Origin: Chromatiales bacterium
Lineage (GTDB): Bacteria > Pseudomonadota > Gammaproteobacteria > UBA6429 > Thiohalophilaceae
NCBI GenBank assembly: GCA_026984045.1
Contig: JALSSV010000085.1
Location: 1 to 36,586, forward strand
Direction of reading: 5' to 3'
DNA: 36,586 nucleotides
The notes under the pieces were generated by a model. The model was not told where the DNA came from, ran no database searches, and saw only the letters and a program-made list of their open reading frames with translations. Within the stretch, counting starts at the first letter, position 1. The number at the start of each line of letters is the position of its first letter. Positions 1 through 36,586 of the stretch are shown piece after piece. Both the position numbers and the translations under genes were made by a program.

Positions 1-64
1 GGGCGAGCAGGCCACCAAGGAAGGCGGTGCCGATGGCCAGCAGATCCGCCTGCAGACCCGTCAT
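1..64 (-). CDS. N-terminal fragment of a probable membrane protein (runs off the window)
   Basis: Reading leftward from the ATG at 64-62, the frame stays open to the window edge and gives 21 residues beginning MTGLQADLLAIGTAFLGGLL. This is a short polar start followed by a hydrophobic, Gly/Ala/Leu-rich stretch, as at the first membrane helix of an integral membrane protein. Cation:proton antiporters often start this way, but 21 residues are too few to name a family. No clear Shine-Dalgarno is seen upstream. The gene would be divergent from the lipoprotein at 314. That it is coding at all is inferred from the composition and the orientation of the frame. Confidence 0.4.
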   Translation of the reverse strand, partial: MTGLQADLLAIGTAFLGGLLA

Positions 65-235
65 GCGTGCCACATCCGGCCAGAACGACCGCCGCGGTGA
101 AGCAGGGAGGTGCTGCTGGTGGGCGGCCGGGAGAACGATCCGTTACGGTGAGAGGGTGGCAAAAACATGAACGGCGTCCGGTTGCCTGTTGCGGACAAGC
201 ATATCATGGGTAGGGCCTTCGTCCATTGTGAACGA

Positions 236-264
236 TTGTCGTGCAGCGGGCGTCGGCGTAGGAT
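236..264 (+). promoter_or_regulatory. Possible sigma-70 promoter for the DUF4136 lipoprotein gene
   Basis: TTGTCG at 236-241 and TAGGAT at 259-264 are separated by 17 nt. This places a start site near 271 and leaves a leader of about 43 nt before the ATG at 314. Both hexamers are partial matches only, so this is a weak prediction. Confidence 0.3.
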
Positions 265-313
265 GGGGCTGGCCGTATCGCCCGTTTCATAACCACGTAC
301 AAGGAGCAAGTCC

Positions 314-847
314 ATGCGAAGCCTGTTCTCACTGCCCGCACTGCTGATCGGCCTGCTGTTGCTGTCTGCCTGCGCCAGTTCCCTGACCCGCGACATCGAG
401 GTGCACACCGAAACCGATCCCAAGGCCAATCTGGCGGCCTACAAGAGCTATGCCTGGCTCGGCTCTGCCGGCCTGCTCAATGATCCCCAGGGATTGTGGA
501 AACCCAAGGGGTTCGACGTGGACAGGGAGATCCGCAAACTGATCGACAGCAGGCTGCAGGCGAAGGGCATGGTACGTGCCGGCAACCAGCCGGATCTGCT
601 GGTGGGCTATGTGCTCGGCATCGACATGGATGCCCTGGAGTTGAAGAAGAATCCCAAGACGAATTTCGAAACCCTGCACAACGTGCCCAAGGGAGCACTG
701 GTGGTGGTGCTGGTCGATGCGGACAGCGGTTTCCCGGTGTGGGTCGGCGAAGCCGTGGCCAATGTCAAGACCAGCCACAGTGACGCGGAATCCCGCAAGC
801 GTCTGGATTACGCGATCAGCGAAATGTTCAGTCAGCTTCCCCGCTGA
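314..847 (+). CDS. DUF4136-family lipoprotein
   Basis: This encodes a 177-residue exported protein. Residues 1-19 form a lipoprotein signal peptide (charged MR, hydrophobic LLIGLLLL core) ending in a lipobox LSAC with Cys20 as the lipidation site. The mature part follows the DUF4136 pattern: an early Y-K-S-Y-A-W segment near residues 43-48, a stretch like 'IRKLIDSRLQAKGM...PDLLVGY' in the middle, and a C-terminal half ending in an 'A...MFSQLP' helix. DUF4136 proteins are small envelope lipoproteins of unknown function in Gram-negative bacteria. The start is supported by AAGGAG at 301-306, 7 nt before the ATG. The gene is monocistronic and convergent with the amidohydrolase-family gene ending at 870. 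Family membership is fairly certain; no specific role can be given. Confidence 0.85.
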   Translation: MRSLFSLPALLIGLLLLSACASSLTRDIEVHTETDPKANLAAYKSYAWLGSAGLLNDPQGLWKPKGFDVDREIRKLIDSRLQAKGMVRAGNQPDLLVGYVLGIDMDALELKKNPKTNFETLHNVPKGALVVVLVDADSGFPVWVGEAVANVKTSHSDAESRKRLDYAISEMFSQLPR

Positions 848-869
848 CGGTTGCGCTCCGCGCCGTTCG

Positions 870-1697
870 TTACGCTGTGTCCCGGGCGAAAGCCCGGGCA
901 TGGCGTTCGATGGCATGACGGAACTGTTCACCCAGGGGATCGAGCACGCGGGGATCCGGTGTGCCCGTGGTCTCGTCCATGAAGACCTTTTTCACTTCCG
1001 AGGGCAGGATGAGCGTGTTGCGCAGGTGTTCGCGCACGAAGGTGGCGTGGTAGCCGCGGCCATAGAAGACCTCGTTGACGGCCACCCGCACGGGAATGCC
1101 GGGCAGACTGATCCGCCCCAGCGCCGCCACCCAGGCTTCCACCTGGGCCTGCCAGCGTTTCATATCGATCTGTTCGGTGCCCACGTTGAACACGGGGGTG
1201 TCACCAATCCCCGGCCGCCGGTAGTTGAAGGAGTGCACGTCGTAGGTGAGCACCGCCGGGTGGCGGGCTTCGAGCTGGCGGTACAGTGCGCCGAGCACTT
1301 GGTAGAAGGCCGCGTGTTTGGCGAGACTGCGTTCGCGCTGGGCGTCATCCAGCGGCGTTCGCCACACCGGTTTGCCCCAGGCTTCCTCGTAGATGCAGGC
1401 CGCCGGGGGCCGGTTCAGATCGTATTCGAAACGGGAGTCGCGGGCGCAGACCGTGATGGGCAGGCCCTCGATGAGGCGGTCGGTGAAGGGATCCTCTTCG
1501 TAGAGCCGCTCTGCCTCGTTCAGGGCACATTTGCCAGCGAGATCCGGTGACAGGCGGTGGCCGGCGTGGATGGCCGTGGCCGCGAAGTGCACATAGGCGT
1601 CGATGCGTACCTCGAAGGCGCCATCATCCACCCGGGCATGGAAGCATTCGCCGGCCGCGATGCGATCGATGCAATCGTCGTGAGTCAGATCAATCAT
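870..1697 (-). CDS. N-formylglutamate amidohydrolase-family (FGase, HutG-like) protein
   Basis: This 275-residue protein carries the conserved blocks of the FGase family (PF05013), which hydrolyses N-formyl-L-glutamate to formate and glutamate and is related to Zn-dependent carboxypeptidase-fold amidohydrolases. Visible blocks are IHAGHR (43-48), the acidic EEDPFTDRL segment (67-75), SRFEYDLNRPP (88-98) and YDVHSFNYRRPG (152-163). The last two match the 'SR..vDLNR' and 'D.HS' signatures. No other hut gene is nearby, so a role in the histidine pathway is doubtful; it may act on another acylated or formylated amino acid. Its ATG overlaps the end of the upstream symporter-binding-protein gene by 8 nt (ATGATTGA), so the two are very likely translated together and serve one substrate. 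Its 3' end runs through a strong hairpin at 881-898. Confidence 0.82.
   Translation of the reverse strand: MIDLTHDDCIDRIAAGECFHARVDDGAFEVRIDAYVHFAATAIHAGHRLSPDLAGKCALNEAERLYEEDPFTDRLIEGLPITVCARDSRFEYDLNRPPAACIYEEAWGKPVWRTPLDDAQRERSLAKHAAFYQVLGALYRQLEARHPAVLTYDVHSFNYRRPGIGDTPVFNVGTEQIDMKRWQAQVEAWVAALGRISLPGIPVRVAVNEVFYGRGYHATFVREHLRNTLILPSEVKKVFMDETTGTPDPRVLDPLGEQFRHAIERHARAFARDTA
881..898. terminator. GC hairpin with GAAA tetraloop inside the 3' end of the amidohydrolase gene
   Basis: CCCGGGC (881-887), loop GAAA (888-891) and GCCCGGG (892-898) form a perfect 7-bp stem. It lies between two convergent genes, one ending at 847 and the other at 870, and overlaps the last codons of the leftward gene. 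No T-tract follows on either strand, so it is either a bidirectional RNA 3'-end stabiliser/attenuator or a REP-like unit, not a textbook intrinsic terminator. Confidence 0.45.
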
Positions 1698-3816
1698 GGG
1701 TTGTCTCCCGGGTTTTGCCGTAGACCCAGTAGGCCATCAGTGCGTCGAGGGTGCCACGGGTCTGTTCCACTTTCAGCCACAGATTGATGAAATCGGCGAA
1801 GTGGGGATCCCCCGGCGGCAGCACCATGCCGAGGGGCAGGCGCGTGTCGAGACCCTGGGGCACCACCACCGAGAATTGGGGATAGATGAGGGTCCAGATG
1901 GCGCCCGATTCGGCGGAATAGATCATCACGTCGGCCCCGGTCTTGCCCGTGAGGAAATCCCGTGGCGAGGCGATGGGCACGATCCGCGCCCCGGGGAAGC
2001 GGCGGCGGATCAGGGGGGCATACACGCTCTCGCGCAATGCCGCGAGCACGCCGATCCGCAGGCCTTTCTGTGCCCGGATGCCTTCGAGGGTGGTGAAGAC
2101 CTTGCGCCGGTAGTCCGGCACCACGAAACCGATGTGTTCCACCAGGTAGGGCTGGGTCATCTCCCATTCCCTTGCCCGTGCCGTGGTGATGGCCAGGCCG
2201 CCGGCCAGCAGATCGATGCGGCCCTCGGCGAGGGCGGCCACGGCGGCCGGTTTGTCCAGGCGCACGATCTCGAGGCCCACCCCCAGCTTGCGGGCCAGGA
2301 TACGCAGCAGATCCATGTCCAGCCCCACCACCTGGCCTGCCTTGTTGCGGAAGGCGAAAGGCACCGCATCGCGGGGGAAGGCCACCCGCAGGCTTCCCCG
2401 CTCGGCGATGGCCTGCAGGCGGGGCCGATCGCCGGGCAGTGGAGCCAGGCTTTGCGGATCGGTGATGAACCGTTCCGGCTGTACCCGTTCGATGGGCTGC
2501 ATGCTGATCAGCTTTTCGTAGCCGGTGTATTCGTAGGGGACCAGCCGGCCAAGGACGACCCCCAACCCCCACATGAGCAGGCCGGTCACGGCCAGGCCCA
2601 GCAGCAGCGCGCGCACCAGGCCCTCTCGGCGTAGCCGCCCCAGCATCACGCTGGCGCCCAGCAGGCTGATGACCACCGCATGCATGGCCGCCAGTACCGT
2701 GGCGAAGCGGGCGGTCATCACACTGCCAACCAGATAGAGCTGGAACAGATCCGCGGGCAGGTGAAAGTAGTCGAGCATGAAGGGCAGCGCCACGGCCATG
2801 GTGCCGAAGGCGGAGATGGCGCCGGTCACCACGAAGCCGGGATACTGGCTGATGTCCAGGGGCGCGCCAACGAACCAGCCGGCAAAGAGGATGAAGCCGA
2901 TCCCGAGCAGGGTGCCCACACTGGGAAAGGTGTAAGCGGTGGGCACCAGCACGTCCACGGCCGTGTCGGCCGCCTTGCTCACCATGCCGTGTTCACGCAG
3001 CAGGGTCTTGGTGCGCTCGATGATCATGGGAATTACCACCAGAACGGTACCGGCGGCGAAAGCGGTGACCATGGCCGTGCGCGCGTCGCGCATCACTTCC
3101 CGATAGCCAAATGGCGTGGCCCAGGCCACGAACAGGGGCAGAACCAGGAAAGTGAGCACGAGCCAGGCGCCGGCATAGACCCACAGATACACCTGCAACC
3201 GGGCCAGGGCCTGCACGTCCAGGGTGCCGGCGGCGGCCGCGGTGAGGGCAAAGATGCCAATGGGCGCCAGCCTGGCCACGAAGGAAGCGATTTTCATCAG
3301 AGCGTCGCTGAGATTCTGCATGCCCCGTAGCAGGCCGTCCTTGTCCGGAACCGCGATCAGCGCCAGGCCCATGGCGATGCTGAATACCACGGCCGCCGGC
3401 ACGATGGTGTTGGCCAGGGCGTGGAAGGGATTGGAGGGGATGTAGAGGGTTAGCGGATCGAAGCGGGCGGGTGGCGTGATCAGGCTGGTGCTGAAGAAGG
3501 CGGCCGACGTCCAGTCGGGATAGGCCAGGGGCATGGTCAGCAGAGTGAGCATGGCCGTGGCCCACAGGAACAGGATGAGACCGGCGCCGGCGAGGCCGAT
3601 GCGTCTGGCCATGGCCAGCTCCAGCCTGCCCAGGCCACCCATCAGGGAGAACAGGATGTAGGGCAGCACCGTCATCTGCAGCAGGCGGATATAGGCGTTG
3701 CCGATCCATTCCAGCCGACCCGCCCACTCCCCCACGGCAATGCCGAAACCGATACCCGCCAGGAGGCTGAAAATCACCCGCTGGAAGGGGGAAAGCGGCA
3801 TGCGAAAGGTTTTCAT
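1690..3816 (-). CDS. Dicarboxylate/amino acid:cation symporter fused to a periplasmic SBP_bac_3 solute-binding domain
   Basis: This 708-residue two-part transporter has a DAACS (GltP/DctA)-type secondary carrier at about residues 10-395 with many hydrophobic helices, followed by one more helix at 401-423. About 40 residues later a complete amino-acid-type binding domain of family SBP_bac_3 spans about 465-702. That domain shows 'GSLRVAF' (474-480), 'VGLDMDLLRILARKLG' (497-512), 'EGRIDLLAGGL' (531-541) and the ligand-binding Arg block 'TTARAREWEMTQPY' (544-557). The extra helix should put the binding domain on the periplasmic side. The signature carrier motifs are altered: a Ser-rich loop ending TLP and NMDGT are replaced by 'TAFAAGTVLVVIP' (251-263) and 'TFPSVGT' (296-302). 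The start at 3816 (MKTFRMPL) is chosen for spacing from GGGATGG; an in-frame ATG at 3825 is possible. It is co-translated with the FGase-family gene. A glutamate-like or acylated amino acid substrate is inferred. Confidence 0.85.
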   Translation of the reverse strand: MKTFRMPLSPFQRVIFSLLAGIGFGIAVGEWAGRLEWIGNAYIRLLQMTVLPYILFSLMGGLGRLELAMARRIGLAGAGLILFLWATAMLTLLTMPLAYPDWTSAAFFSTSLITPPARFDPLTLYIPSNPFHALANTIVPAAVVFSIAMGLALIAVPDKDGLLRGMQNLSDALMKIASFVARLAPIGIFALTAAAAGTLDVQALARLQVYLWVYAGAWLVLTFLVLPLFVAWATPFGYREVMRDARTAMVTAFAAGTVLVVIPMIIERTKTLLREHGMVSKAADTAVDVLVPTAYTFPSVGTLLGIGFILFAGWFVGAPLDISQYPGFVVTGAISAFGTMAVALPFMLDYFHLPADLFQLYLVGSVMTARFATVLAAMHAVVISLLGASVMLGRLRREGLVRALLLGLAVTGLLMWGLGVVLGRLVPYEYTGYEKLISMQPIERVQPERFITDPQSLAPLPGDRPRLQAIAERGSLRVAFPRDAVPFAFRNKAGQVVGLDMDLLRILARKLGVGLEIVRLDKPAAVAALAEGRIDLLAGGLAITTARAREWEMTQPYLVEHIGFVVPDYRRKVFTTLEGIRAQKGLRIGVLAALRESVYAPLIRRRFPGARIVPIASPRDFLTGKTGADVMIYSAESGAIWTLIYPQFSVVVPQGLDTRLPLGMVLPPGDPHFADFINLWLKVEQTRGTLDALMAYWVYGKTRETTHD

Positions 3817-3882
3817 TGAGACCATCCCGGTCGTCTCGTTTCGACCGAGTATATCAGGACGGGATTCTGGTATCTTGACGCC

Positions 3883-4389
3883 ATGGAAAAACCGGTTGAA
3901 ATCGCACCGCTCACCGTCGCGGATCTGCCCGACGTCAATGCCGTGGTGGAACAGGCAGTGATGGGCTGGAACCTGCCGGAACGGGTCAAGCGCCTGTCCC
4001 TGCCATCCTACCGTTACCAGACGGCGGATCTGGCGCACCAGGCAGGACTGGTGGCGCGCAGCGCGGAAGGCGAGGTGGTGGGGGTGGCGGTCTGGGAGCC
4101 GGCGTCGCACGAACCCGTCGGGGCCGAGGGGAGCGTGTTCCTGCTGCATGGGCTTTACGTGGCACCCGCGTGGCAGCGGCGCGGCGTCGGTGCGCGTCTG
4201 CTGGCGGCGGCCCGGCATGTCGTTTGCGGGGCCGGGGCGGCAGGGCTGCTGGTGCGTGCCCAGGCCGAAGCGGTGGCCTTCTTCCGCGCCATGGGCTTGC
4301 AGGAACTGCCGGTGGAGGACGAGAAGCGGGACTATCCCCATCGTTTCTTTCTGGCCTGTGCCAGTGGCAAGACGGGAGAGGCGTCATGA
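3883..4389 (+). CDS. GNAT-family N-acetyltransferase
   Basis: This 168-residue single-domain acetyltransferase follows the GNAT layout. An N-terminal 'PLTVADLPDVNAVVEQAV' helix is followed by 'VVGVAVWEP' (strand 4 region), 'LHGLYVAPAWQRRGVGARLL' with the acetyl-CoA pyrophosphate-binding motif Q-R-R-G-V-G at residues 98-103, and a C-terminal 'AEAVAFFRAMGLQEL' helix typical of this fold. The acceptor substrate cannot be told from sequence. Its TGA overlaps the ATG of the Nudix gene (ATGA at 4386-4389), so the two are translationally coupled. It starts 66 nt from the divergent symporter gene, in a short AT-richer interval (TATACT/TATCTT-like boxes) that probably holds both promoters. Confidence 0.85.
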   Translation: MEKPVEIAPLTVADLPDVNAVVEQAVMGWNLPERVKRLSLPSYRYQTADLAHQAGLVARSAEGEVVGVAVWEPASHEPVGAEGSVFLLHGLYVAPAWQRRGVGARLLAAARHVVCGAGAAGLLVRAQAEAVAFFRAMGLQELPVEDEKRDYPHRFFLACASGKTGEAS

Positions 4390-4922
4390 ACGACGCGCCA
4401 AAGGTGCGCTTTCGCGGTCGGATCATCACCCTCGAGCAGGAAGAGGTGACCCTGCCCAATGGCCACAGAACGTTGCTGGAGATCGTGCGCCATCCGGGCG
4501 GGGCGGCCATCGTGGCGGTCGATGATCGTGGCCGGGTATGCCTGTTGCGCCAGTACCGCCATGCGGTGGCCGAGTGGCTGTGGGAACTGCCGGCGGGCAA
4601 GATCGATCATGGCGAGCCGCCGGAGGTCACCGCGCGGCGGGAATTGCAGGAAGAGGCCGGCTGTACGGCCGGCCGCTGGCAGCCGCTGGGGTATCTCATT
4701 GCCTCGCCCGGGGTGTTCACCGAGCGGGTGTGGTGCTATCTGGCCACCGATCTGCAGCCGGTGGCCACGGCCCACGAGGCGGAAGAGGTCATCGAGATCC
4801 ACTGGCTCGATTTTGCCGAAGCCCTGCGCATGGCCCGGGACGGGCGGATCAGCGATGCCAAGACCATCGTCGGCCTGTGCCGGGCAGCCGATTTGCTGGG
4901 GGACGCGGGATTGGCGAAATAA
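4386..4922 (+). CDS. Nudix hydrolase, ADP-ribose pyrophosphatase type (NudF-like)
   Basis: This 178-residue protein has a complete Nudix box (G-x5-E-x7-R-E-x2-E-E-x-G) at residues 71-92, reading GKIDHGE...RRELQEEAG. The lead-in 'LWELPAGKIDHGE' and the N-terminal 'TLPNGHRTLLEIVRHPGGAAIVAVD' with 'CLLRQYRHAV' are typical of the NudF/ADP-ribose pyrophosphatase group, which cleaves ADP-ribose to AMP and ribose-5-phosphate. Related members act on ADP-sugars or other nucleoside diphosphate derivatives, so the precise substrate is inferred. The start is fixed by the ATGA overlap with the GNAT gene. Coupling to an acetyltransferase is not a widely conserved pairing. A bulged GC hairpin at 4964-5004 follows the stop. 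Confidence 0.88.
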   Translation: MNDAPKVRFRGRIITLEQEEVTLPNGHRTLLEIVRHPGGAAIVAVDDRGRVCLLRQYRHAVAEWLWELPAGKIDHGEPPEVTARRELQEEAGCTAGRWQPLGYLIASPGVFTERVWCYLATDLQPVATAHEAEEVIEIHWLDFAEALRMARDGRISDAKTIVGLCRAADLLGDAGLAK

Positions 4923-4963
4923 CGGGTCGTTGAAGCCCCCGTTTCAACAGCCTGACGGGAATA

Positions 4964-5004
4964 CCGGCGGGACTGAAACCGCGTTTCCGGTTTCGTCCCG
5001 CCGG
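4964..5004. terminator. Bidirectional hairpin between Nudix gene and host-attachment gene
   Basis: CCGGCGGGAC (4964-4973), a bulged T, GAAACC (4975-4980), an 8-nt loop, then GGTTTC (4989-4994) and GTCCCGCCGG (4995-5004) give 16 paired bases with a single bulge. It sits exactly between the convergent stops at 4922 and 5012. There is no terminal U-tract, so its function as a terminator is inferred from position and stability. A smaller 6-bp stem (GTTGAA/TTCAAC, 4929-4948) lies just upstream. Confidence 0.5.
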
Positions 5005-5011
5005 TTGCGGT

Positions 5012-5464
5012 TCAGGCGACGTCGTGAGGCAGGTATTCGGGCAGGTGGGCCCGGATGTCTTCCGGGGTGTGCTGGGTGAGGTTCTTGTCCAGGGTGTAGA
5101 TGACCGTCTTGCGGGTGGCGTCGGGCAGTTCGTTGCGCAGCAGCCCCAGAAAGGACGGGGCGGCCACCAGAATCAGGCGCTGGAAGCGGTGCTTCTTGCG
5201 GTTGTCGTCCAGATGCCGGGCCAGGTATTTGGCGAAGTTGACGATTTCCTGCTCTTTCGGCTCCACCTCGTCCTGGAAGCCGTGGGCGCCGATGCCGGTG
5301 TCGTTGCGATGCTTGCCCGGCAGATCGGTCACCAGTTCCTGTTCGTGTTCGCGACTTTCGGGGTGGGTGAGATCCTCCAGTTCCTCGAGGGGGGCCGAGG
5401 GGGTGGCGGCGGTGAAAATGCGGGCCCGGCTGCTGTCGGCGACGAGAATCCAGGTTGGTTTCAT
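5012..5464 (-). CDS. Host attachment-family protein (PF10116-like)
   Basis: This 150-residue soluble protein resembles the 'host attachment protein' family. It has an N-terminal strand and loop 'MKPTWILVADSSRARIF', then 'LEELEDLTHPESREHEQELVTD' and 'DTGIGAHGFQDEVEPKEQEIVNFAKYLARHLD'. The C-terminal half 'RLILVAAPSFLGLLRNELPD...' resembles the nuclease-like fold of eRF1-domain proteins. The family name comes from a plant-associated bacterium; in most bacteria the role is unknown, although homologues are often stress- or low-oxygen-induced. The start at 5464 is preceded by AGGGGA at good spacing. The upstream FNR/Anr-like box with a -10 at the expected distance suggests induction when oxygen is low. 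It is a single-gene unit with no signal peptide. Confidence 0.78.
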   Translation of the reverse strand: MKPTWILVADSSRARIFTAATPSAPLEELEDLTHPESREHEQELVTDLPGKHRNDTGIGAHGFQDEVEPKEQEIVNFAKYLARHLDDNRKKHRFQRLILVAAPSFLGLLRNELPDATRKTVIYTLDKNLTQHTPEDIRAHLPEYLPHDVA

Positions 5465-5499
5465 GCGTTTCCCCTTTACGTGGTTGTTTCGTTGTGCCT

Positions 5500-5541
5500 G
5501 ATGTACGCCGATCCGGCGGGACGTGCCCTGATCCGGATCAA
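5500..5541 (-). promoter_or_regulatory. FNR/Anr-type site and -10 box upstream of the host-attachment gene
   Basis: On the minus strand TTGATCCGGATCAG (5541-5528) matches the FNR/Anr consensus TTGAT-N4-ATCAA at 9 of 10 positions. The hexamer TACATC (5505-5500) begins 30 nt from the centre of the site. If TACATC is the -10, the site is centred at -41.5, the class II FNR activation position. The implied leader to the ATG at 5464 is about 30 nt. TACATC is a weak -10, which suits an activator-dependent promoter. Confidence 0.55.
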
Positions 5542-5620
5542 GCCGTTCGGTAGGAATGGATGGCTGTTCCCACAAATCTCAATGGGTGCGCAGGCGGGAT
5601 TTTCAATGGGCAGCGGATAT

Positions 5621-5697
5621 TGGCGCCCCGGAGACGATTCGAACGTCCGACATCACCCTTAGGAGGGGTGCGCTCTATCCAGCTGAGCTACCGGGGC
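5621..5697 (-). tRNA. tRNA-Arg (anticodon CCU)
   Basis: The minus strand folds as a full cloverleaf. The acceptor is GCCCCGG/CCGGGGC with discriminator G and an encoded CCA at 5623-5621. The D arm is GCTC...GAGC. The anticodon stem CACCC/GGGTG holds the loop CTCCTAA, whose middle three bases are CCT. The T arm is GGACG-TTCGAAT-CGTCT. The anticodon CCU reads the arginine codon AGG, which is rare in G+C-rich genomes. A TAGAAT box (5715-5710) is well placed as the -10. Genes for this isoacceptor are common integration sites, but no integrase or att duplication is visible in the window. Confidence 0.95.
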
Positions 5698-5709
5698 GGC
5701 GAAGCGGCT

Positions 5710-5737
5710 ATTCTACCCGCTGGCAGACGGTTGAAAA
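5710..5737 (-). promoter_or_regulatory. Probable promoter of tRNA-Arg
   Basis: TAGAAT on the minus strand (5715-5710) lies 12 nt before the mature tRNA 5' end. With a 16-nt spacer the -35 would be TTTTCA (5737-5732). That -35 lies inside the perfect inverted repeat at 5721-5760, so the end of the upstream flgN unit and the tRNA promoter are physically intertwined. Confidence 0.5.
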
Positions 5738-5760
5738 AACCGTTTTTCAACCGTCTGCCA
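5721..5760. terminator. Perfect 18-bp inverted repeat with 4-nt loop, downstream of flgN
   Basis: The arm at 5721-5738 (starting TGGCAGACGG) and the arm at 5743-5760 (ending CCGTCTGCCA) are exact reverse complements around loop ACCG. The stem interior is A5/T5-rich and the base is GC-rich. It lies 22 nt after the flgN stop (leftward) and just upstream of tRNA-Arg. It probably ends the flgA-M-N transcripts; the internal T5 run of the distal arm could serve as the U-tract of a nested terminator. The same repeat carries the predicted tRNA -35 region. Confidence 0.55.
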
Positions 5761-5781
5761 GGGAAAAGTGGAGCGATGGCG

Positions 5782-6255
5782 TCAGGCCTTGGCCAGGGTG
5801 TTGCCGGGACCGTTGCCGGGAGGAGTCCCGTGAGCGGTATAGAGGTCGTCGGCGGGGGCCTGCCCCTGCAGGATGTGCAGGGCCTGGAGGGTACGCCGGC
5901 GACGCTTTTCGATGACGATGCCGTTGATCCGGTTCAGGCGGCGGCAGTCCCGGGTCAGGGTTTCGATCCGCTGCCAGAGCGCGTCGAGAGGCGCCCGTTC
6001 GCTCGCCGATTGCCGGTCGAGATAGGCCAGCACACCGGTGCGATCCAGATCCAGACCGGCTTCACGCAGCAGGTCGCTGCGCTCGCGGTCGAGATCTCCG
6101 AGGATGTCGCTCAACCGCTGCTTGACCACGGCCAGGTTCGCCAGACGCGCCGTGTCGTCGGCACTGAGGGCTTCATATTCCGCCACCAGGGCCTGGCGCA
6201 GCTCGTCCAGGTAGGCGGCGATGTCCTGCAGGACGGGCAGCATGGGCGGGGGCAT
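5782..6255 (-). CDS. flgN: FlgN-family flagellar export chaperone
   Basis: This 157-residue, mainly helical, charged protein is consistent with FlgN, the cytoplasmic chaperone that keeps the hook-filament junction proteins FlgK and FlgL export-competent. An N-terminal helical region ('LQDIAAYLDELRQALVAEYEALSADDTARLANLAVVKQRL') is followed by 'LTRDCRRLNRINGIVIEKRRRRTLQALHILQG', a conserved FlgN pattern. The C-terminus is a low-complexity Gly/Pro tail. It lies 6 nt after flgM and is presumably co-transcribed with it. Its clients FlgK and FlgL are not encoded downstream of flgI here, so they must be elsewhere. An alternative start at 6243 (MLPVLQ) would remove only four residues; neither start has a strong Shine-Dalgarno. 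Confidence 0.85.
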   Translation of the reverse strand: MPPPMLPVLQDIAAYLDELRQALVAEYEALSADDTARLANLAVVKQRLSDILGDLDRERSDLLREAGLDLDRTGVLAYLDRQSASERAPLDALWQRIETLTRDCRRLNRINGIVIEKRRRRTLQALHILQGQAPADDLYTAHGTPPGNGPGNTLAKA

Positions 6256-6261
6256 GGCGGC

Positions 6262-6579
6262 TTACTCGTCGAAGGATTTTTCGAAGTTGAGCATCTTGTC
6301 GGCCACCCGGCTGGAATCCACCCGGTATTCGCCGCTGGCGATGGCCTGTTTCATCCGGTTCACCCGCTCGGCATCGAACGGCGGCTGATCGGTGGCCAGG
6401 CGGCGTTCGATGTCCTTGAGGCGGGCGGCGGTCGAGGTCAGGCTGACCTTGTCGTCCCCGCTGTCGCTGCGGTCACCGGCCCGGTGGTTCCGGTCGGCGT
6501 CGTTGCCAACCCGGCTCGTGTTCCGGTTGCCTGCCTGTCCGGTGCGGGCAGAATGGATGCCGGTGATGTCGTTTGCCAT
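6262..6579 (-). CDS. flgM: Anti-sigma-28 factor FlgM
   Basis: This 105-residue protein has the FlgM layout. A low-complexity, probably disordered N-terminal half (N, R, D, G-rich) is followed by 'DKVSLTSTAARLKDIERRLA' and the conserved C-terminal FliA-binding part 'DAERVNRMKQAIASGEYRVDSSRVADKMLNFEKSF'. FlgM holds the flagellar sigma factor FliA inactive until the hook-basal body is finished, then is secreted. It lies between flgA and flgN. It has its own FliA-type promoter at 6613-6639, giving the classical autoregulatory loop, and may also be read from the sigma-54 promoter upstream of flgA. Confidence 0.93.
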   Translation of the reverse strand: MANDITGIHSARTGQAGNRNTSRVGNDADRNHRAGDRSDSGDDKVSLTSTAARLKDIERRLATDQPPFDAERVNRMKQAIASGEYRVDSSRVADKMLNFEKSFDE

Positions 6580-6612
6580 GGATGACTGCTCCTGGATCTA
6601 TCTCTGATATGA

Positions 6613-6639
6613 ATATCGTCCCGCCGCGCGGAAACTTTA
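6613..6639 (-). promoter_or_regulatory. Sigma-28 (FliA) promoter of flgM
   Basis: On the minus strand TAAAGTTT (6639-6632), an 11-nt spacer (6631-6621) and GACGATAT (6620-6613) match the enterobacterial FliA consensus TAAAGTTT-N11-GCCGATAA, with the -35 identical. The -10 ends 33 nt before the flgM start. Confidence 0.8.
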
Positions 6640-6674
6640 GCCGGACGGGGGTGATTCCGAATCCCCTCCGGGGT

Positions 6675-7385
6675 TCAAAGATTCACCCGCACGGTCCCGA
6701 AATCGACCACGGTCGCCTGCACGACCCGCTTGCTGCGGGTGTTGCGCACCCGAATGGTATCACCGCGCCGCCCCTCGCCGAGCGCCTTGCCCCGCACCCG
6801 GATGACCAGGTTGCCCGCCTGCGCCAGGATGGTGACCAGTTGGCCTCGCTTCACCAGGCGGGGCGGTGTCACCACGGCGGGGGTGAGAACCCGGCCCTTG
6901 CGCAGGCTGCGGCGGGCCACCATGTCAAGGATTTCCTCGCTGCGCCGGAAGTAACCACTCACCAGTCGCGAGATGTCGCGGCGCACGGCGATCACGTCGT
7001 CCGGCCCCAGCATGCTGCCGCGGGGGAGGTTGTGGCGGGCCACCAGGACCGTGTCGAAGCGGCGGATGGTCACGCCAAGGCGGATCTTCCAGCCGGGGCG
7101 ATCCGGGCAGCGCACCTGGAGGCTGCTGCGGCCCAGTTCGCGCGCGTCTTCCGGTCTCGATACCTCCAGCGGGCGGCGGCAGGGTGCCAGACGCAGGCGC
7201 GGATCCAGATGACCGATTTCCACCCGGGTGTCCGGATCATCGTATTGCCGGGCGAGGAAATCGCTTGCCGCCTGGCGAATGCGCTCCGGCGATTGCCAGG
7301 CGGCCTGCGCCGGGCCGCTCAGGACCAGCAGGGCCACCAGGAGGCGGTGGGCCAGCCGGCGGAAAGGCAGGGATGACAGGGGCAT
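6675..7385 (-). CDS. flgA: Flagellar P-ring assembly chaperone FlgA
   Basis: This 236-residue periplasmic protein is required for FlgI polymerisation into the P ring. It begins with a Sec signal peptide (RRLAHRLLVALLVLSGPAQA), probably cleaved after AQA near residue 28. The following part has 'RIRQAASDFLARQYDD', 'GHLDPRLRLAPCRRPLEV' and 'WKIRLGVTIRRFDTVLVARHNLPRGSMLGPDDV'. It ends with the SAF-like C-terminal module 'VKRGQLVTILAQAGNLVIRVRGKALGEGRRGDTIRVRN', the hallmark of FlgA. The start at 7385 is supported by GGAG seven nt upstream. A perfect sigma-54 promoter lies 44-59 nt upstream. Gene order flgA-flgM-flgN divergent from cheV matches other polar-flagellate gammaproteobacteria. Confidence 0.93.
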   Translation of the reverse strand: MPLSSLPFRRLAHRLLVALLVLSGPAQAAWQSPERIRQAASDFLARQYDDPDTRVEIGHLDPRLRLAPCRRPLEVSRPEDARELGRSSLQVRCPDRPGWKIRLGVTIRRFDTVLVARHNLPRGSMLGPDDVIAVRRDISRLVSGYFRRSEEILDMVARRSLRKGRVLTPAVVTPPRLVKRGQLVTILAQAGNLVIRVRGKALGEGRRGDTIRVRNTRSKRVVQATVVDFGTVRVNL

Positions 7386-7428
7386 GACGGTTCTCCAAAC
7401 GGGCGATCGCAATGGGTGGCAGGATTCA

Positions 7429-7444
7429 AGCAATTGCCGTGCCA
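7429..7444 (-). promoter_or_regulatory. Sigma-54 (RpoN) promoter of flgA
   Basis: The minus strand reads TGGCACGGCAATTGCT (7444-7429), a full match to the -24/-12 consensus TGGCAC-N5-TTGC[A/T]. It faces flgA, whose start is at 7385. In gammaproteobacteria such flagellar promoters are driven by a FleQ/FlrA-type activator; no activator site was identified here. Confidence 0.88.
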
Positions 7445-7468
7445 GAGAAGCAATTGTCGCCGGCTGCC

Positions 7469-7495
7469 TCAAGCTTCCCCGGGCGGGGCCGATAG
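7469..7495 (+). promoter_or_regulatory. Sigma-28 (FliA) promoter of cheV-cheR
   Basis: TCAAGCTT (7469-7476), 11 nt (7477-7487), then GCCGATAG (7488-7495). The -10 matches 7 of 8 consensus bases and the -35 keeps the AAG and TT core. It lies 37 nt before the cheV ATG and is back-to-back with the sigma-54 promoter of flgA, so flagellar class order is split within one 150-nt interval. Confidence 0.8.
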
Positions 7496-7532
7496 GGGTA
7501 CAGAATCCGAACAGGCAACCCCGGGAGGCGAC

Positions 7533-8459
7533 ATGGCCGGCATCATGGCGGAAGTGGATCAGCGCACCAATCTGGTGGGCGAGAACCGCATGGAGCTGCT
7601 GTTGTTCCGACTCGGCTCGCGTCAGCGTTTTGGTATCAACGTGTTCAAGGTCCGGGAGGTCATCCAGTGCCCTGCCCTGACGCGCATGGTCAGTGCCGAT
7701 CCCAAGGTTCGCGGGGTGGCCAACCTGCGGGGACAGACCATCTCGGTGATCGACCTGGCCCAGGCCATCGGCATGCGCCCCCTGCCCGACGAGGCGGAGT
7801 GCTTCGTCATCGTGACCGAGTACAACCGGAGCGTGCAGGGCTTTCTGGTCTCCGGCGTGGATCGGATCGTCAACCTCAACTGGAAGGAGATTCACTCCCC
7901 ATCCCGGGGACTGGGCCGTTACAACTACATGACCGCGGTCACGGAGGTGGACGGCGAACTGGTGGAAATCATTGATGTCGAGAAGGTGCTGGCCGAGCTG
8001 ACCGGGATCACTACCGATCTGACCGAGCCGGAGGATTATTCGGAACTCACCGAACGGCGGATCCGGGTGCTGGTGGTGGACGATTCGAGCGTGGCCCGCA
8101 ACCAGATCAAGCGCACCCTTGAGCAGATGGGCATGGAATGCACCCTGGCCGCCAATGGTCGGGAGGGGCTGGAGATCCTGCAGGGCTGGGTGGCCGGGGG
8201 CAACAAATTGCAGGATTACGTCGACATTCTGATCTCCGACGTGGAGATGCCGGAGATGGACGGCTACACCCTCACCACCGCAGTCCGCGATGACGAACGT
8301 CTGAAGGCCCTGCCGGTATTGTTGCACACCTCCCTGAGTGGGGTATTCAACAAGAACATGGTGCAGAAGGTGGGCGCCGATCTCTTCGTGCCCAAGTTCA
8401 ATGCCGATGAGCTGGCCCGGGAGGTGAATGGCTTGCTGGAAAGCAAGGGGCTGATCTGA
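7533..8459 (+). CDS. cheV: Chemotaxis coupling/response protein CheV
   Basis: This 308-residue protein has a CheW domain (about 18-160) followed by a CheY-like receiver (about 176-302). The CheW part includes 'FRLGSRQRFGINVFKVREVI' and 'VRGVANLRGQTISVIDLAQAIG'. The receiver has the acidic pair D183/D184, phospho-acceptor D236 in 'ISDVEMPEMDGY', T266 and K288, so it should be phosphorylatable. CheV links chemoreceptors to CheA and tunes sensitivity. The start at 7533 is chosen over an upstream in-frame ATG (7416) because GGGAGG (7523-7528) sits 4 nt before it and the FliA promoter lies between the two. cheR begins 26 nt after its stop, so they form one unit. Confidence 0.93.
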   Translation: MAGIMAEVDQRTNLVGENRMELLLFRLGSRQRFGINVFKVREVIQCPALTRMVSADPKVRGVANLRGQTISVIDLAQAIGMRPLPDEAECFVIVTEYNRSVQGFLVSGVDRIVNLNWKEIHSPSRGLGRYNYMTAVTEVDGELVEIIDVEKVLAELTGITTDLTEPEDYSELTERRIRVLVVDDSSVARNQIKRTLEQMGMECTLAANGREGLEILQGWVAGGNKLQDYVDILISDVEMPEMDGYTLTTAVRDDERLKALPVLLHTSLSGVFNKNMVQKVGADLFVPKFNADELAREVNGLLESKGLI

Positions 8460-8485
8460 ACCGGATCGGACCAGGAAAGGGAAAC

Positions 8486-9340
8486 GTGCAGGCCGTGACC
8501 AAGAACGTCCTCTCCAGTCAGGACTACGACGCCTTTCGCCACTTCCTCGAGGAAGCCAGCGGCATCGTGCTGGGCGACAACAAGCATTATCTGGTGACCA
8601 GCCGCCTGAACCGGCTGACCGAGGAGTTCCGCTTCGAGTCGCTGGGCGCGCTGCTCGAAGCGCTCCGTCAGGGGCGCGACCGCAAGCTGCAGGAACGGGT
8701 GGTGGACGCCATGACCACCAACGAAACGAGCTGGTTCCGCGACACCTATCCCTACGAGATGCTGAAGAACAGCATTCTCCCCGAACTGGCCCGGCGCAAG
8801 GTCAATCCCCTGCGGATCTGGTCGGCGGCCAGCTCCACCGGCCAGGAGGCCTATTCGATCAGCATGGTGATCCACGAATTCCAGCAGGCCAATCCCGGCG
8901 CCCTGCCGGGGCGGGTCGAGATCGTCGGCACCGACATTTCCGCCAGCGTGGTCGCCCAGGCCCGCCAAGGCCGCTACGACGATCTGAGCATGGCTCGCGG
9001 CCTCACGCCCGAGCGCAAGAGCCGCTTCTTCACCGACAACGGTGACGGGAGCTGGAGCGTGAAGCCCGAGATCAAGGCACGCACCCGTTTCACCGAACTC
9101 AACCTGCTCAAGAGTTACGCCCTGCTCGGGCGTTTCGACATTATCTTCTGCCGCAACGTGCTCATCTACTTCTCCAGCGAACTGAAGACCGACATCCTCG
9201 ATCGCATGGCTCAGGTCCTCAATCCCGGCGGCTACCTGTTCCTGGGCGGCTCCGAAACCCCCAGCGGCTATTCCCGCGCCTACGAAATGGTCCGCTTCCC
9301 CGAAGGGGTGGTGTACCGCAAAAAGGATAACGGCCGGTAG
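8486..9340 (+). CDS. cheR: Chemotaxis protein methyltransferase CheR
   Basis: This 284-residue S-adenosylmethionine-dependent enzyme methylates glutamates on chemoreceptors. It has an N-terminal helical CheR_N domain (about 10-65), then the catalytic domain with 'TTNETSWFRD' (77-86), the SAM-binding 'ASSTGQEAYS' (115-124), 'GTDIS' (148-152), 'CRNVLIYF' (222-229) and 'LFLGGSE' (251-257). All key blocks are intact and the length is normal. The start is a GTG at 8486 preceded by AGGAAAGGG. There is no C-terminal tether extension. A chemoreceptor that could be a substrate is encoded at 24948. Confidence 0.94.
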   Translation: MQAVTKNVLSSQDYDAFRHFLEEASGIVLGDNKHYLVTSRLNRLTEEFRFESLGALLEALRQGRDRKLQERVVDAMTTNETSWFRDTYPYEMLKNSILPELARRKVNPLRIWSAASSTGQEAYSISMVIHEFQQANPGALPGRVEIVGTDISASVVAQARQGRYDDLSMARGLTPERKSRFFTDNGDGSWSVKPEIKARTRFTELNLLKSYALLGRFDIIFCRNVLIYFSSELKTDILDRMAQVLNPGGYLFLGGSETPSGYSRAYEMVRFPEGVVYRKKDNGR

Positions 9341-9353
9341 GCACCCGCGCCGT

Positions 9354-9430
9354 CGAAAAATCCAGCGCAAAGGCGCGAAGGCGCAAAGAACGCAAAGGTT
9401 TTCCATGCAGGAGCGGCGCAAGCCGCGATA
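9354..9430. repeat. Intergenic dispersed repeat (GCAAAG-type tract plus GCGGC-GCAA-GCCGC hairpin)
   Basis: The 340-nt gap after cheR starts with a degenerate short-period tract (GCGCAAAGG, GCGCGAAGG, GCGCAAAG, ACGCAAAGG at about 9365-9398). A unit with hairpin GCGGC-GCAA-GCCGC follows (9413-9426). The hairpin unit and its flanks (GCAGG ahead, GAT behind) recur after parC at 31635-31648. The tract resembles, with A for G, the CGCAGAG repeats around parE. These look like REP-type intergenic repeats; no coding capacity is credible. Confidence 0.6.
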
Positions 9431-9473
9431 CCACGGAACATCCGGACTACCCGGTTTGCATGAATTCGCCTTT

Positions 9474-9489
9474 CCCCCGGCGCCGGGGG
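9474..9489. terminator. GC palindrome downstream of cheR
   Basis: CCCCCGGCGCCGGGGG is a perfect 16-nt palindrome, about 135 nt after the cheR stop and 145 nt before the flgB sigma-54 promoter. It probably isolates the cheV-cheR transcript from flgB. The tract after it (9500-9560) is pyrimidine-rich with no gene. Its function is inferred from position. Confidence 0.35.
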
Positions 9490-9633
9490 AGTGGGGGCCC
9501 CTTGTATCTTTTCCCTTGACTCTTTCCCCTGCCCCTCTTCCCCCTGCCGTGCCCCGGCAACACCTTGCCGTCGCACCGTTTTTGCTGCGGCACTATCAAG
9601 GCAAGTCACTGATTATCCAAGCCAAACCAATCC

Positions 9634-9649
9634 TGGCACGGCCGTTGCA
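9634..9649 (+). promoter_or_regulatory. Sigma-54 (RpoN) promoter of the flgB operon
   Basis: TGGCACGGCCGTTGCA is a perfect -24/-12 element. The predicted start site near 9660 gives a leader of about 22 nt to flgB at 9682, with AAGGA in between. It should drive flgBCDEFGHI. Confidence 0.9.
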
Positions 9650-9681
9650 CCTTACGGGCAGAACCCGAAGGAAACACGACC

Positions 9682-10080
9682 ATGCCCCTCAGCCTCGACA
9701 AGACCATCGACGTCCATACCCGGGCCCTGCACCTGCAGGCACGGCGCGCCGAACTGCTCGGCGCCAACCTGGCCAACGCCGACACGCCCGGTTACAAGGC
9801 TCGGGACATCGACTTCCGGGCCGCCATGGCCGCGGCGGCCGACGGTGCTGCCGGCGGCCCTCTGAAAGTGACCCGCGCCGGGCACGTGCAGCCGGAAGGC
9901 TTCACGCCCGACGGTGAGCTGCTCTACCGCCAGCCCCTGCAGCCCTCGCTGGACGGCAACACCGTGGAGACCCAGGTGGAGATGGCCGAATTCGCCGAGA
10001 ACGCGGTGCGCTATCTCGCCACCCTGCGTTTTCTTTCCGGCAAGTTCAACACCTATCTGACCGCATTCCGGGGTGAATGA
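9682..10080 (+). CDS. flgB: Flagellar basal-body rod protein FlgB
   Basis: This 132-residue proximal rod protein builds the rod section nearest the MS ring after export through the flagellar type III system. It begins 'MPLSLDKTIDVHTRALHLQARRAELLGANLANADTPGYKARDIDF', containing the N-terminal rod/hook signature ANLANADTPGYKARD. It ends with the amphipathic 'VETQVEMAEFAENAVRYLATLRFLSGKFNTYLTAFRG' helix needed for polymerisation. Length is normal. It is the first gene of the operon behind the perfect sigma-54 promoter, and its stop overlaps or abuts flgC. Confidence 0.95.
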   Translation: MPLSLDKTIDVHTRALHLQARRAELLGANLANADTPGYKARDIDFRAAMAAAADGAAGGPLKVTRAGHVQPEGFTPDGELLYRQPLQPSLDGNTVETQVEMAEFAENAVRYLATLRFLSGKFNTYLTAFRGE

Positions 10081-10082
10081 CC

Positions 10083-10499
10083 ATGAGCCTGTTCAACGTC
10101 TTCGATACGGCCGGCACCGGGATGTATGCCCAGTCGGTGCGCCTCAACACCACGTCGAGCAACCTGGCCAATGCCAACAGCGCCAGCAGCAGCATCGATC
10201 GTACCTACCGCGCCCGGGAACCGGTGTTCGGCCAGATCCTCAAGGATCCCTTCAGTCCCGACGGCACGGCCATCGGTGTCAAGGTGCTGGGCGTGGTGGA
10301 AAGCCAGGCGCCGCTGCGCCGCGAATACAATCCTGGCAATCCCAACGCCGACGAGGAGGGCTATGTATACATGCCCAATGTCAACGTGGTGGAGGAGATG
10401 GCCAACATGATTTCCGCTTCCCGCAGCTACCAGACCAACGTGGAAGTGATGAACACTGCCAAGGAGATGCTGATGCGGACCCTGGCCATGGGCCAGTAG
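10083..10499 (+). CDS. flgC: Flagellar basal-body rod protein FlgC
   Basis: This 138-residue rod protein starts 'MSLFNVFDTAGTGMYAQSVRLNTTSSNLANANS'. The N-terminal motif 'SSNLANANSASSS' and the C-terminal 'VYMPNVNVVEEMANMISASRSYQTNVEVMNTAKEMLMRTL' are diagnostic of FlgC. An ATG six nt earlier (10077) overlaps the flgB stop as ATGA and would add MT. The 10083 start is preferred because MSLFNVFD aligns with the usual FlgC beginning and GGGGTG lies at better spacing. The protein is exported without a cleaved signal. Confidence 0.95.
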   Translation: MSLFNVFDTAGTGMYAQSVRLNTTSSNLANANSASSSIDRTYRAREPVFGQILKDPFSPDGTAIGVKVLGVVESQAPLRREYNPGNPNADEEGYVYMPNVNVVEEMANMISASRSYQTNVEVMNTAKEMLMRTLAMGQ

Positions 10500-10512
10500 T
10501 CAGGAGAAGATC

Positions 10513-11217
10513 ATGAACGAACTCGACAAAACCAACGCCACGTCTTTCGAGAACCTGGGGCTGAAGACGGCGAACAAGCCGCTCAAGCAACAGCATCTAG
10601 GTCAGGAAGACTTCATGAAGCTGATGACCACTCAGCTCAATCATCAGGATCCCTTCAAGCCGATGGAAAACGGCGAATTCCTCACCCAGATGGCCCAGTT
10701 CAGCGCGGTCACCGGGCTCAAGGAAATCAAGGACGAATTCAAGGATCTGTCGACGGCCCTGCAGTCCAGCCAGGCCCTGCAGGCCTCGAGCCTGGTGGGC
10801 AAACGGGTGCTGGTGCCGGGCAATCAGACCACCCTGCCCGACAAGGGGCCGCTGCGCGGGGCCGTGGATCTGCCCGCCAGCACCAGCAACCTGAGCATCA
10901 AGATCACCGATGCCCGGGGCGAGCTGGTCAAGACCCTCGATCTCGGCAGCAAGCCGGCGGGTACGGTGCACTTCTCCTGGGACGGGAAGATGACCGTGCC
11001 GGGTCACGACGGCGAGCCCGACAGCGAGCAGCGGGCAGCTGCGGGCACGTATCACATCACCGCCGAGGCGCTGGTGGACGGCAAGCCCCAGGCCGTGGAC
11101 ACGCTGGTCGTGGATGCAGTGGAAAGCGTTTCGCTCGGCCAGCCGGGCCAGCCCATGACCCTCAATCTGAGTCAGGCCGGCAGTACCCGCCTGACCGCCG
11201 TCAAGCAGATCATGTAA
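10513..11217 (+). CDS. flgD: Flagellar hook cap/assembly protein FlgD
   Basis: This 234-residue scaffold caps the growing hook and is later discarded. The conserved N-terminal block 'LGQEDFMKLMTTQLNHQDPFKPMENGEFLTQMAQFSAVTGLKEI' at about residues 33-76 is the FlgD signature. The C-terminal half ('GKRVLVPG...', 'ISITDARGELVKTLDLG'-like, 'FSWDGK...G...AAGTYHITAEA') corresponds to the Tudor-like and FnIII-like FlgD core. AGGAGA precedes the ATG by about 5 nt. It lies between flgC and flgE with tight spacing. Confidence 0.93.
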   Translation: MNELDKTNATSFENLGLKTANKPLKQQHLGQEDFMKLMTTQLNHQDPFKPMENGEFLTQMAQFSAVTGLKEIKDEFKDLSTALQSSQALQASSLVGKRVLVPGNQTTLPDKGPLRGAVDLPASTSNLSIKITDARGELVKTLDLGSKPAGTVHFSWDGKMTVPGHDGEPDSEQRAAAGTYHITAEALVDGKPQAVDTLVVDAVESVSLGQPGQPMTLNLSQAGSTRLTAVKQIM

Positions 11218-11244
11218 CCGGACACCGCCAGAAGGAGACTCATC

Positions 11245-12501
11245 ATGCCATTTCGTTCCGCCCTTTCCGGCATCAATGCCGCCAGTGAAGAACTCAAGGT
11301 GATCGGCAACAACATCGCCAATGCCGGCACTACCGGTTTCAAGCAATCCCGCGCCGAGTTCGCCGACGTGTACGCGGCGACCGAGGGAGGCAGTTCCAAC
11401 TCCATCGGTGCCGGGGTGCGCCTTGCCGCTGTCACCCAGCAGTTCGGCCAGGGCAACATCGGTTTCACCGACAACAAGCTGGACCTGGCCATCAACGGCC
11501 GCGGCTTCTTCATCCTCGACGACAACGGCACCCGCAGCTATACCCGTTCCGGCGCCTTCCAGGTGGATCGGGACGGCTATGTGGTGAACAACAACAATCA
11601 AAAACTGATCGTCAACAATGCCGACGAACAGGGCAACATCACCGGGGCGGTGGGTCCCCTGCGGCTGGACAATGCCAACATCACCCCCCATGCCACGGAC
11701 ATGATCGACGTGGGCGTGAACCTCGACAGTGCCCAGAAGCCACCGACCACGCAACCCTTCGACCCGGAGATCCCCAACTCCTTCAACCATTCCACCTCGC
11801 TGACCATCTACGACTCGCTCGGCACCGCGCATCTGGCCACCATGTACTACGTGAAGGGCGAGCAGCCCAATGAATGGAAGACGCACCTGTTCATCGACGG
11901 CAAGGATGCGCGTGGCGCCCAGCAGCCGCCCTATACGGCCGACATCCTCAAATTCGATGGCGCCGGTGCCCTGGCCAGCATCAATGGCACGCCGGTGCCA
12001 CCCGGCACCATCAGCTACGACAACATTCAGGTGGGCAATGGCGCCGATCCGCTGAATCTCACCATCAACCTGCTCTCGGCCACGCCCATCACCCAGTATG
12101 GCAGCCGTTTCAACGTCAGCTCTCTGAAACAGAACGGTTTCACCTCCGGGCGTCTGAGTGGCTTCGACATCAACGATCAGGGCGTCATCAAGGCGCGCTA
12201 CAGCAACGGCCAGTCCAAGGTCATCGGCCAGGTGAGCCTGGCCGACTTCAAGAATCCGCAGGGCCTGCGCCCCCTGGGCGATACGAGCTGGGCGGAAAGC
12301 TTCTCCTCCGGGCCCGCCCTGGTGGGTACACCCGGTTCCGGCAGTCTCGGCGTGCTGCAGTCGGGTGCGCTGGAGAACTCCAACGTCAATCTGACCGAGC
12401 AGCTCGTGAACATGATCCATGCGCAGCGCAATTTCCAGGCCAATGCGCAGATGATCACCACGGCCGACACGATTACCCAGACCGTGATCAACATCCGCTG
12501 A
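11245..12501 (+). CDS. flgE: Flagellar hook protein FlgE
   Basis: This 418-residue hook subunit has the N-terminal rod/hook block '[39 protein letters not shown]'. The domain with '[37 protein letters not shown]' and the hook-specific '[21 protein letters not shown]' follow. The C-terminal polymerisation helix is '[45 protein letters not shown]'. Length is normal for FlgE without a large extra surface domain. AAGGAGA is properly placed ahead of the ATG. Hook completion is the checkpoint at which FlgM, encoded at 6262-6579, is exported. Confidence 0.95.
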
Positions 12502-12516
12502 ACGAGGCCCTGATCC

Positions 12517-13257
12517 ATGGATCGCATGCTCTATACCGCCATGACCGGCGCCCGCCAGATCCAGCAGGCGCAGAAACTCACGGCCAACAATCTCGCCAAC
12601 ATCAGCACCGGCGGATTCCGGGCGGATCTGGCGGCCATGCGCAGCATGCCCCTGTTCGGTGATGGTCTGCCCACCCGGGTGTTCGCCATGACCGAGAAGG
12701 CCGGGGTGGACTTCACGCCCGGCTCGCTCATGACCACCGGCCGCGAGCTGGACATCGCCATCAACGGCGATGGCTGGATCGCCGTGCAGGGGCGGGACGG
12801 CCGGGAAGCCTATACCCGGGCCGGTGCCCTCGAAATCGACACCGCCGGCCAGCTCATTACGGCCGCTGGCCTGCCGGTGCTGGGGGACAACGGCCCCATC
12901 AACGTGCCGCCGGCTGCCCAGGTGGTGATCGGCAAGGACGGCACCCTGAGCATCGTGCCTCGCGAGAGCACCGCCAACGACATCACCCAGGTGGATCGCA
13001 TCAAGCTGGTGCGGCCACCCCTGGCCGATCTGGTCAAGGGCGCAGATGGCCTGTTTCGCACCCGCAATGGCCGGCCGGCCGAGGCGGATGCCGCCGTCGA
13101 GGTGATTTCCGGCTCTCTCGAGACGAGCAACGTCAACGCCGCCTCGGAACTGGTCAACATGATCGAGCTGGCACGCCAGTTCGAGATGCAAGTCAAGCTG
13201 ATGCGCTCGGCTGAAGAGAACGAACAACGGGCGGCACGGATCCTGCAATTGTCCTGA
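12517..13257 (+). CDS. flgF: Flagellar proximal rod protein FlgF
   Basis: This 246-residue rod subunit starts 'MDRMLYTAMTGARQIQQAQKLTANNLANISTGGFRADLAAM' and continues 'LDIAINGDGWIAVQGRDGREAYTRAGALEIDTAGQLITAAGLPVLGDNGPI'. It ends '[48 protein letters not shown]'. The start 'MDRMLYTAMTGA' and shorter length distinguish it from FlgG. The stop is followed by a 70-nt gap before flgG, the longest gap inside the operon; no promoter was recognised there. Confidence 0.94.
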   Translation: MDRMLYTAMTGARQIQQAQKLTANNLANISTGGFRADLAAMRSMPLFGDGLPTRVFAMTEKAGVDFTPGSLMTTGRELDIAINGDGWIAVQGRDGREAYTRAGALEIDTAGQLITAAGLPVLGDNGPINVPPAAQVVIGKDGTLSIVPRESTANDITQVDRIKLVRPPLADLVKGADGLFRTRNGRPAEADAAVEVISGSLETSNVNAASELVNMIELARQFEMQVKLMRSAEENEQRAARILQLS

Positions 13258-13327
13258 TACGGCAGGCCTGATATCACGGGTCTGAGCAGGATACGGAACC
13301 GGCCCATCATTACAGGAGTCAACGACC

Positions 13328-14113
13328 ATGAGCGGATCCCTCTGGGTCTCCAAGACCGGCCTCGAAGCCCAGCAGAACCGGCTGTCGGTCATCAGCAACA
13401 ACCTGGCCAATGTCAACACCACCGGCTTCAAGCGCTCCCGCGCGCTGTTCGAGGATTTGCTGTACCAGCACGTGCGCCAGGCCGGCGGCGCCAGCAGCCA
13501 GGATACGGAGCTGCCTTCCGGCCTGTCCTACGGGGTGGGTGTGCGTACCGTGGCCACTCAGAAGCTGCACACCCAGGGCAGCATCGTGCAAACCGAAAAC
13601 CGCCTGGACGTGGCCATCCAGGGTCATGGTTATTTCCAGATCGAGATGCCCAATGGCGACATCGCCTACAGCCGCAACGGCGAATTCCAGCTCGATTCCC
13701 AGGGCCAACTGGTCACCGCGAGCGGTTATCGCCTGTCACCCAACATCGTCATTCCCGAGAACGCCATCAACGTCACCATCGGCCGCGACGGCACCGTGTC
13801 GGTGCTGCAACCCGGCAACGCCACGCCGGCGCAGGTGGGGACCATCCAGCTCGCCGATTTCGTCAACCGGGCCGGCCTGCAGCCCATCGGTGAGAACCTC
13901 TATCTGGAAACCGCCGCCAGCGGCGCCCCGCAGGTGGGCAACCCCGACTCGCTGGGGCTTGGCTCACTGGTGCAGGGATCGCTGGAAACCTCCAACGTCA
14001 ACGTGGTGGAGGAACTGGTGAACATGATCGAAACCCAGCGTGCCTACGAGATGAACTCCAAGGCCATCTCCACGGCGGATCAGATGCTGCAATACGTGAA
14101 CAACAATCTCTGA
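13328..14113 (+). CDS. flgG: Flagellar distal rod protein FlgG
   Basis: This 261-residue distal rod subunit passes through the P and L rings. Diagnostic parts are '[50 protein letters not shown]' (N-terminus), '[45 protein letters not shown]', '[14 protein letters not shown]' and the C-terminal '[42 protein letters not shown]'. AGGAG precedes the ATG. It has the usual length and is immediately followed by flgH. Confidence 0.96.
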
Positions 14114-14127
14114 CGAGGTAGCGTGAG

Positions 14128-14817
14128 ATGAAGCAAACTTGGCGACTGCTGATCCTGTTTGGCCTGGCTGCAGGCCAGCTGGCCTGTGCCTTCAAACCCG
14201 TGGGCCAGGACGTCAAGCACGACGAATACGCGGCGACCCGGCCGGTCGTGAAATACATTCCCCCGCGCGAGAACGGGGCCATCTACCAGCCGGGGATGGC
14301 AGTGGGCCTGTTCGACCGGGTCACGGCCCGGCGGATTGGCGACATCGTCACCATCGTGCTCAAGGAGAATACCAACGCCAGCGCCAGCTCCAACACCTCG
14401 GCCAGCAAGGATCAGAAGGTGGAGATGCCAGGCCCGACCCTGGCCGGCCAGAAGGTGGAGAAGGACGGCGTCGAAGTGCTCGAAAACAACGTGGACGCCG
14501 GCCGCGAATTCAACGGCCAGGGTACCTCGGCCCAGAGCAGCACCTTCAGTGGTCACATCACCGTCACCGTTTCCGAAGTGCTGGCCAACGGCAACCTGGT
14601 GGTGCGTGGCCAGAAACTGATGCTGTTCAACCAGTCGCAGGAATACATTCGCCTCACCGGCATCATCCGGCCGGTGGACATCCGGCCCGACAACACTGTC
14701 GACTCTTACCGCGTGGCCGACGTAAAACTGGCCTACAGTGGCGACGGCGTGTTGAGCAATGCCAATGCCATGGGCCCGCTGGCCCGCTTCTTCCAGAGCA
14801 ACGTCTGGCCCTACTGA
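14128..14817 (+). CDS. flgH: Flagellar L-ring lipoprotein FlgH
   Basis: This 229-residue outer-membrane lipoprotein forms the L ring. The signal sequence (MKQTWRLLILFGLAAGQLAC) ends at Cys20, but the -3 position is Gln rather than the usual Leu (Q-L-A-C), an atypical lipobox. The mature part has the family blocks 'GAIYQPGMAVGLFDRVTARRIGDIVTIVLKENTNASASSNTSASKD', 'GQGTSAQSSTFSGHITVTVSEVLANGNLVVRGQKLMLFNQSQEYIRLTGIIRPVDIRPDNTVDSYRVADVKLAYSGDGVL' and 'GPLARFFQSNVWPY' at the C-terminus, all typical of FlgH. Identity is certain; whether it is lipidated efficiently is not. Confidence 0.95.
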   Translation: MKQTWRLLILFGLAAGQLACAFKPVGQDVKHDEYAATRPVVKYIPPRENGAIYQPGMAVGLFDRVTARRIGDIVTIVLKENTNASASSNTSASKDQKVEMPGPTLAGQKVEKDGVEVLENNVDAGREFNGQGTSAQSSTFSGHITVTVSEVLANGNLVVRGQKLMLFNQSQEYIRLTGIIRPVDIRPDNTVDSYRVADVKLAYSGDGVLSNANAMGPLARFFQSNVWPY

Positions 14818-14835
14818 GGGCAGGAGGCTTCCGTC

Positions 14836-15954
14836 ATGCTGAGAACCCGTGAATTCCTCTTCGTCCTTGTCGCCGGCCTGGTCCTGCTGCTCAGTCTGCA
14901 CAGCAACCCGGCGCGCGCGGACAGAATCAAGGACGTGGCCAAGGTTGCCGGCGTGCGCAGCAACCAGCTCTACGGCTTCGGCCTGGTGGTGGGCCTGGAC
15001 GGCACCGGTGACAAGTCCAACGGCGCCGCCGAAGAGACCTTGCGCAACATGCTTACCCGGCTCGGCATCGTCCTCCCGCCCAACCAGCGGATCAAGGTGG
15101 ACAACGTGGCGGTGGTGGCCATCAGCGCCACCCTGCCGCCCTTCGCCAAGCCCGGCAAGACCATCGACGTCACCGTCTCCTCCTTCGGCAAGGCCAAGAG
15201 CCTGCGCGGCGGTACCCTGCTCATGACCCCCCTGCGCGGCGCCGACGACCAGGTTTACGCCGTGGCCCAGGGCAACGTCATCGTCAGTGGCTTCGGCGCC
15301 GAAGGACGTGATGGCTCCAAGATCACCGTGAACGTTCCCACCGTGGGCCGCATCCCCAATGGTGCCACGGTCGAGCGCGTGGTACGCACCCCCTTCGGTC
15401 AGGACAAGGACATCACCCTCAACCTCAACCAGCCCGACTTCACCACCGCCAACCGCATGGTTAAGGCCATCAACAAGGCCATCGGCCCCGGCACGGCCTA
15501 CGCCGTGGATGCCGGCGCCGTGCGTGTCAACGCCCCCCAGGACGCCGCCCAGCGCGTGGCCTTCATCTCCCTGCTGGAAAATCTCACCATGACCCCGGCC
15601 GAAGCCACCGCCCGGGTGGTGATCAACTCCCGCACCGGCACCGTGGTGATCGGCAGGCACGTGGTGGTGCTGCCCGCCGCCGTCTCTCACGGCAGTCTCA
15701 CCGTCACCATCACCGAATCGCAGGACGTCAATCAGCCGGCCCCCTTGGGGCAGGGCCAGACCGTGGTCGTCCCCCGGTCCGACATCAACATCGGTCAGGA
15801 AGACAATCCCATGTTCCTGTTCAAACCCGGCGTCTCGCTGGACGAGATCGTCCGTGCCGTCAACGAAGTCGGCGCCGCCCCCGGCGATCTCGTCGCCATT
15901 CTGGAAGCCCTCAAGGAAGCCGGTGCCCTGCGGGCCGAACTCATCGTCATCTGA
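14836..15954 (+). CDS. flgI: Flagellar P-ring protein FlgI
   Basis: This 372-residue periplasmic protein forms the P ring around the rod in the peptidoglycan layer. A Sec signal peptide ([21 protein letters not shown]) is cleaved before [31 protein letters not shown], the canonical mature start. Other conserved stretches are '[29 protein letters not shown]' and the C-terminal '[41 protein letters not shown]'. AGGAGG precedes the ATG. It is the last flagellar gene here: a terminator follows and flgJ, flgK and flgL, which usually come next, are absent. Confidence 0.96.
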
Positions 15955-15966
15955 GTCTCCCTCGAG

Positions 15967-15991
15967 AGGGGGCGGCCAGCCCCTTTCTTCT
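15967..15991 (+). terminator. Intrinsic terminator of the flg operon
   Basis: GGGGC (15969-15973), loop GGCCA and GCCCC (15979-15983) form the core stem, extendable by a G-T and an A-T pair. TTTCTTCT follows. It lies 12 nt after the flgI stop, so the flg operon truly ends at flgI. Confidence 0.75.
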
Positions 15992-16206
15992 GTCGTGTTG
16001 CCCGTAGGCCGGATCCGCTGCGCTCGAGCCAGCCGACACCCGCTCCACACCAATGTCGTTTGTGTCAGCTCAATTTTGCGACGTTCAAGAACTTGGACTC
16101 GGTAGCCATCGTTTGGCCCGGCTGTAGGTTGGAAGCCTGCAACCGGGCTGGCACGTACGCGGTTCTGGTGCCGGTTGATTCAAGAAGTGCCGTATGGTTA
16201 GGTACT
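15992..16206. other. Gene-free interval with REP-like remnants
   Basis: No credible gene lies between flgI and the hydrolase. The stretch holds a REP-like fragment (GTAGGCCGGATCCGCTGCGC at about 16005-16024). A second imperfect hairpin follows (GCCCGG...CCGGGC, about 16117-16149), with an inner TGTA/TGCA pairing. Base composition becomes clearly more AT-rich from about 16180. I read it as the junction between the flagellar operon and an inserted or replaced segment. Confidence 0.45.
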
Positions 16207-16226
16207 TTGGTATGGTAGCATACCAA
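16207..16226. promoter_or_regulatory. Operator-like inverted repeat upstream of the choloylglycine-hydrolase-family gene
   Basis: TTGGTATG (16207-16214), GTAG and CATACCAA (16219-16226) form a perfect 8-bp dyad with 4-nt spacer, 39 nt before the ATG. Its AT-rich arms and placement in the promoter region fit a dimeric repressor site (GntR- or TetR-type) better than a terminator. The regulator is not identified and no regulator gene is adjacent. Confidence 0.45.
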
Positions 16227-16264
16227 TACAGAAATATAGGCGGGCGGTTCTCAACGGGAGAGAC

Positions 16265-17365
16265 ATGAAAATGATTGGCGAAATACGGTTGACGGCGTTC
16301 GTGGCGAGCGTGCTGTTCCTTTTGGTGTTCCAGACGCCGGTGCTCGCTTGTACAGGTATTCGTCTTGTTGCTGAAGACGGTACGGTGGTTCACGCCCGAA
16401 CACTCGAGTTTGCCGTCGATTTGAAATCGAATGTGATCATGGTTCCGCGGGGGTACAAACGGGTTGGGACAACTCCTGATGGTCGAAAGGGGCTCGTGTG
16501 GCGTACGAAATACGCCAGCCTGGGAGCAAATGGTGTCGATTTGCCATACATTTTCGACGGCTTGAACGAAAAAGGGCTGGCGGTTGGTACGTTTTATTTT
16601 CCTGACACTGTCGGATATATGCCTTACAAGGCCGCAGATGCCAGAAGAACGATCGCGCCCTGGGAAGTCGGTTCCTGGATTCTGGAAAATTTTGCAACCG
16701 TAGAAGAAGTGAAGGCCGGTGTCGATTCTGTCGTTGTCCCTGCGGTTGTGTTGAAGGCATGGGGCTTTGCGCCGCCGGTGCATTATGTCGTGCATGATGC
16801 TTCCGGAAACAGTATCGTGCTGGAATATGTCGATGGAAAGCTGAATGTGCATGACAATCCGCTTGGGGTCATGAGCAATTCGCCGGAGTTCGACTGGCAC
16901 ATGACCAATCTTCGAAACTATATAAACATCTTGCACACCAGTGTGCGGCCGTTGCGGTTGGGCAAGGTGACATTGAAGCCTCTTGGGCAAGGCTCCGGAA
17001 TGCTGGGTTTGCCTGGAGATTTTACGCCGCCGTCGCGTTTCGTTCGGGCGGTGGCATTCAGTCAGTCATTGTTGCCATCAAAGACGGGGGAAGATGCTGT
17101 TCTTCAGGCGTTTCATGTTCTAAACAACTTCGACATCCCCAAGGGGGCGGCCAGAGAAGAGAAGAAGGACGAGCACGGAAACATCCTGGCAGATTACACA
17201 ACGTGGACAAGTGCCAATGATCTGAAAAGGAAAAGATTCTATTTTCGCACGTATGACAATAGTCGGATCCGTATGGTTGACCTGATGAAAATGAATATGC
17301 AGGCAAAAGAGATTGTCAGGATTCCGATGAGGGGAAAAGAGGTCATCGAAGATTTGAGTCCCTGA
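16265..17365 (+). CDS. Exported choloylglycine hydrolase-family (linear amide C-N hydrolase / penicillin V acylase-like) protein
   Basis: This 366-residue Ntn-hydrolase has a signal peptide (residues 1-28, ending PVLA). Cleavage exposes Cys29 as the N-terminal nucleophile, the activation expected for periplasmic members. Conserved residues are R45 in 'HARTLEF' (16 after Cys as in bile salt hydrolases, but E48 replaces the usual Asp), N101 in 'DGLNEKGL', N205 in 'MSNSPEFDWHMTNL' and R258/R261 in 'PSRFVRA'. Family members cleave amide bonds in bile salts, penicillin V and, in some Gram-negative cases, N-acyl-homoserine lactones; the substrate here is open. GGGAGAG precedes the ATG; an in-frame ATG lies two codons later. 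The gene is clearly poorer in G+C than its surroundings (17221-17280 is about 38 percent), suggesting acquisition by transfer. An operator-like dyad lies upstream. Confidence 0.86.
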   Translation: MKMIGEIRLTAFVASVLFLLVFQTPVLACTGIRLVAEDGTVVHARTLEFAVDLKSNVIMVPRGYKRVGTTPDGRKGLVWRTKYASLGANGVDLPYIFDGLNEKGLAVGTFYFPDTVGYMPYKAADARRTIAPWEVGSWILENFATVEEVKAGVDSVVVPAVVLKAWGFAPPVHYVVHDASGNSIVLEYVDGKLNVHDNPLGVMSNSPEFDWHMTNLRNYINILHTSVRPLRLGKVTLKPLGQGSGMLGLPGDFTPPSRFVRAVAFSQSLLPSKTGEDAVLQAFHVLNNFDIPKGAAREEKKDEHGNILADYTTWTSANDLKRKRFYFRTYDNSRIRMVDLMKMNMQAKEIVRIPMRGKEVIEDLSP

Positions 17366-17504
17366 AAGGCCATTGACAACCGGGGCTGAGGCAGTCTGAC
17401 CAGCGGGTTGAGTGGTCAAAAAATCCTTGTATCTGACCGTATGTTGCTGCCCCATTTTGTTTTCTGTTAGATGTGATGGCAGCTTTTGTCGAAGAATAAG
17501 ACTG

Positions 17505-17903
17505 ATGAGCAAAATCAAGGAAACAAGCACCAGAATCCTGGTCGTGGTGGAAAGCCTCGGGTTGTTGATCATCGCCCTGGCCACGGTCATCGCAATCGGT
17601 TTCGAGGTGATGGTGATGGTCGAGGCCATGAAGGTGACCCTGGCTGATATTCTGTTGCTTTTCATCTATCTTGAAGTGTTGACCATGGTGGGGATATATC
17701 TCAAGACCGGACAATTGCCGGTCCGCGTGCCACTTTATATCGCCATCGTGGCCATAGCGCGATACGTGATTCTCGACATGAAGAATCTGGACACGTTTCG
17801 GGTGCTTGGGCTGGTGGGGGCGATACTCGTCGTGTCCTTGGCCGTACTGGTGATACGGTACGGTCACAACCGGTTCCCATATGACGACAAGGAAGATCAT
17901 TGA
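17505..17903 (+). CDS. PsiE-family inner-membrane protein
   Basis: This 132-residue protein has about four membrane segments: 'ILVVVESLGLLIIALATVIAIGFEVMVMV', 'ILLLFIYLEVLTMVGIYL', 'VPLYIAIVAIARYVIL' and 'VLGLVGAILVVSLAVLVIRY'. The central 'FIYLEVLTMVGIYLKTGQLPVRVPLYIAIVAIARYVILDMKNLD' is the PsiE-family signature. E. coli PsiE is named for induction by phosphate starvation, but its function is unknown. No convincing PhoB box is seen upstream. It follows the hydrolase by 139 nt in the same AT-richer segment. The ATG at 17505 lacks a strong Shine-Dalgarno; an upstream in-frame ATG at 17412 would add a poorly conserved N-terminus. Confidence 0.8.
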   Translation: MSKIKETSTRILVVVESLGLLIIALATVIAIGFEVMVMVEAMKVTLADILLLFIYLEVLTMVGIYLKTGQLPVRVPLYIAIVAIARYVILDMKNLDTFRVLGLVGAILVVSLAVLVIRYGHNRFPYDDKEDH

Positions 17904-18022
17904 CCGTCGGCGAGAAGACCGTGCCTGCATCAGGCGCATTGGCAGGCGGCGGGATAACCGCAAGGGGCCGGCGTCGCGTCTGAAACGCCGTCGAAGAAGG
18001 GAGCGGATACCCCGCGTTTTGC

Positions 18023-19429
18023 CTACAACACTTCCGACGAGAAATCCGCCAGTCTCGAGCGCTCTCCCCGCACCAGCGTCACGTGGCCGCTGTGGGCCCA
18101 TTGACGGAAGCGATCCACCACGTAGGTCAGGCCGGAGGTGGTTTCGGTGAGGTAGGGGGTGTCGATCTGGGCGATGTTGCCCAGGCAGACGATCTTGGTG
18201 CCGGGGCCGGCGCGGGTGATCAGGGTCTTGAGCTGTTTGGATGTGAGGTTCTGGGCTTCGTCGATGATCACGTAGCGGTTTAGGAAGGTGCGGCCGCGCA
18301 TGAAGTTGACGGAGCGGACCTTGATGCGCTTGGCGATCAGTTCGTTGGTGGCGGCACGGCCCCATTCGCCGCCCTCGCTGTGGGTGAGCACTTCCAGGTT
18401 GTCCATCAGGGCGCCCATCCAGGGGGTCATCTTCTCTTCCTCGGTGCCGGGCAGAAAGCCGATGTCCTCGCCCACGGGGACGGTAACACGGGTCATGACG
18501 ATTTCGCTGTAGCGGTTGTCTTCCAGGGTCTGTTGCAGACCGGCGGCGAGCGTGAGCAGGGTCTTGCCGGTGCCGGCCATGCCCAGCAGGGTGACGAAGT
18601 CGATCTCCGGATCCATGAGCAGGTTGAGGGCGAAGTTCTGCTCGCGGTTGCGGGCGGTGATGCCCCAGACCGCATTGGCCGGTGAACGGTAGTCGCGCAC
18701 CGTTTCGATGATCGCGGTCTCGTTGTCGAAACCGCGCACCACCGCCTCGAAGCTGCCATCGGCGCTGTAGAGGAATTCCCCGGGCACCCAGCGGGTGGTG
18801 TCCGGCCCTTGCAGACGGTAGAAGGTGCGCCCTTCCTCGAGCCAGGAATCCATGTCGCGGGCGTGGCGATCCCAGAAATCCGGCGGGAGTTCGTAAGTGC
18901 CGCGATACAGCAGCTCCACGTCTTCCAGCACCTTGTCGTTGTGATAGTCCTCGGCGGGGATGCCGACCACGGCGGCCTTGATACGCAGGTTGATGTCCTT
19001 GGTGACCAGGGTCACGTCCCGCTCGGGCATGCGTTCGCGCAGGGCCAGGGCGGTGCCGAGGATGTTGTTGTCGGGCAGGTTGCCCGGCAGGTGCTCCGGC
19101 AGGGCGCCGGGGTAGGCCACGGTCTGGAAGAACAGGCGGCCGCCGGCATTGGGGGGCGGTTCGTCGGTCTCTTCCAGCACTTCGTGCAGGTGGCGGTCGA
19201 GGGGCAGGCCCTGTTCGATGTCGGCATGACTGGCGCCCTGCATCAGTTCATCCATGAAGCGGCTGGCCTGCCGGGCGTTGCGGGCCACTTCCGAATGGCC
19301 CTTCTTGTTGTTGTCCAGCTCTTCCAGGACCATCATGGGGATGAACAGGTCGTGTTCCTGGAAGCGGAACAGGGCGGTGGGATCGTGCATCAGCACGTTG
19401 GAGTCGAGCACGAACAGGCGCTTGCTCAT
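18023..19429 (-). CDS. PIN-PhoH fusion protein (PhoH2-type ribonuclease/ATPase)
   Basis: This 468-residue protein has an N-terminal PIN nuclease domain (about 1-160) with acidic residues D9, E36/E37, D120 and D145 in 'FVLDSNVLMHD', 'LEELD', 'LPDNNIL' and 'VTKDINLR'. The C-terminal PhoH ATPase (about 250-460) has Walker A GMAGTGKT (283-290) and Walker B VIIDEAQN (387-394). PhoH2-type proteins of this layout are ATP-dependent RNA-unwinding ribonucleases in studied bacteria. The start is fixed by an ATGA overlap with the peroxiredoxin gene just upstream, so both are co-translated. It converges with psiE. Domain identity is sure; cellular role here is inferred from the family. Confidence 0.93.
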   Translation of the reverse strand: MSKRLFVLDSNVLMHDPTALFRFQEHDLFIPMMVLEELDNNKKGHSEVARNARQASRFMDELMQGASHADIEQGLPLDRHLHEVLEETDEPPPNAGGRLFFQTVAYPGALPEHLPGNLPDNNILGTALALRERMPERDVTLVTKDINLRIKAAVVGIPAEDYHNDKVLEDVELLYRGTYELPPDFWDRHARDMDSWLEEGRTFYRLQGPDTTRWVPGEFLYSADGSFEAVVRGFDNETAIIETVRDYRSPANAVWGITARNREQNFALNLLMDPEIDFVTLLGMAGTGKTLLTLAAGLQQTLEDNRYSEIVMTRVTVPVGEDIGFLPGTEEEKMTPWMGALMDNLEVLTHSEGGEWGRAATNELIAKRIKVRSVNFMRGRTFLNRYVIIDEAQNLTSKQLKTLITRAGPGTKIVCLGNIAQIDTPYLTETTSGLTYVVDRFRQWAHSGHVTLVRGERSRLADFSSEVL

Positions 19430-19926
19430 CCCTTGGCTTTCTCCTTCGCCCGTTTCTCCCGGTTCAGGGCCTTGACCGCCTCGAGCACCTCGTCCACATG
19501 GCCGTCCACCTTCACCTTGCGCCATTCGCGGACCAGGCGGCCGTCTTCGTCGATCAGGAAGGTGCTGCGCTCGATGCCCCGTACCTGCTTGCCGTACATG
19601 TTCTTGAGTCTGATCACGTCGAACAGCTTGCAGACTTCCTCGTCGGCGTCGGAGAGCAGGTCGAACCTGAAGCCCTGTTTGGCCTTGAAGTTCTCATGGG
19701 CCTTGAGGCTGTCGCGGGAGAGGCCGAGCACCACCGTGTTCTGGCGCTTGAACTTCGCCAGGTTGGCGTTGAAGTCCTGCCCTTCGCGGGTGCAGCCGGG
19801 GGTGCTGTCCTTGGGATAGAAGTAGAGCACCACGTTCTTGCCGCGCAGATCCTTGAGGGCGATGGTCTTGTCGCCGGTGGCGGGCAGTTTGAAATTGGGC
19901 ACCTTCTTGCCGATTTCCACACTCAT
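19426..19926 (-). CDS. bcp: Bcp/PrxQ-type peroxiredoxin, 1-Cys form
   Basis: This 166-residue thiol peroxidase begins 'MSVEIGKKVPNFKLPATGDKTIALKDLRGKNVVLYFYPKDSTPGCTREGQDF'. The peroxidatic Cys45 lies in the conserved TPGCT motif. The resolving Cys usually five residues later (position 50) is Gln, so the C-x4-C pair of typical Bcp is missing. Cys99 ('EEVCKLF') is the only other cysteine. It should reduce peroxides using an outside thiol or Cys99 as resolver. The ATG at 19926 is chosen by homology to the Bcp start. It is coupled to the PIN-PhoH gene by ATGA and lies 46 nt after galT. Confidence 0.9.
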   Translation of the reverse strand: MSVEIGKKVPNFKLPATGDKTIALKDLRGKNVVLYFYPKDSTPGCTREGQDFNANLAKFKRQNTVVLGLSRDSLKAHENFKAKQGFRFDLLSDADEEVCKLFDVIRLKNMYGKQVRGIERSTFLIDEDGRLVREWRKVKVDGHVDEVLEAVKALNREKRAKEKAKG

Positions 19927-19972
19927 CACGGGTTCTCCTGCATGGGACGTCGGGAGGGCAGTGTACCGCAGA

Positions 19973-21067
19973 TCAGAGATCGTCCGGCAGTTCCGCGTTG
20001 CGCAACTGTTCGGCCGCTTCTTCCGGGCTGATGGTGTTGACGAACAGCCCCGATCCCAGCTCGAACCCGGTGGGGATGGAGGTGCGGGGACAGATCTCCA
20101 GGTGCCAGTGGTAGCTCTGGTGGCAGTCCTCGAAGTCCTTGCCCCGGGGCCGGGAGTGGAGGAAATAGTTGTACTGGGCGCCGCCAATCACCGCGTCCAG
20201 CCGGGCCATGGTGCGCTTCATCACCCGGGCCAGATCGGCCAGGTCTTCTTGGCTGGCGTCCAGGTAGTCGCTCTGGTGATGGAGGGGCAGGATGTGCACC
20301 TCCCACTCGTAGCGGCTGGCGAAAGGCTTGATGGCAATGAAGCGCTCGCCGCGCTCCACCACGTACTGACCCACGTTGATGCGCCGCACCACTTCGCCGG
20401 AATTGCGATCATAGATGGTGGTCTCGAAGGTCAGGGCCTCGTCGATCAGGGTGCAGAAGATGCAGTGGTGGTGTTTCTCGTAATGGTTGCGGCTGTTGGT
20501 GACCTCGTCCTGCAGGTTCTGGGGCACCACGGGCAGGGCGATGATCTGGCTGTGGGTGTGGGCCATGCTGGCGCCGGCGGCGGGGCCGAAGTTCTTGAAC
20601 ACCAGTACGTAGCGCAGCCGTTCGTCGCTGGCGTAGAGCTGGCCCATGCGCAGCTGGTAGACCCCGAACAGCAATTGCAGGTGATCTTCCGACATCTCGT
20701 GGACGGCGATGCCGTGCTGGTAGTGGTCGATGATCACCTCGTGGCGGCCGTAGCCCTCGATGGCCTGCTGCAGGCCGAACACCAGGTTCGACTGGCTGCG
20801 GTCGTCGCCCAGCACCGGGTACAGGTTCTCGACGATGCGGATGGCCCATTCGTCCGACTCGGGCCGGCGCAGGATCTCCGGCGGCGTCTTGTCCTCGTTG
20901 CCACGGCAGAAGGGGCAGGTGGGGACGTGCTTGCGGGTGTCGCGCGGCGCCGGCTCCTCGCTCTGGCGGGGGCGCATGCTGCGGGCCGTGGCGATCAGCA
21001 CCGATTCGGTGGGAACGATGGGATTGATGCGGATTTCCCGCACTCCTTGTCTGGAATTATCGGGCAT
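19973..21067 (-). CDS. galT: Galactose-1-phosphate uridylyltransferase-family (GalT/HIT-superfamily) protein
   Basis: This 364-residue nucleotidyltransferase-fold protein has zinc-ligand-like C51-x2-C54 in 'CPFCRGNE', the catalytic H170-T-H172-S-Q174 (family pattern H-x-H-x-Q with the second His as the nucleotidylated residue), a second cysteine pair C202/C205 and a C-terminal metal-site-like H320-W-H322 motif. GalT exchanges UMP between UDP-glucose and galactose-1-phosphate; relatives act as ADP- or UDP-sugar phosphorylases. No galK, galE or galM is nearby, so the exact sugar is uncertain. The start at 21067 (MPDNSRQG) follows a plausible promoter at 21102-21130. The next gene in the leftward direction is bcp. 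Confidence 0.8.
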
Positions 21068-21101
21068 GACGGGAGCGACCTCGGTTTTCGAAAATGCAGG
21101 C

Positions 21102-21130
21102 AAGATACCCCGAACCCGCCGGCGTGTGCA
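21102..21130 (-). promoter_or_regulatory. Possible sigma-70 promoter of galT
   Basis: On the minus strand TGCACA (21130-21125), a 17-nt spacer and TATCTT (21107-21102) match four of six bases in each hexamer. A start site near 21095 leaves about 28 nt to the ATG at 21067. Confidence 0.4.
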
Positions 21131-21193
21131 GCAGAGGGTTTTTATGGGGGCCTCAGGGATTTTTGCCGCCGGGCGGCGCGCGGGCCGCAATTC

Positions 21194-21222
21194 TTGTCAG
21201 CGGCCATGGGCCCAAGTACCAT
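21194..21222 (+). promoter_or_regulatory. Sigma-70 promoter of the dapA operon
   Basis: TTGTCA (21194-21199), 17 nt, then TACCAT (21217-21222). The -35 matches 5 of 6 and the -10 4 of 6 bases. The predicted start near 21229 leaves about 17 nt before the dapA ATG with GGAG at 21236-21239. No leader structure resembling a lysine riboswitch fits in this interval. Confidence 0.5.
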
Positions 21223-21245
21223 GCACCTTTTTTGCGGAGAGTGGC

Positions 21246-22127
21246 ATGTTTCAAGGCAGTATGGTGGCCCTGGTCACCCCCATGCATCCCGACGGCTCGG
21301 TGGACGACGCGGCCCTGGCGCGCCTGGTCCAGATGCACGTGGACGCGGGCACCGATGCCATCGTCGCCGTGGGCACCACCGGCGAGTCGGCTACCCTGGA
21401 CGAGGCCGAGCATTGCGAGGTGGTGCGCCGGGTGGTGGAACTGGCCGCCGGGCGCATTCCCGTGATCGCCGGCACGGGTTCCAACTCCACCCGCGAGGCC
21501 ATCGAACTGACCGAATGCGCCCGCCAGGCCGGCGCCGACGCCTGCCTGCTGGTCACCCCCTATTACAACAAGCCCACCCAGGAAGGGTTGTACCGGCACT
21601 TCCGGGCCATCGCCGAGGCGGTGGACATTCCCCAGATCCTCTACAACGTGCCCGGCCGCACGGCTGTGGACATGCTCCCCGAGACGGTCGAGCGCCTGGC
21701 GCCGATTCCCAACATCATCGGCATCAAGGAAGCCACCGGCGATCTGGCGCGGGGCCGGGAGATTCTGCGCCGCTGCGGGCCCGACTTCGAGCTCTACAGC
21801 GGCGACGACGCCACCGCCATGGCCCTGATCCTGGCCGGGGCCCGGGGCGACATCTCCGTGACCGCCAACGTGGTGCCGGGGCCCATGCACGAGATGTGCG
21901 CCGCCGCCCTGGCCGGTGATCGTGATCGGGCTTCGGCCATCAATGATCGGCTGATGATTCTGCATCGCAAGCTGTTCGTGGAGGCCAACCCCATTCCCGT
22001 GAAATGGGCCCTGCACGCCATGGGGCTCATCGAAGCGGGTATCCGCCTGCCGCTCACCGTGCTTTCCGAAGCCTGCCAGCCCGAGGTGCGTGACGCTCTT
22101 GTGCAGGCAGGCGCGCTCGCCGACTGA
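21246..22127 (+). CDS. dapA: 4-hydroxy-tetrahydrodipicolinate synthase DapA
   Basis: This 293-residue TIM-barrel enzyme condenses pyruvate with aspartate semialdehyde at the entry to lysine and diaminopimelate synthesis. The Schiff-base lysine is K161 in '[10 protein letters not shown]'. T44/T45 in 'GTTGES', Y107 in 'YYNKPTQEG', Y133 in 'LYNVPGR' and R138 occupy the same numbers as in E. coli DapA. Length is normal. GGAG six nt before the ATG supports the start. It heads a rightward unit dapA-bamC-yycJ-purC, a conserved gammaproteobacterial order with an inserted MBL gene. Confidence 0.97.
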
Positions 22128-22147
22128 ACCACCATCAGGAACCGACC

Positions 22148-23236
22148 ATGTCCCGACTTCGCCTCCTCGTTTCGTTGCTCATGCTTCTGGCCGTTTTGAG
22201 TGGAACCGTGGCCTGCAGTACCGGCGGCGGCAAGGCCAAATACGAGCAGGGAGGCAACAGCGGCAAGCCGTTGGAAGTGCCGCCGGGCCTCCAATTGCCG
22301 AAGAACAACGAAAGCCTGTCGGTGCCCATCGTCACCGGCGGGGAACGGGCCGGGGCGCCGGTGGTGGATCGCCGCCTGTTGCCTGCCACGCCCCATGGCC
22401 GTCTGATCCAGGAAGGGGGGATCCGCTACCTGGAAATCGATCAGTCGCCGGAGAAGGTCTGGCGGGAGGCGCAGGGCTTCTTTCGCAGTCTGGGCTTCAA
22501 CATCGAATACCAGGATCCCAATCTGGGGATCTTCCAGACCGACTGGCAGGAGAACCGGGTCTACAACCCCAGCAACTGGTTTGCCAGGCTGCTCAACAAG
22601 GTGAGTTCTTCCGGGCTGATGGACAAGTACCGCGTCCGCCTCGAACGGATCGAGGGCGATGCGAACCGGACCCGGGTCTACATCACCCATCAGGGGCTGG
22701 AGGAAGTGGCCATCAACGAGGACTATCCCACCGAGGTGGTCGAGACCCGCTGGCAGCCACGTCCGGCGGATCCCGAACTGGAAGCGGAGATGATGCTGCG
22801 TTTCCTGGTGTTCCTCGGCCTGAGCGAGGAGCAGGCCAGGCAGGCCATGGCCGCTGCCAGGAAGGTGGACCGTGCCGAGATCCGCGAGACCGATGGCGCC
22901 CCGGTGCTGCTGGTCAAGGAGAACTTCGCCCGCACCTGGCGAAGGGTGGGACTGGCGATGGACCGTCTTGGCCTGATCGTGGATGACCGCAATCGCAGCA
23001 AGGGACTCTACTTCATTCGCCTCGGCGAGGATTTCATCCAGCACCGTCTCAAGAAACCGGGCTTCTTCGATCGGCTGTTCAAGGGCGAGACGAACGTGGC
23101 GGACAAGCGATACCTCATCCGTGTGGACGAGCGCGGGGAGGTCTGCGTGGTGCGGCCGTATGACGAGAACGGCAAACCCCTGACGGGAGATATCGGCAAG
23201 CTGCTGATCAAGCTGTTGCACGAACAGTTGCGCTAG
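22148..23236 (+). CDS. bamC: Outer membrane assembly lipoprotein BamC
   Basis: This 362-residue lipoprotein of the BAM complex helps insert beta-barrel proteins into the outer membrane. Its signal peptide ends in a lipobox TVAC at Cys23. An unstructured lasso-like segment follows ('YEQGGNSGKPLEVPPGL'). The protein has two helix-grip domains: the first includes 'YLEIDQSPEKVWREAQGFFRSLGFNIEYQDPNLGIFQTDW', the second 'GAPVLLVKENFARTWRRVGLAMDRLGLIVDDRNRSKGLYFIR'. Position between dapA and purC agrees with E. coli. AGGA lies 7 nt before the ATG. Confidence 0.94.
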   Translation: MSRLRLLVSLLMLLAVLSGTVACSTGGGKAKYEQGGNSGKPLEVPPGLQLPKNNESLSVPIVTGGERAGAPVVDRRLLPATPHGRLIQEGGIRYLEIDQSPEKVWREAQGFFRSLGFNIEYQDPNLGIFQTDWQENRVYNPSNWFARLLNKVSSSGLMDKYRVRLERIEGDANRTRVYITHQGLEEVAINEDYPTEVVETRWQPRPADPELEAEMMLRFLVFLGLSEEQARQAMAAARKVDRAEIRETDGAPVLLVKENFARTWRRVGLAMDRLGLIVDDRNRSKGLYFIRLGEDFIQHRLKKPGFFDRLFKGETNVADKRYLIRVDERGEVCVVRPYDENGKPLTGDIGKLLIKLLHEQLR

Positions 23237-23245
23237 AGACTCCGC

Positions 23246-24004
23246 ATGCGCTTCGCCTCCCTGGGCAGTGGCAGCAAGGGCAATGCCACGCTGGTGCAGG
23301 AAGGTCAGACCTGCCTGCTGATCGACAGCGGTTTCTCGCTGCGCGAGCTGGAGCGGCGGCTGGCACGTGTTGGCCTGACGGCCGAGGCCGTCACGGCCGT
23401 GCTGGTGACCCACGAACACGGTGATCACGTCGGCGGCGTGGGGCCGCTGGCCCGCAAATACGGCCTGCCGGTATGGGCCACGCGGGGAACCGTGGGCGGC
23501 GGCCGGTTGGGCCGGCTGCCCGACTGGCGGCCGCTCGACGTGCACGAGCCCCTGGCCATCGGCGATCTGACCGTGCAGGCCTACCCGGTGCCCCACGATG
23601 CACGGGAGCCCTGCCAGTTCGTGTTTGGCAATGGCGCGGTGCGCCTGGGCCTGCTGACGGATACGGGCAGCATCACGGCGCATATCCGTGAACGGCTCGA
23701 TGGCGTGGAGGCGCTGATCCTGGAGTGCAACCACGACGAGACGCTGCTGGCCAATGGTCCCTATCCGCCGTCCCTCAAACAGCGGGTGGGTGGACGCTTT
23801 GGCCACCTGAGCAATGCCCAGGCGGCGGAACTGCTCGGGCACATCGACACGGGCGCCCTGCGCCATCTGGTGGCCGCGCACCTGAGTGAACAGAACAACA
23901 CGGAAAGCCATGCCCGGTCCGCCCTCAGCGAGGCGCTGGGCTGCCATGCCGACTGGATCGACGTGGCGGATCAGGACACGGGACTCGACTGGCGGGAACT
24001 TTGA
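23246..24004 (+). CDS. Metallo-beta-lactamase fold hydrolase, YycJ/WalJ type
   Basis: This 252-residue MBL-fold protein begins '[31 protein letters not shown]', the hallmark N-terminus of the YycJ (WalJ) group. The metal-binding H-x-H-x-D-H is at H56, H58, D60 and H61 ('THEHGDH'), with further likely ligands in 'PVPHDAREP', 'LTDTGS' and 'LECNHDE'. Family members are thought to act as nucleases or in cell-wall/DNA homeostasis; no activity can be assigned here. It is 9 nt after bamC and 50 nt before purC, and is cotranscribed by inference. Its insertion between bamC and purC is seen in many non-enteric gammaproteobacteria. Confidence 0.88.
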
Positions 24005-24054
24005 GCGGGTCGGCGTTCCAACCCACAATCCACATTTCCTTTCGAGGGACAGGC

Positions 24055-24771
24055 ATGAAAAAACAGGCTGAACTCTACGCCGGCAAGGCCAAGACGGTCT
24101 ACACCACCGACGAGCCCGACAAGCTGATTCTGCACTTTCGCAACGACACCTCGGCCTTCGATGGCGAAAAGCGGGCCCAGCTCGAGCGCAAGGGCATGGT
24201 CAACAACCATTTCAATGCCTTCATCATGGAAAGGCTGGAGGCCGCCGGCATTCCCACTCACTTCATAGAACGGATCGCCGACGAGGAATCGGTGGTCAAG
24301 CGCCTGGAGATGCTGCCCATCGAGTGTGTGGTGCGCAACATCAGCGCCGGCAGCCTGTGCAAGCGCCTCGGCGTGGAAGAGGGGCTGGATCTGGAACCGC
24401 CCATCTTCGAGTTCTTCCTGAAGAACGACGAACTCCACGATCCCATGATCAACGACTACCACATCATCACCTTCAAGTGGGCCACCGAGGCCGAAATCGC
24501 CCGCATGAAGGAACTTACCTTCCGGGTCAACGAGGTGCTGAAGAAGCTCTTCGCCGATGCCGGTTTGCTGCTGGTGGACTACAAGCTGGAGTTCGGTCGT
24601 TTCGGCGGCGATCTGGTGCTGGGCGACGAATTCACCCCGGACGGCTGCCGCCTGTGGGATGCCGAAACCCGCAAGAAGCTGGACAAGGACCGTTTTCGGC
24701 AGGGGCTCGGCGGCGTGGTGGAGGCCTACGAGGAGGTCGCCCACCGGCTCGGCGTGCCGCTGCCGGCGTGA
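24055..24771 (+). CDS. purC: Phosphoribosylaminoimidazole-succinocarboxamide synthase PurC
   Basis: This 238-residue SAICAR synthetase joins CAIR with aspartate using ATP in purine synthesis. Conserved blocks are '[17 protein letters not shown]' (ATP loop), '[45 protein letters not shown]', '[24 protein letters not shown]', '[19 protein letters not shown]', '[12 protein letters not shown]' and '[14 protein letters not shown]', all as in bacterial PurC. Length equals the E. coli enzyme. The ATG at 24055 is preceded by GAGGGA. It is the last gene of the dapA unit. Confidence 0.97.
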
Positions 24772-24874
24772 AAACGGCAATCGCCGCACAAAAAACGGGA
24801 TCAAGCGTTTTCTGTCATCTGAAAAACGTTTCATAAACAAGGGCTTGAGGAAAGACGGGCAGAACGCCCGGTCC

Positions 24875-24901
24875 TAAAGAAACGGCGCTGCGGGCCGAAG
24901 T
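24875..24901 (+). promoter_or_regulatory. Sigma-28 (FliA) promoter of the chemoreceptor gene
   Basis: TAAAGAAA (24875-24882), 11 nt (24883-24893), then GCCGAAGT (24894-24901). The -35 core TAAAG and the -10 GCCGA are exact. It lies 47 nt upstream of the preferred mcp start. A bulged GC stem (24853-24872) just before it may end the purC transcript. A perfect 7-bp hairpin AGGACGA/TCGTCCT (24911-24926) falls in the leader. Confidence 0.72.
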
Positions 24902-24947
24902 TATCCATACAGGACGATTTCGTCCTCGGAAACGTAAGGTCATGCTC

Positions 24948-27017
24948 ATGGAGATGCCCGCAAAACCGTCTTTCCTCGAAGGCCGCCTGTTCGGCCTGTT
25001 CGCCCGCCTGCGGATCAGCCACAAGATCTGGATCGGTTTCGGCCTGTTGATGGGGCTTTTGCTGATCATTGCCGTGATCGCCGTGCAGGTGCTCGATTCC
25101 GCCCGGCAGCGGCTCGACAAGGTGGTCAACGTCAGCCAGCCGGCCATGTTGCAGGCCATGTCGGTGGCCGCCGCGCTGGATCGCACCAACAGCGCCCTGG
25201 GGTTCTATCTGCTGAGCAAGGAGCCCCGGGATCGGGCCACCTATGAATCCATGCTCAAGGCGCTGGAAACCCGTCTCGCCCAGCTCGAGGCCATGGACGC
25301 CGTCAGCGGCAATCCCGACAAGGCCGCCCGGCTGAAAAAGATCCGCGCGGGTGTCGATCGCTACAAGTCCTATCAGGCACGCCTGCTGCGGCTGGCCGAC
25401 AACGACAATGAAAACTTCCCCGGCATCGGTTTCTCGGCCCAGAAGATGGCCCCGCTGGCCTCGGCCATCCAGCAGAACCTCACCCAGATGCTCGATTCCG
25501 AGCAGGCGGAAGACAATACGTCCGAGCGCAAGGCGCTGCTCTACAAGCTCATGGAGCTGCGCCAGATCTGGATGAATCTGCTCAATACCAACCGCGCCTT
25601 CATCGCTTTTCGCGGTGAAGACAACATCGCCAACCTCAAGGTCTACCGGGAGGGGTTCACGGAACTGGTCAAGGCACTCAAGATGCTCGGCGACGACGTG
25701 CTGACTTTCGAGGAAGTGGAAGCCCTGGAGGCCATCGAAGGTGACATGCAGAAGTATTTCGACCTCCAGGACCAGCTCATCCAGGTTCACAGCAGCGAAA
25801 AATGGCGTACCGATGCCTGGCTGCTGCGCAGCGAAATCGGTCCCCTGGTCGAGCGCATCCGCCAGCAACTCGATGCCCTGGGCGAGGATGAGCGGCAGAT
25901 CGTGCGCACCGCCAGCGCCAACCTGCTGGATTCCGTCTCTCGAACTCAAGGCCTGCTCCTGAGCCTGGCCCTCGCCGGCCTGATCCTTGGTGGCCTGGGG
26001 GGCGTGCTGCTGGCCGGTTTCGTGTCCCGTCCCCTGAAGCGCACGGTGGAGGCCATGGAAGACATCGCCCAGGGCGAAGGCGACCTGACCCGTCGCCTGC
26101 CGGTACGGGGTTCCGACGAGATCGCCATGCTCTCGGCGGCCTTCAACCGCTTCGTGGAGAAGGTTCAGACCCTGGTGAAGCAGGTGACGGGCTCCATTTC
26201 CCAGCTCGCCTCCGCGGCCGAGGAAATGTCGCTGGTCACCGACGAGACCCGCAATGGCGTCCAGCGCCAGCGCAGCGAGACCGAACAGGTGGCCACGGCC
26301 ATGAACGAGATGACCACCACGGTGCAGGAAGTGGCCCGCCACGCCGAATCGGCCGCCGGTGCCGCCCGCCAGGCCGACGAGGAGGCCAATGCCGGTCGTC
26401 AGGTAGTGCAGGGTACTGTCGGTTCCATCGAGCGGCTGGCCGCCGAGGTGGAGAAGGCCGCCGGCGTGATCGGCAACCTGGAACAGGACAGCGAGCAGAT
26501 CGGTGGCGTGCTGGAAGTGATTCGGGGCATTGCCGAGCAGACCAACCTGCTGGCCCTGAATGCCGCCATCGAGGCCGCCCGGGCCGGCGAGCAGGGCCGC
26601 GGCTTCGCCGTGGTGGCCGACGAGGTCCGTTCCCTGGCCAGCCGCACCCAGGAATCCACCGAGGAGATCCAGCAGATGATCGAAAAGCTCCAGACCGGTG
26701 CCCGTGATGCCGTGCAGGTGATGGAGCAGGGCCGCAGCATGGCCCAGGAAAGCGTCCAACAGGCCGGCCAGGCCGGCCAGGCCCTCGACGGCATCACCGG
26801 CGCCGTGGATCAGATCAACACCATGAACAACCAGATCGCCGAAGCCGCCCGCCAGCAGGGCGAAGTGGCCGAAGAGATCAATCAGAACGTCATCAACATC
26901 AGCCAGGTTGCCGACGAGACCGCCAACGGCACCGACCAGCTCGCCGCCGCCTCCGCCGACCTCGCCCGCCTCTCCGCCGAACTCCAGTCCCTGGTGGCGA
27001 GCTTCAAGGTCGAGTGA
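24948..27017 (+). CDS. Methyl-accepting chemotaxis protein with large periplasmic helical sensor
   Basis: This 689-residue transmembrane receptor has a first membrane helix (about 27-48, IWIGFGLLMGLLLIIAVIAVQV). A roughly 285-residue periplasmic, strongly helical sensor follows (about 50-334). A second helix lies at about 336-358, then a HAMP linker (SRPLKRTVEAMEDIAQGEGDLTRRL). The cytoplasmic signalling domain carries the conserved hairpin tip (IAEQTNLLALNAAIEAARAGEQGRGFAVVADEVR). The sensor size and all-helical make-up fit the helical bimodular (HBM) type, which is inferred. No C-terminal CheR-binding pentapeptide is seen. The start at 24948 has AAGG 8 nt upstream; the ATG at 24942 is too close to it. 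It has its own FliA promoter. Confidence 0.92.
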   Translation: MEMPAKPSFLEGRLFGLFARLRISHKIWIGFGLLMGLLLIIAVIAVQVLDSARQRLDKVVNVSQPAMLQAMSVAAALDRTNSALGFYLLSKEPRDRATYESMLKALETRLAQLEAMDAVSGNPDKAARLKKIRAGVDRYKSYQARLLRLADNDNENFPGIGFSAQKMAPLASAIQQNLTQMLDSEQAEDNTSERKALLYKLMELRQIWMNLLNTNRAFIAFRGEDNIANLKVYREGFTELVKALKMLGDDVLTFEEVEALEAIEGDMQKYFDLQDQLIQVHSSEKWRTDAWLLRSEIGPLVERIRQQLDALGEDERQIVRTASANLLDSVSRTQGLLLSLALAGLILGGLGGVLLAGFVSRPLKRTVEAMEDIAQGEGDLTRRLPVRGSDEIAMLSAAFNRFVEKVQTLVKQVTGSISQLASAAEEMSLVTDETRNGVQRQRSETEQVATAMNEMTTTVQEVARHAESAAGAARQADEEANAGRQVVQGTVGSIERLAAEVEKAAGVIGNLEQDSEQIGGVLEVIRGIAEQTNLLALNAAIEAARAGEQGRGFAVVADEVRSLASRTQESTEEIQQMIEKLQTGARDAVQVMEQGRSMAQESVQQAGQAGQALDGITGAVDQINTMNNQIAEAARQQGEVAEEINQNVINISQVADETANGTDQLAAASADLARLSAELQSLVASFKVE

Positions 27018-27035
27018 GCGCGGGTTCACGAGGCT

Positions 27036-27230
27036 GGTGTGGAAATAACGCAGAGGGCGCAGAGCCGCAGAGAGCGCAGAGGAATTAATCAGTAGGTCGG
27101 GCTTCAGCCCGACAATCCTCGGTCGGGAAATCCCCTTGTGTTTGTCGGGCTGAAGCCCGACCTACACAAAACAAATTCCCATATTGCTCGGCGTCCTCTG
27201 CGTCTCTGCGCCCTCCGCGTTTCTTCCACC
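27036..27230. repeat. Nested palindromic intergenic element (copy A), upstream of parE
   Basis: Outer arms at 27047-27072 and 27196-27221 are inverted copies matching at 24 of 26 positions, built of CGCAGAG-type units (GGGCGCAGAG). Inside them lies a perfect 23-bp inverted repeat (27092-27114 and 27143-27165) with a 28-nt loop; each inner arm starts or ends with the REP-like GTAGGTCGGGC and is itself a palindrome (GTCGGGCTTCAGCCCGAC). The element fills nearly the whole mcp-parE gap and has no gene. A related element lies between parE and parC. Confidence 0.8.
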
Positions 27231-27261
27231 GAGTCATTTCCTTCTCCCGAGGGATTTCGCG

Positions 27262-27267
27262 TACAAT
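27262..27267 (+). promoter_or_regulatory. Possible -10 box of parE
   Basis: TACAAT at 27262-27267 lies about 49 nt before the parE ATG, outside the palindromic element. No good -35 is present at 16-18 nt upstream, so this is tentative. Confidence 0.3.
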
Positions 27268-27315
27268 GGCGCCGCCCGGCGTGGCCGGGTCCTGTGACCA
27301 TTTCGTGCGCAATCC

Positions 27316-29205
27316 ATGAGCAAAGAGACCTATACCGCCGAAGCCATCGAGGTGCTCACCGGCCTCGAACCGGTCCGCAAGCGGCCGGGCATGTACACCC
27401 AGACCGAGCGGCCCAACCACCTGGCCCAGGAAGTCATCGACAACAGCGTGGACGAGGCCATCGCCGGCCATGCCACGCAGGTGGAGGTGACCCTGTTCAG
27501 GGACGGCTCCCTGCAGGTGCGCGACGACGGGCGCGGTATGCCGGTGGACATCCATCCGAAGGAGAAGCTGCCGGGAGTGGAGGTGATCCTCACCCGTCTG
27601 CATGCGGGCGGCAAGTTCTCCGACAAGAACTACAAGTTCTCCGGCGGCCTGCACGGGGTGGGGGTGTCGGTGGTCAACGCCCTGTCGAAGCGGCTGGAGG
27701 TCTGGATCCGGCGCGGCGGCAAGGAATACCACATGGTGTTCGAAAATGGCCGCCCGGTGACGAAACTCGAGGTGATTGGCACCGTCGGCAAGCGCAATAC
27801 CGGCACCACCATCCGTTTCTGGCCCGATCCCAAATACTTCGATTCGCCCAATTTCTCCGTGCCACGCCTCAGGCACGTGCTGCGGGCCAAGGCGGTGCTC
27901 TGCCCCGGTCTCACCGTGGTCTTTCATGACGAGAACACCGGCGAAACCGAGACCTGGTACTACGAGGACGGCCTGCGCGCCTATCTGGATTCGGCCCTCG
28001 GCGATGCCGAGCGCCTGCCAAAGGAGCTGTTCACGGGCAGCTTCACCGGCAACACCGAAGCGGTGGATTGGGCGCTGGCCTGGGTGCCCGAGGGCGGAGC
28101 GAGCGTGGCCGAGAGCTACGTCAACCTGATCCCCACCGCCCAGGGCGGCACGCATGTCAACGGGCTGCGCGCGGGTCTCACCGAAGCGCTGCGCGAATTC
28201 TGCGAGTTTCGCAACCTGATCCCGCGGGGCGTGAAGATTGCGCCCGAGGACGTGTGGGACAAGGTGTCCTATGTGCTGTCGGTGAAGCTGGCCGATCCTC
28301 AGTTCTCCGGCCAGACCAAGGAGCGGCTGTCGTCCCGGGAATGTGCGGCCTTCGTCTCCGGGGTGGTCAAGGATGCCTTCGCCCTGTGGCTGAACCAGCA
28401 CATCGAGGAAGCGGAGCGCATCGCCGAACTGGCCATCGGCAACGCCCAGGCGCGCCTGCGGGCGGGGCGCAAGGTGGTCCGCAAGAAGGTCACCCAGGGG
28501 CCGGCCCTGCCCGGCAAGCTGGCCGACTGTACTGCCCAGGATCCCGAGCGCACCGAGCTGTTTCTGGTGGAGGGCGACTCGGCCGGCGGTTCGGCCAAAC
28601 AGGGCCGGGATCGGGAGTTCCAGGCCATCATGCCCCTGCGCGGCAAGATTCTGAATACCTGGGAAGTGGAGCCCGGCCAGGTGCTCGCCTCCCAGGAGGT
28701 GCACGACATCTCAGTGGCCATCGGCGTCGATCCCGGCTCCAGCGATCTCAAGGGCCTGCGCTACGGCAAGGTCATCATCCTCGCCGACGCCGACTCGGAC
28801 GGCGCCCACATCGCCACCCTGCTCACGGCCCTGTTCGTGCGCCATTTCCGCAAGCTGGTGGAGGAAGGGCACGTCTACGTGGCCATGCCGCCCCTGTACC
28901 GCATCGATGTGGGAAAGCAAATCTTCTATGCCATCGACGATGCCGAGCGCCAAGGCATCCTCGATCGCATCGCTGCCGAAAAGCTCAAGGGCAAGATCAC
29001 CGTCACCCGCTTCAAGGGCCTCGGCGAGATGAACCCCATGCAACTGCGCGAAACCACCATGGACCCCGACACCCGCCGCCTGGCCCGCCTGGTCATGCAG
29101 CCGGGCGACGACACCCTGCAAATGCTGGACATGCTCCTGGCCAAGAAACGCGCCGCCGACCGCAAGCACTGGCTCGAGGAAAAGGGCGATCTGGCGGAGA
29201 TCTGA
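27316..29205 (+). CDS. parE: DNA topoisomerase IV subunit B (ParE)
   Basis: This 629-residue ATPase subunit of topoisomerase IV decatenates daughter chromosomes. The N-terminal GHKL ATPase has 'EVIDNSVDEAIAGHA' (E39, N43, D46), 'RDDGRGMPVDIHPKEKLPGVEVILTRLHAGGKF' and the 'SGGLHGVGVSVVNALS' lid. The C-terminal Toprim metal site is E419 in 'EGDSAGGSAKQGRDREFQAIMPLRGKILN' and D491/D493/D495 in 'DADSDGAHI'. It lacks the longer insertion of gammaproteobacterial GyrB, and its start 'YTAEAIEVLTGLEPVRKRPGMYT' is ParE-like. The neighbouring parC confirms the assignment. No strong Shine-Dalgarno is seen. Confidence 0.96.
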   Translation: MSKETYTAEAIEVLTGLEPVRKRPGMYTQTERPNHLAQEVIDNSVDEAIAGHATQVEVTLFRDGSLQVRDDGRGMPVDIHPKEKLPGVEVILTRLHAGGKFSDKNYKFSGGLHGVGVSVVNALSKRLEVWIRRGGKEYHMVFENGRPVTKLEVIGTVGKRNTGTTIRFWPDPKYFDSPNFSVPRLRHVLRAKAVLCPGLTVVFHDENTGETETWYYEDGLRAYLDSALGDAERLPKELFTGSFTGNTEAVDWALAWVPEGGASVAESYVNLIPTAQGGTHVNGLRAGLTEALREFCEFRNLIPRGVKIAPEDVWDKVSYVLSVKLADPQFSGQTKERLSSRECAAFVSGVVKDAFALWLNQHIEEAERIAELAIGNAQARLRAGRKVVRKKVTQGPALPGKLADCTAQDPERTELFLVEGDSAGGSAKQGRDREFQAIMPLRGKILNTWEVEPGQVLASQEVHDISVAIGVDPGSSDLKGLRYGKVIILADADSDGAHIATLLTALFVRHFRKLVEEGHVYVAMPPLYRIDVGKQIFYAIDDAERQGILDRIAAEKLKGKITVTRFKGLGEMNPMQLRETTMDPDTRRLARLVMQPGDDTLQMLDMLLAKKRAADRKHWLEEKGDLAEI

Positions 29206-29213
29206 ATTCTACA

Positions 29214-29354
29214 GGGGTGGAAGTAACGCAGAGGGCGCAGAGACGCAGAGAACGCCGAGAAGACATGATTGTTGGAAGCGGATTCATGCGGAATGAGGTT
29301 GCAAGTTCAAATCCAATCATCTCTGCGTCTCTGCGCCCTCTGCGTTCATTACAC
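29214..29354. repeat. Long palindromic intergenic element (copy B), between parE and parC
   Basis: A perfect 26-bp inverted repeat (29225-29250 and 29321-29346), beginning AACGCAGAGGGCGCAGAG, is separated by 70 nt. The loop carries a further ATGATTG/CAATCAT pairing next to the stem (29265-29271 with 29314-29320). The arms are near-identical to the outer arms of the copy upstream of parE. It starts 9 nt after the parE stop and ends about 20 nt before parC, so any parE-parC mRNA would contain this large hairpin. No coding capacity. Confidence 0.85.
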
Positions 29355-29374
29355 TTCAACCTGAACGAAGACAC

Positions 29375-31624
29375 ATGACGATGGCGACCATGCCACAAGA
29401 CGACAACATCGAGTTGCTGCCTCTCAAGGATTTCTCCGAGAAGGCCTATCTCGACTATTCCATGTACGTGATCCTGGACCGGGCGCTGCCCCACATCGGG
29501 GACGGGCTCAAGCCGGTGCAGCGGCGGATCGTGTATGCCATGTCGGAGCTGGGGCTGAAGGCCGGCAACAAGTTCAAGAAGTCGGCGCGCACGGTGGGTG
29601 ACGTGCTGGGCAAGTTCCATCCTCACGGCGATTCCGCCTGTTACGAGGCCATGGTGCTGATGGCCCAGCCCTTCAGCTACCGCTATCCGCTGCTCGAGGG
29701 ACAGGGCAACTGGGGCTCGCCGGACGATCCCAAGTCCTTCGCCGCCATGCGCTACACCGAGGCGCGGCTGTCGAAGTTCGCCGAGCTGCTGCTGGCGGAG
29801 CTGGGGCAGGGCACGGTGGACTGGGTGCCCAACTTCGACGGTACCCTGGAGGAACCGAAGCTGTTGCCGGCCCGGGTACCCCACGTGCTGCTCAACGGCA
29901 CCACCGGGATCGCCGTGGGCATGACCACCGACATTCCACCCCACAATCTGCGCGAGGTGGTCGAGGCCTGCATTCATCTTCTCGATCATCCGAAGGCCCC
30001 GGTGGCCGAACTGTGCGAATTCGTGCCCGGCCCCGACTATCCCACCGAGGCGGAGATCATCACGCCGCGTCGCGAATTGCAGCGGATCTACGAACAGGGT
30101 CACGGCGGCCTGCGCATGCGGGCCCGTTACGAGAAGGAAAACGGCGACATCGTGATCACCGCCTTGCCGTACCAGGCCTCGCCGGCGCGCATCCTCGAGC
30201 AGATCGCCAGCCAGATGAATGCGAAGAAGTTGCCCATGGTGGTGGATCTGCGCGACGAGTCGGACCACGAGAATCCCACCCGCCTGGTGATCGTGCCCCG
30301 CTCCAGCCGGGTGGACACCGAGGCCCTGATGGCGCACCTGTTCGCCACTACCGATCTGGAGAAGACCTACCGGGTCAACATGAACGTGATCGGCCTCAAC
30401 GGCCGCCCCGGCGTGCGCAACCTGCGGGAGATGCTGAAGGAATGGCTGCAGTTCCGCACCGACACGGTCACCCGCCGCCTGCAATACCGGCTCGACAAGG
30501 TCAGCAAGCGTCTGCACATCCTCGATGGTCTGCTGATCGCCTATCTGAACATCGACGAGGTGATCCGGATCATCCGCGAGAACGACAAGCCCAAGCCGGT
30601 GCTGATGCAGCGCTTCGAGCTCAGCGACGCACAGGCCGAGGCGATCCTTGAGCTGAAGCTGCGTCATCTGGCCAGGCTCGAGGAGATGGCGATCCGCAGT
30701 GAGCAGCAGGATCTGGCGAAAGAGAAGGCCGAACTGGAGAAGACCCTCGGCTCGAAAGCGCGCCTGAAGACCCTGCTGAAGAAGGAACTGAAGGCCATCA
30801 TCGAGGAACACGGCGATGCCCGCCGTTCCCCCCTCGTCGAGCGCGCCGCCGCCCAGGCCCTCGACGAGACCGCCCTGATCAGTGCCGAGCCCATCACCGT
30901 GGTGCTCTCGGAAAAGGGCTGGGTGCGGGCGGCCCGGGGCCACGACGTGGATCCGGCCAGCCTCAGCTACAAGGCCGGCGATGCCTTTCTGGCCGCCGCC
31001 CGGGGCAAGACCAACCAGCTGGCCGTGTTCATCGACTCCACCGGCCGCACCTACGCCCTGCCTGCCCACACCCTGCCCTCGGCCCGCGGCCAGGGCGAGC
31101 CGCTCACCGGCCGGCTCACCCCGCCCAGCGGGGCCACCTTCCGCGGCGTGCTGATCGGCGATGCCGAGGATCGCTGGCTGCTGGCCACCGATGCGGGTTA
31201 CGGCTTCGTGGCGAAACTGGGCGATCTCGTCACCCGCAACAAGAAGGGCAAGGCCGTGCTCAAGGTGCCCGAAGGCGCCCGGGTGCTGCCCCCGGTGCCG
31301 GTGCCCGATCCCGAACACGACTGGGTGGCCGCCGTCTCCAACCTCGGCAAGCTGCTCATCCACCACGTGGGTGAACTGCCCGAACTGCCCAAGGGCAAGG
31401 GCGTGAAGATCATGAACATCCCGTCGAAGAAGCTGAAATCACGGGAGGAATACCTGGTGGCCCTGACCGTTTTCCATGAAGACCAGAGCCTGAAGATTTT
31501 CGCCGGCAAGCGCCACAAGACCCTCAAACCCGCCGAAATGGAACCCTATACCGGTGAACGCGCCCAACGCGGCCACCTCCTTCCCCAGGGCTTCCGCAAC
31601 GTGGAACGCCTCGAACCGGCCTGA
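29375..31624 (+). CDS. parC: DNA topoisomerase IV subunit A (ParC)
   Basis: This 749-residue DNA-cleaving subunit begins with '[45 protein letters not shown]' and has catalytic Tyr127 in '[11 protein letters not shown]'. The quinolone-determining segment '[10 protein letters not shown]' has S87 and E91 at the positions matching E. coli Ser80 and Glu84, the susceptible state. A long coiled-coil and a short C-terminal propeller-like region ('[34 protein letters not shown]') follow, as in ParC and not GyrA. The start is ambiguous between 29375, 29381 and 29390; the first is taken. It follows parE after the palindromic element. Confidence 0.96.
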
Positions 31625-31634
31625 GGCTGCAGGC

Positions 31635-31648
31635 GCGGCGCAAGCCGC
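31635..31648. repeat. REP-like hairpin after parC (second copy of the 9413-9426 unit)
   Basis: GCGGC-GCAA-GCCGC forms a 5-bp stem with a GCAA tetraloop between the convergent stops of parC (31624) and the TPR-like lipoprotein gene (31683). The flanks (TGCAGG ahead, GAT after) match the unit downstream of cheR. It may protect both mRNA 3' ends. Confidence 0.5.
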
Positions 31649-31682
31649 GATGATCCGGGTAGCGGGTAACGACACACGTCCC

Positions 31683-32792
31683 TTACTCGCCACTCCCCCT
31701 GGGCGGCGTGATTTCCGCGCCCTCCTTGCGCAGGTGTTCCAGTTTCTCCAGCACCCGTTTGGCGCGGGCGATGTGATCGGCGAGTTTTTCGTTGTCGGGA
31801 TCGATTTTCGCCAGGGATTGCCAGATGGCGAGGGCGCCGGCCACGTCGCCGCGGCTGTAGCGCTTGCGGCCGGCGGCGATGCCCTGTTCGATGCCCTGCC
31901 GGAACTGCGCTTCCAGTTCGCGGCGCAGTTTGCGGGAGGCGGCGTCGGGGGCCGGGTGCTCGGCCAAGCGGTCGAGGTGCTGGCGGGCGCGCAGCAGGTT
32001 GTCGTGGCTGAAACCCTGCTTGAGTTCGGCGATGAGTGCGCGGGTGGTGTCGTTCTCCTTGCGGCGCTTGCGGGCCTGGTAGGCGGCCTGGGTCTTGCGG
32101 GCCGCGCCGATCAGCGTCTTGTCGAGGTGTTGCGGATCGAGTTTGAGGCGCAGTTCGAGACAGGCTTCGAGCAAGGCGGGACGCTTTTCATCGAGCGCCT
32201 CGTGCAGACACTGATCCAGACCGCGGGCGGTCTTGCGTACCTGACGGTCGTAGTCCCGCAGGGCCGGGTAGCGCCGGTAGTCCTCGGGCAGGACACGGAC
32301 CACCTCGGTACGGATGGGGGCATTCTGGATCAGCCAGTTGGCCCGGTTCATCAGCAGAGCCAGTTCCAGCTTGTGCAGATAGCGTTCTCGGCGCGCCAGG
32401 AAGGCCATGTGGGCCTGGCGCAGTCTTTCGCTTTGGGGATAGCGTTCCAGCGCCTTCAGGTAGCGTTGTTCGGCACCGTACCAGTCGCCCCGTTTTTCCA
32501 GCCGGGCCGTCTCCTGCAGGGTGCGTTTTTCCAGTTGCCGGGCCTTCCGGCGGGCGATTTCCCGCAGTTGCATGAGCCGGGCATAGTGGGGGTGATCCGG
32601 CTTGATCCAGCGCAGGGTGTCGAGGGCCTTGCCGTACTCGCCCGCGGCGATTTGCTGTTCGATGGTCGCCGGCAGATGGCTGCCGAAGGAGGCCAGGAAG
32701 GCGCAGCCGGGCAGGCCGGTCAGAAGCAGGGTCAGCAGGGACAGCCTCAGTGCGGCCATGATTGGCGGCACACGGCAAAGGGTGGGGATCAT
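31683..32792 (-). CDS. Lipoprotein with TPR-like helical repeats
   Basis: This 369-residue protein has a signal peptide ending in a lipobox LPGC at Cys30 ('LRLSLLTLLLTGLPGC'), so it is probably an envelope lipoprotein. The mature part is helical and charged, with TPR-like stretches: 'IEQQIAAGEYGKALDTLRWIKPDHPHYARL', 'RGDWYGAEQRYLKALERYPQSERLRQAHMAFL' and, near the C-terminus, 'AAGRKRYSRGDVAGALAIWQSLAKIDPDNEKLADHI'. No enzyme motif is seen. The ATG at 32792 overlaps the cyclase stop (ATGA), so it is translationally coupled; an internal start at 32759 is possible. A scaffolding or sensing role with the cyclase is inferred. I do not recognise a named family. Confidence 0.72.
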   Translation of the reverse strand: MIPTLCRVPPIMAALRLSLLTLLLTGLPGCAFLASFGSHLPATIEQQIAAGEYGKALDTLRWIKPDHPHYARLMQLREIARRKARQLEKRTLQETARLEKRGDWYGAEQRYLKALERYPQSERLRQAHMAFLARRERYLHKLELALLMNRANWLIQNAPIRTEVVRVLPEDYRRYPALRDYDRQVRKTARGLDQCLHEALDEKRPALLEACLELRLKLDPQHLDKTLIGAARKTQAAYQARKRRKENDTTRALIAELKQGFSHDNLLRARQHLDRLAEHPAPDAASRKLRRELEAQFRQGIEQGIAAGRKRYSRGDVAGALAIWQSLAKIDPDNEKLADHIARAKRVLEKLEHLRKEGAEITPPRGSGE

Positions 32793-34345
32793 GCCACGAC
32801 CCGTGTGCTGAGGATTTCCGCGATCTGGCTTTCCATGGCCGTTCGCCAGGCCCGGGCCACGTCCGTGACCACGTAGGTGGAGACCGGTTCGCTGATCCCG
32901 CGCAGCTTGATGGAGCGGAAGCGTTGCGCTTCGATGCGCCATTGCACGTCCTTGTGGGTGTACAGCGGTTCGGCGATGACGATCTGATCCCGTTCGGCCA
33001 CGCTTTGCAGGCGCGAGGCCAGATTCACCGATTCGCCCACCACCGTGTATTGCATGCGCTGGGCCGAGCCGAGATTGCCGGCCAGCATGGGCCCGCTGTT
33101 GACGCCGATCCGGAAATGGATGGTCGGGCGGCCGTCACGTGCCCGCTGCACGTTGAGGCGGGCCACCAGTTTCTGGATCATGACCGCGCAGGCCAGGGCA
33201 TTGAAGCGGTGCTCGGGATCGTCTTCGGGGACGCCGAAGACGATCATGGCGCAGTCGCCCATGTATTTGTCGATGGTCCCGTGGTACAGCTCGCTGGCCA
33301 GGCTGATGTAGGAGAAGTATTCGTTCAGCATGCTGGCCACCTCTTCCGGTGGCAGGCGTTCGGAGAAGCGGGTGAAACCCACGATGTCGGCGAACAGCAC
33401 CGTCGCCTCAACGTGTTTGCCGCCGAGCCGGATGTGGTCGAGGTTGGCCATGATCTGCTTGGCCACCGAGGGCGAGACGAAGCGGGAGAAGGCGTTCTCC
33501 ACCTGGGATTTCTCCAGCAGCCCTTCGGCCATCTTGTTGAAGGCCTCGGTGAGGTAGCCGATTTCGTCGTTGCGCCGTTCGCTCACGGCCACGGGATAGT
33601 GCCCCTGGTGCAGGGCACGGCTGGCATCCATCAGGCGGTGGATGGGACGGGTGAGCCGATCACCCATGTAGAAGGCGATGACGATGCCGAGCAGGATCAT
33701 CAGGGCCGTGGCCAGCACGATGGCGCTGATCGTGTCGTGCAGCGACTGGTTGAGCCGCTCCCGGCTGAAGGTGACCAGGGCGTGACCGGCAATGACCTTC
33801 TGGAAGCGGATCGGGGCGATGAAGGAGATCGCATCCACCGGCCGGCCCTCGTTGTCGCTGGCGGTCCATTCCACGCTGTAGCTCTCCTCGCCGATGCGAT
33901 GGGAGCGGGCATACAGACGGATGATGTCGTCCGCCGGCTGGATCCCGGCGGCGGCGAGCACCTTGCCGTTGTCGGCGTAGACCACGGTCCCCAGTACGCT
34001 GTCGTTGCTGCCGATGTTGCTCACCACCACCATCAGGCCGAGAAGATCGTCGGAGAGCACCAGTTCCTTGGAGGATTCGGCGAGCTGGTCCACCACCGCC
34101 TGGCCGAAATCGTTGATCTGGTTGCGCAACAGCTCGGTCTGGTTCTGGACGATGATGAGGCCGAGGGTGCCCATGCCGGCGCTGATCAGCAGAAACAGCA
34201 CCAGGGCCAGCTTGTAGGCGATGGGAAAATAGGCGGGGGTGTGGGTGCTGATGAAATCCCGCAGGGCCAGCCGCAACCGGCGCGGCAGCAGGCGCAGCCA
34301 CTGGAGGCGGGAAATCGGCGGTGGATTGTCGCTGTGCTGGGTCAT
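32789..34345 (-). CDS. Membrane-bound class III adenylate cyclase with HAMP domain
   Basis: This 518-residue enzyme makes cAMP from ATP. The layout is a short cytoplasmic start, TM1 (about 44-66), a periplasmic sensor of about 135 residues, TM2 (about 205-228), HAMP (about 229-282) and a class III cyclase domain (about 310-495). Catalytic residues are metal-binding D320 ('LFADIVGFTRFSE') and D364, adenine-specifying K360 ('IDKYMGD') and T434, and transition-state N441 and R445 ('GESVNLASR'). This set predicts cAMP, not cGMP. The start at 34345 (MTQHSD) is preferred; an upstream in-frame ATG at 34429 would add a low-complexity Pro/Ala/Ser stretch. Neither has a clear Shine-Dalgarno. It is coupled to the lipoprotein gene. 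Confidence 0.92.
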   Translation of the reverse strand: MTQHSDNPPPISRLQWLRLLPRRLRLALRDFISTHTPAYFPIAYKLALVLFLLISAGMGTLGLIIVQNQTELLRNQINDFGQAVVDQLAESSKELVLSDDLLGLMVVVSNIGSNDSVLGTVVYADNGKVLAAAGIQPADDIIRLYARSHRIGEESYSVEWTASDNEGRPVDAISFIAPIRFQKVIAGHALVTFSRERLNQSLHDTISAIVLATALMILLGIVIAFYMGDRLTRPIHRLMDASRALHQGHYPVAVSERRNDEIGYLTEAFNKMAEGLLEKSQVENAFSRFVSPSVAKQIMANLDHIRLGGKHVEATVLFADIVGFTRFSERLPPEEVASMLNEYFSYISLASELYHGTIDKYMGDCAMIVFGVPEDDPEHRFNALACAVMIQKLVARLNVQRARDGRPTIHFRIGVNSGPMLAGNLGSAQRMQYTVVGESVNLASRLQSVAERDQIVIAEPLYTHKDVQWRIEAQRFRSIKLRGISEPVSTYVVTDVARAWRTAMESQIAEILSTRVVA

Positions 34346-34498
34346 GGGTGCGGATGGGCGGGATGGGCGTGCTGCGGATGCCGGAGCTGGACTGGCCGGA
34401 ATGCGGGTATTGGTTCTATTATGCCTCATCTGGGATGCACTCCGGTTGACACAAGTCTATACCGTAAATGTTGGTATACGCAGGGCATCCTCCTGAAA

Positions 34499-35449
34499 AT
34501 GCCGGAAATCGTGAACCCGTTCCCGTTTTTCATGCGAACTTGTACTGAACTCGATGGATCCTTGCGCCTCGGCACCTGGCGGGAGAACCTCCAGGCCCTG
34601 TTCATGCTGGCGATGGTCTGGCTGGCCATGGGGCTGGCCTTGTCCCTGTTTCCGGCCCTGCCGGGCTGGCTGGCGGTGAAACGTCTGGAGGCGGCCGAGC
34701 TGCTGGTGCTGTTCAGCGCCCTGGGCACCGCGCTCCTGTGGCTGGGCGCGGCGCCGCTGAGCCGACGCTGGCTGGGGGTGCGGCCCGTGGTGCAACCGGC
34801 CGATGCAAGGGAACTGCGCCTGCTGATGCACGTGCGGGAGCTGGCCCGTCGCGCCGGTGTGCCGGCCCCCCGGGTGGGTCTCGTGGAAGCGCCCCTGTGC
34901 AACGCCTTCACCCTCGGTTTCGGCCGCCGCTCGGCCTGCATCGTGGTAGGGCGGGCACTGCTCGAGACCCTCGACGACGAAGCCCTTCGCGCCGTCCTGG
35001 CACATGAGCTGGCCCACATCATCAATGGCGATCTGCGCACCCTTGCCTGGCTCAACAGCGCCGTGAACCTGGTGACCGTGCAACCGGCCCGGCTTATCGG
35101 CCGGCTCGTGGATCAGGGACTGCTGCGCCGCCCGGGGCCGGGTTTCGGCTATTACACCACGCTCCTGCTGACCCAGCTCAGCCACGGCTGGCTGGCCAGC
35201 CTGCTGAGCGGCTGGTTCTCCCGGCGACGGGAATTCGATGCCGATCGCACGGCCGCCAGGCTGGTGGGATCGGCGAACCTGGCTGCGGCCCTGGAACGAT
35301 TGCGTCGCCTGGAAGTCGAGCAGTCCCTGGTCTGTCCTGCCTGGGTGGCCCGGTTCGGTCTCTCGGGCCGCTGGCATCACCGGCTGCGGATCCTGCTGAT
35401 GAGCCATCCGGCGCTCGAGGAGCGGATCCGGCGTCTGGGCGAGACATGA
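34499..35449 (+). CDS. M48-family zinc metalloprotease, HtpX-like
   Basis: This 316-residue membrane protease has two N-terminal hydrophobic segments (about 31-56 and 66-86) followed by an M48 domain. The zinc site is H169-E-L-A-H173 in 'VLAHELAHIINGD' with the third ligand E245 in 'SRRREFDADRTAA'. The substrate-binding region 'PLCNAFTLGFGRRSACIVVGRALLETLDDEALRAVLAHE' is typical of HtpX. HtpX degrades misfolded membrane proteins. The overall sequence is divergent from canonical HtpX, so the gene name is withheld. The ATG at 34499 is chosen to keep the hydrophobic parts; ATG 34532 is an alternative. It is divergent from the cyclase and converges on nothing before the DUF1015 gene. Confidence 0.87.
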   Translation: MPEIVNPFPFFMRTCTELDGSLRLGTWRENLQALFMLAMVWLAMGLALSLFPALPGWLAVKRLEAAELLVLFSALGTALLWLGAAPLSRRWLGVRPVVQPADARELRLLMHVRELARRAGVPAPRVGLVEAPLCNAFTLGFGRRSACIVVGRALLETLDDEALRAVLAHELAHIINGDLRTLAWLNSAVNLVTVQPARLIGRLVDQGLLRRPGPGFGYYTTLLLTQLSHGWLASLLSGWFSRRREFDADRTAARLVGSANLAAALERLRRLEVEQSLVCPAWVARFGLSGRWHHRLRILLMSHPALEERIRRLGET

Positions 35450-35474
35450 CGCACTGCTGGCAGACCAGTACAAT
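35446..35474 (+). promoter_or_regulatory. Sigma-70-like promoter of the DUF1015 gene
   Basis: ATGACG (35446-35451), 17 nt, then TACAAT (35469-35474). The -10 matches 5 of 6 and the -35 4 of 6 bases. It overlaps the stop of the protease gene and leaves a leader of about 28 nt to the ATG at 35509. Confidence 0.5.
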
Positions 35475-35508
35475 CGCGGCTTGTTGCCCAAGTCCGAGGA
35501 AGACCCCC

Positions 35509-36586
35509 ATGTCCCTGATCGTGCCTTTCGCCGGCCTGCGGCCGGTGCCCGAACATGCCGCCGACGTGCTGGCGCCGCCCTATGACGTGCTGAATACCGA
35601 AGAGGCCCGGGCCCGGGCCCGTGGGCGTCCCTGGAGCTTTCTGCACATTTCCAGGCCGGAGATCGATCTTCCCGAGGGCACCGATCCCCATGCGCCGGCG
35701 GTGTATGAACGGGGCGCCGAAAACCTGGCGCGGTTGATCGACGAGGGGATCCTCACCCGGGAAGACCGGCCCGTGTACTACCTCTACCGCCTGATCATGG
35801 GCGATCACCAGCAGGTGGGGCTGGTGGCGGCCGCCTCGGTGGCCGACTATGAAAGCAACCGGATCCGCAAGCACGAGTTCACCCGTCCCGACAAGGAAAC
35901 GGATCGGGTTCGCCAGATCGATGCCCTCAATGCCCAGACCGGGCCGGTGTTCCTCACCTACCGGCACGATGCCACCGTGGATGATCTGGTCCAGCGCGTC
36001 ATGGCGGAACCGCCCCTGTATGATCTCACCGCCGACGACGGGGTGAGGCACACCTTCTGGATCATCGACGATCCCCGGATCATCGACACCCTCACCCGCA
36101 CGTTCGATGCCATGGAAAACCTCTATATCGCCGACGGCCACCATCGTTCCGCTGCCGCCGCGCGGGTGGCGGAACAGCGCCGCGCGGCCGGGCAGGGGGG
36201 CGGGGCGGCGGACTATTTCCTGGCCGTGCTGTTCCCCGATGATCAGATGCAGATCCTCGACTACAACCGGGTGGTGCGGGATCTCAATGGCCTCACGCCT
36301 GCGGCCTTTCTCGACGCCATTGGCGAAGCCTTCACGGTGGAACCGTCCGAAGCCCCGGTGAAGCCGCAGCAGCCGGGCGAATTCGGGCTCTATCTGGACG
36401 GCCGCTGGTACCGCCTGCGCATCCATCCCGACAGGGTCCCGGCGGACGATCCGGTGGCCCGGCTGGACGTGAGCCTGCTGCAGGATCAGCTCATCGCCCC
36501 GGTACTTGGCATCACCGATCCCCGCCGCGATGCCCGCATCGATTTCGTCGGCGGCATCCGGGGGCTGGGGGAGCTGGAAAAGAGCG
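35509..36586 (+). CDS. DUF1015-family protein (3' end outside the window)
   Basis: An open frame of at least 359 codons begins 'MSLIVPFAGLRPVPEHAADVLAPPYDVLNTEEARARARGRPWSFLHISRPEIDLP', the characteristic DUF1015 start (APPYDV near residues 22-27). It continues with 'RKHEFTRPDKETDRVRQIDALNAQTGPVFLTY', 'ENLYIADGHHRSAAA' and 'DYFLAVLFPDDQMQILDYNRVVRDL', further family marks. DUF1015 proteins are widespread cytoplasmic proteins of unknown function, often noted near serine-biosynthesis or phosphotransfer genes and suspected of kinase-like activity. CCGAGGA precedes the ATG. It is incomplete: only the part to the window end is seen. Confidence 0.88.
   Translation, partial: MSLIVPFAGLRPVPEHAADVLAPPYDVLNTEEARARARGRPWSFLHISRPEIDLPEGTDPHAPAVYERGAENLARLIDEGILTREDRPVYYLYRLIMGDHQQVGLVAAASVADYESNRIRKHEFTRPDKETDRVRQIDALNAQTGPVFLTYRHDATVDDLVQRVMAEPPLYDLTADDGVRHTFWIIDDPRIIDTLTRTFDAMENLYIADGHHRSAAAARVAEQRRAAGQGGGAADYFLAVLFPDDQMQILDYNRVVRDLNGLTPAAFLDAIGEAFTVEPSEAPVKPQQPGEFGLYLDGRWYRLRIHPDRVPADDPVARLDVSLLQDQLIAPVLGITDPRRDARIDFVGGIRGLGELEKS

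Follow-up and report, generated by a model that had tools for sequence, protein, structure and literature searches.

A single frame in the window, i.e. the whole stretch of 36,586 nucleotides analysed here, encodes an SDF-type membrane domain, an extra membrane helix and an SBP_bac_3 binding domain, and is followed by an overlapping gene for an FGase-family amidohydrolase. We propose, with a probability of roughly one half, that this fusion is a secondary importer of the elevator type carrying its own tethered binding domain, which would take up an amino-acid-like carboxylate to be hydrolysed inside the cell by the FGase. This reading is favoured by the recurrence of the fusion, the conserved variant site of its carrier half, the fold of its binding domain, the intact FGase, the adjacency of the two genes in one clade and the precedent of the TAXI-GltS systems.

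Architecture of the fusion gene

The fusion gene occupies positions 1690..3816 of the reverse strand, on which all features of the system lie, as one intact frame of 708 aa with its ATG at 3816. The open frame extends upstream to 4341, and the start was placed at 3816 on the grounds that residue 13 is where the Pfam match sets in and that most relatives start near this position. When searched with Pfam, residues 13-386 (2656..3780) match the SDF model (PF00375) over its full length (model positions 4-383 of 387; E 2e-50; 172.4 bits against a cut-off of 27.9), and residues 476-698 (1720..2391) match SBP_bac_3 (PF00497; model positions 1-130 of 132; E 2.1e-23; 82.9 bits against 26.4). Between these domains, the hydropathy of the frame predicts a ninth membrane helix (residues 404-422; 2551..2607) that would bring the C-terminus outside; since it follows a positively charged loop, with four K/R and one D/E, the binding domain would be periplasmic. 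The original prediction of a carrier, an extra helix and an SBP_bac_3 domain in one frame is therefore confirmed. Pfam reveals no further domain in the frame, be it TRAP or a cytoplasmic output domain, and PADLOC gave no match. The fusion is flanked by a divergent GNAT acetyltransferase gene (3883-4389), a NUDIX gene (4389-4922) and a baeRF/Host_attach gene (5012-5500).

Recurrence of the fusion

Including the window copy, 27 copies of the fusion were collected from approximately 24 gammaproteobacterial genomes, three of them being cut by contig ends (L009, which starts inside the gene, L043 and L044). A scan of genome contigs yielded seven relatives with 48-80% identity (L003-L009, where L003 and L008 were equated with contigs of equal length in G024 and G224, respectively). 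A profile built from these relatives (A1; fusion threshold E <= 1e-70) matched 5 genomes out of 40 in the order, 10 out of 369 in the class and 6 out of 398 in a sample of the phylum, with the window's own genome counted in each set. All of the matching genomes in the phylum sample belong to the window's own class. The fusion is thus real and recurrent. Three genomes with the fusion consist of a single contig (G322, G620 and G703); three carry two copies each (G191, G379 and G620), and a distant copy is found on one Halioglobus plasmid record (35.7% over 81%). A second profile, restricted to the SDF half (A3; 13 rows; E <= 1e-30), recovered exactly these 10 of the 369 class genomes, with 12 places. 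Eleven of the places include the binding domain, and the twelfth, in G336, breaks off at a contig end; as scoring with this profile was confined to the best few candidates of each genome, an unfused copy could have escaped. As far as seen, this SDF subfamily is always fused to a binding domain.

The FGase gene and its linkage to the fusion

The gene for the FGase-family (PF05013) amidohydrolase, putatively of the Zn type, lies at 870..1697 and encodes 275 aa. Its ATG (1695-1697) and the stop codon of the fusion (1690-1692) leave 8 nt common to both genes, an overlap that had been predicted and is reproduced from the coordinates, and the ATG is preceded by a GGGAGA stretch. The FGase domain covers residues 42-219 (E 1.8e-23; 84.3 bits against a cut-off of 28.9), and the model of the protein (pLDDT 90.0) resembles the solved FGases 2q7s (Z 23.8, rmsd 2.4, 236 aligned) and 2odf (Z 21.1), with carboxypeptidases at about 12. 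The core motifs H44, EED (67-69), SRFEYDLNR, DVHS and E234 are intact, and by analogy with the family fold H44, EED, SR(Y/F)EYDLNR, DVHS and E234 would form the Zn site. At the level of sequence, a PDB search with the protein gave no match at 0.1 and one with an FGase profile only two chance-level matches. No other PF05013 match occurs in the window's genome. HutG, the N-formylglutamate deformylase, was tried as an assignment and rejected (22.6 bits against a TIGR02017 cut-off of 278.75), and hutU was not found in the window's genome, in agreement with the earlier statement that the locus does not serve hut catabolism.

An FGase gene adjoins the fusion in 11 of the 12 members of one clade, which has a support of 100/99 in a 24-row tree with 11 clade rows. 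Three gene orders are involved: the FGase may lie downstream, with genes overlapping by 1-8 nt (seven cases: the window, L003-L007, and L009, where the FGase was read with a GTG start), upstream on the same strand (L032 and L033) or convergent with the fusion (L008 and L035). In the twelfth member, G753, about 60 nt separate the end of the fusion from a contig end, and the FGase is located 493 nt from the end of another contig, coordinates from which we infer that the two genes are adjacent. Within the order sample, both genes are present in G000, G024, G032 and G039; G023 carries a MATCAP-linked FGase, and in G030 an FGase lies at a contig end and no fusion was found. At the 15 fusion loci outside the clade, several of which are short (3.7-6.4 kb), tblastn detected no FGase, so this enzyme says little about the fusion family as a whole, and the predicted conservation of the coupling holds inside the clade but not outside it. 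This restriction to one clade, together with the presence of fusions elsewhere beside unrelated genes (trmO/rcsF, glycosyltransferases) and without FGase, could mean that the two genes are neighbours by inheritance only and share no substrate; nevertheless, an adjacency that survives three gene orders, and down to 40% FGase identity, makes this rather unlikely.

Other neighbours of the distant fusions (trmO, rcsF, EamA, a glycosyltransferase and the PLP decarboxylase of L046) were considered and set aside, as they recur only among near relatives. For instance, a distant fusion at L046:6780-11790 is placed between a gene for a pyridoxal-dependent decarboxylase and an overlapping group-1 glycosyltransferase gene, and L041 also has a glycosyltransferase beside the fusion. 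The most divergent fusions (L048:8174-12339, L049:7884-12005 and L050:5583-9680) are followed in constant order by RcsF-like, TrmO and EamA genes, with Pfam applied to these neighbours in L049 only. At L035:4285-8364, genes of AI-2E-type transporter, ion channel, HlyD-type and FUSC/DUF2955 families accompany the fusion, and homologues of some of them lie near it in L032 and L045. Finally, an nSTAND1 NTPase with a winged-helix regulator domain and TPRs is encoded near a distant copy at L047:3626-6961.

Relatives of the FGase

On the basis of sequence, the window FGase is kin to FGases linked to MATCAP and not to HutG, and the original prediction is amended in that the enzyme is placed in this MATCAP-linked lineage instead of among the N-formylglutamate deformylases. 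In the class sample, FGase relatives (E <= 1e-15) are present in 17 of 369 genomes: three adjoin an SDF-SBP fusion (G000, G224 and G256), three are themselves fused to MATCAP (G142, G144 and G258) and 11 have an adjoining MATCAP-like gene, while the standalone full-length FGases of the window type all stand beside the fusion (three of three). The 13 FGase places of the phylum sample comprise the window, seven places with MATCAP and five with neither MATCAP nor the fusion within their flanks by single-query tblastn, those of L095 and L096 being shortened by contig ends. A strict dichotomy of MATCAP or fusion, which held in the class (14 + 3 of 17), failed in the phylum sample and was discarded.

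The closest FGase relatives are the FGase-MATCAP genes of L054, which possess the same N-terminal extension and an SRYEYDLNR motif but have a peptidase as partner, in contrast to the transporter-like partner of the window FGase. At L054:401-3428, a glutathione-synthetase-like ATP-grasp gene precedes the FGase-MATCAP fusion gene, an order that may point to substrates containing amide or peptide bonds. Similar arrangements are seen in L080/L087, L088, L089 and L092. In L060 the FGase domain is C-terminal (481-720) in a stop-to-stop frame of 729 aa, and pieces of MATCAP, unlinked to the FGase, occur at the ends of two contigs in the window's genome (G000:C29:20-634 and G000:C103:8-370).

The binding domain and its likely ligand

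The model of the SBP_bac_3 domain (pLDDT mostly 75-89) has 5t0w as its best fold match (Z 20.9, rmsd 3.2, 217 aligned), and its fold matches are amino-acid-binding proteins and the cyclohexadienyl dehydratases related to them; the ligand core of GluR0 (1ii5, Z 18.0) is also among them. For the ligand, two columns of HisJ were followed, in which an Arg presumably binds the carboxylate and an Asp the ammonium group, and which are occupied in the window by R547 and S634, respectively (within 1720..2391). The carboxylate column holds Arg in 17 of 26 binding domains and in 11 of 12 from the FGase clade, with Leu in L008, a clade member that has the FGase. The ammonium column holds Asp in none of the 26, and hence the combination of Arg and Asp that marks a free amino-acid binding protein is found in none of them. 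An Arg that is kept where the Asp is absent suits a ligand that bears a carboxylate but no free amino group; these columns are thus compatible with an N-blocked or amide-linked amino acid. However, E636, which is invariant in an 8-row alignment and lies two residues beyond S634, could stand in for the ammonium Asp, in which case free amino acids might be bound as well. Of the ligands suggested in the original prediction, glutamate is thus unsupported, whereas an N-acylated amino acid would be compatible with both columns.

A variant but conserved site in the carrier half

The SDF halves of the 27 fusions were aligned with E. coli GltP, DctA, TcyP and SstT, the second SDF carrier of the genome and an unfused carrier encoded next to the fusion in L035. 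In SLC1 proteins, the serine pair of HP1, the NMDGT motif of TM7 and the Asp, Arg and Asn of TM8 (GltPh numbering) are the residues that we take to contact substrate and ions. None of the 27 fusions has the TM7 Asp, nor does any have the canonical residue in the TM8 columns of Asp394, Arg397 or Asn401; the HP1 serine pair is absent in 26, L040 being the one that keeps it, and the HP2 region is shorter, leaving a gap in the alignment. The replacement residues are themselves conserved, with Pro in the TM7 Asn column in 27/27 and a TM7 Gly in 26/27. In the window, the variant motifs are FAAGTV (253), FPSVGT (297), SAFGTM (335) and TARFAT (368), all within 2656..3780. A conserved Arg, R370, remains unaligned two columns from Arg397, and the alignment of TM8 could shift accordingly.

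The six comparators retain the TM7 Asp in four cases, Asp394 in four, Arg397 in five and Asn401 in five, and the other SDF carrier of the genome has its canonical motifs intact. In this alignment, SstT, annotated as a Na+ symporter, lacks all four of these residues, and TcyP, likewise annotated as a symporter, also lacks the TM7 Asp. Because symporters such as these do without several of the same residues, the alignment reveals a distinct site in the fusions and does not mark them as dead transporters. On the same basis, the carrier half does not qualify as an ordinary glutamate symporter, and its site is variant and conserved rather than random. The original designation as a DAACS-type carrier therefore stands as regards the full-length SDF match and fails as regards a standard DAACS site; with the canonical residues mostly absent, transport itself is an assumption. 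The model of the SDF half, made from an 8-row alignment, has a pLDDT below 50 for residues 1-278 and 282-433, and for this reason no site is proposed at residue level.

The loss of most substrate and ion residues could alternatively point to a receptor or a ligand-gated channel, in which the SDF half would have no coupled transport and the binding domain would gate an ion or anion path or a sensor conformation. SBP_bac_3 domains do serve GluR0-type channels, whose ligand core is matched here, and sensors such as BvgS (4q0c, 3mpk). Nevertheless, we regard this as unlikely, given that the frame has no cytoplasmic output domain by Pfam, that several of the same residues are also absent from the annotated symporter SstT, and that a cytoplasmic hydrolase as partner fits import better. 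Much the same standing is given to an ordinary Na+/H+-coupled amino-acid symporter, to which the binding domain would add only affinity and in which the site differences would be tolerated: the SDF match is full length and TcyP and SstT share the missing TM7 Asp, yet TM7, HP2 and TM8 are changed jointly in 27/27 fusions, and HP1 in all save L040, with a shortened HP2, while the other carrier of the same genome retains the canonical motifs. An assembly or annotation artefact in which two genes were run together, conceivable as many source genomes are MAGs, is refuted by 27 independent copies with intact frames, some from the single-contig genomes.

Proposed mechanism

For the preferred reading, a binding-domain-tethered importer, the periplasmic domain would capture an amino-acid-like carboxylate that is scarce outside and most probably lacks a free α-amino group (N-acylated, or amide- or peptide-linked). 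This ligand would then be handed to the elevator domain, either in the same subunit or in a neighbouring one. The membrane domain would then release the ligand inside the cell, powered by an ion gradient through its rebuilt site, and in the FGase-linked clade the co-translated FGase would hydrolyse the amide bond in the cytoplasm. Transport, ligand, coupling ion and cleavage are steps that we infer. A more far-reaching form of this reading, one part of which is that a single clade feeds an FGase-type amide hydrolase, is put forward tentatively, at somewhat less than even odds.

Known systems and significance

Among elevator carriers, the SLC1 fold has been studied most thoroughly. Like GltP, DctA, TcyP, SstT and GltPh of the DAACS/SLC1 family, the fusion covers the whole SDF model and keeps the IP(S/T)NPF and APIGIFAL-like stretches, but it differs in the HP1 serine pair, TM7 Asn/Asp, HP2 and TM8 and in the addition of a ninth helix and a binding domain. 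GlnPQ-type ABC importers (6h30) also tether SBP_bac_3 to a membrane component, which in their case is an ATP-driven ABC permease. In TRAP and TTT systems a binding protein supplies a secondary carrier as well, although both their membrane and their binding-protein families are unrelated to those of the fusion. According to a 2025 report, soluble binding proteins had been known only for the TRAP and TT(T) secondary families before the description of TAXI-GltS, in which a binding protein is translationally coupled or fused to a GltS carrier (PMC12344293). TAXI-GltS is the closest published precedent and demonstrates that carriers of the elevator type are able to recruit a binding protein (PMC12344293); it shares with the fusion the joining of these two components by translational coupling or in one frame. 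The Pfam families are nonetheless different: TAXI-GltS has an N-terminal binding protein of the TAXI family and a GltS (ESS) carrier, whereas the window fusion has a C-terminal SBP_bac_3 domain and an SDF/SLC1 carrier with a variant site.

Whether the elevator mechanism is what lets carriers use a binding protein is raised as a question in the Discussion of that report, with further classes as its test (PMC12344293). In the open-access literature searched, judged by titles and the beginnings of abstracts, no description of an SDF-SBP_bac_3 fusion was recognised. As SLC1 is the elevator fold that has been studied best, a natural SLC1-type carrier with a tethered binding domain would be a test of that question. 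It would also show a transporter family keeping its fold while losing the classical substrate site, and would be an apparently new way of supplying a transporter fold that has been studied well with a nutrient already captured.
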